Shown here: positions 1-48,578 of the stretch, piece after piece | Numbering within the stretch: the stretch's first letter is position 1 | Layout of the letters: the number at the start of each line of letters is the position of its first letter | Assembly: GCA_947460345.1 (NCBI GenBank) | Contig: CANHGM010000023.1 | Coordinates: forward strand, 1 to 48,578 | Reading direction: 5' to 3' | DNA: 48,578 bases | From: Bacteroidota bacterium | GTDB taxonomy: Bacteria; Bacteroidota; Bacteroidia; UKL13-3 | Notes under the pieces: model-generated | Database searches by the model: none | What the model saw: the letters and a program-made list of their open reading frames with translations, nothing else | Told to the model about the DNA's origin: nothing | Program-made: the position numbers and the translations under genes

Positions 1-3000
1 AGTCAGGTTTGGAAATATACATTTGCTACTTCGAGTTGGAGCAATGTAACGCCTAGTGGTTCGTTTGCGCGTATTGAAGTAGCTTGTGCTCCTAGTAATT
101 CAAATTTTGTGTATCTGATGTGCCAGTCTGGTGCATCAAGTGCGGTAACGGGTTTTTTCTCCTCTAGTGATGCAGCCAGTTCTTGGCGAAGCAGAAATGT
201 GCCTGTGGTATATGACCAAGCGGCTACGGCTTCTACTGAAATCTCAAGAGGTCAAGCTTGGTATGATTTGTCGTTGACTATAGACCCAACCGTACCCACC
301 ACAATATATGCAGGTGGAATAGAATATATAAAATCTATAGACACTGGTGCTACCTATAAACAAATTACAGCATGGTCTTTATATGCCATGCCTGCTGGGG
401 CAAACCTAGGAAATGCTCAATTGGTGCACTCAGACCACCATATACTGGTATTTAAACCGGGTAGCAATTCATTTGCTTTAATGGGTAGTGATGGAGGTAT
501 ATATAGGTCAACAAACTTGAGTAATGTTTGGCCTTCTGTACCAACATATGCAACTATTAACAGCAATTATAATGTAACGCAATTGTATAGTTGTGCCGCA
601 GCTAATGTATCAGGGTCTAACAACTTTTTGGGAGGAGCACAAGACAATGGGTCATTTAAATTTAATAGTACTGGAATGAATAGCGTAACAATGGTTAGCG
701 GTGGAGACGGTTGCTATTGTCATATAGATCAAGACAATAGCAATAACCAGCTTACATCTTATGTATATAATAACTATTATGTATCTACTAATGCAACAAA
801 TTTTGGGGTGCTTACGGGCTCAAACAATACAGGAGATTTTGTAAACCCAAGTGATTTAGACGGAACCAATAATATATTATACTCAAAAGGTGGTTCGGGA
901 ATTTTATCGAGATGGAGCAATGTGTTTGCATCTGTTTCAAGAACCAACTTGACCATAACAGGGGTAACTAATTTTACTCATATTAAAGTATCTCCCAACA
1001 ATCCTACAACTATATATATAGGTACCAGTAGTGGAAGTATATATAGAATTAGTAATGCCAATAGTGCAAGTTCTCCTATTGCCCCAACATTGCTAAATGC
1101 ATCAAGCTTTGGTGGGAGAATATCGAATATAGATATCAGAAAATGCAGTGCAGGAACAGATGATACCATACTGGTTACGATGTCGAATTATGGATTAAGC
1201 AACAGTGTACTATATACTTTAAACGGTACTACAGCAACCCCTACTTGGACAGATATTGACGATAATAGCACCTTGCCTGATATTCCTGTAAATTCGGGGA
1301 TGTTTGCCCCTATAAACGGCAGCAAAGAAGTGATGTTAGGCACTGATATGGGTATATATACTTGCGATAATATATTTGCTTCTACACCTACTTGGGGGCA
1401 AAGCAATACAGGCCTTGCCAATGTGCGAATAGATATGTTGAAAATAAGAAGTGCTGATAGTTTGATAGCTGCTGCTACTCATGGTAGAGGGTTATATACC
1501 ACAGATAAATATATAAGTGCACAAGCAAATTTTACAGCCAATAAAACGCTGGCATATATATCAAGCAATATTCAGTTTACAGACTTAAGTATAAAATCGA
1601 CCAGTTGGGCTTGGGATTTTGACAATAATGGAAGCGTAGATGCTACTGATAAAAACCCTATATGGGCATATGGTACACCAGGGATTAAAACAGTTACTCT
1701 CACCATAAATAATGGCACCAAAGCTATAACCAAAACAAGTTATATAAAAATATTGCCAAACAAATCAGTTCCCTATACAACCAACAATGGAGGTGATTTT
1801 GAGTCAAATGCTGATGATTTTGGTGCGATGCTGTTAAACGGGGTTAATTGGGAAAGAGGGAACTCGTTAGTGAATGGTAAAAATGGAACTAAGTCGGGCA
1901 GCAATGCTTGGGTTACAGGTTTGTCAGCTTCTGCATATACTGTAAACAATGAAACATATTTATATACACCTAATTTTAATCTGAAAAATGCTAGCAACGA
2001 CTCAATTAAGTTTTATATAAAAAATGTGTTTGAGATAGGGTACGATGGAATGAGGGTAGAGTATTCATTAGATAAAGGAAATACATGGGCAACACTTTCT
2101 ACATCAACTGCTTCCAATTGGTATGATTATGCCAATACATCAAACAATACATCATTTGCACAAAATCAGGCATATTTTAATGCAACTAACTCAAGTTTCA
2201 CACTTAAAAAATATAGTTTAGCTGCTTTAAACGGGAAAGTGAATGTTGCCTTTAGGTTTGCATTTAAAAGTGATAATGTAACCAATGCGGCTGGTATTGC
2301 TATTGATAATTTTGAAATAGTCTCTTCAGTAGTTACGAAAGAGAACCAAAATATTGAAACCGCTCTAACTTCGAAAACAGAATATCTTGGACCTAATGAT
2401 ACAGTTGATTTCTTTTCACCAAACGGTAAAATTTTAGCTACAATTATTAATCAAACGAATCATGATTATGGATTAACTACTGTTTCAATTGATAATGCTG
2501 GCTTAGGGGCTGTAAATTATGGACCCAATACAGCTGCCAATAAAAAAATAGCACAAAAGACGTTTACCATAACACCAACAGTAAACAATGTAAATGGAAG
2601 CTATACAATAAAGTTCTATTATACAAACGCAGAAATATTAGGTTGGAAAAGCATCACGGGAGGAAGTTTTAATAATATAAACATATTGAAATGCCCTTCT
2701 AATATTGCATCAGGCACGTTGCAAAATGGGATATATGGAACTGCAGTTAGCAAACAACTATATAGTGAAACTGACTCATCAGTAACAGCAAGTTTTAATA
2801 CTGGTTTTAGTGGTTTTGGGATAGGAGAAAATATAATAGTTTTACCAATAGACTTATTGAGTTTTAAAGTAGCGGCAGAGGGCGTAAATGCTAAGTTGCA
2901 ATGGGCTACGGCATCTGAGAAAAACAATAAATTATTTGAGATAGAAAGAAGTATTCATGGTCAAGATTTTGAGAAAATAGGAGAAGTAAATGGGGGGGGG

Positions 3001-3387
3001 AATAGTTACTCATTACGTCAATATGAATATACAGATTTGAAAGTTTTAATCGACAATAGGAATATATATTACAGACTTAAACAAATAGATGTTGATGGTA
3101 CATATAAGTATTCGGGTATTGAACAAATACAATCGCATATAGAAAACAATATACAGGTGAGTATATATCCACAACCCATCAAACAGTTTTTAAATGTGAA
3201 AACTAATTTGAACGAAGGGTTTAGTTATACTATATATTCATTTGATGGGAAAGCAATGTTGACAGGAGTTTCAAGTACTTTAAACACGACGATTGATTTA
3301 TCGAAACTGGCCAATGGCAATTTTGTGTTAAGCATCATGGATAGGGAGGAGCATATACAAAAGTTAAAGTTTGTGAAAGTTGAATAG
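1..3387 (+). CDS. Secreted beta-propeller / PKD protein with T9SS sorting domain (5' partial)
   Basis: The reading frame is open from base 1, so the start lies outside the window and about 1128 residues are visible. The first third resembles sortilin/VPS10 or BNR-type propellers: it has Asp-box-like pieces such as IKSIDTGATYKQI and GSDGGIYRST. A PKD domain follows near bases 1500-1750 (key stretch WAWDFDNNGSVDATDKNPIW). Next comes a beta-sandwich region resembling an MAM or jelly-roll module. The end (about 3150-3387) is a T9SS type A sorting domain with SIYPQP, then YTIYSFDGKAM, then a terminal FVKV strand. It is therefore inferred to be exported across the outer membrane and attached to or released from the surface. 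The first part could bind or degrade a polysaccharide, but no catalytic residues are recognisable. A run of nine G at 2992-3000 lies in frame shortly before the sorting domain. Confidence 0.85.
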   Translation, partial: SQVWKYTFATSSWSNVTPSGSFARIEVACAPSNSNFVYLMCQSGASSAVTGFFSSSDAASSWRSRNVPVVYDQAATASTEISRGQAWYDLSLTIDPTVPTTIYAGGIEYIKSIDTGATYKQITAWSLYAMPAGANLGNAQLVHSDHHILVFKPGSNSFALMGSDGGIYRSTNLSNVWPSVPTYATINSNYNVTQLYSCAAANVSGSNNFLGGAQDNGSFKFNSTGMNSVTMVSGGDGCYCHIDQDNSNNQLTSYVYNNYYVSTNATNFGVLTGSNNTGDFVNPSDLDGTNNILYSKGGSGILSRWSNVFASVSRTNLTITGVTNFTHIKVSPNNPTTIYIGTSSGSIYRISNANSASSPIAPTLLNASSFGGRISNIDIRKCSAGTDDTILVTMSNYGLSNSVLYTLNGTTATPTWTDIDDNSTLPDIPVNSGMFAPINGSKEVMLGTDMGIYTCDNIFASTPTWGQSNTGLANVRIDMLKIRSADSLIAAATHGRGLYTTDKYISAQANFTANKTLAYISSNIQFTDLSIKSTSWAWDFDNNGSVDATDKNPIWAYGTPGIKTVTLTINNGTKAITKTSYIKILPNKSVPYTTNNGGDFESNADDFGAMLLNGVNWERGNSLVNGKNGTKSGSNAWVTGLSASAYTVNNETYLYTPNFNLKNASNDSIKFYIKNVFEIGYDGMRVEYSLDKGNTWATLSTSTASNWYDYANTSNNTSFAQNQAYFNATNSSFTLKKYSLAALNGKVNVAFRFAFKSDNVTNAAGIAIDNFEIVSSVVTKENQNIETALTSKTEYLGPNDTVDFFSPNGKILATIINQTNHDYGLTTVSIDNAGLGAVNYGPNTAANKKIAQKTFTITPTVNNVNGSYTIKFYYTNAEILGWKSITGGSFNNINILKCPSNIASGTLQNGIYGTAVSKQLYSETDSSVTASFNTGFSGFGIGENIIVLPIDLLSFKVAAEGVNAKLQWATASEKNNKLFEIERSIHGQDFEKIGEVNGGGNSYSLRQYEYTDLKVLIDNRNIYYRLKQIDVDGTYKYSGIEQIQSHIENNIQVSIYPQPIKQFLNVKTNLNEGFSYTIYSFDGKAMLTGVSSTLNTTIDLSKLANGNFVLSIMDREEHIQKLKFVKVE
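2992..3000 (+). repeat. G9 homopolymer inside coding sequence
   Basis: Nine consecutive G encode part of an Asn-Gly-Gly-Gly-Asn stretch. Long G runs are rare in this AT-rich sequence. A gain or loss of one G would remove the C-terminal T9SS sorting domain that follows. Confidence 0.9.
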
Positions 3388-3548
3388 TATAGATTTGGGT
3401 TTTAGAAACTTTTGTTTGGTAGGATAGGGATTAAATACTCGCTAGTCATATATTTGATTCATAGATGTCAACTAAACAGAACTGTATATAATAACTTCCT
3501 AACTCGAAAGACCATACTAAACATTGAAAAGTATAAACAATAAAAAAC

Positions 3549-3995
3549 TTGGATTCACCTCATAAAACTTCAGCAAACTATCAACCTAACGATATTGAAG
3601 CATTAGAAGCTGATTACTTATATATACAACCTTCACAATTGCTAAATGCAGGAAATGGTTTGTATACGGTAGTTGATATATATAAAGACGAAATTATAGC
3701 CCAGTTTGAAGGTGAAATCTTAACCAATACTGAATCTAAAACAAGAGCAGACCAAGGCTTAGATGTATACTTTATTAATATGGTAGATGGTACTACTATG
3801 GATTCTATGAATACTGATTGCTTTGCTAAATTTGCTAATGATGCCAAAGGGTTTAACGGTTCATTATATTTAAATAATGCTAAAATTGGTTTAGATGATA
3901 ATGGAAATGTTTGTTTAATTGCTACCAAAAAAATACTTTCTTATAATGAAATATTTTGTAGTTATGGTCAGAAATATTGGTTGAATAGAAAGTAG
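3549..3995 (+). CDS. SET-domain protein (putative protein-lysine methyltransferase)
   Basis: A 148-residue protein that is almost entirely a SET domain. It has the N-terminal GNGLYTVVDIYKDEIIAQFEG strand pattern, the central CFAKFANDAKG...NNAKIGLDDNGNVCLIA segment in place of the classical NHSC, and the C-terminal EIFCSYGQKYW that matches the family's [DE]xxxxYGxxYW end. SET proteins transfer methyl from S-adenosylmethionine to lysine. The bacterial target is not known here. The start is TTG: an in-frame stop lies at 3534-3536 and the next ATG falls deep inside the domain. It stands alone, about 160 bp after the T9SS gene and convergent with the serine hydrolase. No obvious promoter box was found. 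Confidence 0.8.
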   Translation: MDSPHKTSANYQPNDIEALEADYLYIQPSQLLNAGNGLYTVVDIYKDEIIAQFEGEILTNTESKTRADQGLDVYFINMVDGTTMDSMNTDCFAKFANDAKGFNGSLYLNNAKIGLDDNGNVCLIATKKILSYNEIFCSYGQKYWLNRK

Positions 3996-4072
3996 TTTAT
4001 TTGAGATTATCACATAGGTATATTCTTCTAAATATGAATTTTAATTACATTAATATATATTCAACTTTCTCA

Positions 4073-5236
4073 TTATTTCATATATGCCTCTAATATCCCT
4101 TTAGTATAGGCAAAAATGTCAATTCTGTGGTTTTTACTGTTAGGTATATATTCATCATCTCGTTTGTGGCCTAACCTGCAAACCACCAATTGGTAATCAG
4201 GGCAAACCATCACATACTGTCCTAAGATTCCTCGCATATAATATACCTTATGCATCTTTCCTTGGTGCTCTATTTGCCCAAGCCACCAACTCAGTCCGTA
4301 AAAATCACATTTCAATTCTCCATCTTCATCTTTAATGGCAGCTGGAGTTAAAGATTCTTGTATATATTTCTTGCTGATGATTTGTTGGTTATATATATAG
4401 CCCTTATGCAAAAACAATAGCCCTATTTTAGAGAAATCTCTGGCATTGCTATTAACACAGCAAAATGCTTTTTCGTTACCGTTGGCGTGGTCTAAGCTCC
4501 ATGAGGCAGGCATAGAGGTATGTAATGGTTTCCAAAGTTTTTCACTCATATAATCTGATACTGAAGTGCCCGTTACTTTTTTCAATATTTGTTGTAACAC
4601 TATTTGGTTTCCACTAGCATAGTCAAATACCTCACCTGGGTTTCGTGTGGGTTCTAGTTTGTTGAAAACAGCTTCTAAGTCGCTGCCATAATAGGCTTCA
4701 GTTGTTAATGAAACGGGGTTTATATAACTTTCATCCCAATATAAACCTGAGCTCATATTCAACAAATGTCTAATAGTAATTTTGGATTTTTTTTCAGTTT
4801 TAAAACTTGGTATATAATGCCAAACAGGTTCGTCTATGCTCTTTATTTTACCTTCATCAACCGCAATTCCAACTAAAATACTGAGAATGCTTTTGGCCAT
4901 AGAAAATGAACCACTAACACTTCTAGCATCATACCCATCCCAATATTGTTCGTGTATAACTGAATCGTTTTTAATGGCTAGTATTGCAACACTTTTATAT
5001 TTTTTGAGTCTATCAATGCAAGGTTTATTTAAAGATTCTTGGTTGTAACAATGGGCTGATGGTATAGGTATATAATCACTTGAAGAGATAGGTCTGTTTT
5101 CGAAGTGTTGCCAGTCTGAAATGTCTGCTGTATTATACCATATAGCGTTATATAAATACCACCTCCCACTAATGATGATATACAAATTGATAAACAGAAT
5201 AAGAAGAACAAAAAACCTAAATATTTTTCTAACCAT
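4073..5236 (-). CDS. Membrane-anchored serine hydrolase, class C beta-lactamase-like family
   Basis: A 387-residue protein with an N-terminal hydrophobic anchor (about residues 5-23). It has the class C beta-lactamase / penicillin-binding-like signature: S112-M-A-K115 (SxxK nucleophile motif), the RHLLNMSSGL segment, and Y206-A-S208 as the second motif. The classical third KTG motif is not obvious; the RGILGQYVMV segment typical of this 'serine hydrolase' subfamily is present. Family members act as esterases, D-amino-acid peptidases or wall-peptide hydrolases; the substrate is not predictable. I chose ATG at 5236. A TTG at 5245 would extend the frame but lies inside the -7 promoter box (5243-5250). 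It is divergent from the subtilisin-like gene across 81 bp. Confidence 0.85.
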   Translation of the reverse strand: MVRKIFRFFVLLILFINLYIIISGRWYLYNAIWYNTADISDWQHFENRPISSSDYIPIPSAHCYNQESLNKPCIDRLKKYKSVAILAIKNDSVIHEQYWDGYDARSVSGSFSMAKSILSILVGIAVDEGKIKSIDEPVWHYIPSFKTEKKSKITIRHLLNMSSGLYWDESYINPVSLTTEAYYGSDLEAVFNKLEPTRNPGEVFDYASGNQIVLQQILKKVTGTSVSDYMSEKLWKPLHTSMPASWSLDHANGNEKAFCCVNSNARDFSKIGLLFLHKGYIYNQQIISKKYIQESLTPAAIKDEDGELKCDFYGLSWWLGQIEHQGKMHKVYYMRGILGQYVMVCPDYQLVVCRLGHKRDDEYIPNSKNHRIDIFAYTKGILEAYMK

Positions 5237-5242
5237 GTTTTG

Positions 5243-5250
5243 CAAATGTA
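5243..5250 (-). promoter_or_regulatory. Promoter -7 box TACATTTG for the serine hydrolase
   Basis: Exact match to TAnnTTTG on the minus strand, with a TTG triplet at 5269-5271 as a possible -33 element. Only 6 nt separate it from the ATG at 5236, so the 5' leader should be near zero. Confidence 0.6.
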
Positions 5251-5290
5251 AAGACTTTTATTTGTTGTCAATAATTTTAATTCTTGTAAT

Positions 5291-5298
5291 TATATTTG
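5291..5298 (+). promoter_or_regulatory. Promoter -7 box TATATTTG for the subtilisin-like gene
   Basis: Exact TAnnTTTG match 19 nt before the ATG at 5318. It shares the 81-bp divergent spacer with the serine hydrolase promoter. Confidence 0.55.
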
Positions 5299-5317
5299 AC
5301 CCAAATAATTTTTGAAT

Positions 5318-8300
5318 ATGAAAAAAATAGTACTAATCTTTTCTCTTTTAATGCTTTCAAATTTATTGGTTAAAGCACAAAACCAATCATATACTGTGCA
5401 TCATAAAAACGGAGACATTACTCCTGCAAAAGGCAATGATTTGCTGACTGATGCTGTAGCTAAAAAACTGCTTTTTGACCATAAATATTATGTGCTCATA
5501 CAGTTTGAAAATCTCCCAACTTTAGCAATTAAAAATAAATTAGCTATAGAAGGTGTTGAACTTTTTAGTTTTTTAAATAACCGAACTTTTTATGCAGCAA
5601 TTGCTGAAAAGAATATTGATTTAAACTTTGATAAATATGCTATTCACGCTGTTTTTGGGTTGTCATTAAATAACCTTAAACTAGACAAAAGACTAATAGT
5701 TCCTAAAACAGATGCACCATGGGCTGTGACTTCTCAAGCAGTTAAAGTAGTGTTAGAATATATACCTGGTTCTCAGACCATAGACATCAAAAAGAGATTA
5801 GTGTCTTTGTTTGGTGTTTCTGAAGTTACAGTTAAATCAATTGGGAACTATATACAAGCCACAGTCAATATTGAATCTTTATCTACTTTAGTCAACGAAC
5901 CCTATATCTCTTGGATTGAACCCATACATCCACCTTTAACTACTGATAACTTGCCCGGCAAAACAGGTCATGGAAGTATGTATATTGGTAATCCTTTAAA
6001 CAGAGGTTTAACAGGTAAAAACATTAAAGTAGGAGAGTGGGATGGTGGTTTTATTGGGCATCATATTGATTTTGGCGATAGAAAAAAGAATATTGATTCA
6101 TTGGTATATAGCGACCATGCAACACACGTAGCAGGTACAATTGCATCTAATGGAACCATGAATTATACGGCAACTGGAATGGCTCCTGAGGCTACAGTAT
6201 ATGGAAATGATTTTTATAATGATATACAAGCTGAAATGGATAGTGTATATAACCAAAAAGGTATTGTGTTAACCAATAACAGTTATGGATACGACCCAAC
6301 TTCAGACAATTGTACTATAAAAGGTAGCTACGATTCTGAAAGTTCAAGAATAGATGCATTGGTAGTAAGCCACCAAGATTTGATCCATGTGTTTTCTTCA
6401 GGCAATGCCCAAAGTCAATGTTCAGGAGGCTTTAGAACAGTTTCAAGTGGCTTCAATTCTTCTAAAAATATTATCACTGTTGGTGCAACTGACTATAAAG
6501 GCGTAATGACTAATTTTAGCAGCTGGGGTCCAACCCTTGATGGTAGAGTAAAACCTGAAGTGTGTGGCGTAGGGGTAAGTGTGTTTTCAACTATTAACAA
6601 TAATGTATATGTTGGTTCAAACGGAACATCAATGTCAGCTCCAGGTGTGACAGGTACCATTGCTCAATTATGTGAATTGTATAATAGAGTGTATAATACC
6701 AATGCCAATGCTTCAGTGATGAGGGCAATTTTATGCAACACAGCAACTGATGCAGGGAATGCCCATGTCGATTTTAAATTTGGATATGGAAATATTAATG
6801 GCGTAAAAGCTGCAACTGTTATAGATAGCAATTGGTTTTTGACTGATACAGTTTCAACAGGTAATTATAATGACCATAGTTTGTTAGTTCCTTCAGGTGT
6901 GAGAGAGTTAAAAGTAACTCTAGCTTGGACAGATAAAGAAGGTTCAGGTTCAGCTTCATCAGTGTTAGTTAATAATTTAGATTTATATATCATCAATCCT
7001 ATAGGTGATACCATCAGACCATGGGTCTTAAACCCAGCTTCGCCTAGTTCCGTTTCTATTCAGAAGATTGATACTGTTAACAATATCGAACAAATAACTA
7101 TTGATAACCCTATTGCAGGTAATTACACTATATATATTGCTGGTACCAATGTACCTTTTGGTCCTCAATTATATGCCCTTACTTGGTTGAATCAAAAACC
7201 TGAAATATTGGTGGTTTATCCTAACGGTGGCGAAAAATGGAAACCAGGGGCCAGTGAAACCATCAGATGGTTATCATCTGGTGTTACTGGTAATTATACC
7301 GTTCAATATTCAGTTGATAGTGGAGCCAATTGGATAACGCTTTCAAGCACTGTGACTAATAAATTTTTCGACTGGACTATTCCAAATGTGGCTTCTAATA
7401 AAGTCATGGTAAGAGTTACTGCTACTGGTTTTAGAGATAGTTCTGATGCCGTATTTACTATATATCCTTTTGTAACTAACCTATCAGCTAAACCATGTAT
7501 GGGTGCTGTAAACCTTACTTGGACTGCTGTTTCAGGAGCCAGTTATTACAATATTTATAGACTAGATAATTCAACTTTTAAATGGACGAAAATTGATACT
7601 ATAGGTAGTTCATTTACTAAGTATACTGATAAAAATGTAAACAATGGCGAGTTGTATTATTATACCATTTCTGCTGTGAATGCTTCCGGTGTTCAAGGAA
7701 ATGTAGCTGCTGCTGTATTCACCACACCTAATTCAGTAATTTCAAATCTAGTAACTAATTCTGGTGCCATAGAAATAAAATGTGGTGAAACCATCAATTT
7801 AACTTCAGCAACTGCTCCAGCTTATCTTTGGAACACAGGAGCAACAACTCAAAATATTTCAGTTTCTCAAACAGGAAATTATTCTGTTCAACTCACATAC
7901 GACACGGGCTGTGTGGCTCAATCTGAAATACAAGTCATCACTGATGCATTTAATATACAAGCATCTTCTGATTCTGTTTGTAATGGAAGCACTTCTCAGT
8001 TGCAAGCTTTTTCTTCTCAACTCAACACCATTCGCTTGACTGAAATTATTCAAAGTAAAGCAGGTACAGGGGCCACTGTTACTTACCCTTCATGGATTAC
8101 AGGAGCTAGTGCAAATGCCGATTATGTGGAAGTAAGTAATATTGGGAACGATACGTTGAATATTGGAGGTATGTCTTTCGAACTATGGAATGATACCAGT
8201 TTAATCAGAACCTATACTTGGCCTAGTTATGCATCATTGCCTCCTAGTACATTGTCTGTTTTACATATAGGGAATACTGCTACCAATGATTCTACTAAAT

Positions 8301-11300
8301 TGTTCTTTAATACCGGTGGAAGTGATGATCCTAGTACTTCAGCTGATGCCAGAGGATATATATTAAAAGACAGTTTGGGAAATATAGTTGACGCTGTAGC
8401 TACTAATTTCTTTGTTTTCCCAGCAATAAGTAATGTAACAAACAACCATTGGCTTACCTCTACTAGCTCACCGTTCTTATCTGGCTTAGCTGGAACTAGA
8501 TTAAAAACAGCAGATAATAATAGAGGCAATGAATGGACAGCTGCTTCCACTTCAAATAGAATAGATTTAGGCGTATATAATGTTACACTTGCATCAATTG
8601 AAAGGGCTAGCGTTTCTTGGTATGATGGAGCTACTTTTATAACTAAAAATCTAAACTTTACACCATTAATCACTACAAACAAAACATATACTTGCTCGCT
8701 TACAACCAATACTTGTTTGCAAATTAAAAATATAGATATATATGTAGTAAATACTTCAACTCCTACTGTAAGAGATTCTATACAATGTGGTGCTGGCATT
8801 CCAACTTGCTTTGCAAATGGAACTGGTGCAATCAAATGGTATAGCGACAGTATAGGCGGGAGTTTATTGCAAACCAGCGGAAATACATATATAACTTCAA
8901 TTTCTTCTTCTACCAATTTTTGGGTGAGTAATTTTGATAATGGTTGCGAAAGTCCAAGAGTTAAACTTATTCAAACGGTTGTAAGTTCTGCTCCAGCTAT
9001 TTCTATTATAAATAAAACAGGTAAATTATGTGCTGGTGAATTGTTACAACTGAATGCTAACAGTTCTTCTAACAACTATACATATACTTGGAGTGCTTCA
9101 AACAATGGCGGTTTGCAACAAACTAGTGGCGATAGCGTTTTTGCCAATCCAACTAGCAATTCTATGTTTTATTTAAATGCATATGATGCATCAAACACAT
9201 GCGTTAATAACGATTCTATTTTAGTGAGTATATATAACAAACCTGTTGTTAATATTCAATCTTCTAAAACTGTTCTATGCCAAGGTGATTCTATCAATAT
9301 ATTCGTGCAATCTTCTTCATCAAACGATTGGAGATCTCATTACCTAGTAATTCAATACGACGCAACTCAGGGAGTAACCGGTCTGCAAGGAGCATCTAAA
9401 GTTTATATGCACTCAGGTATAACAGATACCAATACTGTTGGAGCATCTCAAACACATATAGTAGGTAATTGGGGGCAAGATGATGGTATTGGACAAATGA
9501 CTTCTTTAGGAAATGATCAATGGGAATTAATGATAGATTTAAATGAATACTATGGAGTGAATTCTGATTCTACTGTTAAGTATATAGCTATGATATTTAG
9601 AAATGAAGACGGCACATCAACAGGTAAAGACAACAGCAACCAATATATATATGTGGATGTAAAATCTGGAAATACTATATCTTCATTTGCTGGCGTTACT
9701 GCTAATTATCATCACCAATACCAATGGATAAAAGATGGAGCTTCAATTTCAAATACCACTTCAAATATATATGCTAAAGATTCAGGAATATATATAGCAT
9801 CTGATTTAGGACTCATCTGTTCTGATTCTTCACAACCTATTCATATCACTTTTGATTCAATTGCTATTATTGGCTCAATAACTATAGCTGCTGATTCTAT
9901 TTGTTTAGGCGACTCAGTTCAATTACAAGCAAATAATACTATTGGTAATATTTCATGGGAATATTATAATGGTAACAATTGGCAAAGTTTAAATCTTACA
10001 GGAAATTCTGTATATATCTCACCTAGTACAACTATTGATATTAGAGCAAAAGCTACTGCTAATTGTAATGTCGATTCAAGTATCAGTAAAACCATAGTTG
10101 TAAAAACTTCTCCGGCTCATAGTTCTATTTCACTTAGCAGAGATACCATTTGCCCTGTAGATACTGTTACATTAACATGGAATGGCAATAGTGGCCAAGT
10201 TATAGATTGGTTATACCTAGGTAACTCTACCGGTAAAAGTAACAATCCTGAAGTATTACAAATAACTCAAGCGGCTTATATTTTAGCTAGAATTAGCAAT
10301 AATAATGGATGTGCAGATATATATGATTCAGTATCTATTGCAACCTATGATAAACCGTATGCGGGTGTCTTGTCTTCTACTAAAGCTTCAATTTGTTATA
10401 ACGATTCATTTAATTTATATGTTGATTCTACTAACAATGGTATCGTGACTTTCGAATTTGCTGACCAACTTAATAACAATCAATTTACCTATTTCTACTC
10501 TGCTGGTTATACAAAAATGGTCAAAACCCAAGGCCAAGGTTTTAATTCATGGGGCGGAACCAGTTATAGAGTAAAGGTATCTAATGCCAATTGTCCAGAT
10601 GCTTATTCTAACGTAATAAAAGTAACGATAGATGAGTATAATATTCCTGGAAGTGTCACCTCAAGCAAAGATTCTATATGTCCATTTGAACAAGTGACTC
10701 TTACATACACTCCTAAAGGACCTGATAAATGGTATAACCAAAAACCTTCTGATTGGTTATTTAGCGACTCGGTAAATCAATGGGTATCGTTAAGTTCAAC
10801 TGATACATTCATCAACGCTGTACCAAGTAAAAACACCACATTTAGAGCAGCCTTTTATATGTTATGCGATACTGATTATGTTGATTATAATATATATATA
10901 AATCCACATGCTATCAAAGGAACAATCGTGGCTTCAAAAAATAATATTTGCAAAGGAACTACCAGTACGTTAAGTTCATTTAATCATGTAGGAAATGTAG
11001 TTTGGCAAGAATATATAAACGGAACTTATGTTGACATTGCTTCAGCTATAGTTCTTCCTGCTACTTCAACAGCATATCGTGCTAAGTATGAACTAGGCAC
11101 TTGCGATTCTGTTTTCTCTGATTCATTATATATCAATGTAACTCCAATGCCTGTTGGAGGCCAGTTAAGTGCAACCGTTACTGCTACTTGTGTGGGAGAT
11201 ACTTCTATACTTAAACTTCAAAATTTTAATGGTACCATTACATGGCAAATGTATGATTCTACTCAAGGCAATTGGGTAAAAATTCAAGGCAATTCAGATA

Positions 11301-12634
11301 CCTTGCTTATAATAAATATAGGCTCATCTAAATACTATAGAGCAGCTTTAAATAATGGCAACTGTGGTCCTGAATATAGTAATGACTATTTATTGAATGT
11401 TCCATCAAATCCAACTGTTGGGAATATATTGTCGTCTAACAATAATATTTGTCCTAATACCCCTATTAAACTATATACTTCATATTATACAGGAAGTTTA
11501 ACATGGCAACAATATGATACCATAAACGCAGTTTGGAATACATTAATCAACGCTGATACTCTTCCTTTAGTATTATCTCAATCTGTTACCTATAGAGCAT
11601 ACATTACACTTGGAAATTGTGGCAATGGTGTATATTCTTCTCCTTATAAAGTTGTTATTAAAGAAGGTCCTCAATTCGACTCAATTATAGCTTCTCAAAA
11701 CAAAGTATGTGTGGGTACAGCGGTTCAATTGAATATGATGGGTAATATTGTTGGAGTTATTACTTGGCAAGAGTTTGATAAACCTTCACAATCATGGCAA
11801 AATAAACTAGGCAATACCAATCAATTTTTTGGATACCCATATGACACTACTATATATAGAGCCATAGTAATTAATAATGGTTGTTCTAAAACCAGCAATG
11901 TGTTAACCATCACCACCAATCCAGCTCCATTTGTTATTGTAACCCCGAGCGGTTCTACTACTTTATGTTCAGGTGAAACGGTAGATCTTACAGCCTCAAG
12001 CGGTAATGGTTTTAAATACCAATGGCAAAAAGACACTATAGATATTTTTGCTCAAAATAGCAAAGTGTATAAAGTAACAACTAGTGGCGATTACAGAGTG
12101 ATTATAACTAACCCATTAGGTTGCTCTGCTTCTTCTGCTAATATCACAGTTGTAGTTAATCCATTACCTGCTGTTCCTGTTATTACAAGAGCTGGCTACG
12201 AATTAGATGCGGGTGTTGCCGGTTTGACTTATCAATGGTATAACAACAGTGTGCCAATAAGCGGTGCCAACCAACAAAAATATACAATCGCACAAGCAGG
12301 TTCTTATACAGTAAAAGTTACAAATTCGTTTGGATGTAGTGCATTGTCTCAGCCTTATATAACTAATGCAATTTCAAACGTAACAAACCAAACAAATATA
12401 AATATATATCCAAACCCTTCAACTGGGATATTTAATTTGAGCTTTGACGGTATTCAAATAAATGCTGCTCAAATAAAACTGTTTGATATGAATGGTAAAG
12501 AATTAAAATGTTCAATTCAAACAATAAATAGTCAGTTATTAAATATTGACTTGAATGAAACGGCTAAAGGTGTGTATATATTGCAAGTATTATCATCTCA
12601 AGAGAATATATATATGAAATTGATTAAAGAATAG
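5318..12634 (+). CDS. Giant subtilisin-like (S8) protease with Ig-like tandem modules and T9SS sorting domain
   Basis: 2438 residues from ATG 5318 (an in-frame TTG lies 6 bp upstream). Signal peptide MKKIVLIFSLLMLSNLLVKA. The S8 catalytic triad is complete: D242 in GEWDGG, H267 in SDHATHVAGT and S438 in GTSMSAP. Behind it come a P-domain-like beta-sandwich (about 500-620), a VVYPNGGEKW repeat domain, a fibronectin III-like domain (about 725-805), a lamin-tail-like domain (about 900-1085), and Ig-like segments. One Ig-like segment has an inserted carbohydrate-binding-like region (about 1335-1455). At least eight tandem modules of 75-110 residues follow (about 1520-2200), each opening with an [IV]Cxxxxxxx pattern, most also carrying a WQEYD-like strand. 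The C-terminus is a T9SS sorting domain starting at NIYPNPSTG. It is inferred to be a secreted or cell-surface protease. The next gene follows after 15 bp. Confidence 0.92.
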   Translation: MKKIVLIFSLLMLSNLLVKAQNQSYTVHHKNGDITPAKGNDLLTDAVAKKLLFDHKYYVLIQFENLPTLAIKNKLAIEGVELFSFLNNRTFYAAIAEKNIDLNFDKYAIHAVFGLSLNNLKLDKRLIVPKTDAPWAVTSQAVKVVLEYIPGSQTIDIKKRLVSLFGVSEVTVKSIGNYIQATVNIESLSTLVNEPYISWIEPIHPPLTTDNLPGKTGHGSMYIGNPLNRGLTGKNIKVGEWDGGFIGHHIDFGDRKKNIDSLVYSDHATHVAGTIASNGTMNYTATGMAPEATVYGNDFYNDIQAEMDSVYNQKGIVLTNNSYGYDPTSDNCTIKGSYDSESSRIDALVVSHQDLIHVFSSGNAQSQCSGGFRTVSSGFNSSKNIITVGATDYKGVMTNFSSWGPTLDGRVKPEVCGVGVSVFSTINNNVYVGSNGTSMSAPGVTGTIAQLCELYNRVYNTNANASVMRAILCNTATDAGNAHVDFKFGYGNINGVKAATVIDSNWFLTDTVSTGNYNDHSLLVPSGVRELKVTLAWTDKEGSGSASSVLVNNLDLYIINPIGDTIRPWVLNPASPSSVSIQKIDTVNNIEQITIDNPIAGNYTIYIAGTNVPFGPQLYALTWLNQKPEILVVYPNGGEKWKPGASETIRWLSSGVTGNYTVQYSVDSGANWITLSSTVTNKFFDWTIPNVASNKVMVRVTATGFRDSSDAVFTIYPFVTNLSAKPCMGAVNLTWTAVSGASYYNIYRLDNSTFKWTKIDTIGSSFTKYTDKNVNNGELYYYTISAVNASGVQGNVAAAVFTTPNSVISNLVTNSGAIEIKCGETINLTSATAPAYLWNTGATTQNISVSQTGNYSVQLTYDTGCVAQSEIQVITDAFNIQASSDSVCNGSTSQLQAFSSQLNTIRLTEIIQSKAGTGATVTYPSWITGASANADYVEVSNIGNDTLNIGGMSFELWNDTSLIRTYTWPSYASLPPSTLSVLHIGNTATNDSTKLFFNTGGSDDPSTSADARGYILKDSLGNIVDAVATNFFVFPAISNVTNNHWLTSTSSPFLSGLAGTRLKTADNNRGNEWTAASTSNRIDLGVYNVTLASIERASVSWYDGATFITKNLNFTPLITTNKTYTCSLTTNTCLQIKNIDIYVVNTSTPTVRDSIQCGAGIPTCFANGTGAIKWYSDSIGGSLLQTSGNTYITSISSSTNFWVSNFDNGCESPRVKLIQTVVSSAPAISIINKTGKLCAGELLQLNANSSSNNYTYTWSASNNGGLQQTSGDSVFANPTSNSMFYLNAYDASNTCVNNDSILVSIYNKPVVNIQSSKTVLCQGDSINIFVQSSSSNDWRSHYLVIQYDATQGVTGLQGASKVYMHSGITDTNTVGASQTHIVGNWGQDDGIGQMTSLGNDQWELMIDLNEYYGVNSDSTVKYIAMIFRNEDGTSTGKDNSNQYIYVDVKSGNTISSFAGVTANYHHQYQWIKDGASISNTTSNIYAKDSGIYIASDLGLICSDSSQPIHITFDSIAIIGSITIAADSICLGDSVQLQANNTIGNISWEYYNGNNWQSLNLTGNSVYISPSTTIDIRAKATANCNVDSSISKTIVVKTSPAHSSISLSRDTICPVDTVTLTWNGNSGQVIDWLYLGNSTGKSNNPEVLQITQAAYILARISNNNGCADIYDSVSIATYDKPYAGVLSSTKASICYNDSFNLYVDSTNNGIVTFEFADQLNNNQFTYFYSAGYTKMVKTQGQGFNSWGGTSYRVKVSNANCPDAYSNVIKVTIDEYNIPGSVTSSKDSICPFEQVTLTYTPKGPDKWYNQKPSDWLFSDSVNQWVSLSSTDTFINAVPSKNTTFRAAFYMLCDTDYVDYNIYINPHAIKGTIVASKNNICKGTTSTLSSFNHVGNVVWQEYINGTYVDIASAIVLPATSTAYRAKYELGTCDSVFSDSLYINVTPMPVGGQLSATVTATCVGDTSILKLQNFNGTITWQMYDSTQGNWVKIQGNSDTLLIINIGSSKYYRAALNNGNCGPEYSNDYLLNVPSNPTVGNILSSNNNICPNTPIKLYTSYYTGSLTWQQYDTINAVWNTLINADTLPLVLSQSVTYRAYITLGNCGNGVYSSPYKVVIKEGPQFDSIIASQNKVCVGTAVQLNMMGNIVGVITWQEFDKPSQSWQNKLGNTNQFFGYPYDTTIYRAIVINNGCSKTSNVLTITTNPAPFVIVTPSGSTTLCSGETVDLTASSGNGFKYQWQKDTIDIFAQNSKVYKVTTSGDYRVIITNPLGCSASSANITVVVNPLPAVPVITRAGYELDAGVAGLTYQWYNNSVPISGANQQKYTIAQAGSYTVKVTNSFGCSALSQPYITNAISNVTNQTNINIYPNPSTGIFNLSFDGIQINAAQIKLFDMNGKELKCSIQTINSQLLNIDLNETAKGVYILQVLSSQENIYMKLIKE
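9885..11925 (+). repeat. Eight or more tandem Ig-like protein modules within the protease gene
   Basis: Modules start near SICLGDSVQL, TICPVDTVTL, SICYNDSFNL, SICPFEQVTL, NICKGTTSTL, TCVGDTSILK, NICPNTPIKL and KVCVGTAVQL. Most continue with a core strand such as ISWEYY, VVWQEY, ITWQMYD, LTWQQYD or ITWQEFD. DNA identity between units looks low, so the array is old and diverged, not a recent expansion. Confidence 0.8.
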
Positions 12635-12649
12635 TATTTAAAAGTATAT

Positions 12650-13279
12650 ATGCATTCTGAAAATATTATTGCAAACTCTCATTTATTACCCTGCGTTCAA
12701 GAATATATAAAAATACATCAAGCAAATAAAGTATATATAGATATTGCTCATCGTTTTCAAAAACAAACCTATAGAAATAGGTTTTATATTGCTACTGCTC
12801 ATGGAGCCTTACCAATTATTGTTCCTGTTTGTCAAGGCAAAACACAACTGTTGATGAAAGAGGTTAAGATTAATTATGACCAACCATGGCAACGTATCCA
12901 CATTCGTACCATTAAATCTGCTTATGGTTCGGCTCCTTATTTTATATATTTTATTGATGAATTTGAAAGGATATATCAAACCCAATTTGAATATTTGTAC
13001 GAATTAAACAATGCTATATATGCATGGCTTTTTAAACAATTTAAAACGCAATCTCAATTATCAAACATTTTAGACGACGATCATTATGCCATTAAAATAG
13101 AAGGGAAAGTTGATGACCTTGAAGATTCAAAACCAACCCTTGATATTAGAGAAATGTTTCAAACAAATAATATCAATTCTGTTGCCGAACTTTATTCTCA
13201 AGTATTTATAGACAAAACAGGTTTTATTCCAAACCTCAGCATTCTTGATTTCCTTTTTAACTGTGGGAATAAATTATAA
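12650..13279 (+). CDS. WbqC-like family protein
   Basis: 209 residues, ATG start. It matches the WbqC-like family: HLLPCVQEYIKIHQANKVYI at the start, QKQTYRNRFYIATAHG, the IIVPV strand, then PWQRIHIRTIKSAYGSAPYF and the family-typical end NLSILDFLFNCG. WbqC family members occur in polysaccharide gene clusters and throughout Bacteroidota; the biochemical role is not established. It begins 15 bp after the protease stop and is followed after 10 bp by the DinB-like gene, so the three may be co-transcribed. No own promoter box was seen. Confidence 0.85.
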   Translation: MHSENIIANSHLLPCVQEYIKIHQANKVYIDIAHRFQKQTYRNRFYIATAHGALPIIVPVCQGKTQLLMKEVKINYDQPWQRIHIRTIKSAYGSAPYFIYFIDEFERIYQTQFEYLYELNNAIYAWLFKQFKTQSQLSNILDDDHYAIKIEGKVDDLEDSKPTLDIREMFQTNNINSVAELYSQVFIDKTGFIPNLSILDFLFNCGNKL

Positions 13280-13289
13280 AATTATATAT

Positions 13290-13739
13290 ATGTATACTAA
13301 TCCAATATCTCAATTTTTGGCTGATAGCCACGCTATTGTTGAAAAAACATTGGCAAAATTAACGAATGAAAATATTAATAATAGAATTTCAGAGAATACC
13401 GCCTCTGTTGGTTTCTTAATGCAACATATTGCTGAAGTTCATTTGTCTTTTAACCGACTTTTATTTGGCGAACCTATTGATTTTACCCCTAGAACATTAC
13501 GCACAGAATTTGAACCAAATGTGGTATTTGATGTTGATGAAATTAAAAACATGCAACAAAAAGGAATTGAAAAAATAATCAGAAATACAGAAGCAGCTAC
13601 CGATGAAATGTTGAATACCGAAATGAAAACGTTTATTGGCGACAAAACACCTATGTATATATTGTTTTATTTAATTCACCACAACAGTTATCATTTAGGG
13701 CAAGCAGAACTTGCTATCAAAAAAGGAAAAAGTTATTAA
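13290..13739 (+). CDS. DinB / YfiT-like four-helix protein, putative metal-dependent
   Basis: 149 residues from ATG 13290. A longer reading from TTG 13245 would overlap the WbqC gene and lacks family support. The all-helical DinB fold is indicated by MQHIAEVHLSFNRLLFGE and HHNSYHLGQAELAIKKG, whose histidines make the usual three-His metal site. Relatives include bacillithiol-, mycothiol- or glutathione-dependent transferases and DNA-damage-induced DinB proteins. The cofactor and substrate cannot be inferred here. Confidence 0.82.
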   Translation: MYTNPISQFLADSHAIVEKTLAKLTNENINNRISENTASVGFLMQHIAEVHLSFNRLLFGEPIDFTPRTLRTEFEPNVVFDVDEIKNMQQKGIEKIIRNTEAATDEMLNTEMKTFIGDKTPMYILFYLIHHNSYHLGQAELAIKKGKSY

Positions 13740-13770
13740 GTAAATTGTAAGATGTGAAGTATATATATAA

Positions 13771-14763
13771 TTATTTTTCTGTATATATAACTTCCATCAC
13801 TGTTTGACCTACTGATGTTAATGTCTCTTTGCTAATATTAGAGAGTACATCATTATGTGTATGCCATGTCTTACTGAATCCAGAAGGGGTATTGCCATCA
13901 AATTCAATAATATCAACCATTGGTATGTTTAAGTATTTATTTACATAGTAATGGTCGTCAATAATCGGACTTTTCTTAAAATAAACAAAGTTTGCATAAC
14001 CTATATTATTGGCAATGTCCCAAACTTTTCTTACTTCATTCGGTGCTTGCTGCAATGAAGTACCTTCTTGTGCAAATTTGGCTCCTACTGCACCCACCAT
14101 ATCAAGCAATATGCCCAGATATGCTTTGTAGTTGGAAATGTGTGGTTTTTTAGCCCATGCTTGCGAACCCAAACAGTAACTGTCTTCCATGGTAGGGTAT
14201 TTTGAGTCTTGAGGCTGCCCGTAGTCTTCTAAATCAAATAATATGACATCTACACCTACTGAGTTGTTTTTTAGGCTTAATTGCCTTGCTATTTCTAGTA
14301 ATACACCTACGCCACTAGCACCATCATTTGCAGCTTCTATTGGTTTGTCTTGATTGGCATTGTCTTGGTCGGCAAATGGTCTACCATCCCAATGGGCAGC
14401 TAATAAAATTCTTTTGGGATTTTCTTTGTTGAATGATGCAATAATGTTTTTAGCAGTAAAAGTTTTACCATCAAATGTTTTCACCTGTGCTGGATAAATC
14501 ATCGCATCAGGTGTATATTTTTTTAATTCTTTTAACATCCATTCAGCACAAGCTTCATGTCCTTTACTTCCTGGATTTCTGAAGCCAAAGCTACATTGTT
14601 TGGCAACATATGCATATGCTGAATCACCATTGAAAGCAGGTGATACACGAGTTGGTTTTATAACTTCAACGGGTTGGTTATTGTTTTCTATAGGAGTTGG
14701 TTGTTCGTCTTTACAACTTGCTACCAATGCTAAAGCACTTATATATATGGCAATTTTTTTCAT
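13771..14763 (-). CDS. M28 family lipoprotein, glutaminyl-peptide cyclotransferase-like
   Basis: 330 residues from ATG 14763, preceded by a redoxin gene that ends 4 bp upstream. A lipobox VASC places the acylated cysteine at position 17, so it is a lipoprotein. The zinc-peptidase M28 signature is complete: AHWDGRPFAD (metal His and Asp), AANDGASGVGVLLEIAR (bridging Asp), FDLEDYGQP (Glu) and TWHTHNDVL (His). The DGASGVGVLLEIAR and GILLDMVG blocks and the ending VGQTVMEVIY are those of the Bacteroidota glutaminyl cyclase-like branch. It may convert N-terminal Gln of exported proteins to pyroglutamate. An aminopeptidase activity cannot be excluded. Confidence 0.88.
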   Translation of the reverse strand: MKKIAIYISALALVASCKDEQPTPIENNNQPVEVIKPTRVSPAFNGDSAYAYVAKQCSFGFRNPGSKGHEACAEWMLKELKKYTPDAMIYPAQVKTFDGKTFTAKNIIASFNKENPKRILLAAHWDGRPFADQDNANQDKPIEAANDGASGVGVLLEIARQLSLKNNSVGVDVILFDLEDYGQPQDSKYPTMEDSYCLGSQAWAKKPHISNYKAYLGILLDMVGAVGAKFAQEGTSLQQAPNEVRKVWDIANNIGYANFVYFKKSPIIDDHYYVNKYLNIPMVDIIEFDGNTPSGFSKTWHTHNDVLSNISKETLTSVGQTVMEVIYTEK

Positions 14764-14767
14764 CAAT

Positions 14768-15304
14768 TTATTTTTTCCAAATAATAGATGAACCAACTGG
14801 TTCTACTTCCGGAAAATCAACTTCAACACCATCTAATGCATTTTCTATGGCTTCTTCTAACCAAGCTTGTGTAACCATATGTTCGTTTTCCCAACAATCA
14901 TCAATTGCCCCTTTATATACCAATTCTCTTTTAGAATTAAATAAAAAAACTTCTGGATTGGTAGTGGCTCCAAATATCTTAGCTACTTCTTGTAATGGGT
15001 CGTGTAAATATCTGAATCTTATTTCTTCTAAATGCAATTTACCACTCACTTCTGCCATTTTATCAAATGAGTCATCAGGCGATTGTGCTGCATCGTTGCT
15101 ATTGATACCTATAATTCCTAAATTATCTTCTTCATATTGCTTTAAAAGTTTAATCAATCTTTGGCTGTATGATTTTGAAGCTTCTGAGGTATTGCAAGTA
15201 AATACAACTGCTAACGCATATTTATCAGCGTACATAAACTGATTGTACATTACACCATCAACACCTTTTAAATTAAATTCTGGAAGTTTGTCACCTATTT
15301 GCAT
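14768..15304 (-). CDS. Redoxin/thioredoxin-like protein with CxxS active site
   Basis: 178 residues from ATG 15304 (MQIGDKLPEFNLKGVDG), an AhpC/TSA-type redoxin of the group that usually carries VVFTCNHC. Here the motif reads C37-N-T-S40, so the second cysteine is replaced by serine. The rest of the fold is present (GIIGINSNDA, RYLHDPLQEVAKIFGATTNP, KRELVYKGAIDD). No signal peptide, so cytosolic. A monothiol redoxin can still act as a peroxidase-like or trapping protein, but not as a normal dithiol reductase. The M28 gene begins 4 bp after it, so the two form an operon driven by the box at 15321-15328. Confidence 0.8.
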   Translation of the reverse strand: MQIGDKLPEFNLKGVDGVMYNQFMYADKYALAVVFTCNTSEASKSYSQRLIKLLKQYEEDNLGIIGINSNDAAQSPDDSFDKMAEVSGKLHLEEIRFRYLHDPLQEVAKIFGATTNPEVFLFNSKRELVYKGAIDDCWENEHMVTQAWLEEAIENALDGVEVDFPEVEPVGSSIIWKK

Positions 15305-15309
15305 ATCTG

Positions 15310-15317
15310 TATTTTTG
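15310..15317 (+). promoter_or_regulatory. Promoter -7 box TATTTTTG for the GNAT-like gene
   Basis: Exact TAnnTTTG on the plus strand, 38 nt before the TTG start at 15356. It sits almost on top of the opposing redoxin box, so the two transcripts should start within a few bases of each other. Confidence 0.55.
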
Positions 15318-15320
15318 CAG

Positions 15321-15328
15321 CAAATATA
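15321..15328 (-). promoter_or_regulatory. Promoter -7 box TATATTTG for the redoxin-M28 operon
   Basis: Exact TAnnTTTG on the minus strand, 16 nt before the redoxin ATG at 15304. Confidence 0.6.
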
Positions 15329-15355
15329 TATCATTGAACCAAAATAGTTTGCCCC

Positions 15356-16456
15356 TTGATAAAAATAATAGAAGTAAATAACCCAGCACTCGAAAAGTTG
15401 TTTTTAGAACTTCCAACATCCATTTATAAAAATAATGATGATGTGGTATTGCCTTTTGAAAATGAAATCAAAGTTATATTTGATAAAGTTAGAAAAAATG
15501 AAGAATCTATATATAATCAATGGTTGGTTATTAAAGATGGCAGCTTTATTGGGAGAGTAGCTGCATATATACCAACTCAACAATCTGTGAAAGGATATAT
15601 AGGTTTTATAGATGTGGCTGAGAATAAAGAAGCATGCTTGTTGTTATTAAGTACTGCTTGCAATTGGCTAAAAGAAAATGGAATAAAAACTGTGGAAGGC
15701 CCAGTGAATTTTCGAGACAAAGATAGGTTTTGGGGGCTAATGATCGAAGGGCAAAAGCACCATGCTTATAGTGAAAATTTTCATACGCCTGATCTTTATA
15801 AATGGTTTACAGAGTTCGGCTTTAGTGAATTATATCAACAACAGACCTCTCAAGTAAATTCACAAAAGTTTAATTTTTCTAGAATAAATACCATTGCCCA
15901 AAGAGTTATAAACAAAACCGATTATTCGTATATTCATTTTAATAAAAGAGAAACTGTAAAATTTGCAACAGATTTTTGTACTATATACAATCAAGCTTGG
16001 AATCATCATCCAGACTTTTTACCTTTCAAGTATCATCAAGCTCTTCAGTTGATTCAAGAGTTAAATTTGTTGTTAAAAGAGGAATTCATATGGTACGCAT
16101 ATTACCAAAACAAACCTATAGCTTTTTATATAAATATTATAGATTTGAGCCATGTGATAAAACCATTCAAAGGCAAATGGAATTTAATAAAAAAAATCAA
16201 GTTGTTATATGCTTTAAAGTGTAAACCCATTATCAAACTAAGAGGAATTATATTTGGGATAATACCAGAGTTTCGCAACCAAGGTATAGAAACTGGTTTG
16301 ATTATGAGTTGTTATAATGCAGTAATTAAAAATCCATCGATAGAAACAATAGAAATGACATGGGTAGGAGATTTTAACCCCAAAATGGTTTCATTAATAA
16401 AAGCAATTGGTGGTGAAGTAGTCAAAAAACATGTCACATTTTCGATGAACTTCTGA
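15356..16456 (+). CDS. GNAT-fold N-acetyltransferase-like protein
   Basis: 366 residues with a TTG start (MIKIIEVNNPALEKLFLELP). The order of elements matches a Bacteroidota GNAT-like family: an N-terminal substrate-facing region (YKNNDDVVLPFENEI), IGRVAAYI, GYIGFIDV, VEGPVNFRDKDRFWGLMIEG, and a C-terminal half with FGIIPEFRNQGIETGL in the place of the acetyl-CoA binding Q/RxxGxG/A loop, reduced to NQGIETG. The substrate is unknown. It is divergent from the redoxin gene across 51 bp that hold both promoters. The stop is followed by the tRNA promoter region. Confidence 0.75.
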   Translation: MIKIIEVNNPALEKLFLELPTSIYKNNDDVVLPFENEIKVIFDKVRKNEESIYNQWLVIKDGSFIGRVAAYIPTQQSVKGYIGFIDVAENKEACLLLLSTACNWLKENGIKTVEGPVNFRDKDRFWGLMIEGQKHHAYSENFHTPDLYKWFTEFGFSELYQQQTSQVNSQKFNFSRINTIAQRVINKTDYSYIHFNKRETVKFATDFCTIYNQAWNHHPDFLPFKYHQALQLIQELNLLLKEEFIWYAYYQNKPIAFYINIIDLSHVIKPFKGKWNLIKKIKLLYALKCKPIIKLRGIIFGIIPEFRNQGIETGLIMSCYNAVIKNPSIETIEMTWVGDFNPKMVSLIKAIGGEVVKKHVTFSMNF

Positions 16457-16568
16457 TATTACAAGGGTTTTCATAGATTGTTTTTAAATTAAATAGGTTG
16501 ATAATCAAGTCACAAAAAACAATTAACACAAAAACTAAAAAAATATTTGGAATTAGAAAGATTGTGTC

Positions 16569-16576
16569 TATTTTTG
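16569..16576 (+). promoter_or_regulatory. tRNA promoter, -7 box TATTTTTG with -33 TTTG
   Basis: An exact -7 box lies 27 nt before tRNA-Lys. A TTTG at 16546-16549 is separated from it by 19 bp, the spacing of the Bacteroidota sigma-A consensus. This is the best-formed promoter in the window. Confidence 0.75.
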
Positions 16577-16603
16577 CACCCGCTTTTACTAGCTAAGAGC
16601 AAT

Positions 16604-16676
16604 GATTCCGTAGCTCAGTTGGTAGAGCAATACACTTTTAATGTATGGGCCCTGGGTTCGAGTCCCAGCGGGATCA
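16604..16676 (+). tRNA. tRNA-Lys (TTT anticodon)
   Basis: 73-nt cloverleaf. Acceptor GATTCCG pairs with CGGGATC (one G-T pair), D arm AGCTCAGTTGGTAGAGC, anticodon loop CTTTTAA between ATACA and TGTAT, and T arm GGGTTCGAGTCCC. The discriminator is A. The 3' CCA is not encoded. Confidence 0.96.
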
Positions 16677-16692
16677 CAAGGGTAACCAAAAT

Positions 16693-16770
16693 GGGAGATT
16701 AGCTCAGCTGGTTCAGAGCATCTGCCTTACAAGCAGAGGGTCACTGGTTCGAACCCAGTATCTCCCACCA
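16693..16770 (+). tRNA. tRNA-Val (TAC anticodon), CCA encoded
   Basis: Acceptor GGGAGAT pairs with ATCTCCC. Anticodon loop CTTACAA lies between TCTGC and GCAGA, giving anticodon TAC. The T arm contains GGTTCGAACC. Discriminator A at 16767 is followed by an encoded CCA (16768-16770). It starts 16 bp after tRNA-Lys, so both are probably processed from one transcript. Confidence 0.96.
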
Positions 16771-16778
16771 AATAATTA

Positions 16779-16807
16779 AGTCTTCAATAAAATGAAGGCT
16801 TTTTTTT
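16779..16807 (+). terminator. Rho-independent terminator after the tRNA pair
   Basis: Stem GTCTTCA / TGAAGGC (one G-T pair) with loop ATAAAA, followed by a run of eight T. Confidence 0.8.
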
Positions 16808-16899
16808 ATGCTTTAAAGTTTCAATTTATTTAGCCAAAAATTCATATGAATGTGGACGATATGTTAGAAGATAGCCTCTAACTTTTTTGAAAGATTATA

Positions 16900-16907
16900 T
16901 ATTTTTG
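16900..16907 (+). promoter_or_regulatory. Promoter -7 box TATTTTTG for the DUF2779 gene
   Basis: Exact TAnnTTTG, 28 nt before ATG 16936. Confidence 0.5.
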
Positions 16908-16935
16908 ATTTTAAATTATATCAATGTAATTTCTT

Positions 16936-18300
16936 ATGATGAATGTACCACCCAAACATATACTCTCTAAAACCACATTTATATATGGTTGCCAATGCCC
17001 TAAAAGATTATGGTTAAACAAGTTTATGCCCAAAGAAAAAGATGCACTAACCGATAATCAAAAAGCTGTTTTTCAACAAGGTACTGATATAGGCCTGCTC
17101 GCTCAACAATTATTTCCTAACGGTGTAGATGCAACTCCTTCTTTTAAATATGATTATCCCAAAGCCGTTGCTCAAACTGCAGCATATATACAACAAGGTA
17201 AATCAATTATATACGAAGCTGCTTTTCAATATGAAGGTGTTCTTGTTATATTGGATATTTTAGTCAAAATAAATAACCATTGGTTTGCTTTTGAAGTGAA
17301 AAGTAGTACCAAAGTGAAAGATACTTTTATTCATGATGCAGCATTGCAATTTTATGTGATAACCCATGCTGGAATCGATTTGAAAGATATTTCTATCGTT
17401 CACTTAAATAATGAATATATAAGAAAAGGTGATTTAGATATAAACCTACTGTTTCAAAACACTTCTATATATAACGAAGTGCTACAAAAACAAGACGAAA
17501 TAGATGCTAAGATTGATGAACTAAAACTGGTTTTAAATTTACCAACCCCACCTGTTATTGAGCTAAGTAAACATTGTCATATTCCGTATACTTGCGATTT
17601 TATTGGATACTGTAGCAAAGGCTTACCAATTGAAGAAATTGATTTTGGTGAAAGAAATATAGATATAATATCACTTTCTAATTTTGTGAACCAACTTAAA
17701 TACCCTTTATACTTCATGGATTTTGAAACTTGGATGTCTGCAGTGCCTGAATGCGATGGTCATTGGCCATTCAGACAAGTGCCTTTTCAGTTCTCATTGC
17801 ATATACAAGATTCAGTGAAGTCAGATGTAAAACATATCGAATATTTAGCCCTAAATACCTACGCTGATTTGAGTATATTTATTCATAAGTTAATAGATGT
17901 ACTTGGTCTTGATGGGAGTATATTGGTTTATAATAAAACATTCGAAAATGCTAGATTGAATGAGTTGAAATTAGATTTTCCTCTCTTAATAGAACCTATA
18001 ACTCGTATACAAGAAAGGTTGGTCGACTTAATGACACCGTTCAGAAACAAACATTTATATATGCCCGAAATGCAAGGGTCTTACTCTATCAAAAATGTGT
18101 TACCTGCGTTGGTTCCTGAGTTAAGCTACACAAACCTCTCTATCAATAATGGCAGTGATGCAAGTTCAATTTTTTATAATTTGTCTAACGAAACTGATTC
18201 AGCTATAGTCAAACAAACAAGAGAACACCTTTTAGAGTATTGTAAGTTAGATACTTTTGCTATGATGAAAATTTTAGAAAAAATATATTCTATAATTTAA
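16936..18300 (+). CDS. DUF2779 protein: Cas4-like Fe-S PD-(D/E)xK nuclease fused to DEDD exonuclease
   Basis: 454 residues. The N-terminal half is Cas4/RecB-like: C21 in CPKRLWL, catalytic D107 (VILDIL), E120-V-K122 (FEVKSS) and a later QFYVI motif. C214, C220 and C226 (HCHIPYTCDFIGYC) then complete a four-cysteine Fe-S ligand set. The C-terminal half is a DUF2779/RNase H-fold DEDD-type exonuclease: D262-x-E264 (YFMDFET), the NKTFENARL block and D439 in YCKLDTFAMM. The architecture predicts a single-chain DNA or RNA end-processing nuclease. It stands alone behind the tRNA pair with its own promoter; there are no cas genes or helicase nearby. Similar proteins are found singly in many bacteria and their physiological role is unknown. 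Confidence 0.82.
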   Translation: MMNVPPKHILSKTTFIYGCQCPKRLWLNKFMPKEKDALTDNQKAVFQQGTDIGLLAQQLFPNGVDATPSFKYDYPKAVAQTAAYIQQGKSIIYEAAFQYEGVLVILDILVKINNHWFAFEVKSSTKVKDTFIHDAALQFYVITHAGIDLKDISIVHLNNEYIRKGDLDINLLFQNTSIYNEVLQKQDEIDAKIDELKLVLNLPTPPVIELSKHCHIPYTCDFIGYCSKGLPIEEIDFGERNIDIISLSNFVNQLKYPLYFMDFETWMSAVPECDGHWPFRQVPFQFSLHIQDSVKSDVKHIEYLALNTYADLSIFIHKLIDVLGLDGSILVYNKTFENARLNELKLDFPLLIEPITRIQERLVDLMTPFRNKHLYMPEMQGSYSIKNVLPALVPELSYTNLSINNGSDASSIFYNLSNETDSAIVKQTREHLLEYCKLDTFAMMKILEKIYSII

Positions 18301-18349
18301 TAAAACTATTCAATCACCAATTATGCTCTATCGCTTGTTTACTATTTGA

Positions 18350-19275
18350 AATTTTAATAAATATATATTCCTTTTTTTAAGCTTTCCATATCAATGCTTG
18401 ATTCACTTTCTGATATATATATATTAAATACCAAAGCTCCGTTTATAGCATATAGTTGAAAATGTAATTTTAAATGATAGTTTTTTGATATATATATATA
18501 TATATATATATATAGTTTTAGAAATAGGGTTGGGATATATATGAATATTCAAATCTTCAGTTAAAGATTTTATTTTATGTGCTTTAGTGTCACTGATACA
18601 TCTTATTGCCAATCCAGAATTTTTATTTAATTCTATTCTTCCAATTTGAGGAACGAAAGTGTTTAATGCTCTCATTCTAGCATTGGTTGAATCATATGCT
18701 GTCGATGTCCAAAATGAAGTCTCTTGCCCTTTATAAGTATATTTTCATTTGTTGGTCATTTCTCCAATTGCCAATGCCGAAAACCCGCTGCTGTTAGTAG
18801 CACCTGTGTCAGGATTTACCCATAATGCAAAACCAGTATCTTTTAATTTGCCTCCAACTGTTTGACCAATAAAACCAGATGCTAAAGTATCTATAGTCTG
18901 ATCCAAATAGTTACTTAATTGTATTCCAATATGCATCAGTCTTGACAAGCCAACCTGATGGGCAAAGTTTTCTAATATCTGCAACAGTAAACCAATTATA
19001 CAATGCTCCATACAAAGTGGCATTTACTATTGAATCATTCTCATAATAACACATAGCTTATTGTTTATGCTGAAACCATGCAGAAGTATCTATATTATAT
19101 AAAGTATTTTATAGCCATTGTTAAAATGGGTAACTTTCAAGTTTTCTTTTATCCAAACTTGTGTTCCAATTGTTACAGTATTATATAAATGCACATCAAA
19201 ATCAGCTACAGTTTGAGATTGAACTTGACATAATATAACTATAAAACTATAAGCTAGAAGTATTTTTTTAATCAT
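18350..19275 (-). pseudogene. Decayed FISUMP-domain protein with T9SS sorting domain
   Basis: On the minus strand the pieces read in order: a signal peptide (MIKKILLAYSFIVILCQVQSQ), TVTIGTQVWIKENLKVTHFNN, then in other frames AMCYYENDSIVNATLYGALY, YNWFTVADIRKLCPSGW, VGGKLKDTGFALW, NTGATNSSGFSAL, FWTSTAYDSTNARMRALNT, SGLAIRCISDT and the sorting domain IYPNPISKT, LYAINGALVFN, LKKGIY. This is the Fibrobacter-type paralogous (FISUMP) domain plus T9SS tail. It is broken by in-frame TAG, TAA and TGA codons and at least three frame changes. No intact reading frame remains. A promoter box was not found. The gene is dead, but most of its length is still alignable, so decay is fairly recent. Confidence 0.88.
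18488..18514. repeat. (TA)13 microsatellite in the pseudogene's sorting domain
   Basis: 27 bp of perfect alternating AT. The conserved residues before it (IYPNPISKT) and after it (NYHLKLHFQLYAINGALV) are out of frame with 13 units. They would be in frame with 14, 11, 8, 5 or 2 units. Confidence 0.95.
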
Positions 19276-19485
19276 GATTCTAATATTGATTTTTTAGATA
19301 AGAATTGGATATACAATATAAGCTTCGTAAAGAATAAATAGTTGCCTGCAAAGCAATATTTTTATACAATATATGTTAATTTATATATCAAGTTGAAATA
19401 TTGATATATGTTTCTTAAATAATCCAACGATTGTTATTATATGCTTTGAATGCAAATAGTATTTTCATTCAAATTTGTATAATAA

Positions 19486-20088
19486 TTACTTAAATAAATC
19501 TATCTGATTTGAAACAGGCATAAAAGTCTTGCGGTGAAAAGGGGTGTGGCCAAATGTTTTAAGCATTTCTCTATGTATTGCTGTTGGATACCCTTTGTTT
19601 TGTTGCCACTGGTATTCTGGGTGCTTCTTACTTATCTTTAACATATATTCATCTCTGTGCGTCTTGGCTAATATGGATGCTGCTGCAATACACATATACT
19701 TTCCATCGCCTTTTATCACCGTTTGATGTGGTATTTGTTTGAAGGGTTTAAAGCGATTGCCATCTATTAATATATATTCTGGTATAACTTGCTGACTCAC
19801 CTTTTTAATCGCTTTATGCATGGCTAAAATGGAAGCATTTAAAATATTTATCTGGTCTATTTCTTCAGCATTACAACTAGCAACAGCCCATTGTGTTTCT
19901 TGCTCTATGATCACTCTTAATTGGTTTCGTTGTTTTTCATTCAACTTTTTAGAGTCATTTAATAATGCATTTGAAAAGTTTTTGGGCAATATAACACACG
20001 CGGCAAACACAGGTCCAGCCAAACAACCTCTGCCTGCTTCATCACAACCAGCTTCTATAAGTTCGGGATGTAAATAAGGTAATAACAT
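19486..20088 (-). CDS. rnhB: Ribonuclease HII
   Basis: 200 residues. It cleaves RNA in RNA-DNA hybrids and removes misincorporated ribonucleotides. Catalytic D16-E17 lie in AGCDEAGRG, D109 in ILIDGN, and the GDGKYMCIAAASILAKTHRD block is characteristic of type II. The length fits the family. Its ATG (20086-20088) shares one base with the TAA of the upstream amidase gene (TAATG overlap), which suggests translational coupling. Confidence 0.95.
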   Translation of the reverse strand: MLLPYLHPELIEAGCDEAGRGCLAGPVFAACVILPKNFSNALLNDSKKLNEKQRNQLRVIIEQETQWAVASCNAEEIDQINILNASILAMHKAIKKVSQQVIPEYILIDGNRFKPFKQIPHQTVIKGDGKYMCIAAASILAKTHRDEYMLKISKKHPEYQWQQNKGYPTAIHREMLKTFGHTPFHRKTFMPVSNQIDLFK

Positions 20089-20852
20089 TATTCAAAAGAA
20101 AATGCGTCTTGATCTTTTAATACAGGAAACTGCATTCTAAATTGTTTTAATAATTCTAAATCTATTTGTTGAATAATAATTCCAGCTGTAGTTACCATTT
20201 CTTGTAATACTTCTCCTTTAGCATCTACAACCATACTATTGCCTGAATGGTTAATATTATTTCCATCAAGCCCAACTCTGTTTACAGCTGCAACATAGCA
20301 TTGGTTTTCTATTGCTCTGGCAATTAATAATTGACGCCAAGGATAACTTCTAACTTCTGGCCAATTAGCCACACATATAAGCAAATCATAATTTGAAGCA
20401 TTTCTACACCATACCGGAAATCTTAAATCATAACAAATGATAGCTTTAATTTTTAACCCTAAATATTCAAATTCTAATGGTTCATTTCCTGCTGAATAAT
20501 GTTTGGGCTCTTCGCCCATGGTAAACAAATGTTTTTTGTTGTAATGTTTTAAATGCCCATCAGGAAATGCCAATATAAGTCTGTTGTAATATTTGCCTAA
20601 TTCTAAAATGATAACACTCCCAATAATTAAAGCATTTTTGCTTTTGGCTTGTTTTTTCATCCACAATACAGTTTCACCATCCATTGTCTCTGCATATTTT
20701 TCAGATTGCATGGTAAATCCTGTAGTGAACATTTCAGGCAATAAAATAATCGAGACGTCAGATTTTATTTGCTCTATATATTGCTCTAACTGTTTAATAT
20801 TGGCATTTTTATCTTCCCAAACTATATCAGATTGTATAAGTGCCAGTTTCAT
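20088..20852 (-). CDS. Nitrilase-family amidohydrolase (omega-amidase, YafV-like)
   Basis: 254 residues, ATG start. The C-N hydrolase triad is visible: E40 (LLPEMFTTGF), K106 (YNKKHLF) and C140 (ICYDLRFPVWCRN). The YDLRFPVW and HLFTMGEE segments are those of YafV/omega-amidases, which hydrolyse alpha-ketoglutaramate or alpha-ketosuccinamate. The aminotransferase gene directly upstream makes a functional pair plausible: a glutamine-using transaminase produces alpha-keto-omega-amides, or a methionine-salvage transaminase uses glutamine, and the amidase clears the product. Gaps are 5 bp upstream and an overlap with rnhB downstream, so this is an operon. Confidence 0.88.
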   Translation of the reverse strand: MKLALIQSDIVWEDKNANIKQLEQYIEQIKSDVSIILLPEMFTTGFTMQSEKYAETMDGETVLWMKKQAKSKNALIIGSVIILELGKYYNRLILAFPDGHLKHYNKKHLFTMGEEPKHYSAGNEPLEFEYLGLKIKAIICYDLRFPVWCRNASNYDLLICVANWPEVRSYPWRQLLIARAIENQCYVAAVNRVGLDGNNINHSGNSMVVDAKGEVLQEMVTTAGIIIQQIDLELLKQFRMQFPVLKDQDAFSFE

Positions 20853-20857
20853 TGCTA

Positions 20858-22015
20858 CTATAATTTAATCAGTTTTTCTGCAGCTTTCTCAAGTGTTTCG
20901 TTTTTCTTAGCAAAACAAAATCTAATTACCTTGTGGTCGTCTCCTTTTGCATAGAATGCTGAAACAGGTATTGCTGCAACTCCATGTTCTTCAGTTAGTC
21001 TATTGCAAAAAACCTTATCACCTTCATCGCTTATTTTATCATAAAACGCACATTGAAAATAACTGCCCAAACAGTTGGTAAGTTTAAATCTTGAACCCTC
21101 AAGTAATTTCTTAAAATAATCTCGTTTTTCTTGATAAAATGCTGAAAGCGTTAAATATTCTTCTTTGTTTTCTAAATAAGCTGCAAGTGCATATTGCGTA
21201 GGCGTATGGGCACTGAAAGCCATAAATTGATACACTTTTCTAAACTCAGCCATTAAGTTAGCTGGTGCTAAACAATATCCCATTTTCCATCCTGTGGTAT
21301 GAAAAGTTTTTCCAAACGACGAAACTATAAAACTACGCTCAGCTAGATTCGGAAATCTTGCCACACTTTGGTGTTCTATTCCATCAAATATGATATGCTC
21401 ATATACTTCATCACTCAACACAATTATATTACTGCCATTAATCAGTTTATCTAATTTTTGCATATCAGCAGCAGAAAAAATACTTCCTGTTGGGTTATTG
21501 GGAGTATTGATGATGATCATTTTGGTTTTAGAGTTGATCAGCTTTTTTATTTCGTTCCAATCAATTTTGTAATCTGGTAGTTTATAACTGGTAAACACCG
21601 CTTTACCTCCATTCAATTCTATTGCGGGCAAATAACTATCATAACATGGTTCTATTATAATTACTTCATCGTTTTCTTTGATAGTCGCTGTAATTGCTGC
21701 ATATAAAGCAATAGTTCCACCCGGCACAACAGTAATTTCTGTTTCAGGATTATATTTAGCCGCATATAAATACTCTGTTTTTTCAGCAATTTTTTCACGC
21801 AAACTCATAAGCCCTGGCATAGGAGCATATTGATTGTGACCCTCAAGCATAGCTTTGTTTACTAATGAAATGAGCTTTTCAGAACACATAAAATCAGGAA
21901 ATCCTTGTGCCAAATTAATTGCTTGATGTTTAGTAGCTAGTGCTGACATGGTAGCAAAAATTGTAGTGCCAACTTGTGGCAGTTTAGATTTTACTTGGTT
22001 TTGAAATATTGGCAT
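20858..22015 (-). CDS. PLP-dependent aminotransferase, methionine/glutamine transaminase type
   Basis: 385 residues from ATG 22015. Upstream in-frame codons run through a terminator hairpin and are not part of the gene. Fold type I aminotransferase of the YbdL/KAT group: NLAQGFPDF, TPNNPTGSIF, VLSDEVYEHIIF, the PLP lysine in SSFGKTFHTTGWKMGYC, and a C-terminal KVIRFCFAKK arginine block. YbdL-like enzymes transaminate methionine, and KAT-type enzymes use glutamine. Its operon partner, an omega-amidase-like protein, supports a role in methionine salvage or glutamine transamination. The operon order is aminotransferase, amidase, rnhB. Confidence 0.88.
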   Translation of the reverse strand: MPIFQNQVKSKLPQVGTTIFATMSALATKHQAINLAQGFPDFMCSEKLISLVNKAMLEGHNQYAPMPGLMSLREKIAEKTEYLYAAKYNPETEITVVPGGTIALYAAITATIKENDEVIIIEPCYDSYLPAIELNGGKAVFTSYKLPDYKIDWNEIKKLINSKTKMIIINTPNNPTGSIFSAADMQKLDKLINGSNIIVLSDEVYEHIIFDGIEHQSVARFPNLAERSFIVSSFGKTFHTTGWKMGYCLAPANLMAEFRKVYQFMAFSAHTPTQYALAAYLENKEEYLTLSAFYQEKRDYFKKLLEGSRFKLTNCLGSYFQCAFYDKISDEGDKVFCNRLTEEHGVAAIPVSAFYAKGDDHKVIRFCFAKKNETLEKAAEKLIKL

Positions 22016-22033
22016 TGGGGTTACAAAATACAA

Positions 22034-22068
22034 TAAAAAACCCCGTTTAAACAAACAGGGTTTTAATA
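22034..22068 (-). terminator. Hairpin terminator between the thioredoxin and aminotransferase genes
   Basis: A twelve-base stem (AAAACCCTGTTT with AAACGGGGTTTT on the minus strand, one T-G pair), a four-base loop and then T-rich sequence. It ends the thioredoxin transcript just before the aminotransferase start. Confidence 0.75.
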
Positions 22069-22094
22069 TTTTTCATATATGTCTAAGTAGCAAA

Positions 22095-22865
22095 CTATTC
22101 GTTCATCCACTTTTGCCATTTAGCTGATTTTTTACTACACGTAACTTTTTTGTTATATTCGTTTGATGCGGTTACTTCATCCACTTTAAAAGGCGAGTTG
22201 TTTTTAGATTTAATTCCTGATGCTAAAGCCATAAATTTATCATTAAATACTTTATAGTTTTTTAAACCACCTGTTAAAAACAAACTTGAAATCATAGTTT
22301 GAGGATTTACAAATGCAAGTTTTGATTCAAATCTTTTAACCAACTTAGAGGCTAATTCAGTTTGTTCTTCAGGAGTTACAGCATTTTTAATTAGATTTGA
22401 AATAGCTAGGTAATTATTGTTTTTGATTATGATTTGTGTACATTTTTCTAAAACTGAATCTTTATCTGGATTTATAGTTCCTTTGTAAATCACTTTACCA
22501 TCAGGTGTTAAAAAAACAAAATAAGGAGTTGCCTTTGCTCCAAACTTTTCAGACAACGGAAACATTTTAAATTTTTCATCATCAGTATTTACAAAATAAG
22601 AATAAAAATATCTGTTGAAATATTCACCCACATCGTTTTTACTTAAACTCTTTTTAAGATGGTTACATGTGTGGCAGCCAGGTCTACAAAATAGCAACAT
22701 CAAAGGTTTGTTTTGTGATGAAGCTGAAATCATGAAGTTTTCATAGCTTCCTTTTACATAAGAAATTTTTCCAAAAATTTCCTCGGCTTCATTTGACGCA
22801 TCTTTTGCAGATACTGAAATAAATAAACCGAAAATTATTGTTAAAGTGTAAAATATTCTTTTCAT
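22095..22865 (-). CDS. Exported thioredoxin-fold protein (intact member of a tandem pair)
   Basis: 256 residues with a signal peptide (MKRIFYTLTIIFGLFISVSA), so exported to the periplasm or beyond. A thioredoxin domain covers about residues 30-130: C64-H-T-C67 in FCRPGCHTCNHLKKSL, a strand YSYFVNTDD, and the cis-proline region ATPYFVFLTPDG. The remaining C-terminal 120 residues are helical and unassigned. A role in disulfide reduction or cytochrome maturation is possible, but the partner is unknown. Immediately upstream lies a decayed tandem copy (23181-23936) in the same orientation. Confidence 0.85.
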   Translation of the reverse strand: MKRIFYTLTIIFGLFISVSAKDASNEAEEIFGKISYVKGSYENFMISASSQNKPLMLLFCRPGCHTCNHLKKSLSKNDVGEYFNRYFYSYFVNTDDEKFKMFPLSEKFGAKATPYFVFLTPDGKVIYKGTINPDKDSVLEKCTQIIIKNNNYLAISNLIKNAVTPEEQTELASKLVKRFESKLAFVNPQTMISSLFLTGGLKNYKVFNDKFMALASGIKSKNNSPFKVDEVTASNEYNKKVTCSKKSAKWQKWMNE

Positions 22866-23180
22866 GGTATTGTTTTATTAATGAGTAGTGCCTTATTGTT
22901 AATACAAATATATATTTATTTAATTTATAGAAACAAGCTTTTTAATTAATTTGTAAGAAATACCATTTCAAAAAAGTTAATGTGCTAAATATATTATTAT
23001 AAATAATTGATAATTAGATATAAGTATAATATATTGCTTTTTAATGACAAAATAAATATGTAAGATTTATGTCTTGACTTTTTGAATAGCTTGATATTGC
23101 TAGATGAATCAAATGCAATATATCAATTTGATGTCATTCTAATTAAACGATTCAATTGTATATTGATACTATTCGTTTAT
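22866..23180. other. AT-rich spacer between the thioredoxin gene and its pseudogene copy
   Basis: About 315 bp with no supported gene. Apart from the promoter box at 22905-22912 I see only AT-rich sequence with no clear terminator. Confidence 0.6.
22905..22912 (-). promoter_or_regulatory. Promoter -7 box TATATTTG for the thioredoxin gene
   Basis: Exact TAnnTTTG on the minus strand, 39 nt before ATG 22865. Confidence 0.5.
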
Positions 23181-23936
23181 TTAATTTTGCCATTTTGTAG
23201 ATCTTTTACCACAAGTACCTTTTTTATTGCTATTATTAGAAGAAGCAACTACTTCATCTACTTTAAATAGTTTGTTTTGATTGTCTTTGTTGATCTTTGG
23301 TGCAAGACTTAAGAATGTATCGTTAAATGTTTTGTAGTTCTTTAACCCTTCTGATATAAATATATGACTAATTAATGTTTGAGCGTTAGTGTGTGTTAAT
23401 TTAATTTAAAATCTTTCTACCAATTGTGTTGCAAGTGCAGTTTGTTCTTCAGGTGTAACCGCATTCTTAATTAAATATGAAATAGCTTGATAGTTATTGT
23501 TTTTAATAATGATTTGAGTACATTTTTCTAAAACTGAATATTTATTTGAGTTCATAGTTCCTTTGTATATCAATTTTCCATCAGGAGATAAGAATACAAG
23601 GAAAGGTTTTGCTTTAACTCCATATTTTTCAGATACGGAAACATCTTGTATTTTTCATCATCTGTGTTTACAAAATAAGAATAGAAATATCTATCAAAGA
23701 ATTCGCCAACGTCTTTTTTGTTCAAACCCTTTTTAAGACTACTGCACGTATGACAACCAGGTCTGCAAAATAGTAATATAAAAGGATTGTTTTTAAGATG
23801 AAGCAGATGTCATAAAGTTTTCAAATGTTCCTTTTAAATAGGTAACTTTTCCGAAAATCTCTTCTGCTTCGTTTTTAGCATCTTGAGCGATAGCTCCTGT
23901 AAATATTAGTAAAGTTTAGATTAGAATATACTTCAT
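23181..23936 (-). pseudogene. Decayed tandem copy of the exported thioredoxin gene
   Basis: The minus strand from ATG 23936 reads M-K-Y-I-L-I then TAA, with the signal peptide and the sequence AKNEAEEIFGKVTYLKGTFENF continuing behind it. It aligns along its whole length with the gene at 22095-22865, including the CRPGCHTC-like region and the C-terminal KWQ block. Lesions: a nonsense codon at position 7, a one-base gain in the TSASS region (near 23791), a one-base loss near 23633, and a GAA-to-TAA change in the ERFESKL block (near 23407). The missing TAnnTTTG box upstream fits with loss of expression. Confidence 0.88.
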
Positions 23937-24020
23937 AATCTAAAAAGCAAATAAATACAAAAAAATATGTATTTATATAAAGAAAAAATGAAATGTAATA
24001 AAAAGTAATTTTATGAGTCC

Positions 24021-25196
24021 TTATTGAGTTTTCCTGACAGATCTATCCCACTTTACAGATTGCCCGCCTTTGATAAACCTAATAAAACCTAAGTAAGCAC
24101 AATAATTCATGAAAATAAAATAGTAACTAAAATTAAATAGTTTCAAATTAAATGTACTATTTCTAAATATATATCCTAATAATGCAAATCCATAAAACAC
24201 AAGCTGTATGCATATAGTTAGTCCATATATATCTACATATGTATGGTTTAAGACAATTAATATATTACTTATAAAAACTAAGACTAATGCTATAGGGCAA
24301 AGTGTCCATCTCAAGGCCCTGTGTGATATAAATTGAAATGCTAACAATGGATGCTTTATTATATTAAATATTTCAGGCATTCTAACCATTGTTTGCCATG
24401 CACCTGCAACCATTCTTATTTTTCTTTTCTTTTCTTCTTTCACATTGTCACTCGGACGTTCGTAGGCATAAGCATCACTTGTATATAAAACCCTATAACC
24501 TTTTAAATTCACCGATAATGATTGAGTGAGATCATCGTTTATGGTATCATTGGGCATGTGTTCGTATAATGCTGAACGCATGGCAAACAACTCTCCTGCA
24601 GCTCCAACTACAGTATATAAATCAGAATCTTGTTGTTTTAAAAATGATTCATACTTCCAATATAAACCTTCACTCTCAATCACCCCATCATTTGCATTTA
24701 AAAGCAATCTTTTTTCTCCTGATACTCCGCCCACTTTTTTGCTTTTAAAATATTTAGCCACATGTAACAATGCATCTTTGTTAAACATAGCATTGGCATC
24801 ACAAAACAAAACTATTTCTTTTTCTACATATTCCATTGCTCTATTTTCTGCAGCCGACTTTCCATTTCTTTCTTCTTTATGAAGCAATAATATTTCTAAA
24901 TGCTTCTTTATATATGCTGAAGTGCTGTCTGTTGAGCCATCTGAGATAAATATATATTGGATTTTATCTTTTGGATATGTTAATTCAAAAGTGTTTCTTA
25001 TTTTTTCTTCTATAATAGATTCTTCATTAAAACAAGGAACTACTATAGTTATTCCTGGCAATTCTTCTTGGATTTTAAATTCGGCTTTAGGTTTTATTTT
25101 ATTTAATAAAAAAATTAAAAATCCATATCCAATATATGTATATATGATAATAAACGTACAAGCCCAAAATATTGCAATAATTGTTGAGTTATGCAA
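24021..25196 (-). CDS. Membrane-bound family 2 glycosyltransferase
   Basis: 391 residues. One N-terminal membrane helix (about 5-32), a cytosolic GT-A domain and three or four C-terminal membrane helices (about 290-375). GT2 motifs: TIVVPCFNEES, FISDGSTDST, the metal-binding FCDANAMF, and a DDLTQSL catalytic block followed by ERPSDNVKEEKKRKIRMVAGAW, in the place of the processive QxxRW motif. This architecture fits hyaluronan/cellulose-synthase-like or polysaccharide-elongating enzymes; the sugar is unknown. The start appears to be TTG at 25196, 6 bp after the HPt stop, since no ATG lies nearby. It is probably co-transcribed with the HPt gene. Confidence 0.82.
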   Translation of the reverse strand: MHNSTIIAIFWACTFIIIYTYIGYGFLIFLLNKIKPKAEFKIQEELPGITIVVPCFNEESIIEEKIRNTFELTYPKDKIQYIFISDGSTDSTSAYIKKHLEILLLHKEERNGKSAAENRAMEYVEKEIVLFCDANAMFNKDALLHVAKYFKSKKVGGVSGEKRLLLNANDGVIESEGLYWKYESFLKQQDSDLYTVVGAAGELFAMRSALYEHMPNDTINDDLTQSLSVNLKGYRVLYTSDAYAYERPSDNVKEEKKRKIRMVAGAWQTMVRMPEIFNIIKHPLLAFQFISHRALRWTLCPIALVLVFISNILIVLNHTYVDIYGLTICIQLVFYGFALLGYIFRNSTFNLKLFNFSYYFIFMNYCAYLGFIRFIKGGQSVKWDRSVRKTQ

Positions 25197-25202
25197 GGTT
25201 TA

Positions 25203-25541
25203 CTAGTTATTTAATATAAGCTGTATTTCAACTAAAGCTTCTTGAAGATTTCTTTCAGAATCAATGAGTCTTTGTGGGATAATATGAGTATCTGTATTTG
25301 TTTTTGCTGCTTTTTCTATTTCGGCTAACCACAATGCACTTTCTATCCCTAATATTCTAGCTGATGATTTTACTTTATGTGCCATCAATCCAGCATTGGC
25401 ATAATCGCCTATATCAACAAGTCTTTTTAGTTCAACTAAATCAGCAGGTAAGTGTGTAATATATGCAGCCAAGACTTGCTTTAATATGTCTTGGTCTCCT
25501 CCAGTTACATCATTCAAATAATCGTAATTAATGATTCCCAT
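25203..25541 (-). CDS. Stand-alone HPt (histidine phosphotransfer) domain protein
   Basis: 112 residues, a complete Hpt domain. The phospho-accepting H55 and K58 lie in AHKVKSSARILG, with G65 closing the family's HxxKxxxxxxG pattern. Such proteins relay phosphate between a hybrid sensor kinase and a response regulator; neither is encoded nearby. The gene is followed after 6 bp by a membrane glycosyltransferase, so it may sit in a phosphorelay that affects polysaccharide output, which is inference from position only. Confidence 0.85.
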   Translation of the reverse strand: MGIINYDYLNDVTGGDQDILKQVLAAYITHLPADLVELKRLVDIGDYANAGLMAHKVKSSARILGIESALWLAEIEKAAKTNTDTHIIPQRLIDSERNLQEALVEIQLILNN

Positions 25542-25545
25542 TAGG

Positions 25546-25553
25546 CAAAAATA
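25546..25553 (-). promoter_or_regulatory. Promoter -7 box TATTTTTG for the HPt gene
   Basis: Exact match, only 4 nt before ATG 25541. Transcription should begin at or within a base or two of the start codon. Confidence 0.6.
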
Positions 25554-25580
25554 GTAAAAAAACTAATCTTTAATATTAAA

Positions 25581-26234
25581 TCAAATATTTTTTAATGTTT
25601 TAATTGTATTTATCGGGTCAGACGAACTAAAAACAAAATTTCCAGCAACCAACACATCTGCTCCAGCAGCCACTAATTCCTTTGCATTTTCATTGGTTAC
25701 TCCACCGTCAATTTCTATAAGTGCATGACTGTTTTTTGACATTATTAATTGTTTGAGTTTTCTTACTTTATTATATGTATTCTCAATAAATTTTTGTCCT
25801 CCAAATCCTGGATTAACACTCATTAAACATACTATATCAATATCAGCAATAATATCTTCTAATAAATCTATAGAAGTATGAGGATTAATAGCCACCCCAG
25901 CTTTTATTCCAAAACTTTTAATCAATTGTATACTTCTATGCAAATGGTTACATGCTTCTATATGAACAGAAATATAAGCAGCTCCATTTTCTACAAATGT
26001 TTGTATATATCTATCTGGGTCAACAATCATCAAATGCACATCTAAGGGCTTGGTCGCTTGTTTATTGATGGCTTTTAATACAGGGAAACCAAATGATAAA
26101 TTGGGTACAAATACACCATCCATGATATCTACATGAATGAAATCGGCCATGCTGTTATTCAACATCTCTACATCTCTTTGAATATTTCCGAAATCTGCTG
26201 AAAGAATTGATGGGGCTATAAGCGGTGATTGCAT
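25581..26234 (-). CDS. rpe: Ribulose-phosphate 3-epimerase
   Basis: 217 residues, the usual length. It interconverts ribulose 5-phosphate and xylulose 5-phosphate in the pentose phosphate pathway. Motifs: APSILSADFGNI, metal ligands H34 and D36 in HVDIMDGVFVPN, LDVHLMI, the phosphate loop VNPGFGGQKFI, and the catalytic IEIDGGV. It starts 67 bp from the divergent rsmE. The HPt gene follows after 39 bp and has its own promoter. Confidence 0.96.
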   Translation of the reverse strand: MQSPLIAPSILSADFGNIQRDVEMLNNSMADFIHVDIMDGVFVPNLSFGFPVLKAINKQATKPLDVHLMIVDPDRYIQTFVENGAAYISVHIEACNHLHRSIQLIKSFGIKAGVAINPHTSIDLLEDIIADIDIVCLMSVNPGFGGQKFIENTYNKVRKLKQLIMSKNSHALIEIDGGVTNENAKELVAAGADVLVAGNFVFSSSDPINTIKTLKNI

Positions 26235-26254
26235 ATGAAAGTTTATTTTTGGTT

Positions 26255-26262
26255 CAAATTTA
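26255..26262 (-). promoter_or_regulatory. Promoter -7 box TAAATTTG for rpe
   Basis: Exact TAnnTTTG on the minus strand, 20 nt before ATG 26234. Confidence 0.55.
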
Positions 26263-26289
26263 TTCTATAAATATTGAAGCTGCCTTATC

Positions 26290-26297
26290 TAATTTTG
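26290..26297 (+). promoter_or_regulatory. Promoter -7 box TAATTTTG for rsmE
   Basis: Exact TAnnTTTG with only 4 nt before the GTG start at 26302. This predicts a leaderless message that begins at or near GTG. Confidence 0.6.
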
Positions 26298-26301
26298 CAC
26301 A

Positions 26302-27009
26302 GTGAATATATTCTATGTAAATCAGGTATATAAAGTTGGTGATATTGCTTTGTTAAGCGAAAATGAATTGCATCACGCTTTTCATGTTATGCGTTTGAAA
26401 GTTGGCGATGAAATCTGTTTGATAAATGGCAAAGGTTATTTATATGAAGGAGTCATACAAAATATATCTAAAAGAGTAGGGGAGATTATTATTCTAAAAA
26501 CTACATACTTTGATAAACCTTCTTTAAGTATTGAAATAGCCGTAGCTCCACCCAAAAATAGCGACCGCCTCGATTTTATGATAGAAAAACTAATTGAAAT
26601 TGGTGCTACTCACATTAGTCTATTAGATACTGATAGGTCTGAACGAACCAGAGTTAATAAAGAAAGATTACAAAAATTGATGATTAATACCCTTAAACAA
26701 TGCAAAAGAAAATGGATGCCCGTAATTACTCTCGATAAGTTTAAAGATTATATAAAAAATACACAAACCCAACAAAAATATATCCTCAGTTTGAACCAAG
26801 AAAATTCTGTTAATTTATTTACAAATGATAAAGATCAACTTTCTTTTTCGGCTCTTATCGGACCTGAAGGAGACTTCACTCCAAACGAAGTAAGTGAAGC
26901 TATTGATCATGGTTTTAAACATGTATATTTAGGTGAAAACGTTTTAAGAACCGAAACTGCAGCAATATATATATGTTCTGTTTTACAAGGAATATATTCA
27001 AATAAATAA
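26302..27009 (+). CDS. rsmE: 16S rRNA (uracil-1498-N3)-methyltransferase RsmE
   Basis: 235 residues with a GTG start, fixed by the conserved N-terminus MNIFYVNQV and the -7 box just upstream. It methylates U1498 of 16S rRNA with S-adenosylmethionine. A PUA-like N-terminal domain is followed by a SPOUT domain with the signature LIGPEGDFTPNE and LGENVLRTETAAI, which form the trefoil knot. It is convergent with asnS across a shared hairpin. Confidence 0.95.
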   Translation: MNIFYVNQVYKVGDIALLSENELHHAFHVMRLKVGDEICLINGKGYLYEGVIQNISKRVGEIIILKTTYFDKPSLSIEIAVAPPKNSDRLDFMIEKLIEIGATHISLLDTDRSERTRVNKERLQKLMINTLKQCKRKWMPVITLDKFKDYIKNTQTQQKYILSLNQENSVNLFTNDKDQLSFSALIGPEGDFTPNEVSEAIDHGFKHVYLGENVLRTETAAIYICSVLQGIYSNK

Positions 27010-27042
27010 AAAAAGAGAATACCTTTTGATACTCTCTTTTCT
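27008..27042. terminator. Bidirectional hairpin between rsmE and asnS
   Basis: AAAAGAGA pairs with TCTCTTTT around the ATACC...GATAC centre, with two mismatches inside. A-rich and T-rich flanks suit termination from both sides of this convergent pair. Confidence 0.65.
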
Positions 27043-27062
27043 ATATATTTTTTAAACGAATT

Positions 27063-28586
27063 CTAAGGCAACACTCTTCCCATCATTCTAGGGAACGGTA
27101 TAGCTTCTCTTACATGTGGTAATTTACATAACCAACATACTATTCTTTCTAAGCCTAATCCAAAGCCAGCATGTTTAACTGAACCGTATCTTCTTAAATC
27201 CAAATACCACTCAAAAGCTTCCATTGGTAGCTCATGTTCCTTTATTTTTTCTATTAATAATTGCTCATCAGTTTCACGCTCACCTCCTCCAACTATTTCT
27301 CCATATCCTTCTGGTGCTAAAACATCCACTCCTCTGGCAAACCTACTATCATTTGGATCGCGTTTTAAATAAAAAGCTTTTACTGCATGTGGCCAGTTAT
27401 ATACCATAATGGGCACATCAAAAAGTCTGGTGATAACGGTTTCATCACTTCCACCAAAATCATTTCCATATTCAAAGTTCTTAGCACTATTTAACCACAA
27501 TGGTAAATTTCTAAGATCTTCTTCTACATCTTTAATTTCGTTTTTAAGTTTATCTATTTTAGCTTGGTTAAAACTTATTTCTCCTTTTTTCAAACTACCT
27601 GATGCTATTTTATCTTCTCTCTCTTTGATCTCATTATTGATTTCAATTAACCTTGCATTGGCTGATGTAATATCTTCTTCAATGGTTTTAATAGAGTTTT
27701 TACCGTTTACATCTTGTTCGCCTTTGATGATTCTCACGGCTTCATCATAGGTTAATCTAGGGAATGGTTTTACCACATTCTTAAGCATTTCAACATCTCT
27801 TCCAATCACACCTAGTTCAGTTTCGCAAGTGGCTATTACATCAGTTACAATTCTTCTCAACATCCCTTCAATCAAATCCATGTTCATAAATATATCATGA
27901 AAGGCCATCTCAGGTTCTATCATCCAAAACTCAGCTAAATGCCTTCTGGTTTTACTTTTTTCAGCCCTAAAAGTTGGTCCAAATGTATATATTTTATTCA
28001 TAGCAAATGCCATAGCCTCACCATACAATTGTCCTGATTGTGATAGATAAGCTGTTTCACCAAAAAAGTCTGTTTCAAATAAATTTGAAGTTCCCTCACA
28101 TGCATTACCAGTGAAAATAGGTGCATCCATTTGAACAAAATCTTGCTCTTGAAAAAATTGATGTATACTGTATATAATTCTGTTACGTATACGCATAATA
28201 GCCCATTGACGTTGGCTTCTCAACCACAAATGTCTTCTATCTGCTAAGAATTCAACTCCATGTTCTTTTTTTGCGATCGGGTATTCACTGGCTATTTGAT
28301 AAATTTCTACATTGGTAACTTGTAGCTCTACACCTCCAATTTGCTTTTCGTCAAACACCACTGTACCTGATATACTTAAAGAACTTTCAAGAGTAAGCTT
28401 TGAAGCATTACTAAAAACTTCTTCACTTACTTTGGCTGCATCTACTACACATTGACATATACCATAACCATCTCTTATATTTAAGAAAACCAAACCTTTG
28501 CTTTCTCTTTTGTTTGATACCCATCCTTTTAAGGTTACTGTTTGTCCCTCAAATTGTTTTAAATTTTTTATATAAGCTTCAGTCAT
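27063..28586 (-). CDS. asnS: Asparaginyl-tRNA synthetase with coiled-coil insertion
   Basis: 507 residues from ATG 28586 (MTEAYIKNLKQFEGQ). Class II synthetase: OB-fold anticodon domain (VTLKGWVSNKRESKG), motif 2 region FRAEKSKTRRHLAEFWMIEPE and motif 3 GFGLGLERIVCWL. Compared with about 466 residues in E. coli there is an insertion at about residues 290-365, rich in K, E and I (IEEDITSANARLIEIN...IDKLKNEIKDVEEDL). It should form a coiled coil between catalytic blocks. The surrounding motifs are intact, so the enzyme should be active. The -7 box lies at 28611-28618. Confidence 0.95.
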   Translation of the reverse strand: MTEAYIKNLKQFEGQTVTLKGWVSNKRESKGLVFLNIRDGYGICQCVVDAAKVSEEVFSNASKLTLESSLSISGTVVFDEKQIGGVELQVTNVEIYQIASEYPIAKKEHGVEFLADRRHLWLRSQRQWAIMRIRNRIIYSIHQFFQEQDFVQMDAPIFTGNACEGTSNLFETDFFGETAYLSQSGQLYGEAMAFAMNKIYTFGPTFRAEKSKTRRHLAEFWMIEPEMAFHDIFMNMDLIEGMLRRIVTDVIATCETELGVIGRDVEMLKNVVKPFPRLTYDEAVRIIKGEQDVNGKNSIKTIEEDITSANARLIEINNEIKEREDKIASGSLKKGEISFNQAKIDKLKNEIKDVEEDLRNLPLWLNSAKNFEYGNDFGGSDETVITRLFDVPIMVYNWPHAVKAFYLKRDPNDSRFARGVDVLAPEGYGEIVGGGERETDEQLLIEKIKEHELPMEAFEWYLDLRRYGSVKHAGFGLGLERIVCWLCKLPHVREAIPFPRMMGRVLP

Positions 28587-28610
28587 ACGTTTGTTTAAAT
28601 AAAGTAACTG

Positions 28611-28618
28611 CAAAGATA
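28611..28618 (-). promoter_or_regulatory. Promoter -7 box TATCTTTG for asnS
   Basis: Exact TAnnTTTG on the minus strand, 24 nt before ATG 28586. It makes the longer start at 28613 impossible for a message from this promoter. Confidence 0.55.
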
Positions 28619-28692
28619 AACCTTGTGACTTGATGTAGAAAAAAGTATTCTAATAAATAAGATAGTTTGGTATTAAAAGATAATATTAACTT

Positions 28693-29661
28693 TTATCTGT
28701 TTCTCCACTTCCATAATCCTACTAAAAACCCACTTCCATATGCCATATGCAACAATATATAAGCTGGTATTGTGAGTGTTTTTACAATAAATGGTTGTTC
28801 ACTTTTAAATGAAAAATAGATGTTTAATATTAAATATAAAAACAATGGAATTATATATGGCCAAAATAAAATGGATAAAGGAAGTGTTATAAAATATAAG
28901 AAAAACGCTCCAGGGATTAGATGTCTTATTCTCACGCCACTATTCCCTAATTTTTTAAACACCAATGGTTTGAAATAACCATATTGATAGTATTGCCTAT
29001 ACATGGCTTTAAAACTATCTCTCACATAATAAGCAGAGCTTATTTTAGATGATTGGAAAATTTTACCTCCTAATTTATTGGTACGATAGTTAAATTCATC
29101 ATCTTGGTTTCTGATGAGCTCTGTATCAAAATAGCCAAACGTATCAAAGAAGGTTTTTTTCCAAAAGCCAAATGGAACTGAATCGACATAACCATCAACC
29201 ACTGCTGTTCTAAACTCGGTATTGCCTACACCAAATGAAGTACTCATAGCCACTGATATTGCTTTTCCAATAGTAGTTTTTCCTTTTGAAAATATATATC
29301 CTCCAACATTTTCAGCTCCTGTTTCTTTTGACACTTCTAAACAATTGGTCAAGTAATCATTGGGATACTGTGTATGTGCATCAACTCTGGCTATATATTC
29401 GCCTGTAGCTTGCTTTATGGCCTCATTTAGTCCGAATGAAACATATTTGTTAGGATTATCAATGAGTTTTATATAAGGGTATTTAACTTGCCATTCTTTA
29501 ATAATTTCTCTAGTGCCATCAGTCGACATGCCGTCTGCAATAATAATTTCTTTGTTTTTAGGTTCAGCATGAACAAAAAACTCAAGCAATTGTGTGATAT
29601 ATGCCTTTTCATTATATGTAGGGCATAAAACGCTTATAGTTGGTGTGTTTTCAGTAGTCAT
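28693..29661 (-). CDS. Family 2 glycosyltransferase (ExoA/succinoglycan type)
   Basis: 322 residues from ATG 29661 (an in-frame TTG lies four codons upstream). GT-A motifs: ISVLCPTYNEKAYI, IIIADGMSTDGT, the metal-binding YIARVDAHTQYP, and RNQDDEFNYR as the catalytic acid block. Two or three C-terminal hydrophobic segments (about 245-315) anchor it in the membrane. It is similar in order to succinoglycan-type ExoA glycosyltransferases. It follows the DUF4296 lipoprotein gene by 29 bp and may be co-transcribed with it. The sugar and acceptor are unknown. Confidence 0.82.
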   Translation of the reverse strand: MTTENTPTISVLCPTYNEKAYITQLLEFFVHAEPKNKEIIIADGMSTDGTREIIKEWQVKYPYIKLIDNPNKYVSFGLNEAIKQATGEYIARVDAHTQYPNDYLTNCLEVSKETGAENVGGYIFSKGKTTIGKAISVAMSTSFGVGNTEFRTAVVDGYVDSVPFGFWKKTFFDTFGYFDTELIRNQDDEFNYRTNKLGGKIFQSSKISSAYYVRDSFKAMYRQYYQYGYFKPLVFKKLGNSGVRIRHLIPGAFFLYFITLPLSILFWPYIIPLFLYLILNIYFSFKSEQPFIVKTLTIPAYILLHMAYGSGFLVGLWKWRNR

Positions 29662-29690
29662 AAAGTTAGGCAATAATCTTAATTAGTCAA

Positions 29691-30029
29691 TTAGTTTTTC
29701 ATCATATTCAATTTCTCCACAACCTTTTCTTGCATGTCATCATACAATTCGGGGTGAGTAGCATAATACTCCCACGATTTTCTAAAATTAGAAGAATCTA
29801 TTCTGTATTTGTAATATATAAAATGATAAGCATCGTAAGCTTTTCGAGCTACTGTAGTGTCTCTAGAACTGTTGTTTTGCAATTGTCCTTCAACCAAATG
29901 TATGTCAGTCATTATTTCTACCATTTTATCTTTAGCAATATATTGTTTTGGAACCACAGTTTCTTCATTGCATGAAATTGTGATACAGATTAAAAGTATA
30001 TTTGCAAGCGTAAAAATAGGTTTAGTCAT
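29691..30029 (-). CDS. DUF4296 lipoprotein
   Basis: 112 residues. The lipobox TISC gives acylated C20. The body matches DUF4296: MVEIMTDIHLVEGQL, then a helical region with FIYYKYRIDSSNFRKSWEYY and ATHPELYDDMQEKV. The family is typical of Bacteroidota and its function is not known. It is divergent from yggS with only 15 bp between the two start codons. The -7 box at 30038-30045 is 8 nt from its ATG. Confidence 0.85.
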   Translation of the reverse strand: MTKPIFTLANILLICITISCNEETVVPKQYIAKDKMVEIMTDIHLVEGQLQNNSSRDTTVARKAYDAYHFIYYKYRIDSSNFRKSWEYYATHPELYDDMQEKVVEKLNMMKN

Positions 30030-30037
30030 TACGTTTA

Positions 30038-30045
30038 CAAAAGTA
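30038..30045 (-). promoter_or_regulatory. Promoter -7 box TACTTTTG for the DUF4296 gene
   Basis: Exact TAnnTTTG on the minus strand, 8 nt before ATG 30029. Its last base is the A of the yggS start codon. A weaker plus-strand match (TACGTTTA, 30030-30037) may serve yggS. Confidence 0.55.
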
Positions 30046-30698
30046 TGGAGATAAGTGAAAGAATAAAAGAATTAAAGAAAGAATTAGATACAGTTACTTT
30101 GGTAGCTGTTAGTAAAACGCATCCTATTACCTTAATTCAAGAAGCATATCAAGCTGGGCAAAGAGTTTTTGGTGAAAATAGGGTGCAAGAATTAGTGCCT
30201 AAACATGAGGCATTACCTAAAGATATCCAATGGCATTTAATTGGTAGTTTGCAAACCAATAAAGTTAAATATATAGCATCTTTTGTATATATGATTCAAT
30301 CAGTTGATAGTTTGAAACTACTAGAAACTATAGATAAAGAAGCCCAAAAACACAACAGAAAAATAAATTGTTTACTTCAGGTATATATTGCACAAGAAGA
30401 AACTAAACATGGTTTTGACCCAACAGAAATAGTAGATTTTTTTACCACTCAAAAATTCAATAATTACAAGAATATTGAGTTCAGCGGATTAATGGGAATG
30501 GCTACTAATACTGACAATTTAGACCAAGTATCTAAAGAATTTAGAAGTTTAAATCTATTGTTTACACAAATTAAAAATATATATACCAACCCAAGTTTTT
30601 TTCAATTATCAATGGGGATGTCTTCTGATTATAAATTAGCCATTAAAGAAGGTGCTACTATAGTAAGAATAGGGAGTACTATTTTTGGTAAAAGATAA
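30045..30698 (+). CDS. PLP homeostasis protein, YggS/PLPBP family
   Basis: 217 residues. It is a pyridoxal phosphate-binding protein of alanine-racemase fold that buffers PLP. K24 in LVAVSKTHP is the PLP lysine. The blocks VFGENRVQEL, WHLIGSLQTNK, GLMGMAT and LSMGMSSDYKLAIKEGATIVRIGSTIFG are all present. The ATG at 30045 immediately follows the presumed promoter, so the leader is very short or absent. It ends at a hairpin shared with the convergent methyltransferase gene. Confidence 0.95.
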   Translation: MEISERIKELKKELDTVTLVAVSKTHPITLIQEAYQAGQRVFGENRVQELVPKHEALPKDIQWHLIGSLQTNKVKYIASFVYMIQSVDSLKLLETIDKEAQKHNRKINCLLQVYIAQEETKHGFDPTEIVDFFTTQKFNNYKNIEFSGLMGMATNTDNLDQVSKEFRSLNLLFTQIKNIYTNPSFFQLSMGMSSDYKLAIKEGATIVRIGSTIFGKR

Positions 30699-30704
30699 TC
30701 AATA

Positions 30705-30738
30705 AAAAAAGCGAGTAGTATATACCCGCTTTCTTTTA
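30705..30738. terminator. Bidirectional hairpin between yggS and the methyltransferase gene
   Basis: AAAGCG and GTA pair with TAC and CGCTTT, with one A-C mismatch. It is flanked by A and T runs. Confidence 0.7.
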
Positions 30739-30754
30739 TATATTCTGATATAAT

Positions 30755-31564
30755 TTAATCTTTCCAAGCCTTTACTATCAAACCTGTTCCAGTTGCATGT
30801 GAACTATTAGTATCTATCCAATTAAGCACATAGCAAATTGGGTAAAAAATAGCATAATAAAAAGGAATCAATATATAAAACACCTTTGAGGTGTTTAACA
30901 TTTGGATAGGATATTTCATACTCAATCTCCAAGCTATTTTACCTGGTGTTCCATAACTATATCTAGCTTCAGTTTTATTAAAACCAGCTAATTTTAATTT
31001 GTCTTGTATTTCTTGAATATTATAACCATCTCTCACATGCTCGCTTATGAATGATTCATCACTGTCTTCTTGAACATCACTTCCACCTTGGTCGCTTGGA
31101 GTTGAAACCAACATCATTCCACCAGATTTTAAGTTTAAATTAAAATGTTTAAATACTTCAACATCTTCTAATATATGCTCCATTACATCTATACAAACCA
31201 CCAAATCATAGTTGTTTGGTGAGTTATATTCTGTTAAATCAGCCGTTTGAAATTTAACATTTTTGATACCACAAGTTTTAAAAAATTTATCGCAATCTTC
31301 TAAATAATCGGTTTTAACATCTACAGATTCTATGTTTAAAGAGCTGTCTTTTCTAGCCATCCAAAAACTATATTGGCCAAATCCACATCCAGCATCCAAT
31401 ACTTGTTTTTTTTGTGGGTTTTGTGCAAACCATTTGTTTAGTTCTTTGTGCACATGCCAACTTCTTAGCAACAACAAATCGAGTAGTTTGTAGAAAAGTT
31501 TTCTTGAAGCAGTAGATTTGTTAAATAGGCTTCCAAGTTTATCTTTAATAGGATCGTAATGCAT
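30755..31564 (-). CDS. Class I SAM-dependent methyltransferase
   Basis: 269 residues, ATG start. Motif I VLDAGCGFGQYSFWMA binds S-adenosylmethionine. Next are an acidic end of strand 2 (IESVDVK), a motif III-like YDLVVCIDVMEHI and the LKSGGMMLVSTPS strand, as in UbiG-like enzymes. The C-terminal hydrophobic stretch (about 225-255) could associate with the membrane. The substrate is unknown; a lipid, quinone or sugar is possible. It starts 15 bp after rbfA, so the two are co-transcribed. Confidence 0.82.
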   Translation of the reverse strand: MHYDPIKDKLGSLFNKSTASRKLFYKLLDLLLLRSWHVHKELNKWFAQNPQKKQVLDAGCGFGQYSFWMARKDSSLNIESVDVKTDYLEDCDKFFKTCGIKNVKFQTADLTEYNSPNNYDLVVCIDVMEHILEDVEVFKHFNLNLKSGGMMLVSTPSDQGGSDVQEDSDESFISEHVRDGYNIQEIQDKLKLAGFNKTEARYSYGTPGKIAWRLSMKYPIQMLNTSKVFYILIPFYYAIFYPICYVLNWIDTNSSHATGTGLIVKAWKD

Positions 31565-31579
31565 GTTCTTATTGTAATA

Positions 31580-31942
31580 TTAAATGTTTGGTTCTTCTTT
31601 TTTTATTTTATCTAGAATTTGTTCTATGTGTAAAGCATAATCTAGAGTGTCGTCTATAAAAAATTCTAATTCAGGTATTTTTCTAACTTGGTTTTTAATT
31701 CGTTGGGCTAATAAATGTCTAATTTCTTTTTTATAATAATTAACCAAACCAAGCGAATAAGTTTTATCAGTTGTATTTAGAAAACCTAAGTATGCTTTTA
31801 CATAGCCTAAATCGGGCGATACATTTACATCATTAATTAAAATCATTTGCCCTTCAAAATTAGAATGGGTCATGCTTTGAATGATTTCAGCTAAATCTTT
31901 TTTGATTAAACTGGCAAATTTCTCTTGTCTTACGCTACTCAT
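31580..31942 (-). CDS. rbfA: Ribosome-binding factor A
   Basis: 120 residues from ATG 31942 (MSSVRQEKFASLIKKDLAEII). A 133-residue reading from 31981 would begin upstream of the -7 box. The KH-like fold is shown by the QEKFASLIKKDLAEIIQS helix, VNVSPDLGYVKAYLGF and the PELEFFIDDTLDYALHIEQIL end. It matures the 30S subunit and helps in cold adaptation. The leader is at most a few bases. Confidence 0.92.
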   Translation of the reverse strand: MSSVRQEKFASLIKKDLAEIIQSMTHSNFEGQMILINDVNVSPDLGYVKAYLGFLNTTDKTYSLGLVNYYKKEIRHLLAQRIKNQVRKIPELEFFIDDTLDYALHIEQILDKIKKEEPNI

Positions 31943-31949
31943 GAGTTTG

Positions 31950-31957
31950 CAAATATA
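31950..31957 (-). promoter_or_regulatory. Promoter -7 box TATATTTG for rbfA
   Basis: Exact TAnnTTTG on the minus strand, 7 nt before ATG 31942. A TTTG element lies at 31979-31982 on the same strand, with a spacer of about 21 bp. Confidence 0.6.
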
Positions 31958-32036
31958 AGCCATATTGAACTTTAAATTCAAACCTTACTTTCTTTAGATA
32001 TGAATAACTTCTGAATAAAACTTTAAACTAAAATGA

Positions 32037-32044
32037 TATATTTG
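32037..32044 (+). promoter_or_regulatory. Promoter -7 box TATATTTG for purC
   Basis: Exact TAnnTTTG, 31 nt before ATG 32076. Confidence 0.55.
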
Positions 32045-32075
32045 CCCCAATTATAGTTAAATAAATACATAATAG

Positions 32076-33038
32076 ATGAATTTTAGTGAATCACTGGTAG
32101 CAACTAATTACTTTTTTCACCAGCAAAAAAGTTTTTATAGAGGGAAAGTTAGGGATGTATATGATATAGACAATACCTATTTAGCAGTGGTAGCTTGCGA
32201 TCGTATTTCAGCATTCGACCATGTGCTTCCCAAGCCAATTCCATACAAAGGACAAGTGTTAAATCAAATAGCTGCTCATTTTTTAGAAGCTACAAAAGAC
32301 ATATGTCCCAATTGGCTTATTGCCACTCCTGATCCTAACGTGAGTATTGGTTTGTTGTGCGAACCCTTTAAAATAGAAATGGTTATAAGGGGATATTTAG
32401 CAGGACATGCATGGCGTGAATATAGTTTAGGAAAAAGAGAAATTTGTGGTGTTGCTTTGCCTGATGGTTTAAAAGAAAATGATGCTTTACCATATCCTAT
32501 TATTACACCAACCATCAAAGCAACCAAAGGACACGATACAGATATTTCTAGAGAAGACATTCTTAAACAAGGTGTAGTTTCTGAAGAAGATTACTTAAAA
32601 TTAGAATATTATACCCAAGCTCTTTATCAAAGAGGTTTTGAAATGGCCGCAGTTCAAAAACTTATTTTAGTTGATACTAAATATGAATTTGGTAAAAAAG
32701 ATGGTCAAATATACTTAATAGACGAAGTACATACCCCAGATTCTTCAAGATATTTTTACAAAGAAGAATATGATGTAAAACAAAAAAAAGGAATTGCTCA
32801 AGAGCAATTATCTAAAGAGTTTGTCAGACAATGGTTAATTCAAAATGGTTTTCAAGGTCTTGAAGGTCAAAAAATACCTGCCATGACAGATGAGTTTATC
32901 ATAAGTGTAACTGATAGATACATAGAATTATATCAAAAAATAACTGGAAAAGTTTTCTTAAAAGAACCATACGAAGGTATTCAACAAAGAATCGAAGAAA
33001 ACATTAATATCTGGATAAAATCTAAAGGACTTTATTAA
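32076..33038 (+). CDS. purC: Phosphoribosylaminoimidazole-succinocarboxamide synthase
   Basis: 320 residues, ATG start. It joins aspartate to CAIR in purine synthesis with ATP. The yeast-type long form (about 300 residues) is recognised by [58 protein letters not shown] and LVDTKYEFG. All expected nucleotide and substrate blocks are intact. The NHL-repeat gene follows 24 bp after the stop; it may have its own promoter, but no exact -7 box was found. Confidence 0.96.
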
Positions 33039-33062
33039 TAAAAATCAACAAATAAATAACAA

Positions 33063-34724
33063 ATGAAAAAATCAATTTTACTATTTTCTTTTGCTCTAGC
33101 TTGTGCTTTTTCTCAAGCTCAAAAAGTAACTTTATTCTCTGGAACACCTGATCCTGATAATCCAGGTTGTCAAGTTGGTGGTTCAGCATCTACACCTGGT
33201 GTAGCTACCTGGGGACAACCAACAGGAATGTGTACTGATAACAATGGTAACATTTATGTTTCTGAAAATTACAACCATAGAGTAAGATTAATCACTAGCG
33301 ATTATAGTTATGTGTATTCAAGAATTGGAAGTTACTCATGTCCTTCAGCTGGTGGATTCAAAGATGCTGCAGGTAGCTCAGCTCAATTTTATGGCCCAGC
33401 TGGTATTGCTGTTGGTCCTGATAATAAATTATATATAGCTGACCAATTAAATAACTGTATCAGAAAAGTAGATGCATTCTCAAATTTAGGTAATGCTCAA
33501 TCTGCTGTATTATTAGCAGGCAATCCTGACCAATCATCTGGTTCTGGTTTAGTAAATGGAACTGGTTCTGCTGCAAAATTTGACTTCCCTTCTGATGTAG
33601 CTGTTGATGCTCAAAGTAATGTTTATGTAGCTGATTTTAACAATAACTGTATACGTAAAATTACTTCTGCTGGTGTAGTTACTACCCTAGCTGGAACACA
33701 AGCTGGTGGTTATAAAGATGGAGCTTCTAATGTTGCTGAATTTAGTCAACCTTGGGGTGTTTGTATTGATAACAAAGGCGATTTATTAGTTGCTGACTTT
33801 GGTAACTATAGAATCAGAAAAATAAACTTAGTTACTGCTCCTATTGGAAATGTATCTACTGTTGCTGGTAATGGCCAACAAACTGTAAAAGATGGTTCAG
33901 CTTCAACTTCAAGTTTCAACTCAGTTTATGACATGGTTGTTGACAAAAATGATAATATTTATGTAGTTGAAGGTGCTTCTTCTCATGTGATTCGTAGAAT
34001 CGATGCTACTGGTAACGTTACTACTTTTGCAGGTAAATTTAATGTTTTTGATACTACTAGTGGTTCTGGTACTAGTGCTAGGTTTTACCAACCTTCAGGT
34101 TTAACTTTATCTAAAGATCAAAAATATTTATTTGTTGCTGATGCTTTAAATCAAACAATCAGAATGATTGAGATTGCTAATTTAAACCCAACTATAGATT
34201 TTTCTGCTAGCAAAACAAATATTAAAGCGGGTGATATCGTAGATTTTACTAATAACACTTCAGTAACTACTGGGACTACCTATAGCTGGACAATTACTCC
34301 AGGTGTTGCTGGAACAGATTGGCAAATCACTACTGGTACTGCTACTTCTGCTGATATCTCAGTTAAATTTTTAAAGAAAGGGACTTACACTATAGCAATG
34401 GCTGCAACCAATACTGCTTGGGGGACTAAAACTGCAACTAAAACTGCTTTAATTAATGTTACTACAGGTATTGAGTATATTCCATTTACTGGTTTAGATA
34501 TCTATCCAAATCCTAATGCGGGTAACAAATTATTTATAGATTCTAAAGAATATGGTATGAATCAAGTTCAATTATTTGATATGCAAGGAAAATTGATTTC
34601 AACTGTAAATGCTAATGGTAGCAAAAACATTTCTATTGATATTGCTAATTTTGACAAAGGAATTTACATTGTAAGAACTACTTCTGGTGATTTAACAAAT
34701 TTATCTAAAGTAGTAATTCAATAA
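33063..34724 (+). CDS. NHL-repeat beta-propeller protein with PKD-like and T9SS sorting domains
   Basis: 553 residues with a signal peptide (MKKSILLFSFALACAFSQA). Residues about 35-370 contain at least five NHL repeats with the pattern P-x-G-[IV]-x-V-D-x-x-[GN]-N-[VI]-Y-V-[AS]-D-x-x-N-x-x-I-R-[KR], which fold into a beta-propeller. A PKD-like domain follows (about 380-470: IDFSASKTNIKAGDIVDFTN), then a T9SS sorting domain beginning DIYPNPNAG. It is exported and probably bound to the cell surface; the ligand is unknown. It stands apart from its neighbours in using ATT-TAT for Ile-Tyr pairs and having few TATATA runs. Confidence 0.9.
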   Translation: MKKSILLFSFALACAFSQAQKVTLFSGTPDPDNPGCQVGGSASTPGVATWGQPTGMCTDNNGNIYVSENYNHRVRLITSDYSYVYSRIGSYSCPSAGGFKDAAGSSAQFYGPAGIAVGPDNKLYIADQLNNCIRKVDAFSNLGNAQSAVLLAGNPDQSSGSGLVNGTGSAAKFDFPSDVAVDAQSNVYVADFNNNCIRKITSAGVVTTLAGTQAGGYKDGASNVAEFSQPWGVCIDNKGDLLVADFGNYRIRKINLVTAPIGNVSTVAGNGQQTVKDGSASTSSFNSVYDMVVDKNDNIYVVEGASSHVIRRIDATGNVTTFAGKFNVFDTTSGSGTSARFYQPSGLTLSKDQKYLFVADALNQTIRMIEIANLNPTIDFSASKTNIKAGDIVDFTNNTSVTTGTTYSWTITPGVAGTDWQITTGTATSADISVKFLKKGTYTIAMAATNTAWGTKTATKTALINVTTGIEYIPFTGLDIYPNPNAGNKLFIDSKEYGMNQVQLFDMQGKLISTVNANGSKNISIDIANFDKGIYIVRTTSGDLTNLSKVVIQ

Positions 34725-34742
34725 TATATTATTTATAACTGA

Positions 34743-34778
34743 AAAAGTCTCAACTAGAAATAGTTGGGACTTTTTTTT
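34743..34778 (+). terminator. Rho-independent terminator after the NHL-repeat gene
   Basis: A strong 13-base stem (AAAGTCTCAACTA with TAGTTGGGACTTT, one mismatch pair) with a GAAA loop, followed by T8. Confidence 0.88.
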
Positions 34779-35313
34779 ATTCATTTAAGCATTATTCTGG
34801 ATAAGATACAACTCAAGTTGTAAGATCAATTCATGAAACTTATAACCAATTTTGGATTTAAAACAAAATTGATTTAGTAATGTAAAAGCAGGTTTAATGT
34901 TCCTATATGATAGTATTATTTAATTGTATCAAAGTTAAGTTTATTTTTAAAAATCTTCAAATTTTTTAAATAACTCATGTCCTTCTGACATACTTTAGTG
35001 TTGTAAAAATGAAAATGTATTGCTCACAGATTGCACAGATTGCCACAGATATAGAAGTATGCTTATTATTACCACTAGCCCCATCACTCAGCTATACCTA
35101 AAGCCTCAATAACCACTACAGCTGAATGACAAGGACGGGCATTGGAATCATTTCGCAGAAAAACAAGAAACAGTTTTGTGTGAGGGCCTGCAGCTAATTT
35201 GTATATATACGAAACTTATTTTCATATATCAAACTTACACAATATATAAGTAAACTTAAATATTGTTTTTTAAAATATTACACCTTCATAAACCTCCTAT
35301 ATCAAGTGTTTCT
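34779..35313. other. Gene-free region with dispersed repeat
   Basis: 535 bp without a supported gene. It holds short CACAGATTG direct repeats near 35030-35055, a dispersed repeat copy at 35120-35195, and otherwise AT-rich filler. Confidence 0.7.
35120..35195 (+). repeat. Dispersed intergenic repeat, copy 1
   Basis: About 76 bp shared with 42312-42387 in the same orientation. The core from GCATTGGAATC to CAGTTTTGTG is identical over more than 40 bp; the edges differ by a few substitutions and one indel. It does not encode a conserved protein in any frame I checked. Confidence 0.85.
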
Positions 35314-36330
35314 TTAATTGTCGTCGCTTTCAATTAGTTTTAATAATGTTTCTTTACTTGGTAAAACAGTTAAGTATTTACTTGCATAAATTTGTGTGTT
35401 ATTTTCAGGAAGTGTATACTCTACAACTGCTTCACTTTTATTTTGACAAAGAATTATTCCAATTGTTTTGCTTTCGTCTTCAAGTTTTACTTTCCTATCG
35501 TAAAAATTTACATACATCTGCATTTGACCTATATCTTGATGTTTTAATTCTCCAACTTTGAGATCAATAAGAACAAAACACCTCAAGATTCTGTTATAAA
35601 AAACTAAATCAATTCTAAAGTGTTTATCTTCAAAACTTATTCTGTTTTGTCTTGCAACAAATGTAAAACCTGTTCCTAACTCCAATAGAAAATGTTCAAG
35701 TTTATCAATTAATTTTTGCTCTAAATCATTTTCTGAATAAGTGTTTTGCTCTGGAAGGCCTATGAATTCTAAAACATATGGATCTTTTATCGCATCAATT
35801 GGTTTTTCTATAATTTGACCTTGTTCTGCTAGTTTTAAAATCTCATTTTTATTTTTACTTAAAGTTAACCTTGTGAATAAGGCTGAATTGTATTGTCTTT
35901 CTAATTCTCTCAAACTCCAATTATTTTTAAATGTTTCAATTTCATAGAATTTACGTTCAATTTCATCGTCAATTCGCATTAGTTTTAAATAATGTGACTA
36001 ACTCAATTTGAATTCGTCAGACAGTGTCTGACCTTTTCCATAAACAACATTTTTTGAATAAACAGAGTAGAATTGCCTCATTTGTTTTAAATTAGTAACA
36101 GAGAAACCTTTTCCAAAATCCTTAGTCAAGTTTTGAGATAAATATGATAGTAATTGACTTCCATAATCAGCTCTTTCTTTACCATTCTGTTCTTCTTCAA
36201 CTATCATTCTTCCGATTTCAAAATAAGTTAAAACCATTGTATGATTTACTGTATGAAGTACTCTTTTTCGAGCATCATTAAGCAAATCTGAAATCTTTTC
36301 GGATAAATTATTTAAAGATATTATTGTCAT
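35314..36330 (-). pseudogene. YhcG/DUF1016 nuclease gene interrupted by one in-frame TAG
   Basis: The N-terminal half (36330-35998, 110 residues) is DUF1016_N: MVLTYFEIGRMIVEEEQNG, FSVTNLKQMRQFY, TLSDEFKLS. The C-terminal half (from 35979, 221 residues starting MRIDDEIERKF) is the PDDEXK part with FRIDLVFYNRILRCFVLIDLKVGEL. Read straight through, the joint is FKLS-stop-SHYLKLMRIDDEIE. In the family this is FKLSWSHY, so TGG (Trp) has become TAG at 35998-36000. Everything else is in frame and full length (about 338 residues). UAG is a normal stop elsewhere in the window. The C-terminal half has its own ATG, so a two-piece protein is possible. A -7 box at 36355-36362 is intact. Confidence 0.85.
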
Positions 36331-36354
36331 CTTGATTTATTTCAGAATAGAACA

Positions 36355-36362
36355 CAAATATA
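36355..36362 (-). promoter_or_regulatory. Promoter -7 box TATATTTG for the split YhcG gene
   Basis: Exact TAnnTTTG, 24 nt before ATG 36330. Confidence 0.5.
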
Positions 36363-36495
36363 TGATTACCGATGATGAATATCTATGTATTTGCGTTGGA
36401 TTGGTTTTAAAGCTCAAATGTTCATAATGGACAAAAAAAAGTGGATAGTATATATAACTAAAAATGTTTATTTAAACTTATAATGTATAACACAA

Positions 36496-36590
36496 CTAAT
36501 AATCTACATCTTCCAAACCCCAAACGCTGTCTTCACCTTGCTCATGCAAAAATTCTAAGTCTCAGCTTCGAAATAAGTTTTCTAAAATAA
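36496..36590 (-). pseudogene. Possible remnant of a gene's 3' end
   Basis: The minus strand reads DLEFLHEQGEDSVWGLEDVDY before a TAG at 36496-36498. It has a protein-like composition, but an in-frame TGA just upstream and no start. I do not recognise the family. It may be chance. Confidence 0.2.
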
Positions 36591-36591
36591 C

Positions 36592-37701
36592 CTACACCAA
36601 AAAAAACGCCGAAGCAACACTATCCGCATACATCTTCCCACCATCACTCAACCTTAAAAACCCATCCTGTATATATATATGTTCTTTGTTCTCATGCTCA
36701 CTCAATTCCTTTTCAAAATGGGTATATATAGTTTCAGAGAATTTGTTTTTCATGGCTTCAATATTCACACCTTTTGAGGTTCTCAATCCAATTAATATAT
36801 ATTCATTAAACCGTTCTTCCTCTGTTAAAGCTTCTTCAATCAATGCTATAGGGTCTTGTATATATGCAATCAAACTGCTGGCATGGTTCCTGCGTGTGAT
36901 GCCATCAAAACTGTGGGCTGAAGGTCCAAATCCTATATATGGCTTGTATTCCCAATAGGCAGTGTTGTGTTTTGAATAATGTTGGTTGCGAGCAAAATTA
37001 GAAATTTCATATTGCTCAAATCCCAAGGTGGGAGCCATTTCCATCAATAGCTTAAAATGCTTCGACTGCATGTCGTCATCGGTATTGGTATATATTTTTT
37101 TCTTGATAAATTTATCTAAAGGCGTTTTAGGCTCTACCGTAAGACAATAGCACGAGAGGTGATTTACCTGCAAACTGGCTGATGTTTTTAATTGCTGTTG
37201 CCATTGCTTTTCATCCATGCCGGGTATGCCATATATAAGGTCTATGCTGAAGTCTTTAAACCCTATTTGTGTAGCCCTGTCTATCACCGTTAAAGCTTCT
37301 TCAGCTGTATGACTTCTATTCATCCACTTCAAATATTCATCATCAAAAGATTGAATGCCAATACTCAACCTGTTAATTCCCGCATCATAAAAGGCTTGTA
37401 AATGCTCGGTGGTGAGGTCATCTGGGTTGGCTTCAAGTGTTATTTCTGCATCATCAACAACTGTGTATTCGGCATATATAAGTGTTAATATATCTTGTAT
37501 ATGTTTTGGGTTGATAATGGAAGGCGTACCCCCACCAAAATAGATGGTTTCTACTTTTGCTGTTTCGTTTTTTCTGGCACTAATTTCTTTTTTTAAAGCC
37601 ACTACAAATTCACTTTCCAACTTGGTATTGGTTACAAAATAAAAATCGCAATAGTGACACCGTTGTTTGCAAAACGGAATATGTATATAGAGTCCTGCCA
37701 A
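36592..37701 (-). CDS. hemW: HemW, radical SAM heme chaperone
   Basis: 369 residues, TTG start (MAGLYIHIPFCKQRCHYCDF). C11, C15 and C18 form the CxxxCxxC ligand set of the 4Fe-4S cluster. IYFGGGTPS binds SAM, and RLSIGIQSFDDEYLKWMNR is characteristic of HemW/HemN. The length and the absence of an extended N-terminus point to the heme chaperone HemW, not the oxygen-independent coproporphyrinogen oxidase HemN. It begins 7 bp after the stop of the large exported protein, so it is the distal gene of that operon. Confidence 0.9.
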   Translation of the reverse strand: MAGLYIHIPFCKQRCHYCDFYFVTNTKLESEFVVALKKEISARKNETAKVETIYFGGGTPSIINPKHIQDILTLIYAEYTVVDDAEITLEANPDDLTTEHLQAFYDAGINRLSIGIQSFDDEYLKWMNRSHTAEEALTVIDRATQIGFKDFSIDLIYGIPGMDEKQWQQQLKTSASLQVNHLSCYCLTVEPKTPLDKFIKKKIYTNTDDDMQSKHFKLLMEMAPTLGFEQYEISNFARNQHYSKHNTAYWEYKPYIGFGPSAHSFDGITRRNHASSLIAYIQDPIALIEEALTEEERFNEYILIGLRTSKGVNIEAMKNKFSETIYTHFEKELSEHENKEHIYIQDGFLRLSDGGKMYADSVASAFFLV

Positions 37702-37708
37702 AATGATA

Positions 37709-40700
37709 CTAGTTAACCTGCCAGCCTTCTATGTTCGTAGTGAAAGTTTTAACCTGACGTGGCGTTGCTTTTCTAATTCTGATATTAATTTTCTTCATTT
37801 TGTCTGCGTCTTTTTCTATCGCATCGTTATAGTTTTTATCACTAGAAAGGGTGCCCAACACACCTTTAGCAAAGTTAAAATAATACCATCCACCTTTTTG
37901 GTTCATCACGTATAAGTATACTACATCACCAGATTTTTTTCGTTCAATAGCTATCTTCACTTGAATCTTTTTACCAATTATTTTCTTGCCAATATTCTGC
38001 AATGAAGCTTCTCCATTGGCTATATACATTTTGTTTTTGGTATGCCACTCTAATTCTAAATTTGAGAAGTTAAACATTTTTTCAAATTCATCTTCAATAG
38101 AGAATTTACCATCTTCGTTTAGTTTCTTAAAGAATTTCTCAACCCGTTTTGGGTCTTGCAAAAATTCACCCACATTGCGTTTATAAGGACCTCCGAGTAA
38201 GTTAGAATTTCTGGCTTTTTCATTCAATTCTACCATACTGTCTTGCATCAACCCTAAAGCTGATTTTGGTAATGGAAAATCTATGGTTGTCATTACTTTA
38301 AAGACTGTTGTCGGTGTATCTCCTAAATCTATATTAATTTCTCCGGCATTGTTAAATACAAAGTCTTTTACATTTAATCCTAGGCTTATTTTTCCTTCTG
38401 CAAATACTTTTCTTTCATCTTCGCTAATAGTCATATATGCTCCAGTATTGCTTCTGTTTTTAAGCTTGGCTGAGTCAGCAATCACAAATCTTTGATAAAT
38501 ATCATCATAATATACAGCCCCATGTATAGCAAGTAATTCAGGATCGGCATATAGTTTTTTTCTACCCGCAAATACAGGGTATACATGTGGCGAATCTAAG
38601 GCCATCATCACACCAGAAAATACTTCTACTTTGTATTCATTGATAGGATGTGAGAATGCCAAAATCAAACTATCAGGATTGATATATTGCGTGTTTCTAT
38701 ACCAATCGGTTCTGATTGGCAGTTTGTGTAATGGTTTTATATATCCATCAAATTCTAACATAATAGATGTGCTATATAGTTTGGCTTCGCCTTTAAACTG
38801 AAATTTCTTTCCTAATAAAAAGTTAGTGCTGTCAGTCATATGCGAAATGGCTTGAGCCCTGCCTCGTTTGTTGTCACTCACTACATCAAAATATATCACT
38901 TGTTTTTCGCCTTTTTGTATATAGTCATAATAGCCACTACCATCCATTTTAAAGCGTCCTTTCACAAACATATTACACTTATATATTTTATGAAATTCAG
39001 AAACAGAATCACAATAAACTTTTGAATTGACCAACTCACGCATATATGCTTCACCTTCAATTTTAACGTTGCCTTTGTCAGGTATTACTTTAGCATCTAC
39101 AACATTTATATATGGCACTTCATAAATGTCAAGCAAATTGGTGTTCAAATCAAAATTGGCTTTACCGGCTCTAAACCTAAGTTCGTCTTGTTCTTTCTTA
39201 GTCGATTCAAAGTATATATCGTCAGGTGTATAGGCTGATGGTATTTTAAAGTCAAGTGTTTTCTTGTCAATTTCCCAGTGGTAGTCATTCATATTGGTCT
39301 TATACATATTGTAAGGGAAAAAGGTATTGGCTCCTAAGTCGTTGGCTTTAAAGTCTCCAAAACGTTTATCAAAATCTATAAACGAGTTGATATTATTGCT
39401 CTGAAATGCGTTGAGGGTAGTGTCTTTTAATGCATAGAGTTGAAAGTTAGAGACCTCAGCATTTACAGATAATGGATGGAATTTAAAATCACCTGAATTA
39501 AGCACTGCTTTGTCAAATTTCAAATCACCATAACCACCAACCCCAGTTGGTTCTATAATAGATGTTCCAAACAAGTCTGCTTTGCCTTTCATCATGTCTA
39601 ATGGCTTCGTTGTATAGGTAGCAAACATTCTGTCTAGTTTCGGTTCCCAATGTAACCATATATCTTCTCCCTTTACATCTGGAACATCGGCTGTACGTGT
39701 GATGGTATAGTCTTCAAATCGGCCATTCAAGCTATCTAAAAACATGATATATCTTTGAGAATTCCCTACAGATGAAAGGTATTCTAACTTTCCACTTCCC
39801 CAAAATCCTTCGTTACTTAAACTGATAGTTCCGGTGTTTTTGCCTTTGCCTCCAAACATAGGGTATCCCTCTGGTGGTGTAGGTCTGATAAATCCTAACG
39901 AGTAATCTTTTTGTACGGTTAACGTGTCTCTGATATCAGGAATAATCCCTCCACTCGAAAACAATCCAGAGAGTTTGATGTCTTCTAACTTAAATTTATC
40001 TAGACTATTAATTTCAAAAGGGTCGGTTTTAAAATAGAATTCGTTACGGTTATATATACCATTGTAAATCTCAGGTTTGTCATAGTATACCATGGCACCA
40101 CGGTCACTCACAAATCTTGGATATTCTGGATAATCTTTTCTGCCTGATTTGTTGTTTTCTTTGTCTATATATAAAGTACCATATATATTTTGTAATACCG
40201 TTTGTACCAATACATATTTTTCAGGATCTTCACGTGAGGGACAAGTGAAACGCATAGAGTCTACATTGTCCATTTTGATAGAAAACCCTTCATAATTGAA
40301 GTAAAAATCTTTTCCAAAAAAGTCGAATCTACCTGCATGCACTTTACCTCCAAACGTCATATCTCTGTTTTTCTTTACCACCAGTTTTTGCTCTGTGGCT
40401 ATGGTAAAAACACTTTGCGAATCAGAGAATTGAATGCCAGGACAACCTTCAATAGCAAGGTCGTTATTGATTAAATTGATGGTTCCGTTAGGTCTTAATT
40501 TGATGATTGATTCTAAACGCATCACATCAAAGTCAGACAAGTTCATGTGGTTATTCCAATAATCAAAAGTTTTTTTCTGAACAGAAATTTTTTCGGTATT
40601 GGGGTCAAATATCAAAAAGCCTCTATCATTCAACATCAGTATTTGAGCCAGTACATAATCTTTTTTGTTTTTTACATGGTCACAATATTCTTGCAAAGTG

Positions 40701-42109
40701 AAGTCACCAGGTTTTTCGAATTTCTCTTTAGCCCTTTGCAAACAAAAAAACCGCATTCTTTCTACGGGATTATAGTCGAGCAAACCTTGCACTGATTCGT
40801 ATCTGTTTTCTCTATAATAACTTTTAGATTCAAACACAGCAGGGGCATCAGGATTTATCATTTTCAATTCGAAAATGGGAAGGTCTGTTTGCCAGTTTAA
40901 AAGGTCACAATTGATTTCTAGTTTGTGATACGAATCCATAAAAGGCGTTTTACTGATACCTTCTTTGTTCCTCACAGCACTTAAAGTTTTTTCGAAGAAC
41001 GGAAAGTTTAATGCTACTTGAGGGTGGTATATAGAATCGGTTTTGCCTGTGGAGTCACGCATATAGTATGAAACTTCTGCTTTGTCTGAAACCAAACGGG
41101 TATCATCTATAGCAAACGTGTTGGCTCTGGCTATAACTTCTATGTTTCCTTTATATTTAAACACCAATCGGGTTCTAATAGAATCATTACCGTTGGCTAA
41201 AACTTTTCCGCCTTTATGCCAAAAACCTCCAGTGATGTCAACGTCTTTAACTAAGTTTTTGATGGTGATGTCTTTGTCAAATGATAAAAAACGCGGGTAA
41301 GTTGATTTTTCGCCTGAACTGGCCACAGACACTTTCTCTTCAAATGAGCCCTGCAATGGCTTGCTAAAAAACTGTAAATTATAATACGATACGGTGTCAA
41401 TTTTAAAATCACCACGACTCATATTAATAGCATAGGTTTTAAACTTTGCATATACTTTATCAGTATCGTAACCGCATCTAGCCCAAGTAATTTTCCCGTT
41501 AAGGCCAGTCCATTGTTTGGTATATGGCAAATAAGTGCCTGAGGTTGCTTGGATAAAAATGGTGTCGCCCTCGGTATAACAGCCTAAATCGGTATTCTTA
41601 AATTTAATAACAGGAAACTTGTTATAGGTAAATTCATAATCAGGACTGTTGGTTTTCCATTTTCTAATTTCAGTTTGAGTTAAGCATTTGTCTATAAAAA
41701 AATCTTGAGAGAAGCCCATAAATTTCTGATAGTTTTCCATATCCATCATGATCATTTGGTCAAAGTATTTATGCCATTTGGCAAACAAGTCAGGGGTGTT
41801 TTTTTTTTGGAAGAAATTCAGCATACGTATATATTGGTAAAACTGGTCGTCAGGCGTTGAATTGCCTTGTATAATCAACCTGTTCATGTTTTTGATAATA
41901 GAACGCATGGTGGTTTCGTCGTACTTATTATCATTCCAGGTATTTTTAAATTTCCTTTTTTCATCTAAGGTATTTTCGTTTTTAGCATCAGACATATACT
42001 TGTCAAATTGCTTAACAAACACAGCGGTGTCTTGAGAAAAATATGTGATTTGCGATTGAGCAGTAGTTGCTAAAACCAGTAAAATTAGGCCAGTTAAAAA
42101 TTTCTTCAT
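37709..42109 (-). CDS. Large exported protein of unknown function (1466 residues)
   Basis: I do not recognise a named domain. A signal peptide is clear (MKKFLTGLILLVLATTAQSQ). There is no T9SS sorting domain and no membrane helix after the signal peptide, so it probably stays in the periplasm or at the inner face of the outer membrane. The sequence is very rich in strand patterns such as GKVHAGRFDFFGKDFYFNYE, SLNGRFEDYTITRTAD and KLYADPELLAIHGAVYY. The repeated alternation of short aromatic strands is reminiscent of OstA/AsmA/translocation-assembly-type beta-groove proteins, which is only a resemblance. Residues 1-150 are helical and acidic. The -7 box at 42115-42122 lies 5 nt from the ATG. 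hemW follows directly. Confidence 0.8.
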   Translation of the reverse strand: MKKFLTGLILLVLATTAQSQITYFSQDTAVFVKQFDKYMSDAKNENTLDEKRKFKNTWNDNKYDETTMRSIIKNMNRLIIQGNSTPDDQFYQYIRMLNFFQKKNTPDLFAKWHKYFDQMIMMDMENYQKFMGFSQDFFIDKCLTQTEIRKWKTNSPDYEFTYNKFPVIKFKNTDLGCYTEGDTIFIQATSGTYLPYTKQWTGLNGKITWARCGYDTDKVYAKFKTYAINMSRGDFKIDTVSYYNLQFFSKPLQGSFEEKVSVASSGEKSTYPRFLSFDKDITIKNLVKDVDITGGFWHKGGKVLANGNDSIRTRLVFKYKGNIEVIARANTFAIDDTRLVSDKAEVSYYMRDSTGKTDSIYHPQVALNFPFFEKTLSAVRNKEGISKTPFMDSYHKLEINCDLLNWQTDLPIFELKMINPDAPAVFESKSYYRENRYESVQGLLDYNPVERMRFFCLQRAKEKFEKPGDFTLQEYCDHVKNKKDYVLAQILMLNDRGFLIFDPNTEKISVQKKTFDYWNNHMNLSDFDVMRLESIIKLRPNGTINLINNDLAIEGCPGIQFSDSQSVFTIATEQKLVVKKNRDMTFGGKVHAGRFDFFGKDFYFNYEGFSIKMDNVDSMRFTCPSREDPEKYVLVQTVLQNIYGTLYIDKENNKSGRKDYPEYPRFVSDRGAMVYYDKPEIYNGIYNRNEFYFKTDPFEINSLDKFKLEDIKLSGLFSSGGIIPDIRDTLTVQKDYSLGFIRPTPPEGYPMFGGKGKNTGTISLSNEGFWGSGKLEYLSSVGNSQRYIMFLDSLNGRFEDYTITRTADVPDVKGEDIWLHWEPKLDRMFATYTTKPLDMMKGKADLFGTSIIEPTGVGGYGDLKFDKAVLNSGDFKFHPLSVNAEVSNFQLYALKDTTLNAFQSNNINSFIDFDKRFGDFKANDLGANTFFPYNMYKTNMNDYHWEIDKKTLDFKIPSAYTPDDIYFESTKKEQDELRFRAGKANFDLNTNLLDIYEVPYINVVDAKVIPDKGNVKIEGEAYMRELVNSKVYCDSVSEFHKIYKCNMFVKGRFKMDGSGYYDYIQKGEKQVIYFDVVSDNKRGRAQAISHMTDSTNFLLGKKFQFKGEAKLYSTSIMLEFDGYIKPLHKLPIRTDWYRNTQYINPDSLILAFSHPINEYKVEVFSGVMMALDSPHVYPVFAGRKKLYADPELLAIHGAVYYDDIYQRFVIADSAKLKNRSNTGAYMTISEDERKVFAEGKISLGLNVKDFVFNNAGEINIDLGDTPTTVFKVMTTIDFPLPKSALGLMQDSMVELNEKARNSNLLGGPYKRNVGEFLQDPKRVEKFFKKLNEDGKFSIEDEFEKMFNFSNLELEWHTKNKMYIANGEASLQNIGKKIIGKKIQVKIAIERKKSGDVVYLYVMNQKGGWYYFNFAKGVLGTLSSDKNYNDAIEKDADKMKKINIRIRKATPRQVKTFTTNIEGWQVN

Positions 42110-42114
42110 TTGTG

Positions 42115-42122
42115 CAAAATTA
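42115..42122 (-). promoter_or_regulatory. Promoter -7 box TAATTTTG for the 1466-residue protein
   Basis: Exact TAnnTTTG on the minus strand, 5 nt before ATG 42109. Predicts a leaderless message. Confidence 0.6.
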
Positions 42123-42506
42123 ACGGCTAGGGCTTGCTTTTATTGTTTAAAATAAACACAAACAATACACAATTTATAGACGTTTCGTTTAAATACTCAT
42201 GTGCGAGTTTGCAACATATGTAACTCACAAATAACATAGATGAATACTAATACGCTTCATTTTTCCGCAGCTCCATCATGCGGCTTCGCCAGAAGTTCCA
42301 ATTACCAAAGAAGCTGAATGTAAGTACAGGCATTGGAATCATTTCGCAGAAAAACAAGAAACAGTTTTGTGCTGAGGGCCTACAGCTAGAACGAGCAGTT
42401 TGCTTTTTATAGATTAAAATTTTGCTTATTTAAAATTACATTCACTCATTCATATCCATATATATTATTTTAATAAAAAATTTCCCATTATGCCAAATTA
42501 TTACTT
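42123..42506. other. Gene-free region holding the second dispersed repeat copy
   Basis: About 385 bp between two divergent genes. It holds the repeat copy at 42312-42387. No supported reading frame. Confidence 0.7.
42312..42387 (+). repeat. Dispersed intergenic repeat, copy 2
   Basis: Same element as 35120-35195, with one extra base near GTGCTGAGG and one fewer base near the left edge. Confidence 0.85.
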
Positions 42507-42514
42507 TAATTTTG
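42507..42514 (+). promoter_or_regulatory. Promoter -7 box TAATTTTG for the A-type carrier
   Basis: Exact TAnnTTTG, 17 nt before ATG 42532. Confidence 0.55.
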
Positions 42515-42531
42515 TATAAAAATTCACAACC

Positions 42532-42885
42532 ATGTCAACTACTGAAACAATCAACCAAGCTCCTGTGAAACTTACTGAAGGTGCCTTGACCGAACTTAGA
42601 AAAATACAAGCTGAAAATCATTTAGGCGAAGACCAATATTTAAGAATTGGTGTAAAGGGTGGCGGATGCTCAGGCATGTCTTATCTATTGGCTTTCGATA
42701 CCAAAACTGATGAAGACCATGTATATGAAATTGCCGACCTTAAAGTGGTGATGAACAAAGCCCACGAAATGTATGTCATAGGAATGGAAGTAAACTGGGA
42801 AGATGGACTTAACTCTAGAGGTTTTACATTCACCAATCCCAATGCCAAAAGCACCTGCGGTTGCGGCACTTCTTTTTCAGCATAA
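42532..42885 (+). CDS. A-type iron-sulfur carrier (HesB/IscA/SufA/ErpA family)
   Basis: 117 residues. The three conserved cysteines are present: C46 in GVKGGGCSGMSY, and C109 and C111 in TCGCGTSFS. The protein receives and passes on Fe-S clusters during assembly. No isc or suf genes lie beside it, so I cannot choose between SufA, IscA and ErpA. It is followed by a strong terminator, then hisS 70 bp downstream. Confidence 0.92.
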   Translation: MSTTETINQAPVKLTEGALTELRKIQAENHLGEDQYLRIGVKGGGCSGMSYLLAFDTKTDEDHVYEIADLKVVMNKAHEMYVIGMEVNWEDGLNSRGFTFTNPNAKSTCGCGTSFSA

Positions 42886-42902
42886 TTAATTTAAAAAACG
42901 GT

Positions 42903-42944
42903 TTTTTAAACGGTGCATCTATATAGATATTTGCACCGTTTTTT
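42903..42944 (+). terminator. Terminator of the A-type carrier gene, overlapping a possible hisS promoter
   Basis: A ten-base stem AAACGGTGCA (42908-42917) with TGCACCGTTT (42932-42941), then T-rich sequence. The loop itself contains the palindrome TCTATATAGA. GATATTTG at 42926-42933 (7 of 8 to TAnnTTTG) could be the hisS -7 box; it occupies the loop and the descending arm. Confidence 0.85.
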
Positions 42945-42955
42945 ATTTATCACCT

Positions 42956-44311
42956 ATGAACTTACCATCTATACCCAAAGGTACCAGAGATTTTGGCCCA
43001 GCTGAATCTGCTAAAAGAAAATATATATTCAATACCCTCGAACAAATTTTTAAATTATATAGTTTCAAACCCATCGAAACACCTTCGTTTGAAAATACCG
43101 AAACTCTTACCGGAAAGTATGGCGAAGAGGGGGAGAAGCTCATTTTTAAAATCCTTAACTCTGGTGAATATACCAAAGATATTCCCGCTGACGAATGGAA
43201 ACCCGAAAACTATAAAAAACTAACTAAATATATCTCTGAAAAAGCCCTGCGTTACGACTTAACCGTACCTTTTGCCAGGTATGTGGTGATGAATAAAAAC
43301 GAGATTACTTTCCCTTTTAAACGCTACCAAATTCAACCTGTATGGCGTGCTGATAGACCTCAAAAAGGCAGATACCGTGAGTTTTACCAATGTGATGTAG
43401 ATATAATTGGCACCAATGCTTTGCTTGCTGAAGTTGAATTGATACATATATACAAAAGAGTCTTTGCGGCTTTGGGTATAGTAAATTACGAAATCAGATT
43501 AAATAACAGAAAACTGTTACAAGGTATTGCTGAATATGCAAACATTGCAGAGCACTTCACTTCCATGACCATTGCTATTGATAAGTTAGATAAAATAGGG
43601 TGGGAGGGTGTCACCACTGAGCTCATCAACAAAACTGGTCTCACCGTTGAACAAGTAGACCTGTTGAAATCTGTTTTCACTATGAAAGGGGATAGCTTGA
43701 CATTGTTAACGCAACTCAAATCAATACTAAATAACGAAGCAGCCCTCAAAGGTGCTGATGAATTGATAGACATTATAACTAAAACGGGTACAGAGCATAT
43801 AGGCATTGATTGTACCTTAGCTCGCGGACTCAACTACTACACCGGGGCTATTTTTGAAGTGGTGATGACCGATGAGCAATGTACGTTTAAAGGCAGCATT
43901 TCAGGTGGCGGAAGGTACGACGACCTCACCAGTATTTTCGGGTTGCCTTATATGAGTGGGGTTGGGGTGTCGTTTGGTGCCGACCGTATCTATTTGGTGA
44001 TGGAAGAATTAAATTTATTCCCAACTGGTACCGATAAAAGTGCTGATGTATTGATTTGTTGTATGGATGAAGAAGCTTTTGCTGATGCCATTACCATTGC
44101 CGAAAAACTAAGAAATAACCATATAAGTGTGGATATATATCCTACTGTCGAAAAAATGAAAAAGCAATTGGGATACGCTAACGATTTACACATCAAACAT
44201 GCCATTATCATTGGCGAAAACGAAAGAAAATCGAAAGCATATATGCTCAAAAATTTAGATACTGGCGAGCAAAAAACATGTACGGTGGAGGAGTTGGTGG
44301 TGGGGTTTTAG
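42956..44311 (+). CDS. hisS: Histidyl-tRNA synthetase
   Basis: 451 residues, ATG start (MNLPSIPKGTRDFGPAES). Class II aminoacyl-tRNA synthetase: KGTRDFGP, motif 1 region ETPSFENTETLTGKYGEEG, motif 2 VWRADRPQKGRYREFYQCDVD, the histidine-specific ARGLNYYTGAIFEV and motif 3 GVGVSFGADRIYLVM. The C-terminal anticodon-binding domain is complete to the stop. It follows the terminator of the Fe-S carrier gene and may rely on a promoter within it. Confidence 0.96.
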   Translation: MNLPSIPKGTRDFGPAESAKRKYIFNTLEQIFKLYSFKPIETPSFENTETLTGKYGEEGEKLIFKILNSGEYTKDIPADEWKPENYKKLTKYISEKALRYDLTVPFARYVVMNKNEITFPFKRYQIQPVWRADRPQKGRYREFYQCDVDIIGTNALLAEVELIHIYKRVFAALGIVNYEIRLNNRKLLQGIAEYANIAEHFTSMTIAIDKLDKIGWEGVTTELINKTGLTVEQVDLLKSVFTMKGDSLTLLTQLKSILNNEAALKGADELIDIITKTGTEHIGIDCTLARGLNYYTGAIFEVVMTDEQCTFKGSISGGGRYDDLTSIFGLPYMSGVGVSFGADRIYLVMEELNLFPTGTDKSADVLICCMDEEAFADAITIAEKLRNNHISVDIYPTVEKMKKQLGYANDLHIKHAIIIGENERKSKAYMLKNLDTGEQKTCTVEELVVGF

Positions 44312-44336
44312 TTTGTATATACTGTTATTTCGAATG

Positions 44337-44482
44337 GTCACTCTGGATTTATTTCAGAATCTCTCTATATAAATCCACAAAACAAATCAAAAAAACTCAG
44401 ATGCTGAAACAAGTTCAGAATGACGCGTTGGAGGGAGTGTATATGTTGCGTTAGATTGTTACCCTGAATTTATTAAGGGTCT
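44337..44482. repeat. Three-copy intergenic repeat with an inverted pair
   Basis: 26-bp arms at 44337-44362 and 44399-44424 are imperfect inverted repeats (GTCACTCTGGATTTATTTC... against AGATGCTGAAACAAGTTCAG...). A third related unit stands at 44458-44482 in the orientation of the first. They could fold into a long hairpin downstream of hisS. Confidence 0.7.
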
Positions 44483-44580
44483 TTAAAAACATAAGTATAT
44501 ATACTCTTTTATCACATTGCCATATTTTTTTCTTTTGTTTTTCAAATATTTAAGTGATATTTGATGTAAACAAATTAGCC

Positions 44581-47025
44581 ATGAAAAAATATATATACAC
44601 CTCAAAAGTCAGCAAAAATAAAAATCTGACACACACACACACTATTACTATTGCGACATTTAGTAGGGAATTATTCATTTTAATTTTCATGCTTTTGGTA
44701 CAAAACTTTAAAATTTCTGCACAGTGCAATCAGTCAAATCAAACTATTTGTTCCATAAATAATGTTATTACATTAAATAGTCCGGGTACAATAAACTATA
44801 CCTATGATTGGTATATAGAAAATTGTCCTGCTTGTCCCAATAATGTTCCATGTATGACAGCAAGCTATGTTGGAACAGGAACTACATTTACAGATTATTT
44901 CCAAAATGGAAGTAATATTGTTTATTATGTAGCAATGGATTTAGCAAACCAACCAGTTTGCACTTCTCAGTTTACATTACTTATTAATCCCTTAATTATA
45001 CAATCAAATAATGTAAATAATACATTGGGAAGTATTTTATCTGTAAATATGCCATGTTTAGGTTTTACTAGTTATCAGTGGTATAGAAATGGTGACATTA
45101 TAGTAGGAGAAACCAATCAATCTATTGTAACTCAATTGCCTGGAAATTATGTATGTGATGCATATTTAAACCCATGTGGTTTAATGACTTCAAATGCAAT
45201 AACAATTACGTGCCAGCCAACTAATACCATACAGTTTACAAACTATGTAGAAAATGCTGGAACACATGTTTATACAGGGAATATATATATAGATGGTTTT
45301 TTTAAAGTTCCAGAAGGAAGTGACGTTTCATTTATAAATGCCAACATTACAGTAGCTAATTGTGGTGAAATTATAGTGGATAAAGTGATAGGTCCAATAA
45401 GCCCAACAGGTATAGGAGGTAGATTGTTAATAGAGAACTCATCAATTTCTGGTTGTGAAAGTATGTGGAGAGGTATTAAAGTAATTGGGGAAGGATACTT
45501 GCCACAAGGAATGTTTAATATTAAATCAGCAACATTAACATTAAGAAATTCAAAAATATATGATGCTGCAGTTGGAGTAAAAGTAGAAAGTCATGGTTAT
45601 TTATATGGTGACAGGTGTTTGTTTGAAAACAATTTAACACATATATATCTTGAAACCTGTTGGGAAATGGATGGATATATCAAAAACTCTAAATTTTCAT
45701 ATTTAAAGAAATTTACTCATTTTATCTGTTTTGATAATTATAATTCATTAACATTTATACCTCAAAAACATTTTTTTGCCAATTATATTTCAAGTTTTAC
45801 TTTAGAAAATGACACATTTATTGGCCAAGCATTAAATGGAAATTTTTCAGAAAATGCCATTGAGGTGCATAGTATCCAATCACCACCAAGTTTTGCCTAT
45901 AGGAATGGGTTCGAAGTAACCAATTGCAACTTTTTTGGAAATTTTGATTATGGAGTTAATATTAAAACACCAAACTATGTAGTGATTAAAAATACTTCAA
46001 ACACAAGTTTTAATGGAGATATAAATCATGCCATTAAATTTGATGAAACTGGAGGTCACAATTTAATATCTGGTTTAAATATTGTAAATCCCAATCTTAC
46101 AGCATTAGAATCGGGTATATCAATTAGAAATTCGTTTTCTACAATTATAGAAAACTCAAATATAATCGACTATAACAAAGGAATAGAAGTTTATATACCC
46201 GATGGTAGTATTCAAGATGCAGTTGAAGTAAGGAATAATAATATATTAGCCAGCAACTATGGGGTTACAATTGCAACAAGAGAGTTCCCAGTGAGCACAA
46301 TACCAACATTAAATCAATTAAATTTAATAAAAAATGTTTTAATTCATTGCAATAGAATATTAAATTGCAATTATGGGATTATAGGCACTGGTCTCATGAT
46401 AGAACAAGGAGATGGTACTAATGATTGGAGTAATAGGTTTTGTACCAGTGTAAGCAATGATGAATGTTTGAATGTTAGCAGTAGTAATATTGCAGATGTA
46501 GTTTGGTTGAACGATGGGCAAAATTATCCTACAGGATTTACATTGAATTATGACAAGGATAATAAAGGTAGCCTAATAAAAAGAGATTTGAAAGACTTAG
46601 GAGTAGGTCAAACACTCTACCTTGATGGTGTTCCTGTAACTTTAGCAGGAGCAAATAAAAATTCATTACAATTTGCAGCAATTCCTTTTACAAATCCTTT
46701 TTCATTTTTGTGTCCCAGTACACATTATGATAAAAAAGGTGATGATAAAGAATATATAATTAAAAGTAAACAAAAAGATATTATAGTTTCAAATCAACTT
46801 ATAGTATATCCTAACCCTGCTTCAATTTCCATAAGAATTGAAGGTTTGTCTGACGCAGTATTAAATTATAAAATATATGATATTACAGGTAGATTAATAA
46901 ATGAAGGATATACAACACCCAATAGTTTTGAAATTCCAGTTAAACAGTTTAGTGATGGATTATATAATATAGTTATATATTCAGCGGAAGGTTTACCAAT
47001 CATTACTAGATTTTTAAAAAATTAA
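44581..47025 (+). CDS. Right-handed beta-helix T9SS surface protein
   Basis: 814 residues from ATG 44581 (an in-frame upstream start at 44554 is less likely). The N-terminus has a long, unusual signal peptide: a basic stretch with a THTHTITI segment, then the hydrophobic core LFILIFMLLVQNF and the end KISAQC. Two Ig/PKD-like domains follow (about 40-210), with several cysteines. The centre (about 215-660) has the repeating short strands and N-rich turns of a right-handed parallel beta-helix (IRNSFSTIIENSNIIDYNKGIEV). The C-terminus is a T9SS sorting domain with LIVYPNPAS. It is probably a surface adhesin or polysaccharide-binding protein; no lyase residues are evident. A (CA)7 tract lies in the signal region. 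Confidence 0.85.
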   Translation: MKKYIYTSKVSKNKNLTHTHTITIATFSRELFILIFMLLVQNFKISAQCNQSNQTICSINNVITLNSPGTINYTYDWYIENCPACPNNVPCMTASYVGTGTTFTDYFQNGSNIVYYVAMDLANQPVCTSQFTLLINPLIIQSNNVNNTLGSILSVNMPCLGFTSYQWYRNGDIIVGETNQSIVTQLPGNYVCDAYLNPCGLMTSNAITITCQPTNTIQFTNYVENAGTHVYTGNIYIDGFFKVPEGSDVSFINANITVANCGEIIVDKVIGPISPTGIGGRLLIENSSISGCESMWRGIKVIGEGYLPQGMFNIKSATLTLRNSKIYDAAVGVKVESHGYLYGDRCLFENNLTHIYLETCWEMDGYIKNSKFSYLKKFTHFICFDNYNSLTFIPQKHFFANYISSFTLENDTFIGQALNGNFSENAIEVHSIQSPPSFAYRNGFEVTNCNFFGNFDYGVNIKTPNYVVIKNTSNTSFNGDINHAIKFDETGGHNLISGLNIVNPNLTALESGISIRNSFSTIIENSNIIDYNKGIEVYIPDGSIQDAVEVRNNNILASNYGVTIATREFPVSTIPTLNQLNLIKNVLIHCNRILNCNYGIIGTGLMIEQGDGTNDWSNRFCTSVSNDECLNVSSSNIADVVWLNDGQNYPTGFTLNYDKDNKGSLIKRDLKDLGVGQTLYLDGVPVTLAGANKNSLQFAAIPFTNPFSFLCPSTHYDKKGDDKEYIIKSKQKDIIVSNQLIVYPNPASISIRIEGLSDAVLNYKIYDITGRLINEGYTTPNSFEIPVKQFSDGLYNIVIYSAEGLPIITRFLKN
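44629..44642 (+). repeat. (CA)7-type microsatellite in the signal-peptide region
   Basis: Seven AC units starting at codon 17 of the beta-helix gene. They encode the THTH stretch. A change of one or two units moves the rest of the gene out of frame. Confidence 0.9.
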
Positions 47026-47037
47026 ATTTTTACTATT

Positions 47038-48578
47038 ATGAAAAAGTATATGGTACTTTTTCTTCTAATGCAAAGTGTAAACATGTTTGCACAAGAAGGA
47101 AACAATTGGGTAATTCCAAACTTGAATGAAAGCATGGGGATTAATTGGGGCAATAAAGATTCAATGCTTTATAAAGTAAACTCAATTTGGAATCCATATA
47201 CTCAGTCTATTTCTAATTGTGAAGGGAAGTTAATGTTGTATTCTACTGGTCAATATTTATGGAACTCAAAGCAGCAGAGATTAAGAGATACGGTAAGAAG
47301 TAGTTATTTTTATAATGCTATTATTATTCCCAATCCAAGTAATGATTCAGTATTTTATTATATATTTTCAAATGGACGATTTAGGTATTATACCGTAGAT
47401 TTAAGATTAGATTCAGGCAGAGGAAATATCACTGATACTATTCCAATAAATATTACTGATTCTGTTAGTATTTTTGGAGGTTTTACTAAACATGCCAACG
47501 GAAGAGATTATTGGTTATTAGTAAAAGTAAATGAATACCAAGTGAGGTCTTATTTAGTCTCCGACAGTGGCATTTCTAAAACGTATATTTCTAGCAATAT
47601 GCTTGGGGTAACATCAACAGCTACAGGAGGGGATAATCATGGTCTACGTTTTTCAAATAATGGTAAAATGGTTGTATCACCATTTACAAGAATCACTTTT
47701 TCATTAGGATGGTCAAATATATATATATATGATTTTGACAACAAGTCAGGTAAATGTTCAAATCAAAGATTGTTATTAAGGTTTAGACCAGGGTTGCCAT
47801 TTTATAATACATATGCTGAAAATGGTGTATCATTTTCACCAAATGACAGTTTGATATACTGTCAATATTCTAGAATGACAGTTGGAGGACTTTTTATTCT
47901 TCAATTTCAAACCTATAGTAATGATATACCTAAAAGTTGTGATACAATATTAAGAGCGAATTCAAATTATGAGTCAAATGGTATGCAATTAGCACCAGAT
48001 AATAAAATTTACTTTTGGATAAGAGATACAATTCCTAGTTTTCGTTTATCTTCTATACTATATCCAGATAAGAAAGGAAAGGATTGCGAAATTAAATTAT
48101 ATAATTTTAGTACCTTCCCATATAATATTAGCTCACTTAATGTGGCAAATTTTCCATGCTACAATTTTCCCATCAAACGCATCAACAACCATTTCACGGT
48201 CACTGGAGCATATGGCTGCGGCACAGATACCGTCCGCTTCCGCATGGATGCAGACAGCAGCTTTCACTCTGCATGGTGGTATTTTGGTGATGGAGACAGT
48301 GCCCAAGAATTCTATATACGAGATAGCTTAGGCAACAAACAATGGCAAGGCATTACCCATCTATACAAACAAGAAGGAAGTTACTATGTGAGGCTAGCCT
48401 GCGGCCTTGGCACATGTGGTTATAAACAATGGGTAGGTGATAGCATCAGTATACAGTTTAAACCCAACTTAAAATTTACCACTAATAAAAATATTTACTG
48501 TGGCTACCAAACCATAGATGCCAACCTCAACTATAACTACACCGATACCCTCAAACTCTCTTGGGGTGATGGCACAGA
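47038..48578 (+). CDS. PKD-type exported protein, 3' partial
   Basis: The frame is open from ATG 47038 to the window edge (513 residues seen). A signal peptide (MKKYMVLFLLMQSVNMFA) is followed by a propeller-like region of the kind found in Bacteroidota PKD/gliding-motility C-terminal proteins (YCQYSRMTVGGLFILQFQ and the MQLAPDNKIYFW block). A PKD domain lies near the end (WWYFGDGDSAQEF). Proteins of this type usually end in a type B T9SS (gliding-motility associated) domain; that part is outside the window. It begins 12 bp after the beta-helix gene, so the two are probably an operon. From about base 48150 codon use changes sharply to C-ending codons. Confidence 0.85.
   Translation, partial: MKKYMVLFLLMQSVNMFAQEGNNWVIPNLNESMGINWGNKDSMLYKVNSIWNPYTQSISNCEGKLMLYSTGQYLWNSKQQRLRDTVRSSYFYNAIIIPNPSNDSVFYYIFSNGRFRYYTVDLRLDSGRGNITDTIPINITDSVSIFGGFTKHANGRDYWLLVKVNEYQVRSYLVSDSGISKTYISSNMLGVTSTATGGDNHGLRFSNNGKMVVSPFTRITFSLGWSNIYIYDFDNKSGKCSNQRLLLRFRPGLPFYNTYAENGVSFSPNDSLIYCQYSRMTVGGLFILQFQTYSNDIPKSCDTILRANSNYESNGMQLAPDNKIYFWIRDTIPSFRLSSILYPDKKGKDCEIKLYNFSTFPYNISSLNVANFPCYNFPIKRINNHFTVTGAYGCGTDTVRFRMDADSSFHSAWWYFGDGDSAQEFYIRDSLGNKQWQGITHLYKQEGSYYVRLACGLGTCGYKQWVGDSISIQFKPNLKFTTNKNIYCGYQTIDANLNYNYTDTLKLSWGDGT

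Follow-up and report, generated by a model that had tools for sequence, protein, structure and literature searches.

The RgpA, Kgp and HagA genes of P. gingivalis encode type IX-exported surface proteins with differing fronts and with modular back regions, the adhesin regions, that are common to the genes. In the part of the published account cited here, recombination is inferred by the authors and automated assembly fails in the shared parts (PMC5266723). The mosaic gene described in this study is similar in kind to these gingipain and HagA regions but belongs to a different family. According to the same part of that account, the fronts in P. gingivalis consist of proteases and their propeptides, and what the genes have in common are CAD/DUF2436 adhesin modules (PMC5266723), whereas here a predicted propeller-type head precedes a tail with a PKD domain, and the genes, unlike the P. 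gingivalis adhesins, are arranged as two-gene units whose leader is found repeatedly in the genome. Neither a CAD nor a gingipain catalytic domain was found in the mosaic protein or in its homologue on contig C54, for which Pfam at E <= 0.01 gives only PKD and sorting domains. The order of propeller and then PKD is also that of PDB 1l0q, a tandem YVTN beta-propeller and PKD surface-layer protein, which is archaeal, unlike the bacterial C54 protein. Another account reports, in its cited part, a 10-kb inverted repeat with an adhesin gene and nothing on shared tails (PMC5808330). No description of this protein family was recognised in a literature search whose scope excluded most subscription papers.

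Layout of the two-gene unit

The window analysed here (48,578 nucleotides) is the whole of contig C23 of a 3.0-Mb draft genome in 76 contigs. The mosaic gene lies on the plus strand from 47038 to beyond 48578, where it runs off the contig end with 513 codons visible. It is preceded by the first gene of the pair (Table 1), which would encode 823 aa if started at the GTG at 44554 and which, from a reading of its repeats, may be beta-helix-like.

Table 1. Mapped parts of the two-gene unit in the window.
Feature	Coordinates	Strand	Content
Conserved 5' block	44490..44668	+	upstream region and first ~27 codons of upstream gene
First gene of pair	44581..47025	+	type IX sorting domain, variable body; 814 aa from ATG
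Variable head of mosaic gene	47038..48153	+	N-terminal leader and domain; AT-rich silent sites
Junction zone	48151..48232	+	changes of DNA similarity, C3 and silent identity
Conserved tail, start only	48154..48578	+	PKD domain; C-rich and G-poor silent sites; cut by contig end

The 5' block (about 180 bp) occurs in the window and four more times in the genome: almost complete copies lie on C54 (87%) and C14 (86%), and stretches of only 75-80 bp on C17 and C49, where just an end of the first gene seems to be left. At one place it precedes an unrelated 1475-aa sorting-domain protein; this arrangement and the fork on C14 and C17 described below are at L211:2938-7365 with its 3' end and at L097:19040-19424. 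Similarity on the 5' side extends over 334 bp between the window and C54 (84%), over 286 bp between G004_a and G004_f (86%) and over 136 bp between G026_a and G026_b (91%), the latter four being copies in genomes of another genus; in some pairs this conserved leader limits the variable part on its other side. Homologues of the upstream gene stand directly before the mosaic gene on C54, in G004_a, b, d, e, f and g (not c or h), in several G026 copies and in G016. In G004_a, b and f (L065, L066, L070) this first gene consists of two adjoining open frames, and the head of G004_c (L067) is interrupted near its start; these are either broken genes or assembly errors. A palindromic intergenic repeat of the TGCTGAAACAAGTTCAGCA and CCCTGAATTTATTTCAGGG types is present at 44337-44662 and at many places in the genome, and a query with this repeat plus the tail gave 52 genome matches, several of them at contig ends.

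The type IX sorting domain (Por_Secre_tail / TIGR04183) is found in the C54 protein (44.2 bits), in a fragment on C17 (50.9 bits) and in the upstream gene of the window (33.2 bits; cut-off 27), while the mosaic gene of the window ends before its C-terminus. A PKD domain (PF00801) scores 24.2 bits, above the cut-off of 23.5, at residues 397-453 of the window protein; the heads of the window and C54 proteins have no Pfam match above cut-off. The fold of the head has been modelled for the C54 homologue only, to which the window head is 38% identical, and by this homology the window head is predicted to carry a beta-propeller-type domain. In the AlphaFold model of the C54 protein (mean pLDDT 63), the propeller-type domain covers residues ~26-365, with pLDDT of 10-residue blocks mostly 53-91. 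The best structural match of this head, after VIA re-alignment, is a putative 6-phosphogluconolactonase (Z 18.5), and 1l0q is matched at 3.8 A over 273 residues (Z 17.8, 9% sequence identity); the first Foldseek matches listed (50; TM-scores 0.09-0.22 by query length) were not used. Residue 365 is the last one covered by the best propeller match, a low-confidence stretch spans 356-377 and the junction falls at residue 368, so the boundary sits near the linker between propeller and PKD domain. On the sole grounds of its fold and the export signal, the head is likely to bind an extracellular target.

Codon use and descent across the junction

An abrupt change of codon use near 48150 had been noticed in the preliminary description, and when the 513 visible codons are divided at one point, the strongest contrast indeed lies after codon 373 (~48154). 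At this point GC3 rises from 0.20 to 0.47 (z=6.0) and C3 from 0.08 to 0.40 (z=8.6), values that none of 2000 codon shuffles reached in either case. Four-fold-site C increases from 0.08 in the head to 0.53 in the tail, while G3 goes from 0.12 to 0.07 and G at two-fold purine sites from 0.26 to 0.05. Since C rises and G does not, the step is one of C only rather than of GC in general. A separate change of G3, from 0.26 to 0.08, lies near codon 85. Among 2602 overlapping 138-codon windows from 242 mechanically called, sampled ORFs of the same genome, the tails of the window and C54 genes are the two richest in C. As the same description stated, the 1466-aa gene (z=-2.7) and hisS (z=2.4) show no comparable internal step, and the highest |z| among the other 28 window ORFs compared is 3.9.

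The whole visible protein is matched at one other locus in the genome, a complete 871-aa gene with the same head-tail join (C54:190-2805). This gene has a similar step (GC3 from 0.21 to 0.43 at codon 361), with C3 alone splitting best at codon 314, well before the junction; a third paralogue, of 752 aa and also on C54, shows a milder rise of C3 from 0.13 to 0.25, reached by 3 of 2000 shuffles. The heads of the window and C54 genes have 38.4% amino acid identity and a near-random 52.9% silent identity (72 of 136 silent sites alike), and the sole match found between their DNA is 44 bp long. The visible tails, by contrast, agree at 94.9% of amino acids and 91.6% of silent sites (120 of 131), and the window DNA from 48151 to the contig end is 95% identical to C54:1289-1716. 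Only 38-60% of silent sites are common to the tails of this genome and those of G004, G026 and G016, which argues that the window/C54 value reflects recent shared history and not constraint on silent sites. With old divergent heads and near-identical tails, the two halves differ in history as well as in silent-codon habits.

Along the gene, DNA similarity to C54 begins at 48151, the C3 step follows at ~48154 and the first long exact match at 48169. Silent identity between the two genes changes best at 48232 (codon 399, range 378-402; lnL gain 30.3), about 25 codons inside the tail. The trees of the two parts disagree likewise. In the head tree, C54 joins G004_a, b and c (100/99) with the window head apart; the tail tree pairs the window with C54 (100/99) and places the tail protein of this genome among the tails of the other genus. 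A tree with the C54 tail held in the clade of its head (G004_a, b, c) was rejected with p-AU 2e-49, and one with the head clade of G004_d, e, g and G026_c imposed on the tails with p-AU 3e-7. For the heads of G004_a, b, c, f and G026_a, b as one clade the AU test gave p 2e-80, for a group that is itself weak in the tail tree (65/2), and the window and C54 heads as sisters gave only p=0.038-0.040, with a long-branch warning.

Copies in another genus

Of 64 genomes searched in the family, 4 hold a strong match to the tail (E below 1e-50). Eight copies each were compared in G004 and G026, which represent one other genus of this family; G026_i was omitted from trees and pairwise counts owing to its long branch, and G026_f, with only 43 tail codons, was left out of the tail trees but kept in the pairwise counts. 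DNA identity is higher past the junction than before it in all 28 G004 pairs and all 28 G026 pairs, the rise exceeding 0.15 in 14 and 9 of them, respectively. At silent sites, whole-tail identity in G004 is 0.657 versus 0.488 for the head, the tail being higher in 28/28 pairs, and even the first 170 columns of the tail exceed the head in 26/28. The corresponding values in G026 are 0.576 and 0.490 (tail higher in 22/28 pairs), and this weaker silent excess implies that part of the rise in DNA identity in G026 comes from slower change of the tail protein. As judged from these alignments, the same boundary appears in the genomes of the other genus, clear at silent sites in G004 and weaker in G026. 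DNA alignments of G004_f to a, b and c begin 2-3 bases past the junction (2004 bp at 82% for a/f), and those of the related-head pairs a/b, a/c, b/c and d/e cross it. All these assemblies are in draft state and are interrupted at these repeats.

Proposed recombination and its alternatives

We consider it quite likely that these genes form a small family of type IX-exported proteins, encoded in paralogous two-gene units, in which old variable heads are combined with a tail made common within the genome in recent times, presumably through homologous recombination. As in concerted evolution, relationships in one segment follow the genome and those of the remainder follow older lineages, this genome contributing one pair. 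A typical unit would begin with a leader and a variable exported protein as the first of the pair, followed by the variable beta-propeller-type head and then the conserved tail with its PKD domain, further domains and sorting signal. Homologous recombination in the tail (gene conversion or crossing-over), and perhaps in the leader too, would keep the tails alike; differing variable middles would thereby carry the same export and anchoring tail, and heads could persist as old lineages. A recombination edge at the junction would spare both domains. The codon step noticed by eye within one gene thus marked a true historical boundary, and it points to a family of paralogous exported proteins in Bacteroidota in which heads and tails evolve apart and silent sites carry a bias towards C only.

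A more active exchange of cassettes, in which leader and tail would be the homologous flanks and the first genes and propeller heads between them the parts exchanged, is possible, if somewhat doubtful; if true, it would mean a changing repertoire of surface binders in these Bacteroidota. The start of the mature 752-aa protein (149 bp identical) is found behind two different upstream genes and signal peptides, on C14 and on C17. This fork at the right end of C54 and the leader before the unrelated 1475-aa gene fit a recent reshuffling, be it inside one genome or among strains, and the fork could also represent two strains in one assembly. The beginning of C17 itself (L083:3-362) holds the last 120 codons of another tail, of which the final 119 residues (C17:6-362) match at 92%. 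This fragment, for which an overlap with the end of the window was looked for and not found, could be the part of the mosaic gene that lies beyond the contig end.

Recombination between paralogues or with another genome had been proposed from the outset. As far as paralogues are concerned the proposal stands, since silent identity and the head and tail trees shift, and DNA similarity begins, at or just past the junction, and a mosaic involving paralogues appears well supported by the sequences compared. The other genome is a different matter: no donor was found, and the two halves, which had been expected to find their best matches in different lineages, both find them in the same bacterial family. 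Import of the tail from a genome with C-rich codons, followed by copying onto several heads, is therefore unlikely in our judgement. It would explain why four-fold C in the tail is so extreme beside 0.14 for the pooled window ORFs and 0.03-0.13 for the ribosomal-cluster genes around L2 (all but L2 named by reading of the sequence), and why 15 other sampled sorting-domain genes reach a C3 of only 0.06-0.21 over their last 150 codons. However, the best outside tails, 48-60% identical over parts of the tail, belong to the same family (64 genomes); no closer tail was present among 395 sampled genomes of the class, with three candidates scored per genome, and no foreign donor in GTDB contigs among the best 80 matches. 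The position of the tail protein among tails of the other genus also speaks against import. Moreover, the 752-aa paralogue has a C3 step although it has DNA in common with the 871-aa gene only over its last ~250 bp (87% identical to that gene's end), which favours an older property of the lineage. The C-rich silent sites characterise the tail lineage of this genome, and their origin lies outside the recombination mechanism proposed above; since C54 has a similar step, recombination between the window and C54 genes alone cannot account for their source.

Simple misassembly, translational optimisation, domain-driven codon choice and GC-biased conversion were tested and disfavoured. We give very little credence to a misjoin near the contig end that put a wrong tail on the window head. 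The contig does stop 425 bp past the junction, and several other contigs end in related sequence, but over 429 alignment columns the tail shows 19 mismatches to that of C54, some of which change amino acids, and exact matches measure 29 bp nearest the junction and 69 bp at most. The same order of head and tail, joined at the same codon, also recurs in other assemblies.

It is just as improbable that the domain itself, or selection on translation, favours such codons. The use of C over T at two-fold sites partly resembles optimal-codon choice, C occupying 0.32-0.54 of these sites in the ribosomal cluster, and C3 rises to 0.24-0.32 in the tails of G026_c, e, g and h and to 0.33 in the 43 tail codons of G026_f. 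At four-fold sites, however, the ribosomal cluster avoids the C that the tail prefers, and the eight homologous G004 tails have a C3 of 0.15-0.23; the same step in orthologues of all relatives, named in the preliminary description as the finding that would speak against a mosaic, is thus absent. GC-biased gene conversion in an often-converted tail is scarcely credible, for although the higher GC3 falls in the shared segment, both G and C should then be up at silent sites where only C is, and the G004 tails are also alike without such a rise.

Two minor observations concern neighbouring sequences. On contig C12 of G004 (L073:4951-6813), the opening ~35 codons of an IS1595-type transposase are fused to a tail that lacks a head; a longer copy of the transposase, with both IS1595 Pfam domains, lies at L213:1471-2226. 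In the window, a short and possibly broken ORF at 35998-36330 resembles what we take to be the N-terminal part of a DUF1016-type protein.
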